A DNA stretch of 37,362 nt from IMG/VR virus record IMGVR_UViG_3300029922_000173, positions 1 to 37,362 of that record; one strand, given 5' to 3'. The stretch's first letter is position 1; every line of letters begins with the position of its first letter. This document shows, piece after piece, positions 1 through 37,362 of the stretch. The notes beneath the pieces were generated by a model. The model was not told the origin of the DNA, did no database searches, and worked only from the letters and a program-made list of their open reading frames with translations. The translations under genes and the position numbers were made by a program. The stretch comes from a virus.

Positions 1-288
1 AAGGTCGGGGCTAAGGTCTGGGATAAGGTCAGGGCTAAGGTCTGGGATAAGGTCTGGGCTAAGGTCGGGGCTAAGGTCAGGGCTAAGGTCTGGGATAAGG
101 TCGGGGCTAAGGTCTGGGATAAGGTCTGGGATAAGGTCGGGGCTAAGGTCGGGGCTAAGGTCTGGGCTAAGGTCAGGGCTAAGGTCTGGGATAAGGTCAG
201 GGATAAGGTCTGGGATAAGGTCAGGGCTAAGGTCTGGGCTAAGGTCGGGGCTAAGGTCTGGGATAAGGTCAGGGATAAGGTCGGGGAT
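1..288 (+). repeat. 12-bp coding tandem repeat, 24 copies
   Basis: The unit is AAGGTC-N-GGG-M-T. Ten of its 12 positions are invariant in all 24 copies. Only position 7 (G, T or A) and position 11 (C or A) vary, which changes codon 3 between Gly, Trp and Arg and codon 4 between Ala and Asp. All six combinations occur: WD 8, GA 6, RA 4, WA 3, RD 2, GD 1. The array runs off the left edge, so the true copy number is unknown. It is much more GC-rich than its surroundings. Confidence 0.97.
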
Positions 289-324
289 AATATTTCAAAT
301 AGATTAAATTTAAAAGGAATATAA
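1..324 (+). CDS. Tetrapeptide-repeat protein, 5' end missing
   Basis: The frame is open from base 1 to a TAA at 322-324. It reads 24 tandem copies of a four-residue unit Lys-Val-(Gly/Trp/Arg)-(Ala/Asp), then a short unique tail ([12 protein letters not shown]). No start is visible because the window begins inside the repeat. Similar K/Q-V-W/R-D/A repeats occur, from my knowledge of the family, inside bacterial DUF6745 proteins, just before a GxxDxGWxxFYDYF segment. Here that segment sits in the next gene, which has its own start at 326. This ORF may therefore be the C-terminally truncated remnant of a DUF6745 paralogue, or a stand-alone repeat protein. The function is unknown. Confidence 0.6.
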
Positions 325-325
325 A

Positions 326-1162
326 ATGTTAAATGAACTTAATGATAAACAAGAAAAACTAATGGAAGAAATATCATTAGAGTATGAAGAAAATTCTTTA
401 AATGGCGACGATTCATACAATATTGATGAAATTGTTTTTGGAATAAATTTTATATATGGATTATCTGATTTAAAAGAACCTGAAATAGTTATTTGTAATT
501 CTCCTATGGAAATGGCTATTGAATCTAATTTAAAATCAGGAGAAACAATAGATTATTTAGGTAATGGATATGATTCAGGTTGGACTGCATGGTGTGATTA
601 TTTTCAAAGAATTGGTATTATAGAAAAAAATGAATATGATTTTGATAAATGGCGTGATTTTATATTAAAATCAGGTGTATTCGCTACTGTGTTATGTGAG
701 AATGTAGCATTTGTTTGCATTAAACCTTGTAAATTAAATAGAAATGAAAATGGAGATTTACACTGTATAGATGGTCTAGCAATAGAATGGCGTGATGGGT
801 ATGGAGAATATTATTTGAATGGAGTTTCTGTTGAGGATAAGATTGTTTTAACACCTACTAATGAACTAGATTCAAAATTAGTATTAACAGAAAAAAATGC
901 AGAAGTTAGGCGTGAAATAGTAAGAAAAATAGGAACAGAAAAATTATGTAAGGATCTTAATTCTAAGGTTATTGATATGAAAGATAATTATGAATTGTTA
1001 GGTCTTGATTTAGGAGATAACAGAATCAGACCATATTTGAAAATGATAAATCCCTCTATTGGAACTTATCATATTGAAGGTGTTCATCCAGATTGTAAGA
1101 CGGTTGATGAGGCATTAAAGTTTAGAAATGGAAGAGAAGGAAGACCAGTTATATTAACTTAA
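326..1162 (+). CDS. DUF6745-like protein
   Basis: This 278-residue protein resembles the DUF6745 family, judged from remembered family patterns. Its N-terminal half carries a PEIVICNSPMEMA-like stretch. A GYDSGWTAWCDYF segment follows near residues 81-93. The middle has ENVAFVCIKP...NGDLHCIDGLAIEWRDGYGEYYLNGV, the family signature (around 124-167), split here for brevity. The C-terminus has LKMINPSIGTYHIEGV followed by KTVDEALKFRNG. The K-V-W-D repeat that bacterial homologues carry before the GWxxFYDYF segment is absent and lies instead in the ORF ending 2 bases upstream. The start at 326 has an AAGGA site at about 313-317. The biochemical role is unknown; I call the family, not a function. 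Confidence 0.7.
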   Translation: MLNELNDKQEKLMEEISLEYEENSLNGDDSYNIDEIVFGINFIYGLSDLKEPEIVICNSPMEMAIESNLKSGETIDYLGNGYDSGWTAWCDYFQRIGIIEKNEYDFDKWRDFILKSGVFATVLCENVAFVCIKPCKLNRNENGDLHCIDGLAIEWRDGYGEYYLNGVSVEDKIVLTPTNELDSKLVLTEKNAEVRREIVRKIGTEKLCKDLNSKVIDMKDNYELLGLDLGDNRIRPYLKMINPSIGTYHIEGVHPDCKTVDEALKFRNGREGRPVILT

Positions 1163-1172
1163 GGAGATTTAT

Positions 1173-2057
1173 ATGGCACTAAAAGCAAAAGCACCAGAAG
1201 AAGTAAAACCAAGTAAACCGAAGTTTATGATTTATGGAGAATCAGGAGTTGGGAAGACTTTCTTTGCTCTTGATTTCCCAAAACCTTATTTAATAGATAC
1301 AGAGGGGGGCGCAGTTCGTGAACAATACCAAGCGAAACTTAAAAAAGTCGGAGGAGCGTACTTTGGGAAAGAAGAGGGAAGCCAAGACTTTAAGGCGGTT
1401 ATCCAAGAAGTCAGAGAACTATGCACAACACCTCATGAGTATAAAACTCTCATCATTGATTCCTTTACCTACCTTTATATGCTCGAAGCAGCAGAAGCCG
1501 AAGCAAAAGGAGGAAGTGATTTTGGAAGAGATAAAAAAGCAGCTAATGTTCCGACTAGACAGCTTATATCCCAACTTGAAAAATGTGATCTCAACGTCAT
1601 CCTTATTTGTCACTCTAAACAATCATGGGAACGTAGAGGTAAAGATATTATCAATACAGGAACTACTTTTGACGGATACGAAAAACTTGAGTACATTCTT
1701 GACCTTGCCGTAGAGATTTTAAAGGGTGGAAAGACCTTCTATGTTAAGAAATCAAGGATTACTTGTTTCCCTACGGGAGATTCATTCCCACTATCTTATG
1801 ATAAGTTCTCAGAAGTATATGGACGACAAATAATAGAGAAAGAGTCTGTTCCTATTATATTGGCTACTAAAGAGCAATGTGATCGTTTAACAGAATTATG
1901 TGAAGGTTTAAAAGTAGACCAAGAAACGATAGATAAGTGGCTATCCAAATGTAATGTGGACGGTATTCAGGAAATGAGTAATGAACAAATATCATCCTTG
2001 ATTAATTTTTGTGAAAAACAGGTATTAAGACTTTCTTTAACGGGGGATAAAAAATGA
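1173..2057 (+). CDS. Sak4-like RecA-fold ATPase (AAA_24 type)
   Basis: The 294-residue protein has a Walker A motif GESGVGKT at residues 22-29, a Walker B strand TLIIDS at 92-97 and a sensor-like ILICHSKQ around 143-150. This is the minimal RecA-like core of phage Sak4 single-strand annealing or recombination ATPases. Such proteins help recombination-dependent replication and usually act with a single-strand DNA-binding partner. The next gene overlaps it by four bases (ATGA) and looks like that partner, with a VRR-NUC nuclease following. The start has a strong AAGGAG site 7 bases upstream. The C-terminal 70 residues are probably a helical accessory region. Confidence 0.85.
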   Translation: MALKAKAPEEVKPSKPKFMIYGESGVGKTFFALDFPKPYLIDTEGGAVREQYQAKLKKVGGAYFGKEEGSQDFKAVIQEVRELCTTPHEYKTLIIDSFTYLYMLEAAEAEAKGGSDFGRDKKAANVPTRQLISQLEKCDLNVILICHSKQSWERRGKDIINTGTTFDGYEKLEYILDLAVEILKGGKTFYVKKSRITCFPTGDSFPLSYDKFSEVYGRQIIEKESVPIILATKEQCDRLTELCEGLKVDQETIDKWLSKCNVDGIQEMSNEQISSLINFCEKQVLRLSLTGDKK

Positions 2058-2521
2058 AACGCACCTACACCACAGACGAAAACGAACCAACAGAATCACA
2101 ATTCAAGATTCCATCAGAAGGAGAAAAACTTTTCCAAGTTACAGACATCAACCCAGCCGTAACCCCATCAGGCGAAGATGACAATATCCAGGTAGTCAAG
2201 TTAGAGATTGTTGGTGGGGATGACAATGGATTATCAATCTTAAATAGGGTTAATTTGAATCAAGATGAGAAGGCTTTTTACTTTGCAAGGCTATTCCTGA
2301 AAGCCATCGGAGAGCCGTATAAGGGAGAAATTGAGCTTGACACGGATCATTGGTGCGGTCGTCAATTCTACGCAACAGTAAAGCATACCAAGTCCAAAGA
2401 CGGCACTAAAACCTATGCCAATATTGGTGAGTATAATTTTGACAAGAAAATTGAACAGGTATTCCAAGCCAAAAATCCAGGCAATGTTAAATCACCAGAA
2501 GAAATTGCATGGGAGGAATAG
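2054..2521 (+). CDS. DUF669-like, probable ssDNA-binding partner of Sak4-like ATPase
   Basis: This 155-residue protein has the layout of phage DUF669 proteins that follow AAA_24/Sak4 ATPases. An N-terminal PSEGEKLFQVTDI strand is followed by a NIQVVKLEIVGGDDNG strand-turn, an aromatic YFARLFLKAIG helix and a QFYATVKHTKS...TYANIGEYNF beta segment. The C-terminus is short and acidic and ends in EEIAWEE. An acidic tail of this kind is common in ssDNA-binding proteins and often docks partners. The ATGA overlap with the ATPase gene suggests translational coupling. The family is recognised by pattern and context; DNA binding is inferred. Confidence 0.65.
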   Translation: MKRTYTTDENEPTESQFKIPSEGEKLFQVTDINPAVTPSGEDDNIQVVKLEIVGGDDNGLSILNRVNLNQDEKAFYFARLFLKAIGEPYKGEIELDTDHWCGRQFYATVKHTKSKDGTKTYANIGEYNFDKKIEQVFQAKNPGNVKSPEEIAWEE

Positions 2522-2522
2522 A

Positions 2523-2894
2523 GTGAGATTAGAAAAAGACCTCTCCAAACAAGTCCAAGAAAGACTTTCATTATATCAAATGACAGGAGAGGTTCTATGG
2601 TACGGTCGTCTTAACTCATTGAAGGTTAAGACCATAATGGGCACATGGGTTCAAGGATGTCCAAAAGGAACCCCAGATTATATAGTCCTTGTAAACATAC
2701 CTGGAGAAGTTTTCCCGCTATTCTTAGAGCTTAAATCTGAAGTGGGTACATTAAGGCCAGAACAGAAAGAATTCTACTTAAAATATAATAATCCTAAAGT
2801 TCAGACAATGATATTGAGAGATATTAAGGAATTAGATCAATGGATAGAATCACATGCAATCGATATGACAAAGATGATGCTGACAGACTTATAA
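2523..2894 (+). CDS. VRR-NUC domain nuclease
   Basis: The most likely start is the GTG at 2523, which has a GGAGGAA site 4 bases upstream. A longer frame beginning at 2415 would run deep into the preceding gene. The resulting 123-residue protein matches the VRR-NUC fold of the PD-(D/E)XK group: GTPD at residues 49-52, an ELK at 69-71 and the conserved Gln at 81 in LRPEQKEF. These supply the metal-binding Asp, Glu and Lys of a nuclease. Phage VRR-NUC proteins are thought to cut branched or replication DNA, and position behind the Sak4-like pair supports a role in recombination. Confidence 0.85.
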   Translation: MRLEKDLSKQVQERLSLYQMTGEVLWYGRLNSLKVKTIMGTWVQGCPKGTPDYIVLVNIPGEVFPLFLELKSEVGTLRPEQKEFYLKYNNPKVQTMILRDIKELDQWIESHAIDMTKMMLTDL

Positions 2895-2956
2895 CACCAA
2901 CAGAATACAAAGCGCAACAATCAGGCGTTTGGGATGATGAGGACGTGCTTTTATGA
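2840..2956 (+). CDS. Small ORF overlapping the nuclease 3' end
   Basis: A 38-residue frame starts at ATG 2840, inside the last part of the VRR-NUC gene, and ends at a TGA that forms an ATGA overlap with the next small ORF. An AAGGA site lies about 10 bases before the ATG. The peptide is charged (MDRITCNRYDKDDADR and so on, ending WDDEDVLL). I recognise no family. The chained overlaps are typical of tightly packed phage genes, but length alone does not prove expression. Confidence 0.4.
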   Translation: MDRITCNRYDKDDADRLITPTEYKAQQSGVWDDEDVLL

Positions 2957-3039
2957 AATACAATCCTTGTACTTGTTTAACTCCAATGCTAAATAATGAG
3001 AAATGTCCTATACACGGGTTACTTAAACGTCATTGTTAA
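2953..3039 (+). CDS. Cys-rich miniprotein
   Basis: This is a 28-residue ORF with the pattern C-x-C ... C-x2-H ... H-C, which could bind one zinc ion. It starts in an ATGA overlap with the preceding ORF. Its last codons run into the first copy of the repeated leader that precedes the next gene. It resembles the tiny conserved phage proteins of the CxCxxxxxxxxxxCPxHG kind. The function is unknown. Confidence 0.45.
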   Translation: MKYNPCTCLTPMLNNEKCPIHGLLKRHC

Positions 3040-3051
3040 AGGAGGGATATG
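3026..3051 (+). promoter_or_regulatory. Start-associated leader, copy 1 (type A)
   Basis: The site reads AACGT followed by CATTGTTAAAGGAGGGATAT and the G of the start codon at 3049. It contains a full AGGAGG ribosome site. The same 20-base core recurs before other small genes at 5732, 5907, 6291 (one change), 6525 and 6627, the last two in diverged form. Confidence 0.85.
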
Positions 3052-3228
3052 AACGATAAGCCACCATTAGGACTTAGACCAAGATTCATTATGGAACGTA
3101 ACCGCATGATAGAGATATTTGAAGCAATGCTTAGATACGTTGATGCTGACAAGAAGGTTCCTAAAAAATGGCGTAAAGAGTTAAATGAATTATTAACGTC
3201 ATTGTTAAAGGAACGGAGAGCGTTATGA
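3049..3228 (+). CDS. Hypothetical 59-aa protein
   Basis: ATG 3049 follows a perfect AGGAGGG site in the repeated leader. The peptide is basic and helical (MNDKPPLGLRPRFIMERNRM..., then a LRYVDADKKVPKKWRKELNEL segment of amphipathic helix). Its last 13 residues (TSLLKERRAL region) are simply the translation of the next leader copy, so the C-terminus overlaps the ribosome site of the following gene. It ends in an ATGA overlap with that gene at 3225. No family is recognised with certainty. Confidence 0.65.
   Translation: MNDKPPLGLRPRFIMERNRMIEIFEAMLRYVDADKKVPKKWRKELNELLTSLLKERRAL
3195..3227 (+). promoter_or_regulatory. Start-associated leader, hybrid of types A and B
   Basis: The left part (AACGTCATTGTTAAAGGA) matches type A leader copy 1. 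The right part (ACGGAGAGCGTTATG) matches the type B leader at 3961-3978. It lies inside the coding region of the 59-aa gene and supplies the ribosome site for the gene at 3225. Confidence 0.75.
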
Positions 3229-3530
3229 CTAAACTTGAGGCAGTAATTGAATATGGTTTCCCAAGAGGCATAGGTAGTACAAGTGCAATGTTAGGAGGTT
3301 TGATTAGTAATCCTAACGCAGTAGTATTGGTTGCTGATTATCAACAAGCAAAACAACTTAACCTTGCAAGCCATCAATTTATTACTATTGATTCTATTCC
3401 AGAATCTTTAAGGGGGCTAAGAAAGCCTTTACTTATTGACCATCACGCTCTTGCAATATTAGTTCGTAACAATAATGAAATATTGTTAGAAGTTGGGGAT
3501 AAAAGAAAACTGTATAGGAAGTCTAAATAA
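3225..3530 (+). CDS. Hypothetical protein with P-loop-like N-terminus
   Basis: The 101-residue protein begins with a strand and glycine loop, EYGFPRGIGSTSAML (residues 9-23), that looks like a shrunken Walker A loop (usually GxxxxGKT/S) with Lys replaced by Ser. A hydrophobic strand AVVLVADYQQAKQL follows, then an ITIDSIPESLRGLRKPLLIDHHAL segment that resembles a Walker B-type strand ending in Asp. The arrangement recalls small phage proteins with a degenerate P-loop. Nucleotide binding is doubtful because the lysine is missing. It is read from an overlapping start within the hybrid leader. Confidence 0.7.
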   Translation: MTKLEAVIEYGFPRGIGSTSAMLGGLISNPNAVVLVADYQQAKQLNLASHQFITIDSIPESLRGLRKPLLIDHHALAILVRNNNEILLEVGDKRKLYRKSK

Positions 3531-3569
3531 CCCATCACCCACAACAGTTAAAGGAACGGAGAGAGAATG
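3531..3569 (+). promoter_or_regulatory. Start-associated leader, type B copy
   Basis: The sequence CCCATCACCCACAACA is followed by GTTAAAGGAACGGAGAG and then the ATG at 3567. The same two blocks recur at 3939-3978, and the first block alone recurs at 4087-4103. Confidence 0.8.
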
Positions 3570-3938
3570 AAATCTTGTGATTGTTGCCATAGACCATTAG
3601 ATAAACAATTCATTAAGACAGGGATTTTTAAAACCTTTAAACCATTACCAGAATTTCCCAAGATGGTTCAGGTTGCCCGTAAATGCGGATATGCTATCGC
3701 TATTCATGGAACCCAAACAAGGGATATTGATATTATAGCTGTACCTTGGATTAAAAACGCCAAGGCTCCCAGAACTTTAATCAAGGCTATTTGTGGTTGT
3801 GGAAAATTTGAAGGTAATTTCGGAGTTGAAAAGCATAACTGGAAGCCTACGCAAAAGCCTCATGGACGTTTGGCATACGTTATTTATGTGGCAGGACAAA
3901 ATACATATATTGATTTAAGCATAATGAAAAGAATTTAA
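3567..3938 (+). CDS. Putative nucleotidyltransferase-fold phage protein
   Basis: The 123-residue protein starts with a Cys-rich CDCC motif (residues 4-7). Its central segment FPKMVQVARKCGYAIAIHGTQ is followed directly by TRDIDIIAVPW. A Gly-Thr turn followed by an Asp-x-Asp strand is the core of minimal nucleotidyltransferase (MNT) domains, which bind two metal ions through the Asp pair. A KPHGRLAYVIYV strand and a C-terminal YIDLSIM follow. Related phage proteins with an HGSxxRDLDLIAVPW pattern are common but uncharacterised. The shortened spacing between the turn and DxD leaves real catalysis uncertain. Confidence 0.65.
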   Translation: MKSCDCCHRPLDKQFIKTGIFKTFKPLPEFPKMVQVARKCGYAIAIHGTQTRDIDIIAVPWIKNAKAPRTLIKAICGCGKFEGNFGVEKHNWKPTQKPHGRLAYVIYVAGQNTYIDLSIMKRI

Positions 3939-3978
3939 CCCCACCACCCACAACATTAAAGGAACGGAGAGCGTTATG
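3939..3978 (+). promoter_or_regulatory. Start-associated leader, type B copy
   Basis: This copy begins immediately after the stop of the preceding gene with CCCCACCACCCACAACA. It continues with TTAAAGGAACGGAGAG and ends at the start codon at 3976. It differs from the copy at 3531 by only a few bases. Confidence 0.8.
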
Positions 3979-4086
3979 ATACACGAGAAATTATACAACG
4001 CAATGATTAAAGGCTCACCTCATAAAGTTAAAGATATACTTTTGTTTGGGTTCATTCTTATTTACAGGAAAACGATTAAAGCATAA
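3976..4086 (+). CDS. Small hydrophobic ORF
   Basis: This 36-residue ORF follows a type B leader. It has a basic N-terminal half and a short hydrophobic core (DILLFGFILIY, about residues 21-31) followed by RKTIKA. It could be a very small membrane-associated peptide. No family is recognised. The leader and ribosome site are the main support for translation. Confidence 0.5.
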   Translation: MIHEKLYNAMIKGSPHKVKDILLFGFILIYRKTIKA

Positions 4087-4174
4087 TCCCATCACCCACA
4101 ACAGGAAGGCTAGAGGAGTAAGGACTAACCTGCCAAGTATTTTGGAGGCGACAAACTAAACAAGGAGAGTGATA
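4087..4174 (+). other. Short intergenic region with partial type B leader
   Basis: Positions 4087-4103 carry the CCCATCACCCACAACA block, but the ribosome-site half is replaced by unrelated sequence rich in AGGAGG-like stretches (GAGGAGTAAGGACTAACC). No ORF of note follows until the ATG at 4175. It may be the scar of a lost small gene. Confidence 0.4.
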
Positions 4175-4579
4175 ATGGATCAAACAACACCGTTCGTAAT
4201 GCCGTGGGGAATTATCGTTATATTAGTTATTGTTTTAATAGGAGTGATTGCTGGATTAATGTATTTATTGCCTACCTATGGCGTATGGAAAGCTCATAAA
4301 TCAGGAGAAGCTGATCTTATGAGAGCTAAGAATGAACAAAAAATTCAAATTGCTCAAGCTTCATCACGTTTAGAAGCTGCTGAAATGAATAAGAAAGCAA
4401 CTATCGTAGAAGCAGAAGCTGTTGCTGCTCAGATCAAGACTATAGGAACTAATCTTACAGAACATGATCTTTATCTAAAGTGGCAATGGATTAATATGAT
4501 GGAAAAGGCTGATGATAATGCTATGAGAACAATTTATGTTCCTACTGAATGTAACTTACCTATTTTAGCTAAGGAATAA
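4175..4579 (+). CDS. SPFH/band-7-tail-like membrane protein
   Basis: ATG 4175 has an AAGGAGAG site 5 bases upstream and is preferred over the in-frame GTG at 4169. The 134-residue protein has one membrane segment (about residues 9-33). A charged Ala/Glu/Lys-rich coiled coil follows (about 42-92, with GEADLMRAKNEQKIQIAQAS and AEAEAVAAQ). The conserved tail is YLKWQWINMME...TIYVPTECNLPIL. This matches a widespread phage protein family resembling the C-terminal half of SPFH proteins (stomatin/prohibitin-like) without the SPFH domain itself. It is probably anchored in the inner membrane with the coiled coil forming oligomers. Its role in infection is unknown. Confidence 0.75.
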   Translation: MDQTTPFVMPWGIIVILVIVLIGVIAGLMYLLPTYGVWKAHKSGEADLMRAKNEQKIQIAQASSRLEAAEMNKKATIVEAEAVAAQIKTIGTNLTEHDLYLKWQWINMMEKADDNAMRTIYVPTECNLPILAKE

Positions 4580-4581
4580 GA

Positions 4582-4598
4582 TTGCAATCAGAGAGTTA
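4582..4598 (+). repeat. TTGCAATC-type repeat, copy 1
   Basis: TTGCAATCAGAGAGTTA here matches TTGCAATCGGAGGGTTGA at 4950-4967. Copy 1 precedes a membrane-protein gene; copy 2 lies 7 bases before the tRNA-like RNA. The repeat could mark cassette junctions or be an RNA-level motif. Confidence 0.6.
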
Positions 4599-4612
4599 AC
4601 AAGGAGAGTGAA

Positions 4613-4855
4613 ATGACACCTACAGGAATTGAAACTTTAACAAGAGAATTTAATGGTTTAAAAGACCACATTGAAAGAGAAGAACAATTACCAGCGGTTG
4701 TATTCTTCTTTATTACGTTAATAATCTTTCACGACCAAATTAAATCTATTAAAGACTTCAGGTTGCTTGGAATTACATGGGGAATGGTATGTATTCTTTG
4801 GTATGGATCTTCGGTGATTCGTAAACTAATAAAAAAAACTACCAGAAAATATTAA
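4613..4855 (+). CDS. Small two-segment membrane protein
   Basis: This 80-residue protein has an acidic, helical N-terminus. It then has two hydrophobic segments, about residues 27-41 (PAVVFFFITLIIFHD) and 52-69 (LLGITWGMVCILWYGSSV), and a very basic tail (IRKLIKKTTRKY). The positive tail suggests both termini face the cytoplasm. It follows the SPFH-like gene with the same AACAAGGAGAGTGA-type ribosome site, so the two may work together. A holin role cannot be excluded but is not supported by context. Confidence 0.65.
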   Translation: MTPTGIETLTREFNGLKDHIEREEQLPAVVFFFITLIIFHDQIKSIKDFRLLGITWGMVCILWYGSSVIRKLIKKTTRKY

Positions 4856-4900
4856 TTTTATTTCCTGTAATAACATTTATAAGTAACAAAAGGAAAAGGT

Positions 4901-4942
4901 ATGGAATACTTGCCGTGTATTAAGAAGCTTGTAGAAATTTAA
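4901..4942 (+). CDS. Possible 13-aa leader peptide
   Basis: An ATG at 4901 with an AAGGAAAAGG site opens a 13-residue frame (MEYLPCIKKLVEI) that ends just before the TTGCAATC repeat and the tRNA-like RNA. It could be a leader peptide or chance. Confidence 0.25.
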   Translation: MEYLPCIKKLVEI

Positions 4943-4949
4943 TAGTATT

Positions 4950-4967
4950 TTGCAATCGGAGGGTTGA
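4950..4967 (+). repeat. TTGCAATC-type repeat, copy 2
   Basis: TTGCAATCGGAGGGTTGA is the partner of the copy at 4582-4598. It ends 7 bases before the tRNA-like structure. Confidence 0.6.
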
Positions 4968-4973
4968 ATTAAC

Positions 4974-5080
4974 AGTGGATGTGGCGGAATAAGACGCTAA
5001 GAGCAAGACGATGGAACTCTTAGGCCCAGGTGTCCATCCCACATAAGCCGTGCAGGTATGAAACAATCCTGCCATCCACT
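4974..5080 (+). ncRNA. tRNA-like RNA with aberrant loops
   Basis: The sequence folds like a class II tRNA. There is a perfect 7-bp acceptor stem GTGGATG/CATCCAC (4975-4981 with 5073-5079, extended by A4974-T5080). A T-G spacer and a 3-bp D stem GCG/CGC (4984-4986 with 4995-4997) follow. The anticodon-type stem is AAGAG/CTCTT (4999-5003 with 5017-5021; 7 bp if flanks are counted). A variable region of about 30 nt and a 5-bp T stem GCAGG/CCTGC (5052-5056 with 5068-5072) complete it. The loops are wrong for translation: D loop 8 nt without GG, anticodon loop 13 nt, T loop 11 nt (TATGAAACAAT, not TTCGAAT). No CCA is encoded. The 5' half (GATGTGGCGGAA...GACGC) and the T stem resemble tRNA-Leu. It lies 42 bases before the next gene. 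Confidence 0.55.
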
Positions 5081-5089
5081 TATATAGAT

Positions 5090-5406
5090 TTGTCCAGCAG
5101 AGACATAAGAAAGGGAATGACAATGAATGAAGATACACAGGTAGATAATTATGGAGCAGCGCAAACTGAAAGAGATCCTGATTTAAAAAGTTATGTAGGA
5201 ACAAAGATTTTACTTGCAAAGCCTATGTCAAATTCAGAATGGGTAAAAGGTAGAAATCAAGAATCAACAGGTCAAGAAGGATATTTAGTTATATATGATA
5301 ATGGTTATCAAGCATGGAGTCCAAAAGATGTCTTTGACACCCACTATCGTTTATTAACCAATGAAGAAAAACTAGTAATGAGATATTAAAATGTCCTGCT
5401 GGACAA
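5090..5406. repeat. 11-bp inverted repeat flanking a gene
   Basis: TTGTCCAGCAG at 5090-5100 and CTGCTGGACAA at 5396-5406 are perfect inverse copies. They enclose the gene at 5123-5389 with little else. The right copy also forms a small local hairpin (TGTCC-TGCT-GGACA). The repeats could form a long-range stem in the mRNA or mark a cassette boundary. Confidence 0.7.
5123..5389 (+). CDS. Conserved phage protein of the KSYVGTK / SWSPKDVF family
   Basis: ATG 5123 is chosen because the AAAGGG site at 5110-5115 is 7 bases away, whereas the in-frame ATG at 5117 is too close. The 88-residue protein shows the pattern KSYVGTKILLAKPM (residues 22-35), then EGYLVIYDNGYQAWSPKDVFD (split: EGYLVIYDNGY at about 51-61, WSPKDVFD at 64-71), then YRLL. 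This layout is frequent in small phage proteins of unknown function. It follows the tRNA-like RNA and is enclosed by an 11-bp inverted repeat. No enzymatic motif is visible. Confidence 0.7.
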   Translation: MNEDTQVDNYGAAQTERDPDLKSYVGTKILLAKPMSNSEWVKGRNQESTGQEGYLVIYDNGYQAWSPKDVFDTHYRLLTNEEKLVMRY

Positions 5407-5439
5407 CTAACTTATATTTTTAACAGAGGGGGAAGGAAG

Positions 5440-5691
5440 ATGCCTAAATGTTTAAAATCATATAAAGATAAAAAGAAAGCAATAGCTTATAACAATAGGA
5501 ATAGAAAAAACAATTATTTAAGAGGCAATTTCATATTAGATAAGACCAAACGTCCGAGATATAAAAAAGAAGAAGATTATATTGTTATTCATTCTAATTT
5601 AACCGATAGAGAGATCGCTAAAAGTTTATGTCGTTCAGTTATAAGTATACAAATAAGAAGGTGGAGATTAAAGAAAGAGAACTTGCTATGA
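5440..5691 (+). CDS. Basic protein with helix-turn-helix-like C-terminus
   Basis: The 83-residue protein is preceded by a GGGGGAAGGAAG site. The N-terminal half is very basic (KDKKKAIAYNNRNRKNNYLRG). The C-terminal half, around residues 44-80, reads EEDYIVIHSNLTDREIAKSL followed by RSVISIQIRRWRLK. That is the pattern of a Myb/SANT or sigma-region-4-like helix-turn-helix found in phage DNA-binding proteins and beside HNH endonucleases. It probably binds DNA. It ends in an ATGA overlap with the next small ORF. Confidence 0.6.
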   Translation: MPKCLKSYKDKKKAIAYNNRNRKNNYLRGNFILDKTKRPRYKKEEDYIVIHSNLTDREIAKSLCRSVISIQIRRWRLKKENLL

Positions 5692-5774
5692 CCGAACAAT
5701 CGAGAAGAGAACGTTTAATGGTGGAATTAGCCTTAACCGGCATTGTTAAAGGAGGGATATGTTCTTCTTTATAA
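5688..5774 (+). CDS. Small ORF whose C-terminus is a leader repeat
   Basis: This 28-residue frame starts in an ATGA overlap. Its first 17 residues (MTEQSRRERLMVELALT) look like a normal helical protein start. The last 11 are the translation of the repeated leader at 5732-5761 and its overrun. This looks like a longer gene cut short by insertion of a leader-plus-gene cassette. Confidence 0.45.
   Translation: MTEQSRRERLMVELALTGIVKGGICSSL
5732..5761 (+). promoter_or_regulatory. Start-associated leader, type A copy
   Basis: CTTAACCGG is followed by CATTGTTAAAGGAGGGATAT and the start codon at 5759. It is identical to the copy at 5907 apart from two extra bases before that copy's ATG. It lies within the reading frame of the preceding small ORF. 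Confidence 0.85.
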
Positions 5775-5899
5775 GTAAAGCAAAACTAATGATAGCTTTA
5801 AGGTCTTGTTACTATTGGGAAGGTGTTCATCTTGGTAATGGTAAAATAGACTTAGAGGAATATATCAAATCAGTTTTTGAATATCTTAAAAAGTATTAA
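5759..5899 (+). CDS. Hypothetical 46-aa protein
   Basis: The ORF follows a perfect AGGAGGG site in a type A leader. It begins hydrophobic (MFFFISKAKLMIALRS), has a WEGVHLGNGKIDLEEYIK middle and ends in a helix FEYLKKY. No family is recognised. It overlaps the end of the previous small ORF by 16 bases. Confidence 0.55.
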   Translation: MFFFISKAKLMIALRSCYYWEGVHLGNGKIDLEEYIKSVFEYLKKY

Positions 5900-5906
5900 G
5901 GTCTTG

Positions 5907-5938
5907 CTTAACCGGCATTGTTAAAGGAGGGATATATG
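5907..5938 (+). promoter_or_regulatory. Start-associated leader, type A copy
   Basis: CTTAACCGG and CATTGTTAAAGGAGGGATAT are followed by ATG at 5936. Extra AT bases give a GATATATG ending, as in the copy at 6525. Confidence 0.85.
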
Positions 5939-6295
5939 GAAAACAAATTTTCTGCTAAAGCATTAATGTTATGCCCGATATGTAAGAATAATTATTATTC
6001 CGAATTAGAAGTAACTGTGCCAGATAATTTTAGAGACATGAAGGAAATTAATACTGCTAGGGATTACAACGGAGACATTGTTCATTTGGATATATGTTCA
6101 TCAGCAGCCCCTATTAAGAAAGAACCTTGCCATATATGTGGAGTTAATGATGAAATTAATGAACTGGCTAAGGTTTTATGGAAAATAACCGGAATTGGTT
6201 CTTTCTCTGCTTATTGTCACGAATACTGGCTACCAATGGCTAAGAAGATTTATGACATTGGGTATAGATTGCCCAATGCCAATCAGGTTACTTAA
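5936..6295 (+). CDS. Zinc-ribbon-type hypothetical protein
   Basis: ATG 5936 is preferred over the in-frame TTG at 5918 because it follows the leader's ribosome site. The 119-residue protein has a CPICKNNYY motif near residues 13-21 and a second CHICGVND around 67-74. This gives two Cys-x2-Cys knuckles that can bind zinc. The C-terminal half is helical and aromatic (VLWKITGIGSFSAYCHEYWL). Its stop codon lies inside the first bases of the next leader copy. A zinc-binding adaptor or nucleic-acid-binding role is likely but unproven. Confidence 0.65.
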   Translation: MENKFSAKALMLCPICKNNYYSELEVTVPDNFRDMKEINTARDYNGDIVHLDICSSAAPIKKEPCHICGVNDEINELAKVLWKITGIGSFSAYCHEYWLPMAKKIYDIGYRLPNANQVT

Positions 6296-6320
6296 CCGGC
6301 ATTGTTAAAGGAGTGATATG
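6291..6320 (+). promoter_or_regulatory. Start-associated leader, type A copy
   Basis: CTTAACCGG is followed by CATTGTTAAAGGAGTGATAT and ATG at 6318, one base different from the other copies (GAGTG for GAGGG). The TAA within CTTAACC is the stop codon of the preceding gene. Confidence 0.85.
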
Positions 6321-6524
6321 AAGATAGAAATAGAACTAGAACAATCTGATATGTTCCCAAGGGGAATTGTTCTTAAATATCGAGTAAATTATATGGGCAA
6401 GATTACTGCATTTAATGAAATGATGGAGAATGACTGGATGCAAGATAAGAGCATTTTCCGTAGAGTTGTTGAAGGCGCTTCCTATAGATTGCAGAAACTA
6501 TATAACGATGACATTAATAAATAA
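6318..6524 (+). CDS. Hypothetical 68-aa protein
   Basis: This is a small acidic protein with an N-terminal strand MKIEIELEQSD. A GIVLKYRVNYMG strand and a long C-terminal helix (RRVVEGASYRLQKLYND) follow. It is expressed from a type A leader. No family is recognised. The alternation of strands then helix suggests a folded alpha/beta miniprotein. Confidence 0.6.
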   Translation: MKIEIELEQSDMFPRGIVLKYRVNYMGKITAFNEMMENDWMQDKSIFRRVVEGASYRLQKLYNDDINK

Positions 6525-6550
6525 ACGGCTTGTTAAAGGAGGGATATATG
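6525..6550 (+). promoter_or_regulatory. Start-associated leader, type A variant
   Basis: ACGGC-TTGTTAAAGGAGGGATAT-ATG lacks the CA of CATTG but otherwise keeps the core. It starts directly after the stop codon at 6522-6524. Confidence 0.8.
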
Positions 6551-6628
6551 GGAGAGTATTACGATAATATTATGTTTAAGTTATGGATTGAAAACAGGAC
6601 ACCTGAATATATTTACTGGTATGTTTAA
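6548..6628 (+). CDS. Hypothetical 26-aa peptide
   Basis: The frame MGEYYDNIMFKLWIENRTPE ends IYWYV and is preceded by the type A leader's strong ribosome site. It is rich in aromatic residues. Support comes from the leader only. Confidence 0.4.
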   Translation: MGEYYDNIMFKLWIENRTPEYIYWYV

Positions 6629-6671
6629 CGGCATTGTGGAAATTTATTATGAGGCCTAAAGGAGGGATATG
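6627..6671 (+). promoter_or_regulatory. Start-associated leader, degraded and split copy
   Basis: AACGGCATTGT at 6627-6637 and CCTAAAGGAGGGATATG at 6655-6671 are the two halves of a type A leader separated by about 17 unrelated bases. This fits an insertion or rearrangement within a leader copy. Confidence 0.6.
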
Positions 6672-6746
6672 AATTTTGACTGCCATTACATTCATGCTGA
6701 TTGTAAGAAATGTTTCTACTCCCAACTAATGGATACTTCCATATAA
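6669..6746 (+). CDS. Cys/His-rich miniprotein
   Basis: The 25-residue peptide has C-H ... H-x2-C-x2-C (MNFDCHYIHADCKKC then FYSQLMDTSI), enough ligands for one zinc ion. It follows the split leader's AGGAGGG site. No family is recognised. Confidence 0.45.
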   Translation: MNFDCHYIHADCKKCFYSQLMDTSI

Positions 6747-6763
6747 ACAACGTGAAAGAATAG

Positions 6764-7045
6764 GTGGGTGAAGTGCTAAGAATGATCAGATGTAAATACT
6801 CTAAATGCAACAGAAAATTCCACCCAAATTCCAATGGTCAGATATACTGCTGTAAGCCCTGTCTTGGTCGTGATAGAGGACATGAGATGAGTACGTTACG
6901 CACTCCAAAGGGGGATTATAAGAAGAGAGTATGTCTATCATGCGAAAACTATTTCTTATCAGAAAGTAAGTATAATAGGGTGTGTGATAAATGTAAGAAT
7001 AAGATTGAATGGGAATATAATTTGGAGAGCTATGCACACAAATAA
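6764..7045 (+). CDS. Double zinc-ribbon protein
   Basis: The protein is about 93 residues if the GTG at 6764 is the start; GTG 6773 or ATG 6782 are alternatives and the ribosome site does not decide. The first zinc knuckle is CKYSKCNRKFHPNSNGQIYC followed by CKPC. The second, CLSCENYFLSE...RVCDKCKNK, has the spacing of the phage/bacterial CLxCxxxFxSxxxxNRxCxxC ribbon. Such proteins are likely transcription- or DNA-associated. It overlaps the next gene by 14 bases. Confidence 0.7.
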   Translation: MGEVLRMIRCKYSKCNRKFHPNSNGQIYCCKPCLGRDRGHEMSTLRTPKGDYKKRVCLSCENYFLSESKYNRVCDKCKNKIEWEYNLESYAHK

Positions 7046-7589
7046 AATATTGGCGATTTGTCCGTCAATACATCCAATAAAAGCAGATAGAATGTGGAAG
7101 AGTTTTGCAAAGACAACACATGGAAGAGTAGCAACATACAGTGATACGTCTACTGATAAGACAATAACGCAGATATTTAATGAAGCATTCAAAAAATCAA
7201 GTGATAAAGATTTCTACATGATGCTAAACGACGATATTATATTTGAGACTGATAATTGGGATTTAAAACTAGCCAATAAAGGTCGCATATCTTACGGAAA
7301 TGATGGCATACAAGGCAAGAATTTATGCACGTTCCCTATGATAGACGGAGATATAGTAAGAGCGTTAGGGTGGCTACAACTACCATCTCTCAATCGTTAC
7401 TGCGGTGATGTTGTTTGGAGAACCATCGGTAATTCACTAGGGATATTAGATTACCATGACGATGTTAAGATTACCCATCATTGGGAAGGATGTTCTGATC
7501 CTGATATGAATACGATAGATATGGGGAAGTTTGCGGAGTGGTTAGCTGTTAGTCAACGTGACATAAACAAAATAAAGGAGATTTTATGA
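7032..7589 (+). CDS. Glycosyltransferase-like protein (GT-A type)
   Basis: The start at ATG 7032 has a TTGGAGAG site only 2-3 bases upstream, so initiation may be coupled to the preceding gene. The 185-residue protein begins KILAICPSIHPIKADRMWKS. A conserved FYMMLNDDIIFETDNWD (residues 61-77) follows, where the Asp pair at 67-68 matches the metal/nucleotide-sugar-binding DxD-type motif of GT-A enzymes. Later segments (GWLQLP, GDVVWRTIGNSLG, HHWEG) resemble phage and bacterial GT2-like proteins. The donor and acceptor are unknown. It starts a sugar-modification cluster. Confidence 0.65.
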   Translation: MHTNKILAICPSIHPIKADRMWKSFAKTTHGRVATYSDTSTDKTITQIFNEAFKKSSDKDFYMMLNDDIIFETDNWDLKLANKGRISYGNDGIQGKNLCTFPMIDGDIVRALGWLQLPSLNRYCGDVVWRTIGNSLGILDYHDDVKITHHWEGCSDPDMNTIDMGKFAEWLAVSQRDINKIKEIL

Positions 7590-8425
7590 GGTTAAGTATT
7601 TTTGCATCAGCAATCAGAGCGCATCTATGGGGAGATTTACTAAAATCGCTAAGAGGGGGCAAATACGAATACGAAGTTGTATTCGCTGGTCACATAGACC
7701 AATCATTAGTAGCTGATATGTTTAAGGACTATCCTGAGTTTAGGTATATTACTACGGGGGAAATTAAGCCTGCTCAGTGTTATGAGATTGCTCGGAGAGC
7801 TTGTACAGGATTATTAGTATGTTGGGTTGCTGATGATTGTATATTTTCGGAAGGTTTTGTTGATAAGGTGTGTGATTTTTATGACTCCCTATCTACTATT
7901 ATTCCTCCAATAATATCATGTAAAACTAATGAGAATGGTAATAATGAAACTATGAAAAATCATAGGTTTTTTGAACGTAATCAAAATACTCCCATGATGG
8001 CCCCTGTTGGGGTAATGAGTCGTGAATATCTAGATTTCTTAGGAGGTATTGATAGCAGGTATATTTGTGGGCAATATGAGAATGATATTGTTATGAGAGC
8101 GCTATCTTACGCTGGTGATTGTATATATTTATACGAAGAAGTCTGCGTAACCATAGACCACGCCTCTAAGCACAAAAGCAACGACGACTTCAAAGGCGGT
8201 TACAACGAGGATAGAGAAACCCTAGAAGGATCATGGGTAGTAGGCGGTTACCAAGAACATCCAATGCCATTCCTTGTTCATCCAGTTAAGCATAGTCAAC
8301 CGCCGTTTTGGTATAGGCCTATTACCAACTATGAAGTTACCTTGAATCGAAATGATAAGTTTTTTCCGTATCCAGAGAATATATCTTTAACTAAATCAGA
8401 AGAGCCGAGAGGGCAGTGGTCATGA
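7586..8425 (+). CDS. Family-2-like glycosyltransferase
   Basis: The 279-residue protein starts MRLSIFASAIRAHLWGDLLK and has a Rossmann-like strand EVVFAGHID. The DxD-type motif lies in LLVCWVADDCIF (Asp 83-84). A GVMSREYLDFLGGIDSRYI segment and an ENDIVMRAL helix follow, as in GT2 enzymes where the acceptor pocket forms after the DxD. The N-terminus is similar to the glycosyltransferase at 9539 (LSxxxSxIRxxxWxDLxKS), so the two are probably paralogues. It shares ATGA-type overlaps with both neighbours, indicating coupled expression with the dehydratase downstream. Confidence 0.75.
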   Translation: MRLSIFASAIRAHLWGDLLKSLRGGKYEYEVVFAGHIDQSLVADMFKDYPEFRYITTGEIKPAQCYEIARRACTGLLVCWVADDCIFSEGFVDKVCDFYDSLSTIIPPIISCKTNENGNNETMKNHRFFERNQNTPMMAPVGVMSREYLDFLGGIDSRYICGQYENDIVMRALSYAGDCIYLYEEVCVTIDHASKHKSNDDFKGGYNEDRETLEGSWVVGGYQEHPMPFLVHPVKHSQPPFWYRPITNYEVTLNRNDKFFPYPENISLTKSEEPRGQWS

Positions 8426-8595
8426 AGACAAAGTATTGTTCAGAATGTGATCAAGATAAGTCTCTTAAAGAATTTGCATCTCATTCATGGGCAAATGATG
8501 GTAAACAGTCTAAGTGTAAAAAGTGTCGCAATGCTATTAATTTGAAAAGGTATTACGCTCTTAAAGGTAATATGTATGGACAGGAGAGGATATGA
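8422..8595 (+). CDS. Small zinc-ribbon protein of HNH N-terminal type
   Basis: The 57-residue protein has C-x2-C ... C-x2-C: YCSECDQDKSLKEFASHSW, then GKQSKCKKCRNA. This is the zinc-ribbon layout found at the N-terminus of many phage HNH endonucleases and in recombination-endonuclease-VII relatives, but no HNH core follows. It is bounded by ATGA overlaps on both sides, so its translation is locked to the sugar genes. It may be a stand-alone DNA- or RNA-binding ribbon, or the remnant of a homing nuclease. Confidence 0.65.
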   Translation: MKTKYCSECDQDKSLKEFASHSWANDGKQSKCKKCRNAINLKRYYALKGNMYGQERI

Positions 8596-9542
8596 ACGTT
8601 TTAATTACGGGAATTACTGGATCTGGTGGGTCATATCTAGCGGAATATATACTTGAGAATCATCCTGAATGTAATATATTTGGGTTGCATAGGTGGCATT
8701 CAAGTGGTCATTTACATAATATAGAAACGATTAAGGATAAAATAGGGATACTAGAATGTGATCTTTTAGATTTGTCGAGCGTTATAAGAGCATTAAAAAT
8801 AGCTAAACCAGATAAGATATTTCATTTGGCTGCTTTCGCCAATGTACGCAAGTGCTTTGATACTCCCCTAGCGGTGATTAATAATAATATTATGGGGACA
8901 GCCAATCTATTAGAAGGGGTTAGGCTAGAGTGTCCAGAAGTAGTATTGCAGATGTGTAGTACCAGCGAAGTTTATGGAAATCCCCTCACATTCCCTATGC
9001 GAGAAGATCACCCTCTACAACCAGTAAACCCTTATTCAGTTAGTAAATTGGCACAGGAGAGCCTAGCGTATGCTTATCATAAAAGTTGGGGTCTTAAAGT
9101 GGTTACGACAAGAATGTTCGCATATATTAATCCTAGGAGGCATGACCTTTTTGCAACTTCTTTTGCAAGGCAAGTGGTCAAAATCGAGCGTGGATTACAA
9201 GATAGGTTGTATCACGGGAATTTGGACAGTATTCGCACTCTGGTTGACGCTAGGGACGCTATGCGTTCATATTGGATTGCTTCCGAAAAGTGTCCTTACG
9301 GTCAACCTTTTAATATTGGGGGCTCTGATGTTTTATCTGTTGGAGATTTTCTAAATAAACTTATAAAAAAAGCAAAATGTTATATAGAAACTGAGCAAGA
9401 CAAATCATTGCTTCGTCCTGTGGACGTAACTCGCCAAGTCTGCGACACAACCAAATTCGACACCTTAACAGGATTTAAACCAGTGTATTCGCTAGATGAA
9501 TCTATTAATTGGCTTCTTGACGAGTGTAGAAAGGCAAAATGA
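8592..9542 (+). CDS. gmd: GDP-mannose 4,6-dehydratase-like SDR enzyme
   Basis: The 316-residue protein is an extended short-chain dehydrogenase. The nucleotide loop GITGSGGSYLAE has the GxxGxxG spacing (Gly 7, 10, 13). HLAAFANVRKCFDTP and the catalytic STSEVYG (Thr124, Glu126) follow, then YSVSK (Tyr148, Lys152). These, with RRHDLFATSFARQ and the GNLDSIRTLVDARDA stretch, match GDP-mannose 4,6-dehydratases, which make GDP-4-keto-6-deoxymannose. The family normally has RDWGHAKD where this protein has RTLVDARD, so a related NDP-sugar specificity is possible. No partner reductase is in the window. It sits between two glycosyltransferases. Confidence 0.75.
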   Translation: MNVLITGITGSGGSYLAEYILENHPECNIFGLHRWHSSGHLHNIETIKDKIGILECDLLDLSSVIRALKIAKPDKIFHLAAFANVRKCFDTPLAVINNNIMGTANLLEGVRLECPEVVLQMCSTSEVYGNPLTFPMREDHPLQPVNPYSVSKLAQESLAYAYHKSWGLKVVTTRMFAYINPRRHDLFATSFARQVVKIERGLQDRLYHGNLDSIRTLVDARDAMRSYWIASEKCPYGQPFNIGGSDVLSVGDFLNKLIKKAKCYIETEQDKSLLRPVDVTRQVCDTTKFDTLTGFKPVYSLDESINWLLDECRKAK

Positions 9543-10303
9543 AACTATCCGTACTACTATCAGGCATTAGAGTCTCAAAATGGTACGACCTATACAAATC
9601 AATCGCCCATTCATCAACTAATAACGATTGGGAGCTAGTGATTGTTAGCCCCTACGAACTTCCAAATGAACTATTGCTAAAAGATAACATCCAATGGGTT
9701 CAAGACTGGGGAAGCCCTTGTAGATGCCAACAACGAGCTTTGACGATGGCTAAAGGTGACTGGATCGCTTGGACGAGTGATGATGTGACCTATTTGCCTA
9801 ATGCTATTGATCATAGTTTTGAGTTATTAGACCAATCAGATGATAAAATGATAATTGTTAGTAAATATTTAGAAGGCGATAATCCAACTTCAATGGATAC
9901 CAATGATTACTATTATCTTAGATTCCATCAAAGCATGATGTTAAAAGGCGTTCCTAACGATGCTATGCTTCTTAATTGTGGCATGGTTTCTAGAAAGATG
10001 TTATTGGAACTTGGTGGATGGGATGCTTCTAAGTTTGAAGTGCTTCCACTAGCATATACAGATTTTTCTATACGAGCATTGAAATACGGGGCAAAATTTA
10101 TTATTCAAAATGATCCTGTATGTACCTGTACTCACATGCCAGGAATGACTGGTGATCACGGCCCAATTCACACGGCTCAGACCTTCAGGGATATGCCTAT
10201 GTTTCAGATGTTGTATTGTAAGCCTACGGATCGAATGATAATTGATATTAACAATTGGCAAAAATCACCTGAAAGGTGGGTAAGGAGATTCGGTGAAACC
10301 TAA
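9539..10303 (+). CDS. Family-2-like glycosyltransferase
   Basis: This 254-residue protein overlaps the dehydratase by ATGA. It begins MKLSVLLSGIRVSKWYDLYK, parallel to the enzyme at 7586. It contains the DxD-type motif in GDWIAWTSDDVTYLPNAI (Asp 81-82) after a CRCQQRALTMAKG helix, as usual for GT2 enzymes. The C-terminal half has CGMVSRKMLLELGGWD and FSIRALKYGA, the expected acceptor-side helices. The likely pathway is transfer of the sugar made by the dehydratase, either to the virion, DNA or the host envelope. The acceptor cannot be told from the sequence. Confidence 0.75.
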   Translation: MKLSVLLSGIRVSKWYDLYKSIAHSSTNNDWELVIVSPYELPNELLLKDNIQWVQDWGSPCRCQQRALTMAKGDWIAWTSDDVTYLPNAIDHSFELLDQSDDKMIIVSKYLEGDNPTSMDTNDYYYLRFHQSMMLKGVPNDAMLLNCGMVSRKMLLELGGWDASKFEVLPLAYTDFSIRALKYGAKFIIQNDPVCTCTHMPGMTGDHGPIHTAQTFRDMPMFQMLYCKPTDRMIIDINNWQKSPERWVRRFGET

Positions 10304-10493
10304 ATGTGTAATATGCAAAAAATTACATAATCCTAAATCAAAATCAGGAAATTATGGGTGGCATTATACTAAAGAAGGTAACGTAGAAAAGTGTGCTTAT
10401 TCTATCTTGCCAATGCAAATGATGACTAATAACATAATTCGTAAACCATTCGAATATAAATGGAAATCTATTAAATATGGTGAGTTAAAATGA
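10293..10493 (+). CDS. Small Cys/His protein
   Basis: The 66-residue protein starts at GTG 10293 with a TAAGGAG site 6 bases upstream and overlaps the glycosyltransferase by 11 bases. It has CVICKKLHNP (Cys-x2-Cys) and a later WHYTKEGNVEKC, so a single zinc knuckle is possible. The tail YKWKSIKYGELK is basic. The function is unknown. Confidence 0.6.
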   Translation: MKPKCVICKKLHNPKSKSGNYGWHYTKEGNVEKCAYSILPMQMMTNNIIRKPFEYKWKSIKYGELK

Positions 10494-10681
10494 AAGAGAC
10501 TAACGCCCGTCCAGAAACACTACTACCAGCAACGCTGGTATGTACGCATAGACCATCATCTACCAAGAACAACGATGGGCAATACGAAGTTACAATCCCT
10601 CTAATCTACTTAATAGAGGCGATGAAGAAACCGGCGCAGTTTTATAAGTTTAAGTTTAGGGGGTTGCGTTACAATGAATAA
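10490..10681 (+). CDS. Hypothetical 63-aa protein
   Basis: The ORF is in ATGA overlap with the previous gene. It has a Pro/Thr-rich N-terminus (NARPETLLPATLVCTHRPSS), a strand YEVTIPLIYLIEAM and an aromatic basic tail FYKFKFRGLRYNE. No family is recognised. It overlaps the next gene by 8 bases. Confidence 0.55.
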   Translation: MKETNARPETLLPATLVCTHRPSSTKNNDGQYEVTIPLIYLIEAMKKPAQFYKFKFRGLRYNE

Positions 10682-10928
10682 TATATCTGAATCAGAAATG
10701 AAAATATTAAATAAGGTATGTCTTGACATTGATTCAGGTAAGAAGAATGTCGATATTCCTAAAGAAAAACAATACATCCGAGGTAACACCAAAGAAATAA
10801 GATCTCGTTGTCCTAATTGTGGGAAAGTGTTTAATAAAAATAACCCATGGCAGATAACCTATTTTTGTTCTAAGTTGTGCCGTAAGGCGTATAGGGAAGT
10901 GCCTAGTAAATTTGAGGTGGTGAAATGA
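10674..10928 (+). CDS. Zinc-finger protein
   Basis: The 84-residue protein has an acidic helical N-terminal half. It then has CPNCGKVFNKNNPWQITYFC followed by SKLCRKAYRE, a C-x2-C ... C-x3-C zinc ribbon of the MYM/TRASH-like kind. This fits nucleic-acid or protein contact. It is the last clearly folded gene before several doubtful small ORFs. Confidence 0.6.
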   Translation: MNNISESEMKILNKVCLDIDSGKKNVDIPKEKQYIRGNTKEIRSRCPNCGKVFNKNNPWQITYFCSKLCRKAYREVPSKFEVVK

Positions 10929-10987
10929 ACTATTCACAAAATGATTGGAGACGACCACTATCAATGCCACTTAACCATGAACGATAG
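10925..10987 (+). CDS. Possible 20-aa peptide
   Basis: The frame MNYSQNDWRRPLSMPLNHER starts in ATGA overlap with the zinc-finger gene and has a GAGGTGG site upstream. It is short, with no family recognised. Confidence 0.35.
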   Translation: MNYSQNDWRRPLSMPLNHER

Positions 10988-11069
10988 TATGTATATTAGG
11001 GATAAACTACATAAATTAAGATTGAATAGGGATGTTCTTAAAAGTAATGATGGGGGTGAGGATGTCTAA
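10977..11069 (+). CDS. Possible 30-aa ORF
   Basis: The basic frame MNDSMYIRDKLHKLRLNRDV continues to VLKSNDGGEDV. It lacks a clear ribosome site and overlaps neighbours on both sides. It may simply be the leader of the next gene. Confidence 0.25.
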   Translation: MNDSMYIRDKLHKLRLNRDVLKSNDGGEDV

Positions 11070-11226
11070 AAATAAAAAATTAACAAAAAAATGGGTACTA
11101 AAAAACGAACCAGAAAATTTATTTGCTTATGAATTAGCTAAGCTTACAAAAAGGTATATTAGGAAAGGTTATTCTTTAAAAAATATAGTTTCTGATAACT
11201 ATAATATTGGAATAAATTCAATGTGA
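11062..11226 (+). CDS. Hypothetical 54-aa basic protein
   Basis: ATG 11062 follows a GGGGGTGAGG site and is preferred to the in-frame start at 11032. The protein is strongly basic (MSKNKKLTKKWVLKNEPEN...) with a helix LFAYELAKLTKRYIRKG. A C-terminal SLKNIVSDNYNIGINSM follows that could be a small helix-turn-helix half. No family is recognised. Confidence 0.5.
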   Translation: MSKNKKLTKKWVLKNEPENLFAYELAKLTKRYIRKGYSLKNIVSDNYNIGINSM

Positions 11227-11260
11227 ACTAATGGCTTAACTCGCAGGAGGGGGAACTATT

Positions 11261-11395
11261 ATGAAAACAATATTCGAAATTTTAGCTTTTATTTGCGCCG
11301 GAATATCTGTGTTATCTTTCTTTGTCCCAACACCAATATCAATATTTACATTTATTGGTTTCGGGTGGTTATCTTCGTACTTGTTTAGAAAGTAA
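11261..11395 (+). CDS. Small two-segment membrane protein
   Basis: The 44-residue protein has an AGGAGGGGG site 7 bases before its ATG. It is almost entirely hydrophobic: about residues 4-22 (IFEILAFICAGISVLSFFV) and 26-41 (ISIFTFIGFGWLSSYL), ending RK. It is the last gene of the left-arm plus operon. Its 3' end overlaps the convergent ejection-protein gene by 27 bases. Such small hydrophobic phage proteins often act on the host membrane, but the role is unknown. Confidence 0.55.
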   Translation: MKTIFEILAFICAGISVLSFFVPTPISIFTFIGFGWLSSYLFRK

Positions 11396-13381
11396 TTGAG
11401 AGAGAGTCGCTTTACCAGCTTCTTTAGTAGCGTTCTCAGAGAATGAACGAAGTATCTTATTTCCTACTGCTCCGACTCCAGATCCGCTTTCCAACATCCT
11501 TGCGGCAACATGAACTCCTGTTGGAGAACCCATAGCAAAAGCCGCCGGAACCCTCATTAATTTTTCCATAGGGCTACCTGGAAAAGCCAGCCCTGCTAAT
11601 CCACCAATAACACTTAGGCGAAGAAGTTGAGGTTTAGCCTTACCCATCGCTTGACCAACAGACCATTGGCTTGCCCTATCCATAAAATCTCCACCTATTT
11701 GAGATTGAAGATTATTCAATGCTTGTCTATGAAAATAGTCTAATTTATTTATTCCACTTGTATCTCCAGATCCTTTTAGGTATTTAGAAACACTTGAAGG
11801 GTTTGTTACGTCCATCCATCCACTGGGAGTGAACTTTCTGCCCATACTATCAGTTAATTCTCCATCTCGTGCTTTCATTAAACTAGCGTAATTATTATTA
11901 GCTATAATATATGAATCGTGACCAGTTGCTTGTGCTGTATCAAATATAGCCCCTCGTAATCCTGTAAACCCTTTAGGGTATAACGGAGTTGCTCCATTCC
12001 CGTATAGTCCCTGTTTCATTACATTTCCAACTTCTTCATTAAAATTAGGATTATTAAATGATTTTGCAAATAATTTCTTGGCACTCATAGATTCAGATAA
12101 CGATGTATTAGCATTTTCTGGAATGTGCCACGTTGTTCCACCATCTGTTGTTGTTGCTCCTAATCTCTTAAAGAACATTTTAACATCTGGTAAAGCGGCT
12201 TTCACATTATGTGGAATATCATCTCTAAATTGAAAAGATGAAACCATCCCATCAAGAGAACTTTCTGTCTTATGAAGTATTCCTAACCCATTTTTACCTT
12301 CTTCAGAACCCATTAAATCTGTCATTTTGTCTAACATATCATCAGTCTTAACTTGAGCAGTAGGTTCATCTTTGGCAAAACTTGATTCTGCCGTGTCATA
12401 AGCTGCCTTAGCTATTCCTTCTTTCTGAGCATACCTCTTAGTAACTGATTCTGAAATATTATGAATATCATCAGGATCTAAGTTTGCTGGATTTGAATAT
12501 ATCTTCTTAAATCCCCATTCAGCGCCTTTCTTAGCTTCTTTTTCATTGACTCCGCCTATGAAATTTAATACTTTAGCCAAGAAAGCGCCCTTCTTTGGAT
12601 CAGCCTGTATTGCGCCATCTAATGCAGATGCAACTTTAGGGGCAATAAAATTCTTAGCTCCAAACTGCACCGCTTCTCCAAGAGCCTGTCCACCCATTCC
12701 GAATAGACCGCTAATAACAGTATCTGTGGCGGCTTTTTCTTTATCAAACCCTGGATTTACAGAGGATGCTAGGTTCTTAGCTCCCTCACCCAATGCTGCA
12801 CCCGCCCCTGCGCCTAATATCCCACCTATAACTGTTCCGGCAGGGCCAGCAGCGCTACCCATTTCTGCTCCCATAGTAGCACCTCTCATTTGTCCTGCAA
12901 TAGCAGGAATCATTGCTGCGCCTTTAGCTAATAATCCTAAAGCAGTATTTCCTATAGAACCAGTATTTATAGGCGATAAATTAGTAGGATCATCTCCAAC
13001 ATTAAAATTCCCAGTAGGTTGTCCTTTTTGATCTAATACAGGTTCGGCGAATTTGAATTTACTTTTTAAATAATTCTGTTGTTCTTCAGGACTATTTAAT
13101 GCCGCCATTCTAAGCATATCCCCAAATTTAAGAGGACTTTGTTGGCCCATTGAAGGTGCATTCCCAGACATAGGAGCTTGACCCATAGGAGAGAAATCAG
13201 ATATGGATGATAAATCTCCATCACTATCTGAATTATCGTTAGTATTCTGTCCAGAAGCTATCTTTTGTAATACATCATCAGGCACAGATCCTAAGTCTTG
13301 ACTTGACTGGGGGGATTGATTCCCTTGCTGTCCTGATGCAATTCCTTGCAGTACATCTGTAGGAACAGTAGATATGTCCAT
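11369..13381 (-). CDS. Large ejection (internal virion) protein
   Basis: This 670-residue protein is the last gene of the virion operon, where podovirus-like phages keep DNA-ejection proteins. Its N-terminus has two copies of a VPxDVLQxIASGQ motif (residues 6-18 and 33-45) separated by Gln/Ser-rich linker. A glycine-zipper region around residues 150-200 (TMGAEMGSAAGPAGTVIGGI, then LGAGAGAALGEG) could insert into a membrane and help form a DNA channel. The C-terminal half is long and helical. Ejection proteins leave the capsid with the DNA and cross the envelope. No lytic transglycosylase motif is visible. Confidence 0.7.
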   Translation of the reverse strand: MDISTVPTDVLQGIASGQQGNQSPQSSQDLGSVPDDVLQKIASGQNTNDNSDSDGDLSSISDFSPMGQAPMSGNAPSMGQQSPLKFGDMLRMAALNSPEEQQNYLKSKFKFAEPVLDQKGQPTGNFNVGDDPTNLSPINTGSIGNTALGLLAKGAAMIPAIAGQMRGATMGAEMGSAAGPAGTVIGGILGAGAGAALGEGAKNLASSVNPGFDKEKAATDTVISGLFGMGGQALGEAVQFGAKNFIAPKVASALDGAIQADPKKGAFLAKVLNFIGGVNEKEAKKGAEWGFKKIYSNPANLDPDDIHNISESVTKRYAQKEGIAKAAYDTAESSFAKDEPTAQVKTDDMLDKMTDLMGSEEGKNGLGILHKTESSLDGMVSSFQFRDDIPHNVKAALPDVKMFFKRLGATTTDGGTTWHIPENANTSLSESMSAKKLFAKSFNNPNFNEEVGNVMKQGLYGNGATPLYPKGFTGLRGAIFDTAQATGHDSYIIANNNYASLMKARDGELTDSMGRKFTPSGWMDVTNPSSVSKYLKGSGDTSGINKLDYFHRQALNNLQSQIGGDFMDRASQWSVGQAMGKAKPQLLRLSVIGGLAGLAFPGSPMEKLMRVPAAFAMGSPTGVHVAARMLESGSGVGAVGNKILRSFSENATKEAGKATLSQLLSKQVRR

Positions 13382-13383
13382 TA

Positions 13384-14565
13384 TTAATTACCTCTTTGTC
13401 TATTCTTTATTCTATTTGCGATTTCTTGGCGAGCCATATCTTTTGTTATACCAGAATAATCTTGAGTGGACTTTGCTTTTTGTCCAGTTACAGGATTTGT
13501 TAGGGACATCTTTTTATATTTATCGAATCCTTCTTGCATTTTACCAGTTATTTGGTATGCATTTGTAGAGTATTGTTGTAATTGAGCACTATATTGAGGC
13601 CATTCTGTTGCTTTTGTAGGTAATGGAGTATTTTTAATAAAATTACTTTGAGCATCCATATTTGCCTTTAATTGTTCTGATAAATCAGATTGGAAATCTT
13701 GATGTTGTTTTAATAAGGCAGAGTTCCAACTACCAATAGCTTCTGCTCTTTTTTCAGGAGATAGTGGTGGCCCCCCTTGAGATATTTCCTGAGCTTCTTT
13801 TAAATTAGCTAGTTGCATTTTTTGATCGTTATAGAATACACCCTTAAAAATACTACCTAGTAATCCAGGTTTTTGTTGAGCAATCTGCATTGCTTTTTCT
13901 TGTATTGGATCACCAGGAGTACCTACCCAACTTTTATTATTATCAGAAGGATTATTAGAGTTACCTGATGATGGTGCGTTAGGTTTAGTATTGGCCTGAG
14001 TAGATGGTTGCGTATTTTGTTGAGGAGATACACCAGGAAGACTAAGCGCTCCAGATTGATTTGGATTAACGGACTGTGCCGCACTTGCTGCTGTAGGCGC
14101 TCCTGGGGGTGTAGAATAAGGAGTTTGTGTTCCACCATTTGAATTCCAAGAGTCTATCATCTTCCCAAGAATTTGATGAGGTAACTGCTGAACAGAATCA
14201 TTAACTTTTTGCGTATACGCCTTTTTAATAGCATCTTGTGCGATCTGTTGACTTGTGCTAACAGGTTGAGTAAGACTTTGTAATGTAGAAGTTGAATTTG
14301 CTTGCAAGTTTGCACCTTGTTGCAAATTAGGGAATATTTGGTTTAATGCACCGTTAGGAGATTGAGGAGGTGGCGTTCCTTGTGATACATCTACTCCTCC
14401 AATATTCACTCCATTAGGATTTGATGTGGGGGGATATGCCTGTTGTAATTGTCCCTGAAGACTTGCTAATAATCCAGATATAGCATTGCCAGCCGTACCT
14501 AGAGGATTTGTGGATAAATCATTTGCTCCAAAAGGAGTCTTATTCGAATTATCTTGATCTGCCAT
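13384..14565 (-). CDS. Q/N/P-rich internal virion protein
   Basis: The 393-residue protein is dominated by Gln, Asn, Pro and Ser over residues 1-200 (for example QPSTQANTKPNAPSSGNSNN). The C-terminal 170 residues are more helical (LKEAQEISQGGPPLSPEKRA, KANMDAQSNFIKN). Low-complexity N-terminal halves of this type are common in ejection or internal core proteins next to the largest ejection protein. It starts with an AGGAG site upstream and ends 3 bases before the next gene. The assignment is by position and composition. Confidence 0.55.
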   Translation of the reverse strand: MADQDNSNKTPFGANDLSTNPLGTAGNAISGLLASLQGQLQQAYPPTSNPNGVNIGGVDVSQGTPPPQSPNGALNQIFPNLQQGANLQANSTSTLQSLTQPVSTSQQIAQDAIKKAYTQKVNDSVQQLPHQILGKMIDSWNSNGGTQTPYSTPPGAPTAASAAQSVNPNQSGALSLPGVSPQQNTQPSTQANTKPNAPSSGNSNNPSDNNKSWVGTPGDPIQEKAMQIAQQKPGLLGSIFKGVFYNDQKMQLANLKEAQEISQGGPPLSPEKRAEAIGSWNSALLKQHQDFQSDLSEQLKANMDAQSNFIKNTPLPTKATEWPQYSAQLQQYSTNAYQITGKMQEGFDKYKKMSLTNPVTGQKAKSTQDYSGITKDMARQEIANRIKNRQRGN

Positions 14566-14582
14566 TTAATTTCTCCTTACTA

Positions 14583-15173
14583 TTAAAAACCAAAACCAGA
14601 AGCTATTGTTCCACCTGTAGAAGCTGCCCCAGCCGCACCTATAGCGCTTTGACCTAATCCTAACATTTCTTGGAATGGATTAGCAAATACAGTGGATGAA
14701 CTACTTGTTCCTGCTAATGCTCCACTCTGTTGACCTAACGCACTTGCATTAGAAGATAAAGCTCCAGTGGTGTTGTAAGAACCACCAGCGGCAAGATTCA
14801 TCAAATTACCTAAGTTAGAAATATTAAATTGGGCATTTTGATTCATAGTATTTGCATAAGCATTAGCCCCAGCCTGTGCGTAAGAACCAGAATCAAGTCC
14901 ACCCATTTGCTGGAACTGCGTCGAGAGACCTTGCAATCCCATTTGCGCTTCATTTTGACTTTGGGCGTTTGAAACGCCACCTGGGAGCGAAGAAAGATAA
15001 CCTGGCAACGGTTGTCCGCTATATAATAAACTTTGCAGACCTAATGCCTGTTGAGTATTAGATGTCTGCTGTCCTATCGTGGCATTCGATAAGGAAAGCT
15101 CATTATTCATAAGCGCCGTCTCCGTCGACGTCGGTTGCGGTGTAGTCTGTTGTGTAGTTGTTGTCTGGCCCAT
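14583..15173 (-). CDS. Small ejection-type virion protein
   Basis: The 196-residue protein has a Thr/Gln-rich N-terminus (MGQTTTTQQTTPQPTSTETA). The middle is LGLQSLLYSGQPLPGYLSSLPGG, here broken as LGLQSLLYSGQPLPGY / LSSLPGG. An Ala/Gly/Ser-rich helical C-terminus follows, with GQSAIGAAGAASTGG. This is the look of the smallest of the three ejection proteins in podovirus-like phages. The family is recognised by composition and location only. Confidence 0.6.
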   Translation of the reverse strand: MGQTTTTQQTTPQPTSTETALMNNELSLSNATIGQQTSNTQQALGLQSLLYSGQPLPGYLSSLPGGVSNAQSQNEAQMGLQGLSTQFQQMGGLDSGSYAQAGANAYANTMNQNAQFNISNLGNLMNLAAGGSYNTTGALSSNASALGQQSGALAGTSSSSTVFANPFQEMLGLGQSAIGAAGAASTGGTIASGFGF

Positions 15174-15174
15174 A

Positions 15175-15609
15175 TCATTTCTCCATTCGATAATGCTTCA
15201 ATATTTGCTCACGGCTGTAACATTGGAGCGGTTTGTGCTTTTTGTGCATCTGCATAGCTGCATAGTCTACAGCGTCTTTATTACGTTCCAATAATGCCCT
15301 TCCTAAAAATAAAAATGTCTCAGCATTTCTTAAATCTGGAACAATATACATTCTGGTTATTAAGCACAAATCTCCGCTAAGTAAATCTTCATCATGCGAT
15401 AGTGTATGATTTCGGCACAATCGACCGAATTGCTCGTTATTTATGCGCCAAAACTCGACGAAGCCAAGCAATTCGCCATCTTTCACATACGTAATAATAT
15501 TCCCGTTCATAAGTAGCCTCGTAAAGTATTTTTTTGCCTCTGTCTCATCAAGCATAACGGGGCATTTTGGAAGTTCGGTTAAATATAGTTGTACTATTTT
15601 TGAGATCAT
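15175..15609 (-). CDS. GNAT-like acetyltransferase-fold protein
   Basis: The 144-residue protein has the strand pattern of the GNAT fold: an early helix TEAKKYFTRLL, paired strands NIITYVKDGELLGFVEFWRI, and a LCLITRMYIVPDLRN strand. A helix FLFLGRALLERN follows where acetyl-CoA usually binds, but the Gln/Arg-x-x-Gly-x-Gly/Ala pyrophosphate loop is not obvious, so catalysis is uncertain. Proteins of this type are often found near tail-fibre genes of podovirus-like phages. It directly abuts the fibre gene. Confidence 0.6.
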   Translation of the reverse strand: MISKIVQLYLTELPKCPVMLDETEAKKYFTRLLMNGNIITYVKDGELLGFVEFWRINNEQFGRLCRNHTLSHDEDLLSGDLCLITRMYIVPDLRNAETFLFLGRALLERNKDAVDYAAMQMHKKHKPLQCYSREQILKHYRMEK

Positions 15610-16517
15610 TAACTTGTCTTTAATTGATAAATGGTTGCTACACCATCCATGTTTCCAGCAGATGCAACTAATTCAATATCTGTAAGGTTTAGAGAATCAG
15701 CCCATGTCCCGTAGAAATTTCCTGCTGTAAAAAGAGAAGATCCATCTTGAACAAATTGTCCCCATACTCTATATATTTGAGAAGAACCAATCTGTTGAAT
15801 ATAAAAACTTCCCATAATTCCTGTAGTAGATGAAGATGGAATAGTCGTTCCTATCTGAATTACTGAAGCGCTTGCTGAATTTGACGCTATAACTGCCGTT
15901 GTTGAAGAAGTTGTTTGATATGTATTTATATATTTATAATGGCCAGCCGTATCTTGATTAATCATTAACCCCAACGTACCGCCTGAAGTCCAATTATGAA
16001 ATTCAAATTCTATAAAATAATTATTCCCATTTGTTAATGACATAACTCCTGTTGTACTTGCTCCAGTTATAGGAGTAGTGGATACCAACACAACTGATCC
16101 TGCCGTAGCCCAAATAGGATTAGCACTTGCACCTTGAGTTTTTAAAAATTGACCACTTGTCCCATGAGGTAATCTTACAAAAGAGGTTCCATTGTCATAT
16201 AAAATATCTCCTTGGTTAGTTGTCCCTACGTTGAGAGTTGTAAAAGCTCCTGTGCTTGGAGCCACACTTCCAATAGCGCCAGGAGAAGTTAATACTAGTT
16301 TACTAGCAACTATTCCTGCACTTGCGCTAATATCAGCATTGACAATATTACCGCCTAGAGAAAGATTAGCATATGTAATCCCTGCTGATCCTGAGAGATT
16401 TACATTCTGAATATTTCCGTTGTAATCATTTACAATGGTAGAGAAATTTAGATTATGCTGAGATGCAATTATTGTATTACCTGACGCAAAAATATAGGGT
16501 ATTGCTATAAGGCTCAT
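15609..16517 (-). CDS. Tail fibre / receptor-binding protein, paralogue 2
   Basis: The 302-residue protein shares its first 45 residues with the gene upstream in the operon: MSLIxIxYIFxxGNTIxASQ, then HNxNF and NDYNGNIQxVN. This is the common N-terminal anchor of many phage fibres. A repeat-rich shaft (LSGSAGITYANLSLGGNIVN, SASAGIVASKL) and a GDILYDNGTSFVRLP repeat typical of fibres follow. A unique beta-rich C-terminal half (about 145-302) is probably the receptor-binding tip. It lies 1 base from its paralogue. Confidence 0.75.
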   Translation of the reverse strand: MSLIAIPYIFASGNTIIASQHNLNFSTIVNDYNGNIQNVNLSGSAGITYANLSLGGNIVNADISASAGIVASKLVLTSPGAIGSVAPSTGAFTTLNVGTTNQGDILYDNGTSFVRLPHGTSGQFLKTQGASANPIWATAGSVVLVSTTPITGASTTGVMSLTNGNNYFIEFEFHNWTSGGTLGLMINQDTAGHYKYINTYQTTSSTTAVIASNSASASVIQIGTTIPSSSTTGIMGSFYIQQIGSSQIYRVWGQFVQDGSSLFTAGNFYGTWADSLNLTDIELVASAGNMDGVATIYQLKTS

Positions 16518-17261
16518 TTATGCCACCTTCTCCAATATAATCATTGAATAAACTTCATTATCACCACTAGTTGCAGGCGCTCCAAGCGTTGTAGTAGTTG
16601 ATCCTACGGTAATGTTATAGAAATATTGTAAAGCAACGGTACTTGTGCTAACGATTGTAAAAAGTCCGTCAACAAAAGAATTATTACCATGAGTTGTGCC
16701 ATCACCAGAAGTTGTTCCAGCATTGTATGCGCTATTGGATTGGCCTTCTACTAATACTGCGCTTGCCGTAATATTGTATATTCTGCTTTTAAATTGTATG
16801 CCGTCGCCATTAACGGTGGTGAGTATTGGTATAGAAGACCTTACCTTATATGTTCCTGAAGGTAATGATATTTGATTAGTAGATAAAGTTGCTATACTAC
16901 CCGTATCATTATCTTTTGTATTTAATGCAGTAGTTGTCCACGCATTATTAGAACCAGCAGGGCCAGCCGTTCCACTTGAAACCGTATAAGTACACTTAAC
17001 ATAAGGGAATTGCGTAATATTAGAATATGATAGTGTTGGAATATTCCCAATATTAAATACTGTCGTTGATAATATATCAGAATTTTTAACTGCATTATTC
17101 AATGCTAATTTCGTATACTCAATAGCAGCATTACTTGCGATATTAACGTCTTGAATATTTCCGTTGTAATCATTATAAATCACGTTGAAATTTGAATTAT
17201 GTTGTGAAGCAACAATAGTATTGCCTACACTAAATATATATGATATTGATATTAAGCTCAC
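16518..17261 (-). CDS. Tail fibre / receptor-binding protein, paralogue 1
   Basis: The 247-residue protein carries the same N-terminal anchor as the gene at 15609-16517, then a short linker (ALNNAVKNSDILSTTVFN). Its C-terminal domain from about residue 85 reads TYTVSSGTAGPAGSNNAWTT then LNTKDNDTGSIATLS, LPSGTYKVRSSIPI and NEVYSMIILEKVA. This is the jelly-roll pattern of C1q/TNF-like fibre tips. The tip shows no clear similarity to the other fibre, so the two may recognise different receptors. It overlaps the zinc protein gene by 4 bases. Confidence 0.75.
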   Translation of the reverse strand: MSLISISYIFSVGNTIVASQHNSNFNVIYNDYNGNIQDVNIASNAAIEYTKLALNNAVKNSDILSTTVFNIGNIPTLSYSNITQFPYVKCTYTVSSGTAGPAGSNNAWTTTALNTKDNDTGSIATLSTNQISLPSGTYKVRSSIPILTTVNGDGIQFKSRIYNITASAVLVEGQSNSAYNAGTTSGDGTTHGNNSFVDGLFTIVSTSTVALQYFYNITVGSTTTTLGAPATSGDNEVYSMIILEKVA

Positions 17262-17644
17262 CGTACACCTACTTTATGATTAGCTTCATGGGACACTATG
17301 CTTAATCCTTCATACAAATCCTTTATAGCTAATTCTTTTTCACAATTAGAGTCTGGAAACGCATCAGGATGTGATTTCATGTAATCTAATTCTAATTTCC
17401 ATCCATTATTAACTTCATCCATAATATTTGATTGTACAGTAGGATCGTCTAAGTCCATAGTTGACTTGCATGGTTTGCATATAGGAACGACAAGAATAGA
17501 CCCTGTATTTAATTTAAAGAATGAGTCAGAAGCATCAGCATCTAGGACTCCTTGAACTTTTCCCCCAACTATAATATTCTTTATTAAATGCCTATGGCAT
17601 GATACACAGTTTCCAAACTTGTCAATATTATCAATCTTTGGCAT
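17258..17644 (-). CDS. Zinc-binding hypothetical protein in tail module
   Basis: The 128-residue protein has a C-x2-C-x-R-H motif (NCVSCHRHLIK, residues 12-22) and a second knuckle ICKPCKS about 40 residues later. This makes a four-Cys zinc site around a beta segment. The C-terminal half is acidic and helical (DEVNNGWKLELDYMKSHPDA) and ends EANHKVGVR. Between fibre and tail genes it could be an assembly factor, but no family is recognised. Confidence 0.55.
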   Translation of the reverse strand: MPKIDNIDKFGNCVSCHRHLIKNIIVGGKVQGVLDADASDSFFKLNTGSILVVPICKPCKSTMDLDDPTVQSNIMDEVNNGWKLELDYMKSHPDAFPDSNCEKELAIKDLYEGLSIVSHEANHKVGVR

Positions 17645-17645
17645 A

Positions 17646-18095
17646 TTAACTCCATTCCGTCCAACATACTAAAGCCACTGTTCCACCCACTGTTAAAGTA
17701 TAATAATTATTATTTAGAACCATAAACGTAATCGGACTCTTTGTTGCTGCTGTATTATCAGCACAAACTTCCGTCGTAGGATTTAAAGTTGAGTCTGAAT
17801 ATACAGTAACTGATCCGCCAGCCGTAATATTATTTGTCACAGTCACTTGCATTGTTCTGCCTGTGGTATTCTGATAAATAGATCCTAACGCACGAAGACC
17901 AGTGACAATATTCTGGTTCTGAAACCAAGATGATCCTGTTGTACCATTTCCCAATAATCCATTAACGCCATTAAATAAACTTGTGATATCAGTTATAATA
18001 GATGAAAATTGGTTCTGCTGCTGTTGCTGTTCAGGAATAATTCCTGGCATCACCGCTGATAATGTTGAGGTCTGTTGTAAATATTGATTAGGCAT
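17646..18095 (-). CDS. Tail-associated hypothetical protein
   Basis: The start is taken at 18095 (MPNQYLQQ), which has a GGAG site 5 bases upstream. ATGs further upstream lie deep in the preceding gene. The 149-residue protein has a Gln-rich helical N-terminal half and a beta C-terminal half: TMQVTVTNNITAGGSVTVYS, then TKSPITFMVLNNNYYTLTV and VALVCWTEWS. The latter is a small sandwich domain common at tail tips. It overlaps the beta-rich tail protein by 8 bases and is probably a tail component. Confidence 0.55.
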   Translation of the reverse strand: MPNQYLQQTSTLSAVMPGIIPEQQQQQNQFSSIITDITSLFNGVNGLLGNGTTGSSWFQNQNIVTGLRALGSIYQNTTGRTMQVTVTNNITAGGSVTVYSDSTLNPTTEVCADNTAATKSPITFMVLNNNYYTLTVGGTVALVCWTEWS

Positions 18096-19869
18096 TTGTC
18101 TCCACATGAACAAAAGAAGCCATCCCATCAATCTGAAATGTCTCGCTCATATTTGCATTAGCAAAATAAAATGCTACTACTCTCCCACGTCCTCTCAAAT
18201 CCTGTCTCATGTATAAACCACCTGTTCCTGCATATGTCGATGTATTCCATATGGCAGATCCATAAACAGCCGTTCCTGTAGACATTGAAAATGTGTTTTG
18301 ATAATCTATGCCAGAATCAAAATCATATGAATACCCGAATGTCAAAATAGAGTTACTAGATTCATAATAAATAACTACATTAGGAGAAGCCTTCTGTAAC
18401 ATAGCGTCACCAAATGTTTTCCAGTTAGTCCAGTAATAAGCCGATATAGCTGTTTGTACTTTTAGGGGGTAATCATCAACTCCCGTATCCATTTGATAGG
18501 TATATCCAGAATAATCAGAAAAATATATCTTTTCTTGATTTCCGCCAACAAACACAGTTCTCATTGCTGATGGGGCCATCCCCGTGTATGTACTAAAAGC
18601 ATTTAATACCCAGTCCCATACGATCACAGTATCATTTGTACTGCTTGCGCTTGATGTTACAGCGCACATATATCTATTTTTATTTCTCTGTTTAAGTGAT
18701 CTAGCATTAAATAGTTTTGTAAGATTTAATCCTGCAATAGTATTTTGAATCTGTAAGCTCATCTTATACGAGTTGTTTGAATCATAATAATAGAATCCAT
18801 CATATGATAAAAATACAAGTCCGTTTTCAACCTCTTGTATACTATAAGGAGCCATGCAACCTACCGTCGGAGAATTTGAAACTAAATAAACAAATGGTAA
18901 TGTAGAATCGCCTGTAAAAAATAAATTATAGATAGAGCGTTCTTTAAATATTACAAGTCTATCAGCTAAAGGATACATCCCAGTTATAGGTTGACCATCC
19001 TGCATTGAAATCTCTATCCACGACGTAGCAGACCATGTAGTGAAATCCCTAACATTGCACCAATATATACGAGTAGGAAGATAAGTCCCATTATTAATAT
19101 TAACATTAGCCAAGAAAAGAAAATTATTCCATTGAGCAATATATTTAGCAGATGTAATATTCGCATTCAGAACCTCTAGTGAAAATGATATTGTTGCATC
19201 TCCTGTTCCGCCTGTCTTTGTGAGAGTTCCATAAGTGGAAGGAGCGCCAGATCCAGTGGCTATAATCGTACCAGCTATTGATCCAGAAGCCCCTGATACA
19301 TTAACATACACAATAGTATAAGTTACTCCATTGTTAGTATAAGTAGCACCAACAGTAGGAGTAGTAGTAATGCTATAAACAGTAAAGGTGTAAGAATTAG
19401 CTTGTAGGGCAGTAATAGTAGTAACATTCCCAGTTCCCGTCCAATAGATAGGAGAATCTTGTCCATTGGTCATAAAAATATTATTAGCCCAATTTGTCGA
19501 TGAAAAAAAGTTTCCTGCTGTTATGGTTACTGATCCCGTAATGTCGTTCCATGTTCCATTAAGACCTGACATTTGAAGCATGTGACCATTTGTAGCTTCC
19601 AGTAGATTAGAAGCGTACGTGCCTGATGACACATACTCATACCACATTAGACCGTCTGCTTGAACACTACCAGAAGATACGGTAGAGTTTAGATTAAGAT
19701 ACCCTGATCGTTTTAGAATGCTGCCAAATTTATTAAAATCTATATTCTGTAAGGAAGGAGATTCTGTATCATTTAGAGACAAAGGGCCATTAGTAGTATT
19801 AAGACCGCCATTAAAATTAATGTCGTTCTTAGGTTGCGAATACATTGCATATGGAAATAGACCTGCCAT
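18088..19869 (-). CDS. Beta-rich tail protein, propeller type
   Basis: The 593-residue protein is of the phage tail/stabilisation class. The N-terminal segment INFNGGLNTTNGPLSLNDTE is followed by LQNIDFNKFGSILKRSGY, a start typical of podovirus tail proteins predicted to be beta propellers. Later blades include VNINNGTYLPTRIYWCNVRD, LVIFKERSIYNLFFTGDS, NGLVFLSYDGFYYYDS and VIVWDWVLNAFSTYTG. An extra domain at residues 159-231 is a close relative of one in the neighbouring adaptor-type gene. It likely forms part of the short tail or its plug. It lies 3 bases after that gene. Confidence 0.7.
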   Translation of the reverse strand: MAGLFPYAMYSQPKNDINFNGGLNTTNGPLSLNDTESPSLQNIDFNKFGSILKRSGYLNLNSTVSSGSVQADGLMWYEYVSSGTYASNLLEATNGHMLQMSGLNGTWNDITGSVTITAGNFFSSTNWANNIFMTNGQDSPIYWTGTGNVTTITALQANSYTFTVYSITTTPTVGATYTNNGVTYTIVYVNVSGASGSIAGTIIATGSGAPSTYGTLTKTGGTGDATISFSLEVLNANITSAKYIAQWNNFLFLANVNINNGTYLPTRIYWCNVRDFTTWSATSWIEISMQDGQPITGMYPLADRLVIFKERSIYNLFFTGDSTLPFVYLVSNSPTVGCMAPYSIQEVENGLVFLSYDGFYYYDSNNSYKMSLQIQNTIAGLNLTKLFNARSLKQRNKNRYMCAVTSSASSTNDTVIVWDWVLNAFSTYTGMAPSAMRTVFVGGNQEKIYFSDYSGYTYQMDTGVDDYPLKVQTAISAYYWTNWKTFGDAMLQKASPNVVIYYESSNSILTFGYSYDFDSGIDYQNTFSMSTGTAVYGSAIWNTSTYAGTGGLYMRQDLRGRGRVVAFYFANANMSETFQIDGMASFVHVETNA

Positions 19870-19872
19870 AGA

Positions 19873-21423
19873 CTAAGGACTCCAGCTTCCACCATATTGA
19901 CCTGATCCACCGATTTGTGAGAATCTTAAACCACCAGTAAATTGATCTCCACCGTCTTCACCAGGAGACTTCAATACCATTCTCCAATCAATCTTATCCA
20001 AATTAGTTTTCTTCAATGAATCTATTTCATCCTTAAACATATTCATAAAGTTATCAGAATCATTTGTCATGTTCTGTTCTGCTTTTAACTTAGCACATGC
20101 CAACAATATAATAGCCTCAGAAAAATCCTCTCCTAATTCTGGAACATCATTAGCATTAACTAATTGATAAGGCAATTTATAATAATTAACATAAATAGGA
20201 AATATCCAATTAGGCAAAGGATATACCTGAATCTTTGTGTACATTGGCCCAGTAGTTGTAAATCCAACTGGCAATACACCAACAGTAACGCTCTGCTGCG
20301 CATAACTTGAAAATGATATAGTGCTATCACCTGTTCCTGTTGCACGAGTAAGAGTTCCAGAAGTCGATGGAACGCCACTACCTGTCATTGTAAATGTACC
20401 CTTCATTGCTGCTGCTGACCCTACAACATAGACATATGTTATCGTAAATGTCACAGCATTATTTGTATAGGTATTACCAACTACAGGTGGCGTTGTTATT
20501 CCACTAACATTAAAACTATATGTATTTGCTGACAAATTAGAAATAACTGTAATCAAACCTGTTGTTGATTGATTCTTAACTATCCTCTCTACGAAGCTAA
20601 ATAATTTAGCACCAGATACTGCTGTTGTTGCATTACTTGCATTAGTTGTAATAATTTCATAATCAGGCATACCATTTACAGTCCCAAATACAGTAACTGC
20701 AATATTTGTATCTGTTGATACGCTTGAAGAAATAGTCATTACAGATGGCGATATTGGTTGTTGAATTGCAGCTTGTACCCCCCACATGCGGTATGCTACT
20801 GGGATATTAGTTAAAATATCTAATACACCTGCCTTATAAAAATCAAAAGCGGTAACGTAATCCATTACCTTTGGCATGCCATATTTACGATGCCATAAGA
20901 AGCAGCTATGTCCTACCTGAATTGGTAAAGTGTACTCTTCCTGTGGCATAATGGCGTAACCTAATCCTGTAGAAGTAGGGCCATCATATACCTGATTTAA
21001 TGTTCCTGAAGTCTCAGATGTTATACTTGTTATCTTGAAATAATACACAGATCCATCAAACTTAATCCATCGACCAATTTGAATACCATCACTGATCATG
21101 GTTGCACCAGCAATAGAGAATACATTTGAGTTTGTAGCGCATGATGCTGGCCCTTGACCTGTAGGCCATGATACCGTGCTATTAGCATAGTTGTAGGCAT
21201 TCATAGCATTAATTGTCAATGCTGACGTAACACCATTGAAATAAGTAGTAATAGTGTTAAACGTTGCCTGACGACGCAATGTACGCCACTTAGCATCACG
21301 GGCTATGCGCCATTGTGAAAAATTAATAGCATTATTCACAGCCGTTGTGTACTCAGAACCACTTTGATTTATCGTAGCTCTACGTAAAACTTCTGCTTGG
21401 AGATCACTAAAACTAACAGCCAT
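19873..21423 (-). CDS. Head-tail adaptor / tail tubular-type protein with inserted domain
   Basis: This 516-residue protein begins VSFSDLQAEVLRRATINQSG, then INFSQWRIARDAKWRTLRRQ. This helical pattern is typical of podovirus adaptor or tail-tube proteins. The C-terminal part keeps the helical core (GEDFSEAIILLACAKLKAEQ, FMNMFKDEIDSLKK). Between them lie beta segments, including a domain at about 300-373 also found in the next tail gene. The homologous core would join the portal to the tail. The assignment rests on pattern and position. Confidence 0.65.
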   Translation of the reverse strand: MAVSFSDLQAEVLRRATINQSGSEYTTAVNNAINFSQWRIARDAKWRTLRRQATFNTITTYFNGVTSALTINAMNAYNYANSTVSWPTGQGPASCATNSNVFSIAGATMISDGIQIGRWIKFDGSVYYFKITSITSETSGTLNQVYDGPTSTGLGYAIMPQEEYTLPIQVGHSCFLWHRKYGMPKVMDYVTAFDFYKAGVLDILTNIPVAYRMWGVQAAIQQPISPSVMTISSSVSTDTNIAVTVFGTVNGMPDYEIITTNASNATTAVSGAKLFSFVERIVKNQSTTGLITVISNLSANTYSFNVSGITTPPVVGNTYTNNAVTFTITYVYVVGSAAAMKGTFTMTGSGVPSTSGTLTRATGTGDSTISFSSYAQQSVTVGVLPVGFTTTGPMYTKIQVYPLPNWIFPIYVNYYKLPYQLVNANDVPELGEDFSEAIILLACAKLKAEQNMTNDSDNFMNMFKDEIDSLKKTNLDKIDWRMVLKSPGEDGGDQFTGGLRFSQIGGSGQYGGSWSP

Positions 21424-21438
21424 ATTAAGCTCCTAAAA

Positions 21439-21456
21439 TTTACCATGAAAGGTAAA
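21439..21456 (-). other. Small hairpin upstream of adaptor gene
   Basis: TTTACC and GGTAAA form a 6-bp stem with a 6-base loop in the 79-base gap between the genes at 21503 and 21423. On the minus strand it is followed by TTTT and then the AGGAG site of the adaptor gene. It is too weak to call a terminator. Confidence 0.3.
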
Positions 21457-21502
21457 TATATAAATATCAATTCTGTGAGGAATACTATTTACTGTTAATG
21501 TA

Positions 21503-21874
21503 TTACCCACCAACTTGAGTCCCGCCTGCAAGATTGCCAGCATTGCCTGTAGCATTTGAAACTCCTGCCAAGGTTGATAAATAACCTACTGTAGCCACAA
21601 TCAAACCTTGTTCAATGTCTTTTAACGCAACTGGCAGAATAGGTAAAATCTGAGCCACTATAGCAGGAATAAAATCTTTAAATGCAAGGCCAGGAGATTC
21701 ATTCTGTAAGTTAGTAATGGCTGTTTGAACTAAAGGAACTAATTCAGTTTTAAATACAACTTGATATTCTTCCGTAATGATAGCTTCTACTAATCCATCA
21801 ATTAAACTTCCTAATTTCTCTACATCATTCCATATAATTCCTGCATCTATTTCAATAGTTTTAAAGAAAGACAT
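21503..21874 (-). CDS. Hypothetical 123-aa protein
   Basis: The protein is acidic and largely helical (MSFFKTIEIDAGIIWNDVEK, LIDGLVEAIITEEYQVV). A hydrophobic stretch AIVAQILPILPVALKDIEQG leads into a Gly/Asn-rich tail (GNAGNLAGGTQVGG). It directly follows the holin-like gene and may belong to the lysis group or to the virion. No family is recognised. Confidence 0.5.
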   Translation of the reverse strand: MSFFKTIEIDAGIIWNDVEKLGSLIDGLVEAIITEEYQVVFKTELVPLVQTAITNLQNESPGLAFKDFIPAIVAQILPILPVALKDIEQGLIVATVGYLSTLAGVSNATGNAGNLAGGTQVGG

Positions 21875-21875
21875 A

Positions 21876-22118
21876 TTATTTCCCCCCAGTTGATGTGTTC
21901 TGTGAAGTTACGATATTAACATTCCCTTGATTCCCTGCCTTAGCAATACCATGACGTAATGCAGCGATCAATGCTATAAACCATGCTTGTTGAGACAATA
22001 CAATGAAAGAAGAAATGCTATAATCTCCCTTTATTGCAAACTCAATAGCACCAAAAAATGCTGCAACTATAACCAAAGCATATGTTTTGAATCCATCTAT
22101 CTTTTGTAAAAAACCCAT
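21876..22118 (-). CDS. Holin-like membrane protein
   Basis: The 80-residue protein has two membrane segments, about residues 13-30 (YALVIVAAFFGAIEFAI) and 36-54 (SSFIVLSQQAWFIALIAAL). A short loop separates them, a basic patch RHGIAKAG follows, and the tail is polar. Size and topology fit a class II holin or a phage membrane protein of the lysis module. It sits beside an XhlA-like gene, which supports the lysis reading. No recognisable endolysin lies beside it. Confidence 0.55.
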   Translation of the reverse strand: MGFLQKIDGFKTYALVIVAAFFGAIEFAIKGDYSISSFIVLSQQAWFIALIAALRHGIAKAGNQGNVNIVTSQNTSTGGK

Positions 22119-22268
22119 CTATTCCTCCTTGATAATATGCGTGTCTAAAATTCTTATAATATCTTCAATATGTTCCTGCTGTTTATGTAAATCCAAAGAC
22201 AGATGATACGTGCGTATTAACTGCCCCTGAAGTAAATTTCTTATGTCAGTCATTTCTTTAACTGTCAT
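22119..22268 (-). CDS. Small helical protein in lysis-like cluster
   Basis: The 49-residue ORF starts in a TAATG-type overlap with the upstream gene and ends one base before the next ATG. It is one amphipathic helix (MTDIRNLLQGQLIRTYHLSL, then EHIEDIIRILDTHII) that could be a coiled coil. The AAGGAGGAATAG stretch at its end is the ribosome site of the holin-like gene. Confidence 0.55.
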   Translation of the reverse strand: MTVKEMTDIRNLLQGQLIRTYHLSLDLHKQQEHIEDIIRILDTHIIKEE

Positions 22269-22522
22269 TATTTTCCATTCATTTTAAAAATAATCTCTAA
22301 TACCCCCACAGCTCCAAAGCCTATATAAACCATTTTATTTAAAAAATCAAAATTCTTCTTATCTTCAATTACATGTTCCTTAAAAACAATTAAATGCTCA
22401 TCTAACTTCTTAGTAAAATTGTAAACACGTTCATCAATGCGAGCTAAAATTACATCTGGACTTTCTTCTCCTTTGTCCTCTGCCCTACGCTTGATTCCGT
22501 CCCAAGGCATACCATCCTCCAT
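22268..22522 (-). CDS. XhlA-like coiled-coil membrane protein
   Basis: The 84-residue protein has a polar charged N-terminus and a heptad-like segment (ILARIDERVYNFTKKLDEHL, FKEHVIEDKKNFDFLN). One membrane helix (MVYIGFGAVGVLEIIF, about residues 64-79) follows before the short basic end. That order, coiled coil then C-terminal anchor, is the pattern of XhlA/hemolysin-type phage proteins that associate with holins. It shares its stop/start with the next gene (TAATG). Confidence 0.6.
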   Translation of the reverse strand: MEDGMPWDGIKRRAEDKGEESPDVILARIDERVYNFTKKLDEHLIVFKEHVIEDKKNFDFLNKMVYIGFGAVGVLEIIFKMNGK

Positions 22523-22833
22523 TAATTACCATTTACAACACAATTAGATAATGCTGCTATAGCCAAATTAGCAGTAGCAATCTGAACTTGATCTTCAGAA
22601 GCTGCTACTGTTAACGCTTGAATTGTCTGAGACTTTTGATTCAAGTCATTACTGGCTACTTGAAGCACTTGGGTATATCCATTTAAGGTATCATTGACAT
22701 CTACGTTTCCAACTTCAACAACTTGCGCTGTTTGACATTGAGCATCTGTCGTAATAGTTCCTACGGATTGCGCCCATGTTCTTTCTGCAATAATTAATCC
22801 GACAATCAATAATATTAATAATATTTTTTTCAT
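22522..22833 (-). CDS. Small secreted protein with two cysteines
   Basis: The 103-residue protein has a textbook Sec signal peptide: KK, a hydrophobic core ILLILLIVGLIIA, then cleavage probably at TWA|QS. The mature part is helical (GYTQVLQVASNDLNQKSQTI) with two cysteines near its ends (about positions 33 and 98), able to form a disulphide outside the cytoplasm. There is no lipobox, so it is not an Rz1-type lipoprotein. It is the third signal-peptide gene in a row and borders the membrane cluster, so a periplasmic role is inferred. Confidence 0.65.
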   Translation of the reverse strand: MKKILLILLIVGLIIAERTWAQSVGTITTDAQCQTAQVVEVGNVDVNDTLNGYTQVLQVASNDLNQKSQTIQALTVAASEDQVQIATANLAIAALSNCVVNGN

Positions 22834-22842
22834 ATTTCTCCT

Positions 22843-24105
22843 TTAGTATGCGTAACCTTGTCCGTGGAATAAATTTCCTGGCCCTGCTAATTTAATATCT
22901 GTTGTTCTTGTTAATGTTAAATTGTAACCAAAATCAAACAACTGAGTATTTGCTGTAACGTCAGTAAATGTAGTTGATGCAATATAAGCATTCCCTGCCG
23001 TTCCATTATAAGTAAGATATACCGGAGAACTGGCAGTTTCAGACCTCATATTCAACTGGGAATTTATGTTTATTAAAGTAGATACTGTCATTGTGGTTCC
23101 AGCCAACATGTTGAATATTGCCCCACCATATCCATTAGTTAAAGTTCCAAATGTCATATTATAATTACCAGCCATTGTTATAGTGGCATTTAATAATAAA
23201 TTATTAGCATTGAAAGCGCTTGTTAATGTTATTGTTTCAGACGAATAAGTTTGATTGGTATTAACATTGTTCCAAGTCATTCCACTGGTATTTAAAGTGA
23301 CATTTCCCACTAATTCTAACTGAGAACCTGTATTAACTATGGTTCCAGAAGTATAAGTTATTGTGTCACCGCCTATCCAAAGATTTCCAGAAAGAGTGAC
23401 GGTCCCTCCAGCACCAATAACAAAATTATTTGAAATAAAATTAGTTGAGTTTCCAGAACTTGACCAAGTTCCAGTATGAAGAACCAAAGTAGATGTTCCT
23501 GAAACACCTGCGGTTCCTTGAGTAAATCCACCGGAACCAAAATTGAAAGCACCATTGATTATTACTGCTGAATTACCAAAAGTCGTAAGACCATTAGTAA
23601 GCCAATTACCAGTTATAGTAATTGTAACTGCACCAACAGTATTCATAGTTCCAGACCAATTAAAACCACCTGGTGTTAGTGTCTGTGATCCTGTAATAGA
23701 CATGAGTGGAAATGAACCAGTAGGGGTTGATAAAAGAGTAATTGTTCCGCCAGAGTTTACTATAGTTCCTCCAGCACTAGAAGTCATTGCTCCACCAATA
23801 TTACCACCAGTAGTAAGAGTCAATGTCTGAGTTCCAAATGCCAAAGTTCCCACATATCCTGTTTCATCTATAAATGCAGCAGCAGCAGCAGCTGTAATAG
23901 TTATATTTCCAGAAGAAGAGTTAAGAGTTGCTGTATCACCAGCTACAGGGGTTCCTAATGCTGCAAGACAAGTTCCTTGATCTGCTGATACTGAAGTCCA
24001 TACGTTTGCTGACCAGTTGCCTCCCGATGTACAAGCAAACCAAACGGTAGCATGGGCTGTTGAGCATAATGTAAGAAATAATATTGTAAGAAGTATCTTT
24101 CTCAT
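22843..24105 (-). CDS. Secreted beta-rich repeat protein
   Basis: The 420-residue protein starts with a Sec signal peptide (MRKILLTILFLTLCSTAHA, cleavage after AHA). The mature chain opens VWFACTSGGNWSANVWTS, with a Cys pair. It then consists of short Thr/Asn/Gly-rich strands (GNITITAAAAAAFIDETGYV, GTIVNSGGTITLLSTPTGS, GNMTFGTLTNGYGG), the look of a right-handed beta helix or adhesin-like solenoid. It overlaps the LamG-like gene by 4 bases. It is probably exported or displayed on the surface rather than assembled in the cytoplasmic virion. Confidence 0.65.
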   Translation of the reverse strand: MRKILLTILFLTLCSTAHATVWFACTSGGNWSANVWTSVSADQGTCLAALGTPVAGDTATLNSSSGNITITAAAAAAFIDETGYVGTLAFGTQTLTLTTGGNIGGAMTSSAGGTIVNSGGTITLLSTPTGSFPLMSITGSQTLTPGGFNWSGTMNTVGAVTITITGNWLTNGLTTFGNSAVIINGAFNFGSGGFTQGTAGVSGTSTLVLHTGTWSSSGNSTNFISNNFVIGAGGTVTLSGNLWIGGDTITYTSGTIVNTGSQLELVGNVTLNTSGMTWNNVNTNQTYSSETITLTSAFNANNLLLNATITMAGNYNMTFGTLTNGYGGAIFNMLAGTTMTVSTLININSQLNMRSETASSPVYLTYNGTAGNAYIASTTFTDVTANTQLFDFGYNLTLTRTTDIKLAGPGNLFHGQGYAY

Positions 24106-25565
24106 GCAGCTATCCCCAATACCACATTAACGTTATCACAAGTACATCCACTCTGAATATTGCACATAATCACATCATTAGCTGCTATTGAAGTTGTCCA
24201 TCCAGAAAGATTAGTATTTTGACTATATGTTGCTGTTGACAATGCTGGCAATGCTGAAGCTGTGATCGTATTGGATACTGTAGGAATTGCTGCATTAGTC
24301 TTCCAAATATCTATTGTGCAAGAGCAATTCCCTGCGCTTAATGCCCCTGTGATAGTGGATGAGATTATCTTTCCAGCAGTAGGTACTGTCCATGAGTTTG
24401 TTGTTCCTATAGTTACTGGCGTTCCAGCATATCCATTTGCGCCACAGGTGAATGTTGAATAATTAAAATTACCACCATTTTGACCTTGGAGATTCCCAGA
24501 ATTGGTTATTGCAACGGCTGAAATTCCATTATTTTTTATCGTCAATGTTCCAGTAGAGCTGCTAGTGCTAATAGTAGATAAAACTGTGCCTTGATTAGCA
24601 AGCGTAAGAGTTGGCGTTCCGTTTGATCCTGCGGTATATGGTGATGCTGGCGGTGTAAATCCTGTTGTCCATCGTGCTATGTTACTTACTCGGTATTCTC
24701 CTAGATTTCCAACAATTCCACCTGAAAAGCCACTAACAAATCCAATAGCTTCTCCTGTTGAAAAGCTAGCAATGGTGTGAGCTGATGTTGTGTTTCCTTG
24801 AGATACTCCATTAACATAAATAACAAAACTAGATCCATTCCTCACTAGAGCAACATGATACCAAGAACCAGTTGTTAATACACCTGATCCTGTTGAGAAA
24901 TTAATTTGTGTTCCACCTTCATAATCAATAAATTGTAAAGACCCGTTTGAATTAACAAATAGTGCTTCATAATTGTTGGTATTTGTATAATTAAGCCATG
25001 CTGCTTGATCTGTGTCACCTGTCAATGTTGTTGGGTTAATCCAAAAGTCAATCGTGAAATTACCAGATCCAAAATTGAAAACATTATTCTGTGGAATTGA
25101 TAGTACAGCTGACAAGTAATTTGACGAAACCCCATAATAAACCCCTGTAAATTGAGGACTCGTATTAGCAAAGGTAAATCCTGAATTAGTCACTGTAAAA
25201 GCATTCTGCGATGAATCCGTAACATTATTATTCAAATGAAGCATTAACTGTGTATTGCTGTCAATACCGCCAATCCCAGCCGTACCAGAGTTGATTGTTG
25301 CCCCACCTGATAAAGAATTAACTGTGAATGTGTCCAATGAAGTAGTTTGATTTCCTACTGTCAATGTATAGGCTGTTGATGATGGATATAAATTTGATCC
25401 TGATAACGTCCAATAACTAGCGCCAGCAACTCCGGTACACCCAGCGCCTGTATCATTTGGCTGACATACCTGTGTCGGAACATTTGTATATGATTGATTT
25501 ACAGTAGCTACAGCGCCAGCTAATGAGGGGAATATAAATAATAAAGGAATAAGTTTTTTAAGCAT
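24102..25565 (-). CDS. Secreted LamG-like (concanavalin fold) protein
   Basis: The 487-residue protein has a signal peptide (MLKKLIPLLFIFPSLAGA). A LamG/concanavalin-type domain spans about residues 103-305: TQLMLHLNNNVTDSSQNAFT, then FGSGNFTIDFWINP, SWYHVALVRNGSSFVIYVNG and GNLGEYRVSNIARW. The W/FTIDFWINP and WYHVALVRNG strands are the family hallmark. LamG domains bind sugars or protein ligands at cell surfaces. The C-terminal region has several cysteines (CSCTIDIW, CNIQSGCTC). It overlaps the upstream gene by 8 bases, so it is co-transcribed with virion genes. Confidence 0.75.
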   Translation of the reverse strand: MLKKLIPLLFIFPSLAGAVATVNQSYTNVPTQVCQPNDTGAGCTGVAGASYWTLSGSNLYPSSTAYTLTVGNQTTSLDTFTVNSLSGGATINSGTAGIGGIDSNTQLMLHLNNNVTDSSQNAFTVTNSGFTFANTSPQFTGVYYGVSSNYLSAVLSIPQNNVFNFGSGNFTIDFWINPTTLTGDTDQAAWLNYTNTNNYEALFVNSNGSLQFIDYEGGTQINFSTGSGVLTTGSWYHVALVRNGSSFVIYVNGVSQGNTTSAHTIASFSTGEAIGFVSGFSGGIVGNLGEYRVSNIARWTTGFTPPASPYTAGSNGTPTLTLANQGTVLSTISTSSSTGTLTIKNNGISAVAITNSGNLQGQNGGNFNYSTFTCGANGYAGTPVTIGTTNSWTVPTAGKIISSTITGALSAGNCSCTIDIWKTNAAIPTVSNTITASALPALSTATYSQNTNLSGWTTSIAANDVIMCNIQSGCTCDNVNVVLGIAA

Positions 25566-25857
25566 ATGTCAATGTTGCTCTATTTGCCCAAATATCGCCA
25601 AAATTCATATAATTAGAAGACCATGTTGTTGATACTACAGCGCTACTTCCATTATATTGAATAAACTGAATTGCCCATGATGCTCCTGTTTGAGAAGCCC
25701 CAGGGATAGCGTACCCTACATATACAGGTACGCTACCAACTTGATAATCAACTAATGTTGTTAATGGATATGAATACGTCCCTACAGGGTGACTAATACT
25801 GCTTGTCACTTGATCATTGAATGGACTATACCCCGTAGGGGATGTATAACTTGGCAT
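25558..25857 (-). CDS. Small beta-rich structural-type protein
   Basis: The 99-residue protein is Ser/Thr/Tyr-rich with alternating strands (YSYPLTTLVDYQVGSVPVYV, ASWAIQFIQYNGSSAVVSTT). It ends NRATLTYA. It is small, has no cysteines and lies among head and accessory genes, so a virion component is likely. No family is recognised. The ribosome site is weak (AAGGCTGGG). Confidence 0.55.
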   Translation of the reverse strand: MPSYTSPTGYSPFNDQVTSSISHPVGTYSYPLTTLVDYQVGSVPVYVGYAIPGASQTGASWAIQFIQYNGSSAVVSTTWSSNYMNFGDIWANRATLTYA

Positions 25858-25861
25858 TTAT

Positions 25862-26410
25862 TTACCCAGCCTTTACCAATCCTTCAGCAGGGACTTCTCC
25901 CCAACCGCCATACCTAATATTCTTACCTGAATTAGCCCTATCATCACCACCGCCAACTTTCTTAATCTCAGGAACACGATCAGGAAGATCATGCAACTGA
26001 ACAACGGAAGCTTTCTTTAAGAATGTTTCGTGAGCCTTCTTCTGGTCAAATCCAAGATCCTTTAAATATTCATCCATATTCTGATACCCATGAGCTTCAC
26101 GAGCAATTCTAAACTGCTTCATAAACTCATCGTTTGTTTTAAAATCACTTCCCATTGTTACTGTCCCTTGAGGCATGGCCATAATCTGTTCATAAGTAGG
26201 TCTGCCATTCTCTTCCCACCAACTATACATTGCAGAACGATCTGGCCCTTCATATGTATAATCAGCTCCAGCAGGAACTCTCATTTTAAACTTCTTGCCA
26301 TCCATATCGGTTTGTTCAACAATAATCTCTTTACCACTAAGATTCTTTAATCCAACACGCTCCTTAGCAGGATGCCACAAACCTTTTTCATCGCTAATCC
26401 ATGATCCCAT
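25862..26410 (-). CDS. Conserved phage structural-region protein
   Basis: ATG 26410 follows a GGAGAAAATAAC stretch and replaces the longer frame that begins at 26518. The 182-residue protein begins MGSWISDEKGLWHPAKERVG. A beta module KEIIVEQTDMDGKKFKMRVP and AGADYTYEGPDRSAM follow. This pattern, WxPAKERVxLKNxxGK then YxYEGPDR, is widespread in phage genomes near head genes and has no assigned function. A helical middle and basic glycine-rich end (RANSGKNIRYGGWGEVP) complete it. Confidence 0.65.
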   Translation of the reverse strand: MGSWISDEKGLWHPAKERVGLKNLSGKEIIVEQTDMDGKKFKMRVPAGADYTYEGPDRSAMYSWWEENGRPTYEQIMAMPQGTVTMGSDFKTNDEFMKQFRIAREAHGYQNMDEYLKDLGFDQKKAHETFLKKASVVQLHDLPDRVPEIKKVGGGDDRANSGKNIRYGGWGEVPAEGLVKAG

Positions 26411-26456
26411 GTTATTTTCTCCTTTTATGATTATGTGCGTAATTGCACAGTCATTT

Positions 26457-26795
26457 TTATAATTGTGCTGCCATGCAAGTAATTGCTCCACCAGTTGCGT
26501 TACTATCGTATGTAACATATGCTCCTAATGGAAATGAAATGCCACTTGTTCCAAAATCAAAATCTGCACCCTTACTTGCTGTGCCTGTAATATTTATACG
26601 TTGTAACCCACCTGCTCCATTAGCAATACTTATAACTGATGGAGTAGCTGAGGATATTACGTGAATATGAAATACTATTGTTCCTTTTGGAATTACAACT
26701 CCCGTAGAACCAGCGTCTGTAATTGTACTACTATATAAATATGCACTTGTTCCTGTTGTTGGAATATCTACAACACCTATGGCTCCGAATGACAT
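26457..26795 (-). CDS. Small beta-rich structural-type protein
   Basis: The 112-residue protein is made of short strands (SFGAIGVVDIPTTGTSAYLY, GVVIPKGTIVFHIHVIS, GAYVTYDSNATGGAIT) with no cysteine-rich site. It overlaps the end of the glycosyltransferase gene by 19 bases. It looks like a head-decoration or fibre-like subunit and could be the target of the neighbouring glycosyltransferase. Both ideas are inference. Confidence 0.55.
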   Translation of the reverse strand: MSFGAIGVVDIPTTGTSAYLYSSTITDAGSTGVVIPKGTIVFHIHVISSATPSVISIANGAGGLQRINITGTASKGADFDFGTSGISFPLGAYVTYDSNATGGAITCMAAQL

Positions 26796-27487
26796 AATAT
26801 CTCCTTTGGTAAATCCTCTAATTTAAAAGTTCCACTCTCCAACGCTTTTAATAATCTCCAATTCGCAATATTATTACCAGTAAATCTCTCGTCATATCTA
26901 TATTGTTGCACATTTTCTTCTGTAATCTTATCGTGGTTCAATGTATGTTGAAAACACCCAATAGGCTTAATTCCCTTTTCTCCCAGTCGCAAGAAGAAAT
27001 CAACATCTGAATTCCAGTCTCTACCACAAATCTCATAAGGTCTAAAATACGGTTGTTCTAAATGTTTAAATGTTCCACGTGAAATAAGCGTCATTGGGAA
27101 TCCAGTCAAATCACATTCAACGTACCCTTCACCTGTCTCTATAGGCAAAACTAAATTATTTGGTATTCTCTTTAATATGACGCATGAATATGGATAGTGA
27201 CGAGAATATGTTTTTATAGTGGCGACGTAAGTATTTGCATTTATTAGCGTTTCAACCATTTCAACTGTGTGCCCCCAATGGTCGTCGTCGAGTAAAAGTA
27301 AATAATCGTAATCGCCCTGTAAAAAATCCGCCGTAATCTTGTTCTGTGCATCAGGCAAGAACATGTCCTTAACTATCATCTGACATATAGAATACTTTCT
27401 ACATAGGGAATCTGTAAGATTTTGGAAAGATTCTTCAAATCTTTTATCGTTCCTAGTTTTACAGACCCCTATGTAGATAGATTTCAT
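26777..27487 (-). CDS. Glycosyltransferase inside the head-gene operon
   Basis: ATG 27487 (MKSIYIGVCKTRNDKRF) lies one base after the stop of the decoration-type gene and is preferred over the longer frame from 27568. The 236-residue protein has a GT-A core: early Rossmann strand, then YDYLLLLDDDHWG with the DDD motif (67-69), a metal and nucleotide-sugar site. GFPMTLISRGTFKHLEQPYF and RDWNSDVDFFLRLGEKG (Asp pair) follow, the usual acceptor-side features. Being embedded among capsid genes, it is the best candidate for glycosylating a virion protein. Confidence 0.7.
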   Translation of the reverse strand: MKSIYIGVCKTRNDKRFEESFQNLTDSLCRKYSICQMIVKDMFLPDAQNKITADFLQGDYDYLLLLDDDHWGHTVEMVETLINANTYVATIKTYSRHYPYSCVILKRIPNNLVLPIETGEGYVECDLTGFPMTLISRGTFKHLEQPYFRPYEICGRDWNSDVDFFLRLGEKGIKPIGCFQHTLNHDKITEENVQQYRYDERFTGNNIANWRLLKALESGTFKLEDLPKEILCHSEP

Positions 27488-27488
27488 C

Positions 27489-28328
27489 TTATTCCATTTC
27501 CACGAAGATAGCGCCTTGACGATTAGCGTTACCAGTTGCGCCAGCAGCAGTATAGTTAAATCCAACAATAGGATTCTGTAAACCGTTAGTTGCTAATGTG
27601 CTACCACTTTTAGCAACAGCAGCGTAAGCCCCTGAAACAACACCAGAAGCCATGACTTGCTGACCAGCGACTACAGTGTTTGTACCATCTTCAGCACAAC
27701 CACAGATACCCTTGGTGCAAACCCATCCCCATTGATTAACGGATGTGGTGGTCTGCATAAGAACGCCTGTAACAGTTGCAGCAGAAGTAGGACAAATTGC
27801 CAAGTCAGTAAACATAGACTGAACAATAATAATACCTGTGCTTACAGTAATTGCCGTTTGCAGCGCTTCATTTAATTGAAGATATAAAGTAGTAGTTGTT
27901 GGATTACCTGTGGCTGTATTACCAACAATACGATATGTCTGACCTAAACCTGTACCGCCAGTAGTAATTAAATATCCACCTTGGTATTTATTAGCAGCAA
28001 TACTTGCAACTGTGACTTGCAAATAATGGCTACCAACTTGACCAGGAAGAATAGGATATTCCTGTGGAACGACTACAGCAGAAGCAGAAGCAATAACTGC
28101 TGCGCCAGTGTAAGTTAATTGACCATTTGTAGAAGGGCCAACTAAGTTACCAGCGTTTGTTGCTGTACCAATATGGCAATACCGATACACGTTACCATCG
28201 GCACGTTCCACCATGTACCCCATAGGATAACGTGGTGCTGCGTCAACTGTTTCAATGTTGACATCAACGCCTGCCCCAGGAATACCTTGAATCGAATTGC
28301 TATAATAAGAATTACTGTTTAAAGCCAT
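27489..28328 (-). CDS. Head-associated structural protein
   Basis: The 279-residue protein begins MALNSNSYYSNSIQGIPGAG. It then carries RYPMGYMVERADGNVYRYCH, a pattern common in capsid-associated proteins encoded after the major capsid protein. It is beta-rich with many Thr/Ala/Gly stretches and a CTKGICGCAEDGTN segment (three cysteines). A strong AAAGGAG site lies upstream. Likely it is a decoration or minor head protein; it is well expressed in such operons. Confidence 0.65.
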   Translation of the reverse strand: MALNSNSYYSNSIQGIPGAGVDVNIETVDAAPRYPMGYMVERADGNVYRYCHIGTATNAGNLVGPSTNGQLTYTGAAVIASASAVVVPQEYPILPGQVGSHYLQVTVASIAANKYQGGYLITTGGTGLGQTYRIVGNTATGNPTTTTLYLQLNEALQTAITVSTGIIIVQSMFTDLAICPTSAATVTGVLMQTTTSVNQWGWVCTKGICGCAEDGTNTVVAGQQVMASGVVSGAYAAVAKSGSTLATNGLQNPIVGFNYTAAGATGNANRQGAIFVEME

Positions 28329-28388
28329 TTGAAACTCCTTTTTTTAGCCCCCTCTGCATGCGTCAACATATTGAGGCTGATTAGAAAA

Positions 28389-28664
28389 CTAAGTACGTAC
28401 TAAAATAAACAAAGTAAATGCCCCATCGTTAGTTACAGTATTAAAACTAAAAATGCCTGTAGACTGAACGAAGGTAACATCTATAACACTGGTGCTTGTA
28501 GAACCAATATTGGGTTGTGCCCAATAAGATAGTACAGGCGCACCAGCAGAATAAGTCCATGTATCAGAAGTAGTGCTTCCCACTAATGGAACCATTAACA
28601 AAGTTAAAGACCCTAATGATTCACGATATATTGTTGCTGTTGTTGCTACGGTTAATGCTGCCAT
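28389..28664 (-). CDS. Small head/decoration-type protein
   Basis: The 91-residue protein (MAALTVATTATIYRESLGSL...) is beta-rich with no cysteines (SVIDVTFVQSTGIFSFNTV, GAFTLFILVRT). It directly follows the capsid gene with a short gap, the usual place of decoration or head-completion proteins. The start has an AAAGGGG site. No family is recognised from sequence alone. Confidence 0.55.
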   Translation of the reverse strand: MAALTVATTATIYRESLGSLTLLMVPLVGSTTSDTWTYSAGAPVLSYWAQPNIGSTSTSVIDVTFVQSTGIFSFNTVTNDGAFTLFILVRT

Positions 28665-28679
28665 ATTTAACCCCTTTCT

Positions 28680-29639
28680 TTATGTAATAGAGGTTAATTG
28701 TAATTGACGACGACGATTATCAGTCCAAAGTTGACCTCTCCATAAGATATATGCAACTCTTACGGTTTGATTAACAGGGGTCATAAAATCAGTTGTGATC
28801 ATATCGGTGGCTGTATCAACTGCTAATTTAATATAGTTCATATTCAAACCATACATATAGCCAGTAGCGATATAGTTACCATAGATCACAGGTTTGCCCT
28901 TGAACGACAAATTAACAAATCCTGCGTTAGCAGAAGTTGTGCCATTAGCAATACGTTCCAACGGAAGACGGGTCTGTTCAAACTTCTGAAAGATTGTCTT
29001 TGTTGTAACGTAATGCGTAGGATTATCTACCGTCGCTGATGCACTAACTAAGTATGTACCAGTAGTCATATCGCTCAACCCTTGAGTAACGAATGGCCCA
29101 GAGGTAACAACTGTAGCTTGCCATGCAGTAACTGTAGAACCGCTAACAGAACCTAATGCACCAGTTGAAGTCAAGGTATTAATATCAATTAAGTTATTAG
29201 CGTTAGCTGTTGGTGTGCTAAATGCTTGTTCCAGACGATCAGCAATAGCAAGTTCAGAAGATTTCATTTTAGCGCCAAGCAATGATAAAATCTTATGCTC
29301 ACTACCACTATTCTGACGTTCTTCGTCACGAGTCAACTGAATAGGCTCGTAAGCGTTCTGCCACAAGAATTCCACTTGATTAGCGAAGTTCTTTTGGGTG
29401 TTATTCAATACGTCAGCACCTAAATAGAACCCACCATCATCTTGTTTTGTGACTATGATTGGCTGAACAATGGAGTTACCACCGTCGATCAAATCTTTCT
29501 CAGCAGAAAGCATCTGCAAGAAAGCATTGTGATTATAAACGTTATCTGCCATCGTTGGTTGATAATCAGCCAATGATGTTGCTAACACGACGCTGTTGAT
29601 TGTCGTTGGAATACTATACGGAGATGGAGAAAGTCCCAT
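28680..29639 (-). CDS. Major capsid protein (HK97 fold type)
   Basis: The 319-residue protein matches a common phage capsid pattern. A N-arm MADNVYNHNAFLQMLSAEKD is followed by GGNSIVQPIIVTKQDDGGFY. The E-loop-like region FLWQNAYEPIQLTRDEERQN leads to the spine helix LSLLGAKMKSSELAIADRLE. P-domain and A-domain strands come later (GKPVIYGNYIATGYMYGLN). The C-terminal ends VRVAYILWRGQLWTDNRRRQ and a short tail. It follows a scaffold-type gene by 13 bases, as expected. About 415 copies would build a T=7 shell, if T=7 applies; the triangulation number is not visible here. Confidence 0.8.
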   Translation of the reverse strand: MGLSPSPYSIPTTINSVVLATSLADYQPTMADNVYNHNAFLQMLSAEKDLIDGGNSIVQPIIVTKQDDGGFYLGADVLNNTQKNFANQVEFLWQNAYEPIQLTRDEERQNSGSEHKILSLLGAKMKSSELAIADRLEQAFSTPTANANNLIDINTLTSTGALGSVSGSTVTAWQATVVTSGPFVTQGLSDMTTGTYLVSASATVDNPTHYVTTKTIFQKFEQTRLPLERIANGTTSANAGFVNLSFKGKPVIYGNYIATGYMYGLNMNYIKLAVDTATDMITTDFMTPVNQTVRVAYILWRGQLWTDNRRRQLQLTSIT

Positions 29640-29652
29640 ATTTACTCACTTT

Positions 29653-30528
29653 CTATTTTTGGTTCTTAGATTGCGCCAATCTAAACTGTGCTAACTGAAC
29701 AAAGTATGCCTGATCACTCTGACCTTTTTGGCGAACAGGTAAAACATCATTCGCTGTCACAGTAGATCCTTGTGGCGTAATCGTATTAATTTTTGTTTGT
29801 AATTTTCCTTGACCTTCTAATTTTCCTAATTCATGCGCTTTCTGAATCATCTTCAAAGCATTATCAGCAAGAAAGATATATTCACGGGCATCAGCAGGAG
29901 TCAGTTTTCCGAATCTCTGAGCTGCTTCATTGACTAATTGAGGATTATAGTCATCTCCATATTTCTGCCGTAATGTCAAGTCTTTCTGATTAATGCTTAC
30001 CATTAATTGTTCATGTTGCGCTTGATTCCTCATCTGCAATAACTCATTCTTTAATTGAGGTACAGCAGCTAATTGATTCTTTTCAGATTCAGTTAAAGCA
30101 GAATATTCTTCCTGCGTTAATTGTCTTTCTTGAGGAGCTTGTTGCCCTTGAATCATTTGAGCTGCGGACAAGAACTCTGGATTTGTCAACAGTTCTTGTT
30201 GAATCCTTTGCGGTGTCCACGACTTACTTTGATTGACCAAAGCCTGAGCATCCTGTAACTTCTTGTCATAAGACGATTGCAAACCACGTCGCATACGCTC
30301 AACTGCCTCTGCTGCTGCCTTCTTTGCAACAGGATCGGTGATGTTTGCAAACTCTGGTTGATCAGGAGGATTTTCGATTTTCTCCTGAACTTCAGGTAGT
30401 TTGAATTGACTTACTTTCGTCAATAGATCAGGTTCAGGAGTCGTAACCACAGGCTCGGAAGCTTGTGTGGGTGCGGTTATCACTGGTGTCTGAACTACTG
30501 GTTCTGCTACTGATACATTGTCTGCCAT
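29653..30528 (-). CDS. Capsid scaffolding protein
   Basis: The 291-residue protein has an acidic Pro/Val/Thr-rich start (VSVAEPVVQTPVITAPTQAS). Long Gln/Glu/Lys-rich helical stretches follow (AVERMRRGLQSSYDKKLQDA, LKNELLQMRNQAQHEQL), then a helical C-terminal part ending QSDQAYFVQLAQFRLAQSKNQK, split after LAQFR. Scaffolds of this composition sit immediately before the major capsid gene and guide procapsid assembly, then leave. The basic C-terminal helix is the usual capsid-contact point. Confidence 0.75.
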   Translation of the reverse strand: MADNVSVAEPVVQTPVITAPTQASEPVVTTPEPDLLTKVSQFKLPEVQEKIENPPDQPEFANITDPVAKKAAAEAVERMRRGLQSSYDKKLQDAQALVNQSKSWTPQRIQQELLTNPEFLSAAQMIQGQQAPQERQLTQEEYSALTESEKNQLAAVPQLKNELLQMRNQAQHEQLMVSINQKDLTLRQKYGDDYNPQLVNEAAQRFGKLTPADAREYIFLADNALKMIQKAHELGKLEGQGKLQTKINTITPQGSTVTANDVLPVRQKGQSDQAYFVQLAQFRLAQSKNQK

Positions 30529-30555
30529 GTGAGAGTCCTTTCAGGATTATCTCGG

Positions 30556-30795
30556 TTATCCAGCGAAATGCTGCTTCCCCCACAGATTTGCCCTATCAGG
30601 GGTCTGAGGATCAACAGCGATTTGTTCTTCAATATCTGGTTGTTCCAATAACATCATAATTCTCCATGATGGATATATACTTTCATATGCACCGACGGAA
30701 GTTATTATCTTACAAGTCATTTCATCAATCTTCTCTACAACTGATATGTCTGATTTCAATATATTCAAACCTGGACGAGCTTCCACGTACTTCAT
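30556..30795 (-). CDS. Small head-region protein ending in QHFAG
   Basis: The 79-residue protein has a strand-rich body (KSDISVVEKIDEMTCKIITS) and ends RANLWGKQHFAG. The last five residues, QHFAG, are also the last five of the gene at 31148-31339. It overlaps the next gene (30795) by one base. It may be a portal- or scaffold-associated factor. The shared C-terminus is the main clue. Confidence 0.55.
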   Translation of the reverse strand: MKYVEARPGLNILKSDISVVEKIDEMTCKIITSVGAYESIYPSWRIMMLLEQPDIEEQIAVDPQTPDRANLWGKQHFAG

Positions 30796-31145
30796 TAACT
30801 AAACCCGCCTTTCGGTTGATACGCCGACGGTAATTTCATATATTCAGGAACTACTTTTCCAATAGCTTTCTTCTTAATCAATGCTTCAACTGCCCTATCA
30901 CCTAATTTCAAATTTCCATTTTTATCTTTTATACCATTGGCGTATTTAATAAAATCTTCCGAGTCTTTAGAAACCTCATATGGCTTAATCTTATCCTTGC
31001 GTCCTTGATCAGCTAATTCATGAGCTTGCTCTAAGGATACCATTCCTCTTTCTTTGCAAACACGATCATAGTGATCTTTGCTTCTTATCTGCATATTAAG
31101 AGTACGATTGAAGTGGTTATATGATTGCTTCACTATGATCTGCAT
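30795..31145 (-). CDS. Hypothetical helical protein of the portal cluster
   Basis: The 116-residue protein has a basic start (NHFNRTLNMQIRSKDHYDRV) and an amphipathic middle MVSLEQAHELADQGRKDKIK. A helix KLGDRAVEALIKKKAIGKVV and a Gly-rich end follow. Proteins with an RSKxHYDRVCKERG-like pattern occur next to portals in several phages. A head assembly role is inferred. The start may instead be the internal Met at residue 18. Confidence 0.5.
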   Translation of the reverse strand: MQIIVKQSYNHFNRTLNMQIRSKDHYDRVCKERGMVSLEQAHELADQGRKDKIKPYEVSKDSEDFIKYANGIKDKNGNLKLGDRAVEALIKKKAIGKVVPEYMKLPSAYQPKGGFS

Positions 31146-31147
31146 AT

Positions 31148-31339
31148 TTAACCAGCAAAATGCTGACTCCCAGATGATTGTTCTGCCTTAGCAACCTTGT
31201 TAAGAAATTCCCGAATAGTCATGTCCACTGTATAAGATTTGCTTCCAACGGATACCCAAGTCTTATCTTTCTTAGCCTCGACACTATCTATATGCAATGT
31301 GTTTATATGCACATTATCTGAGATTTGTATAAGTGCCAT
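31148..31339 (-). CDS. Small head-region protein ending in QHFAG
   Basis: The 63-residue protein begins right at the portal stop (one-base overlap). It has two strands (IQISDNVHINTLHIDSVEAK, TWVSVGSKSYTVDMTIREF), a helix LNKVAKAEQ and the end SSGSQHFAG. Its closing QHFAG matches the gene at 30556-30795 although the bodies differ. It may be a portal-linked accessory protein. Confidence 0.55.
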   Translation of the reverse strand: MALIQISDNVHINTLHIDSVEAKKDKTWVSVGSKSYTVDMTIREFLNKVAKAEQSSGSQHFAG

Positions 31340-33525
31340 TATCTCCCCACCGATATATTCACAGGTTTCTTAGGCCTCAACTGCTGACCAGGATTCGCAT
31401 TCTTTTCTTGCTCTTCTTGCATCATCTGTGACTGTATTGCAATTACTTGTTGAAGCATCTGGAACGCATGTGTCTGTTGCTGACCAGCTTCTCCTAACAA
31501 CTGTAATATAGGCTGATACACTGCAATCTGAGCTTGATGATCATCGCCAGGCTGCGGTGGCTGTGGAGGCTTACCGTGCATAATAGCTTCCACATTTTGC
31601 TGTGCGAATCTTAACTGCTGAACAGAAGCATACCCCATAGAATCTTGTGGCTTAATAGTTTCAAATATTGAAGGATCTTTAAGCTTCATACGATTCAGCA
31701 TTTGTTGAATAATAGGAGTAAAGTTGAACTTCATTCCCTCTTGCTGGATCTTCTCCATAATGACTGGCTGTGTCAATGCTTCTACCATCAACTGCATCGC
31801 TTGTTGAAGCATCGCTACTTCATCTTCAGGCGACTCGGGTAACATTGAAATAGCATCAATTTCCACGTCCACATCAGCCTGAATCTCTTCTTCGGTAGGC
31901 TTATCCGACCATTGCAAGTCCATAGACCCAACAATACGAACCGCTTCATCGACGGGCATATACTGCTTTAATAATTCCACTAAATATAAAAAAGAATCTT
32001 GTAAAAAATCCTTCATAATATCTTGACGATATTGAGGACGGGACGAAGAATTCGCAGCTCTAATTTTGACGGATGTAGCCGATTCTTCACCGCTTTGCAA
32101 GACCCCTTTTCTTAAATCTGTAACCCCTGATTTGTCGTCTAGGTTTTTCTGAATTCTTTGATCTATTAAGTACAACTCGGAAGATGCTGCACCTGCTCCA
32201 GACTTAACATCCATTTTGCCGGCAACTGAGTCGCCTTCAAATAAGATAATCGTTTGGTCGCCCGATTGAATTCTTTGTATACTTTCTTCACCTGTCAATC
32301 CCCCCATTGCTAATGCAACATACAGCTTACTATTCTCCTGAGCATTTCTAAGTTGCAAATTAATAACAATGTTCTTTTGATCAGCAATAGCCTTGTATGT
32401 ATCAACATCATTCAATCCACACATTGCATCAGGCATTTCATTAAACTGTAATATCTGAACAGGAAACCCTTTAGCCTCTACAGCCCACTTATTATCACGA
32501 AGTAATTCATCCTGTTCAAAGGTAAGAAGAACAATCCTACCCTTTTTACCTTCTCTCTTTTGCTTTCTCGTCGGACGAACATATATTTCATATACGTCAA
32601 CGAAGTTAGCATAAGGAGTATCGGCAAATCCATCTTTCGTAAAGTCAAGCAAATTCTTTTTCATTCCAAGTAACGGCGTTGTATCGCCCCCACCTGTTTG
32701 TATAGATTGTACCCCGTTGATACCAGCAGCGTTTAGAGATGCTGTTCCAACCTTATCGCCAAAGCCCTTGTACCCCTTAACAATATTTTTATCAACATTC
32801 AACTTATCATCATCAATCAAATCAGACAGTAGCATCTGGAACTTACGACCAACCCATTGAGCCTCGTCAATATTAGAGAAATTAACTTTTGGATCTTTAA
32901 GAAATCGCACAGGACAAAGGCGCTTAACAAACACCATCTCGTCGTCGATGAATATAGATTGCTCCTCTGTCATTCCATAATCGCCCTTATACCCATGCCA
33001 CAGAACACCATGAGGAAATAGCAACGCATCCAATAACACCTTGCGAGTCTCTCTCTTATACTTTATTTTTTCCAATACATAGTTCAATATAGCTTCCTGC
33101 GTATTCGCAGACTTCTGGGAATCCATCTCGGTGTCTATTTTTTTACCAGATGCAGGATCGAATACTTTGGCTATGTAGGTTTTATTGCGTGGTTTAAGGA
33201 AGGCTCGTGGAGTGCGAAAGAATATCGCAGGAAGATTTGTTTGTACGATTGGATATACTTCATTAAGTATAATGTCCCAATTATATCCATATTTAGGAAC
33301 GTGCTTACCCATGTAACGTTGAAGAGACTCTGCCATGATCGGCTCAATCTCTTCACGGTTAATAGTTTCAGCCATGAGTATCTCATTTTTAAGATACCAT
33401 ATCTGATCCTTAGACAGACCGCCGTCTTTTTCAAATGCCTCAGATTCCTTAGTGCGCCCGTCGGGCTTCGTTCTAGGAATTGCGTCTGTCCACTTTGAGT
33501 ACCCTTTGAATTGCTTCTTTGCCAT
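31339..33525 (-). CDS. Portal protein
   Basis: The 728-residue protein has the long podovirus-like portal architecture. A charged N-terminus is followed by YNWDIILNEVYPIVQTNLPAI and the FFRTPRAFLKPRNK clip region. ILNYVLEKIKYKRETRKVLL and the core LFPHGVLWHGYKGDYG come next. Later segments (QRIQKNLDDKSGVTDLRKGV, AANSSSRPQYRQDIMKDFLQ) match the portal stem. The C-terminal about 130 residues are Gln/Met-rich (QQAMQLMVEALTQPVIMEKI), as in portal barrel tails. It forms the dodecameric DNA gate. The ATG overlaps the stop of a 55-aa ORF (TGATG). Confidence 0.8.
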   Translation of the reverse strand: MAKKQFKGYSKWTDAIPRTKPDGRTKESEAFEKDGGLSKDQIWYLKNEILMAETINREEIEPIMAESLQRYMGKHVPKYGYNWDIILNEVYPIVQTNLPAIFFRTPRAFLKPRNKTYIAKVFDPASGKKIDTEMDSQKSANTQEAILNYVLEKIKYKRETRKVLLDALLFPHGVLWHGYKGDYGMTEEQSIFIDDEMVFVKRLCPVRFLKDPKVNFSNIDEAQWVGRKFQMLLSDLIDDDKLNVDKNIVKGYKGFGDKVGTASLNAAGINGVQSIQTGGGDTTPLLGMKKNLLDFTKDGFADTPYANFVDVYEIYVRPTRKQKREGKKGRIVLLTFEQDELLRDNKWAVEAKGFPVQILQFNEMPDAMCGLNDVDTYKAIADQKNIVINLQLRNAQENSKLYVALAMGGLTGEESIQRIQSGDQTIILFEGDSVAGKMDVKSGAGAASSELYLIDQRIQKNLDDKSGVTDLRKGVLQSGEESATSVKIRAANSSSRPQYRQDIMKDFLQDSFLYLVELLKQYMPVDEAVRIVGSMDLQWSDKPTEEEIQADVDVEIDAISMLPESPEDEVAMLQQAMQLMVEALTQPVIMEKIQQEGMKFNFTPIIQQMLNRMKLKDPSIFETIKPQDSMGYASVQQLRFAQQNVEAIMHGKPPQPPQPGDDHQAQIAVYQPILQLLGEAGQQQTHAFQMLQQVIAIQSQMMQEEQEKNANPGQQLRPKKPVNISVGR

Positions 33526-33692
33526 CAGATCCCTTGTTCTTGAGACATTTCAGTAGGGCTATACAAATATTTAATAAGATACTGATTGAAGGTACAGCTT
33601 TCAGGATTGCTATTCCAACCAGCTAACATACCATCTAGGTATGATTGGGCATCATCTGAGTTTAGAAAACTTCCACCTTGAACAATACTCAT
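33525..33692 (-). CDS. Small ORF translationally coupled to the portal
   Basis: The 55-residue protein has a strong AAGGAG site 6 bases before ATG 33692. It reads MSIVQGGSFLNSDDAQSYLD, a WNSNPESCTFNQYLI middle and an acidic Gln-rich end. Its stop overlaps the portal ATG (TGATG), so its translation may set portal expression. It lies just downstream of a terminator-like hairpin, so it would be the first gene of the portal transcript after readthrough. No family is recognised. Confidence 0.6.
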   Translation of the reverse strand: MSIVQGGSFLNSDDAQSYLDGMLAGWNSNPESCTFNQYLIKYLYSPTEMSQEQGI

Positions 33693-33702
33693 AATTTCTC
33701 CT

Positions 33703-33762
33703 TACCAATAAAAACGCCCCTACTGCACCTGTGCACAGTAGAGGCGTTTAAAGCTATTGGTA
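33703..33762 (-). terminator. Terminator-like hairpin before the portal cluster
   Basis: On the minus strand AAACGCC-T-CTACTG pairs with CAGTAG-G-GGCGTTT (13 bp with one mismatch, 10-base loop), followed by TTTTTATT. That is a strong intrinsic-terminator shape. An outer 8-bp pair, TACCAATA with TATTGGTA, encloses it, and its 3' arm reaches the ribosome site of the next ORF (33692). It could end transcription from the 34030 promoter or act as an attenuator. Confidence 0.7.
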
Positions 33763-33811
33763 GCGATGGCCGTCGCTAGATTTTAAACCGACTTCTCATT
33801 TCGCCGTCGGT
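33761..33811 (-). other. Two further hairpins between small ORFs
   Basis: TAGCGA/TCGCTA (33761-33766 with 33773-33778, 6-base loop) and ACCGAC/GTCGGT (33787-33792 with 33806-33811, 13-base loop) lie in tandem. The first abuts the outer arm of the terminator-like hairpin, sharing two bases with it. The three hairpins in a row suggest a structured regulatory leader. Confidence 0.55.
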
Positions 33812-33822
33812 GTTATTTTTAT

Positions 33823-33999
33823 TTACATCTTCTCTTGACGAGATCCAGCAGACTCCGCATTAGCATAACATCCTTGTTTAACTTTTGGATGAGCGCTATC
33901 ACTGCGAACATTAGCTGGTTCAAATACTCCCCCACGACCATGTTCAGAATCATTGATATGAGTTAGAATTTCTGGTGCGTGTGAATTATGTTTTCCCAT
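33823..33999 (-). CDS. Small ORF first in the 34-kb promoter transcript
   Basis: The 58-residue protein starts at ATG 33999 with an AGGAGG site 6 bases upstream. It is polar and His/Ser/Asn-rich (MGKHNSHAPEILTHINDSEH, GRGGVFEPANVRSDSAHPKV). The promoter at 34030-34058 precedes it at the right distance, and the hairpin block follows. No family is recognised. Confidence 0.6.
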   Translation of the reverse strand: MGKHNSHAPEILTHINDSEHGRGGVFEPANVRSDSAHPKVKQGCYANAESAGSRQEKM

Positions 34000-34029
34000 G
34001 TGATCCTCCTAGTTATAGTACCAAGGTAT

Positions 34030-34058
34030 AATATACAACCATAGGCAATCTGTGTCAA
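34030..34058 (-). promoter_or_regulatory. Sigma70-like promoter for the portal-side genes
   Basis: On the minus strand TTGACA (34053-34058) is followed after exactly 17 bases by TATATT (34030-34035). Both match the sigma70 consensus well. Transcription should start near 34023, about 24 bases before ATG 33999. It lies directly after the large terminase stop. Confidence 0.8.
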
Positions 34059-34063
34059 ACTAT

Positions 34064-35665
34064 TTATAATGAGATACCTTTACTTGTTGCGACAAGTCCA
34101 ATTTTTGCATCTATTACACTTGGCCTTTGTTGTGCTCCAAATATATATTTGCTTGTTCTAGTATTCTTATTTCTCCACGCAGATGTCTGCTTCTGCAAGA
34201 ACTTGAACACATCTTCCTTAGGCTTCTCCTTAGTCACCGTCGGAGAATACTGTAATATCTCAGGAAGCATCGCAACCGCATCGGCGAGATCATCATGCGC
34301 CACAGACCGCAACCGTATCAACTGATTCTCCAAATCCCCCATTCCTCGTCGATGATAGATAGAGTGTTGCGAATACCTATTCGCCAAACGAAACATTATA
34401 CGAGCAACCTTATCCGTCGTCCCCCATGCAATGTCCTTGAACCACAAGTATTTACCTGTACGCTTCATCGCTTCTTTCAAGAACCACTTCATAAGCTTTT
34501 CCAACATCGCCTTTTCAAATCCAAAGCATACCCTTTTACCTGTCATCGCTTCATACCGAGCATTCATATCAAACACAATCTGCTCAAACTCATCCGGCCT
34601 TAGCCCCCGTTTAAATATGTACGTGTCGATCAATAGGTCATTAGCGGGCGTGATCAACCCAGGTGTTATCGCTGCAAAGTCATTAGCCTTCTTATCCTCC
34701 CAGGCTAAATCAATACCAACACCAGCACGACAATCACGCAGATTCCAGCGAGCCAAAACTGCGCCATCTCCATCATATAGCACCGCCTGATTTTCCACAA
34801 TCCCCCATTGCCTAAAGTCCTCACGCCGTATTGTCTCTAGCGACCCCGACGACGGATCGCCCTGCATTTCTTTTGCGAATGCTTCGGGCTTCAATCTCTC
34901 CATCTCATTCAAATCTTCAACAGTCCAGCGTTCCGGCCATAACGATTCCTTAGATCCAGTAACCTTATTATCAAATCTCGCCTTAAAAAATAATTTGCGA
35001 TATTCCGTATATTCATTATCACTAACCAGCTTTGCCATCAGACCATCATCATGCAATATTGTTCCAATAATATCCACATCAAGATTTTTAATATCTCCGG
35101 CGGGAATTAGAGCATTATCATATAGTTCCTTCAGCGACTGACGACGTTCCGATGACTTAACCATTTCGTCATCTTCCATATCGTCTCCCAGTATGTAGTC
35201 AGGGCGGTATGCGCCAAATTTTTCGCCTCGTATAGAACCGATCTGCTCAACCCCCTTGCAGAGAATTCTAGTTCTAAAGCCATCTCGACTTCTAAATATC
35301 GTATCCCCCTCTGCGTCCTTCTCAAGTGTGATACCAAAATCCGCCCTAAGCTGCTCATTCCATCGAATCTCATCTTTGATCCCCTCTAATGTACCAACTG
35401 CTTTCTTATAGGTGTTCTGTATAATTACGATAAAGCGTTTGCGCTTAAAACATATGGCGTGCGTTATCTTTACAAATGCCAGTATCGTAGATTTCGCCGA
35501 TCCACGAGGAGCCTGCACCGCAAAGAACTTATGCGCCATTGATTCTTTTATTAGGAGTTGGTGGAAGTATGGAGATCTGTCTCGAAGGTGATGAGGGAAG
35601 TAAATTAGCGCCCAGATGATTGGTTCGGTTTCCAGTAACGGGTATATTTTATTCTGCGACGACAT
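34064..35665 (-). CDS. Terminase large subunit
   Basis: The 533-residue protein has both activities of TerL. The packaging ATPase shows Walker A APRGSAKST (residues 52-60), Walker B YILGDDMED (157-165) and a coupling GTILHDDG (201-208). The nuclease domain shows GVGIDLAWEDKKANDFAAI from residue 315, with Asp319, a likely metal ligand. FGFEKA (Glu384) and HDDLADAV near 457-464 (Asp458/459/462) complete an RNase H-like active site. It cuts and pumps concatemeric DNA into proheads. Its start lies inside the 66-aa ORF's end (17-base overlap). Confidence 0.9.
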   Translation of the reverse strand: MSSQNKIYPLLETEPIIWALIYFPHHLRDRSPYFHQLLIKESMAHKFFAVQAPRGSAKSTILAFVKITHAICFKRKRFIVIIQNTYKKAVGTLEGIKDEIRWNEQLRADFGITLEKDAEGDTIFRSRDGFRTRILCKGVEQIGSIRGEKFGAYRPDYILGDDMEDDEMVKSSERRQSLKELYDNALIPAGDIKNLDVDIIGTILHDDGLMAKLVSDNEYTEYRKLFFKARFDNKVTGSKESLWPERWTVEDLNEMERLKPEAFAKEMQGDPSSGSLETIRREDFRQWGIVENQAVLYDGDGAVLARWNLRDCRAGVGIDLAWEDKKANDFAAITPGLITPANDLLIDTYIFKRGLRPDEFEQIVFDMNARYEAMTGKRVCFGFEKAMLEKLMKWFLKEAMKRTGKYLWFKDIAWGTTDKVARIMFRLANRYSQHSIYHRRGMGDLENQLIRLRSVAHDDLADAVAMLPEILQYSPTVTKEKPKEDVFKFLQKQTSAWRNKNTRTSKYIFGAQQRPSVIDAKIGLVATSKGISL

Positions 35666-35849
35666 CTATATTCTCATAAAAAAATTCTTGCATAGTTCTA
35701 CTTCTATTAATAAAATTTGCATCAAAGTGCCAGGGTAGATCATAACATCTTTCATCACCTCGTATACCAGTAGATTCATAATCTTGGCATAACGGATCAA
35801 CTAACAATCCTATCCACTTAGATTTATTGTCTCTATTGTGCTTGAACAT
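35649..35849 (-). CDS. Hypothetical 66-aa protein between terminase genes
   Basis: This ORF overlaps the small terminase candidate by 17 bases and the large terminase by 17 bases. It is charged and aromatic (MFKHNRDNKSKWIGLLVDPL then DYESTGIRGDERCYDLPWHF). The ribosome site is weak (GGCGAGA). No family is recognised. The tight nesting suggests a real gene coupled to packaging. Confidence 0.5.
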   Translation of the reverse strand: MFKHNRDNKSKWIGLLVDPLCQDYESTGIRGDERCYDLPWHFDANFINRSRTMQEFFYENIDVVAE

Positions 35850-36204
35850 CTATAATCTCGCCCGTCTGCTGACCGCTAACCTTTAACGAAGCCAATTGCG
35901 CCGTCATGTCTTTAACCCACTTAACCATAGTATCAAACTTATCATTGCTTATGCTTATATTCACTATTTTATTTTCCGTATAGTTCTCTGGCTTAATATC
36001 CCCCGTCATCTTTAACAGCATCTCAGCAGCTCTTAACTGCGTCGAGTTGTCAGGCGCAAAATGCTCGCCACCAAACTTATCTAATGTCATCGTTTGTGCG
36101 CTGTGCATTTCTACTAACTTAGAATATGCCTTTTCACGAGTTAATCCTACAGAGGCCATTTTCTGTTCTTTGGTAGAGATTATTTCGGCAGGAGAGTTAT
36201 CCAT
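35833..36204 (-). CDS. Putative terminase small subunit
   Basis: The 123-residue protein is mostly helical. An N-terminal REKAYSKLVEMHSAQ helix is followed by FAPDNSTQLRAAEMLLKMTG, DIKPENYTENKIVNISISND and a C-terminal coil VKWVKDMTAQLASLK. The pattern DNxTQLRAAEMLLKMxG is common in small terminase or terminase-adjacent proteins. The position just upstream of TerL supports it. The ATG at 36204 is only about 7 bases from the promoter -10, so translation may be leaderless. Met16 (36159) is an alternative without a clear ribosome site. Confidence 0.6.
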   Translation of the reverse strand: MDNSPAEIISTKEQKMASVGLTREKAYSKLVEMHSAQTMTLDKFGGEHFAPDNSTQLRAAEMLLKMTGDIKPENYTENKIVNISISNDKFDTMVKWVKDMTAQLASLKVSGQQTGEIIDVQAQ

Positions 36205-36210
36205 ACGATC

Positions 36211-36239
36211 AGTATACCACCCAAAATATTTTAAGTCAA
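36211..36239 (-). promoter_or_regulatory. Sigma70-like promoter for the terminase/late operon
   Basis: On the minus strand TTGACT (36234-36239) and TATACT (36211-36216) are separated by exactly 17 bases. The predicted transcription start falls at or next to A36204, the first base of the small terminase ATG, which would give a leaderless mRNA. Confidence 0.75.
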
Positions 36240-36412
36240 ATTTTGTAGGAAATTTTAGAGACAGTCCTACTCAACCACTTCCTCCACTATCCCCCCTTTC
36301 ACTTGCTAGCTTGGCCTCGTTCAAAAAATGATACATATACACTAACTAACATACAATAACGAAGCCTTGCCTATCCTACCGCAAGCAATCCCTATAGCAT
36401 CAACAGTGTATC

Positions 36413-36488
36413 ACGTGCCAATCATACCTCTCCATCACATAGCCAGTACGTGCATCAATACATGCACCAATGCCAGTGTAGTACGTGC
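36413..36488. repeat. ACGTGC iteron-like repeats at 35-bp steps
   Basis: ACGTGC occurs at 36413, 36448 and 36483, with a related ACATGC at 36460. The 35-bp spacing is exact, but the bases between are not strongly alike. Confidence 0.5.
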
Positions 36489-36490
36489 GA

Positions 36491-36510
36491 CTATCCACAG
36501 GTTATGCACA
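36491..36510. promoter_or_regulatory. Two DnaA-box-like 9-mers
   Basis: CTATCCACA (36491-36499) and TTATGCACA (36502-36510) each differ by one base from TTATCCACA. They are 11 bp apart start to start, i.e. on the same helix face, and lie right before the AT-rich stretch. Confidence 0.55.
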
Positions 36511-36786
36511 GGTGTTAATAAGTGTATAGTCTATTGATTCAATAGGGTTTTGTCTATACTATGTATATATATACTCAACACTTATAACACAATCATGTTA
36601 AATTCAACAAATTGCGTTATCTATTATATAAGAGCATAACACTAATAACACATATAACACTATTTTTTTAAACAAGAAGAAGGGAGGGTATAATATATTG
36701 GAGAGAGTACAATGGTTTAAAAAGCGTTATAATAGCGTTATTAGCGTTATGTATTATCATAAAAATATTAATTTCAATATGTTACA

Positions 36787-36818
36787 AATAACACTATAAT
36801 AAAAAAAATAGTGTTATT
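36787..36818. repeat. 11-bp perfect inverted repeat in the AT-rich block
   Basis: AATAACACTAT (36787-36797) and ATAGTGTTATT (36808-36818) flank a 10-base A-rich loop. The same ATAACAC/GTGTTAT core recurs singly at several places between 36580 and 36895. It could bind a dimeric repressor or form a cruciform at an origin. Confidence 0.75.
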
Positions 36819-36940
36819 GTCATAAATCAATTAATATCAATGTGTTGCAATATTAAAATACTAATAATTTGAAATAAATGGTGTTATTTATTATTATCTT
36901 CTATCCTTCGACAATATAACATAATATAATAAAATAGTAC

Positions 36941-36968
36941 TGGACAATGAAATATAATATGCTATAAT
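36941..36968 (+). promoter_or_regulatory. Extended -10 sigma70-like promoter
   Basis: TGGACA (36941-36946) is 16 bases from a perfect TATAAT (36963-36968), which is preceded by TGC, giving the extended TGnTATAAT form. It points at the gene starting at 37026 and is the best plus-strand promoter in the window. Confidence 0.75.
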
Positions 36969-37025
36969 ATAATTGTAAGTAAGGAAAGAATTAACCGCCA
37001 GAAATGGCATAACTAAGGGGGGAAA

Positions 37026-37310
37026 ATGGAAAACACTATCACAGAACTAACACCAGGCACACGAGTAAAAATTAACATTACGGAACCAGAAGGATACACC
37101 AGCGATTTATACAAGTCTATTCAAGGGGAAGAGGGAACGGTTATTAATAGGCAGAGTAAATTTTCATGTTATCAAGACGCTTACATGATACAGTTCGGGG
37201 AATCTGCCTTTAATAAATATAAAAAGACTCATTCAGGTAAATGGGGCAATGCCATGACAGTTAAAAATATGGCATGGTGGACTGAATCGAAGTATTTACA
37301 ATTAATCTAA
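37026..37310 (+). CDS. Hypothetical protein, SH3-like
   Basis: The 94-residue protein starts after an AAGGGGGG site, about 50 bases from the promoter. It reads LTPGTRVKINITEPEGYTSD, then GEEGTVINRQSKFSCYQDAY and MIQFGESAFN. A Pro-Gly-x-x-V strand leading to a GEEGTVI strand is typical of small SH3-like barrels in phage early proteins. The C-terminal half is aromatic (GKWGNAMTVKNMAWWTESKYL). As first gene of the rightward operon it may be an early host-interaction or regulatory protein. The function is unknown. Confidence 0.7.
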   Translation: MENTITELTPGTRVKINITEPEGYTSDLYKSIQGEEGTVINRQSKFSCYQDAYMIQFGESAFNKYKKTHSGKWGNAMTVKNMAWWTESKYLQLI

Positions 37311-37340
37311 CAACTCCACAAAGAAAAGAGGGAAGAAAAA

Positions 37341-37362
37341 ATGACTAATCAAGTAACGCCGA
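37341..37362 (+). CDS. Start of a gene cut by the window edge
   Basis: ATG 37341 has a GAGGGAAG site 7 bases upstream. Only MTNQVTP is visible. It continues the rightward operon. Confidence 0.55.

Follow-up and report, generated by a model that had tools for sequence, protein, structure and literature searches.

A tRNA-shaped cloverleaf is present at positions 4974 to 5080 of an uncharacterised phage record of approximately 37 kb, as judged from its fold and from inspection of its base pairs, and the question is what kind of RNA this cloverleaf represents. The whole stretch of 37,362 nucleotides that was analysed is referred to here as the window, and the cloverleaf with its parts and the 88-aa gene downstream of it are on the plus strand. 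The acceptor-type stem consists of AGUGGAUG (4974–4981) and CAUCCACU (5073–5080); its pairing is perfect, as the original prediction had stated, but it is 8 bp long and not 7 bp. A tRNA-like linker of 2 nt leads to the D-type arm, GCG-GAAUAAGA-CGC (4984–4997), with a 3-bp stem (4984–4986/4995–4997) and a loop of 8 nt in which GG is absent. The anticodon-type arm (4998–5022) has a 6-bp stem, UAAGAG/CUCUUA (4998–5003/5017–5022), within the predicted range of 5 to 7 bp, and a 13-nt loop. Beyond the variable region, the T-type arm, GCAGG-UAUGAAACAAU-CCUGC (5052–5072), with a 5-bp stem (5052–5056/5068–5072) and an 11-nt loop, lies directly against the acceptor strand, and no CCA is encoded at the 3' end. 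All the stems and loops that had been proposed for this interval, including the variable region, were thus found in tRNA order and spacing.

No tRNA was called by ARAGORN anywhere in the window; RF00005, the tRNA model of Rfam, did not match the element even at an E value of 10. The loops also depart from those of a tRNA: the anticodon-type loop is not of 7 nt, the D loop has no G18G19 and the T loop is not of the UUCRANN type. Judged from these sequence features, the element is not a decoding tRNA, and the absence of an RF00005 match is consistent with the non-decoding character assumed for it at the outset. The fold energy was moderately low (z −1.86) and not exceptional. A loose cloverleaf descriptor had the 4974–5080 cloverleaf as its sole match on both strands of the real window; 0.3 matches per strand are expected in dinucleotide-shuffled windows, and the shape alone is therefore no proof. 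The element rises above chance because of homology, namely to the Rfam family RF01745 (manA RNA) and to a second compact copy in another viral contig, L215.

When the window was compared with 4227 Rfam families by cmscan, RF01745 was the only match at E values up to 0.5 (32.1 bits, E 9.9e-5). With RF01745 alone, the E value for the window was 2.3e-8; on a 321-base stretch, an E value of 8.5e-7 was obtained. The alignment, from 4962 to 5082, covers the whole model, and the blocks at both ends match well. At the 5' side, GUGGCGGAAUAA (4981–4992) corresponds, with two mismatches, to the conserved manA block GUGaCUGAAUAA that follows the acceptor-type strand, and the D-type arm matches the GUGnCnGAAUAA block. 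At the 3' side, the GGUAU..A..AAUCC loop of the manA T-type arm is present at 5055–5069, against the acceptor-type strand. The stretch aligned to the 5' hairpin (P1) of manA, GGUUGAAUUAAC (4962–4973), is a weak candidate hairpin of at most 3 to 4 bp, which does not form in the minimum-energy fold. The internal manA hairpins of the D-type loop, the anticodon-type arm and the variable arm are deleted in the cmscan alignment, and none appears in the fold. The score falls short of the RF01745 gathering threshold of 55.2 bits because the element measures approximately 108 nt compared with 192 nt and the accessory hairpins are missing. Since the score lies below the curated threshold and these hairpins are absent, the element should not be classed among the full members of manA.

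The second compact copy, L215a, came from scanning viral contigs with a sequence pattern; it lies at 9049–9145 on the minus strand of the 53-kb contig L215 (IMGVR_UViG_3300048502_000018). A covariance model built from the window sequence alone recovered L215a at E 2.9e-8 in 261 kb, cmscan independently matched L215a to manA (E 0.0021), and its unaided minimum-energy fold was the same cloverleaf as that of the window element. The D arm, GUGGCGGAAUAAGACGC, and the T arm, GCAGGUAUGAAACAAUCCUGC, are identical in the two copies. In the acceptor and anticodon-type stems, 12 pairs are comparable; eight are changed on both sides and still paired, three are unchanged and one is broken. The acceptor-type stem accounts for four double changes and the break among its eight pairs, and in the anticodon-type stem all four comparable pairs are changed on both sides. 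These counts are independent of a 3-bp helix that is mis-registered in one covariance model, R1 (columns 50–52/75–77). A covariance-model search for compensatory changes, as had been suggested for this fold, returned a homologue with eight such changes against one break. Because only two compact copies are known, a formal covariation test is impossible. The original prediction also held that the stems had been kept while every loop changed, as expected of selection for fold and not for decoding. The compensated stems and the absence of a tRNA-model match bear out the first part. Simple drift does not describe the loops, however; the D-arm and T-arm loops show the strongest conservation in the compact element and match manA RNA, whereas the anticodon-type loop (13 nt in the window, 6 nt in L215a) is not conserved. 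These results demonstrate homology, a common cloverleaf and covariation of the stems between the two copies, and we conclude with high confidence that the element is a compact relative of manA RNA. The original prediction had not recognised this kinship, by which the element is a compact variant of an RNA type that was already known.

Further copies were sought in several ways. A first viral pattern (L002–L121) was rejected, as it was too loose and had a T loop one base too long; all of its hits that were read proved to be chance matches. Model R1 run over 100 of these loci gave a best E value of only 0.63, which serves as a negative control. Two further patterns with the same T-loop error returned two identical full-size manA sequences (L126 and L127). 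A compact pattern had no match in 84,980 genomes, and a compact-form covariance model did not recover full-size manA. Among four relatives of the phage's Sak4-like gene (L131–L134), two of which are short fragments, no copy was found, and phage and plasmid records contained no similar DNA beyond noise. A run of R1 over 395 genomes of one phylum, which gave no match, lacked a positive control and is uninformative.

The unconstrained minimum-energy fold of the window element contains a GAUGGA/UCCAUC helix instead of the anticodon-type stem, and enforcing that stem costs only 0.5 kcal/mol. GAUGGA (5010–5015) lies in the anticodon-type loop and UCCAUC (5033–5038) in the variable region, so that, in the folding model, stem and helix could coexist as a pseudoknot. 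A loop–variable region complementarity is found in both compact copies, GAUGGA/UCCAUC in the window (6 bp, shuffling p 0.035) and UGCAU/AUGCA in L215a (5 bp, p 0.044), and the third loop of the candidate pseudoknot is 10 nt in each. With two sequences, this complementarity is suggestive only, a lead and not a demonstration.

The element sits between two small genes, and the surrounding genes are on the plus strand. Like manA, it precedes a gene on the same strand, an 88-aa open reading frame (ORF; 5123–5389) that starts 42 nt downstream. A Shine-Dalgarno-like AAAGGG (5110–5115) falls beyond the 3' end of the element, and the predicted fold leaves it unpaired. The ORF was assigned to PHROG 9467/32732/872, all of unknown function, and a search of viral contigs turned up no relative of its product. 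The association with KSYVGTK-type genes that had been proposed was not borne out, since such a gene is absent downstream of L215a and the 88-aa protein gave no relative in that search. No promoter was found upstream of the element by consensus search. The 88-aa gene is flanked by a perfect 11-bp inverted repeat, TTGTCCAGCAG/CTGCTGGACAA (5090–5100 and 5396–5406), the 3' copy of which also contributes to a small hairpin with the appearance of a minus-strand terminator. A nucleotide-sugar epimerase or GDP-mannose 4,6-dehydratase-like gene is located at 8592–9542 among glycosyltransferase-like ORFs; it is mannose-related, yet 3.5 kb away from the RNA element. The terminase and capsid of the phage are less than 30% identical to any record and so do not point to a host.

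Downstream of L215a on the same strand, the nearest ORF of at least 50 aa starts approximately 600 nt away. Another tRNA-like element (L215:8782–8926, minus strand) occurs approximately 120 nt downstream of L215a in this gap. It has a perfect 7-bp acceptor stem, GGUCUCG/CGAGACC, followed by ACCA, a D arm GUGGCGGAAGAUAGACGC, a T arm CCAAG-UAUCAAAC-CUUGG and a large insert in the anticodon-type arm; its fold z is −2.68, and it matched nothing in Rfam or by ARAGORN. No same-strand ORF of at least 50 aa is present in L215 from 8444 to 9181, which may be a structured-RNA array.

Full-size manA was examined for comparison. Scanning with a T-arm pattern returned 78 viral stretches, and a two-ended manA filter applied to all loci was passed by 68, representing 50 distinct sequences. 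One alignment of full-size manA, in which two rows carried wrong coordinates, was left out of the analysis. In the phage collection, 39 records had a manA match, each at one place, and all are from cyanophages or marine viruses. Four complete cyanophage genomes carry one copy each at four different places, followed by purL, a hypothetical gene, a Nol-like carbamoyltransferase gene and a transaldolase gene, respectively; genes for a single-strand-binding protein, S-adenosylmethionine decarboxylase and a glycosyltransferase follow it at other loci. Ten of the 68 loci have a genuine tRNA gene (Asn, Gly, Asp or Tyr) as the next gene, in nine cases 10 to 12 nt past the core. These manA-then-tRNA loci, on cyanophage contigs, are L138, L141, L144, L149, L161, L174, L184, L199, L200 and L203. 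A 188-kb contig filed as Nonlabens xiamenensis (L242, NZ_RMVE01000006.1), with manA, PhotoRC-II RNA, a tRNA and a transaldolase gene, looks like cyanophage contamination of a flavobacterial assembly. Among the 50 distinct sequences, the T-type loop can pair with the variable-arm loop by complementarity, with covariation between the two (UACAU/AUGUA, UACAG/CUGUA and AAGU/ACUU); a doubtful pseudoknot, which may or may not be this pairing, was marked in manA by Weinberg et al. in 2010 (PMC2864571). From its sequence pattern, the pairing of the two loops would replace the elbow contact of tRNA; it has no clear counterpart in the window or L215a. In a comparison of covariance models, a weak link between manA and the tRNA cloverleaf, together with adjacency to tRNA genes, was dismissed as presumably false (PMC3692125).

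What the RNA does is less firmly indicated than what it is. We propose, at about even odds for the statement as a whole, that the element is a transcribed compact manA relative with a tRNA-like fold that serves as a structural module for tRNA-binding or tRNA-processing proteins. In this proposal, the element would be a minimal, tRNA-sized manA relative with the four-arm core common to full-size manA. The transcript would fold like a tRNA, with an elbow formed without the usual G18G19/UUC contact, and its shape would be recognised by such proteins. The single copy per genome, the changing neighbours, the tRNA genes among them and the ORF-poor region downstream of L215a count against a single-gene switch and favour a tRNA-shaped module. 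Genuine tRNA genes directly following full-size manA are hard to reconcile with a gene-specific riboswitch, and the element is probably no metabolite switch for one particular gene.

The closest alternative, which we rate only slightly below the structural module and consider a serious though not the favoured possibility, is that of a cis-acting 5' leader. The element would then be the 5' untranslated region of the 88-aa gene, and manA likewise that of its next gene. Such a leader would shield the 5' end of the transcript or tune translation and might do so as a riboswitch, the role originally suggested for manA; both Rfam and Weinberg et al. (PMC2864571) place manA among the cis-regulatory RNAs. 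The 42 nt to the gene in the window and the distance of mostly 13 to 134 nt by which full-size manA precedes an ORF or tRNA gene in the 68 loci keep this reading alive, and a TATAAT-like box lies 22 to 40 nt upstream of full-size manA in many loci. On the other hand, the genes after manA are unrelated to one another and include tRNA genes, each genome has a single copy, L215a has no close downstream ORF, and the ribosome-binding site in the window is left outside the element and unpaired.

A former phage tRNA-Leu gene that no longer decodes and instead acts as bait for anticodon nucleases of the host is very unlikely. Apart from the cloverleaf order and spacing of a tRNA, this idea draws on the D arm, which equals tRNA positions 7 to 26 of Escherichia coli leuV (tRNA-Leu(CAG)) once a 3-nt deletion, which takes out GG, is allowed for; the similarity has a p of 0.03 before correction for the eight tRNAs tested, and descent from tRNA-Leu was rejected on these weak statistics. 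RF00005 does not match, and a variable anticodon-type loop beside conserved D and T arms is the opposite of what an anticodon-nuclease bait needs. A functionless chance cloverleaf, to which the shuffled windows and the fold energy might point, is contradicted by the homology, both to RF01745 (E 2.3e-8) and to L215a, in which the D and T arms are the same and the stem changes compensate, and is extremely improbable.

If the structural module is extended to the whole family, manA would be an RNA by which phages mimic tRNA, encoded once per genome, with a rebuilt elbow and with the compact form as its minimal working unit, and not a gene-specific cis-regulator or riboswitch; this generalisation is tentative and, as it stands, rather unlikely. 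In full-size manA, contact between the T-type loop and the variable arm would rebuild the elbow; in the compact form, the anticodon-type loop might do so together with the variable region. Since 2010, manA has stood as a riboswitch candidate without an explanation, and it is known mostly from viruses of cyanobacteria. The element is a natural minimal manA outside T4-like cyanophages, in which the family is stripped to a tRNA-sized cloverleaf. It provides a small construct for studies of structure and binding and makes the choice between a riboswitch and a tRNA-like RNA testable. Annotation at the Rfam cut-off misses compact manA relatives in other phages.

Compared with a class II tRNA such as tRNA-Leu, the element has the same cloverleaf order, the 2-nt linker between acceptor and D stems, the 3-bp D stem, the 5-bp T stem abutting the acceptor and a long variable region; it differs in lacking G18G19, in having UAUGAAACAAU in place of UUCRANN and in its 13-nt anticodon-type loop. 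The wcaG RNA (RF01761), first described together with manA RNA (PMC2864571), is likewise a phage-borne structured RNA of unexplained function, but the Rfam scan gave no match to it in the window. The full-size manA RNA differs from the element in its length (192 nt compared with approximately 108 nt), in its D-loop hairpin, the GGUGGU/ACCA hairpins of its anticodon-type arm and its variable-arm hairpin, all missing from the element, and in its acceptor stem (5 bp in the Rfam model, 8 bp in the element); furthermore, the phage that carries the element is not a T4-like cyanophage. Both RNAs are phage-borne and located upstream of a gene, both carry the GUGnCnGAAUAA block and the GGUAU..A..AAUCC T-type arm, and in both the acceptor-type stem abuts the T-type stem and the anticodon-type helix occupies the same place. 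The element very probably shares its ancestry and working principle with manA, and its compact form suggests that the core of the manA family is a tRNA-like cloverleaf.
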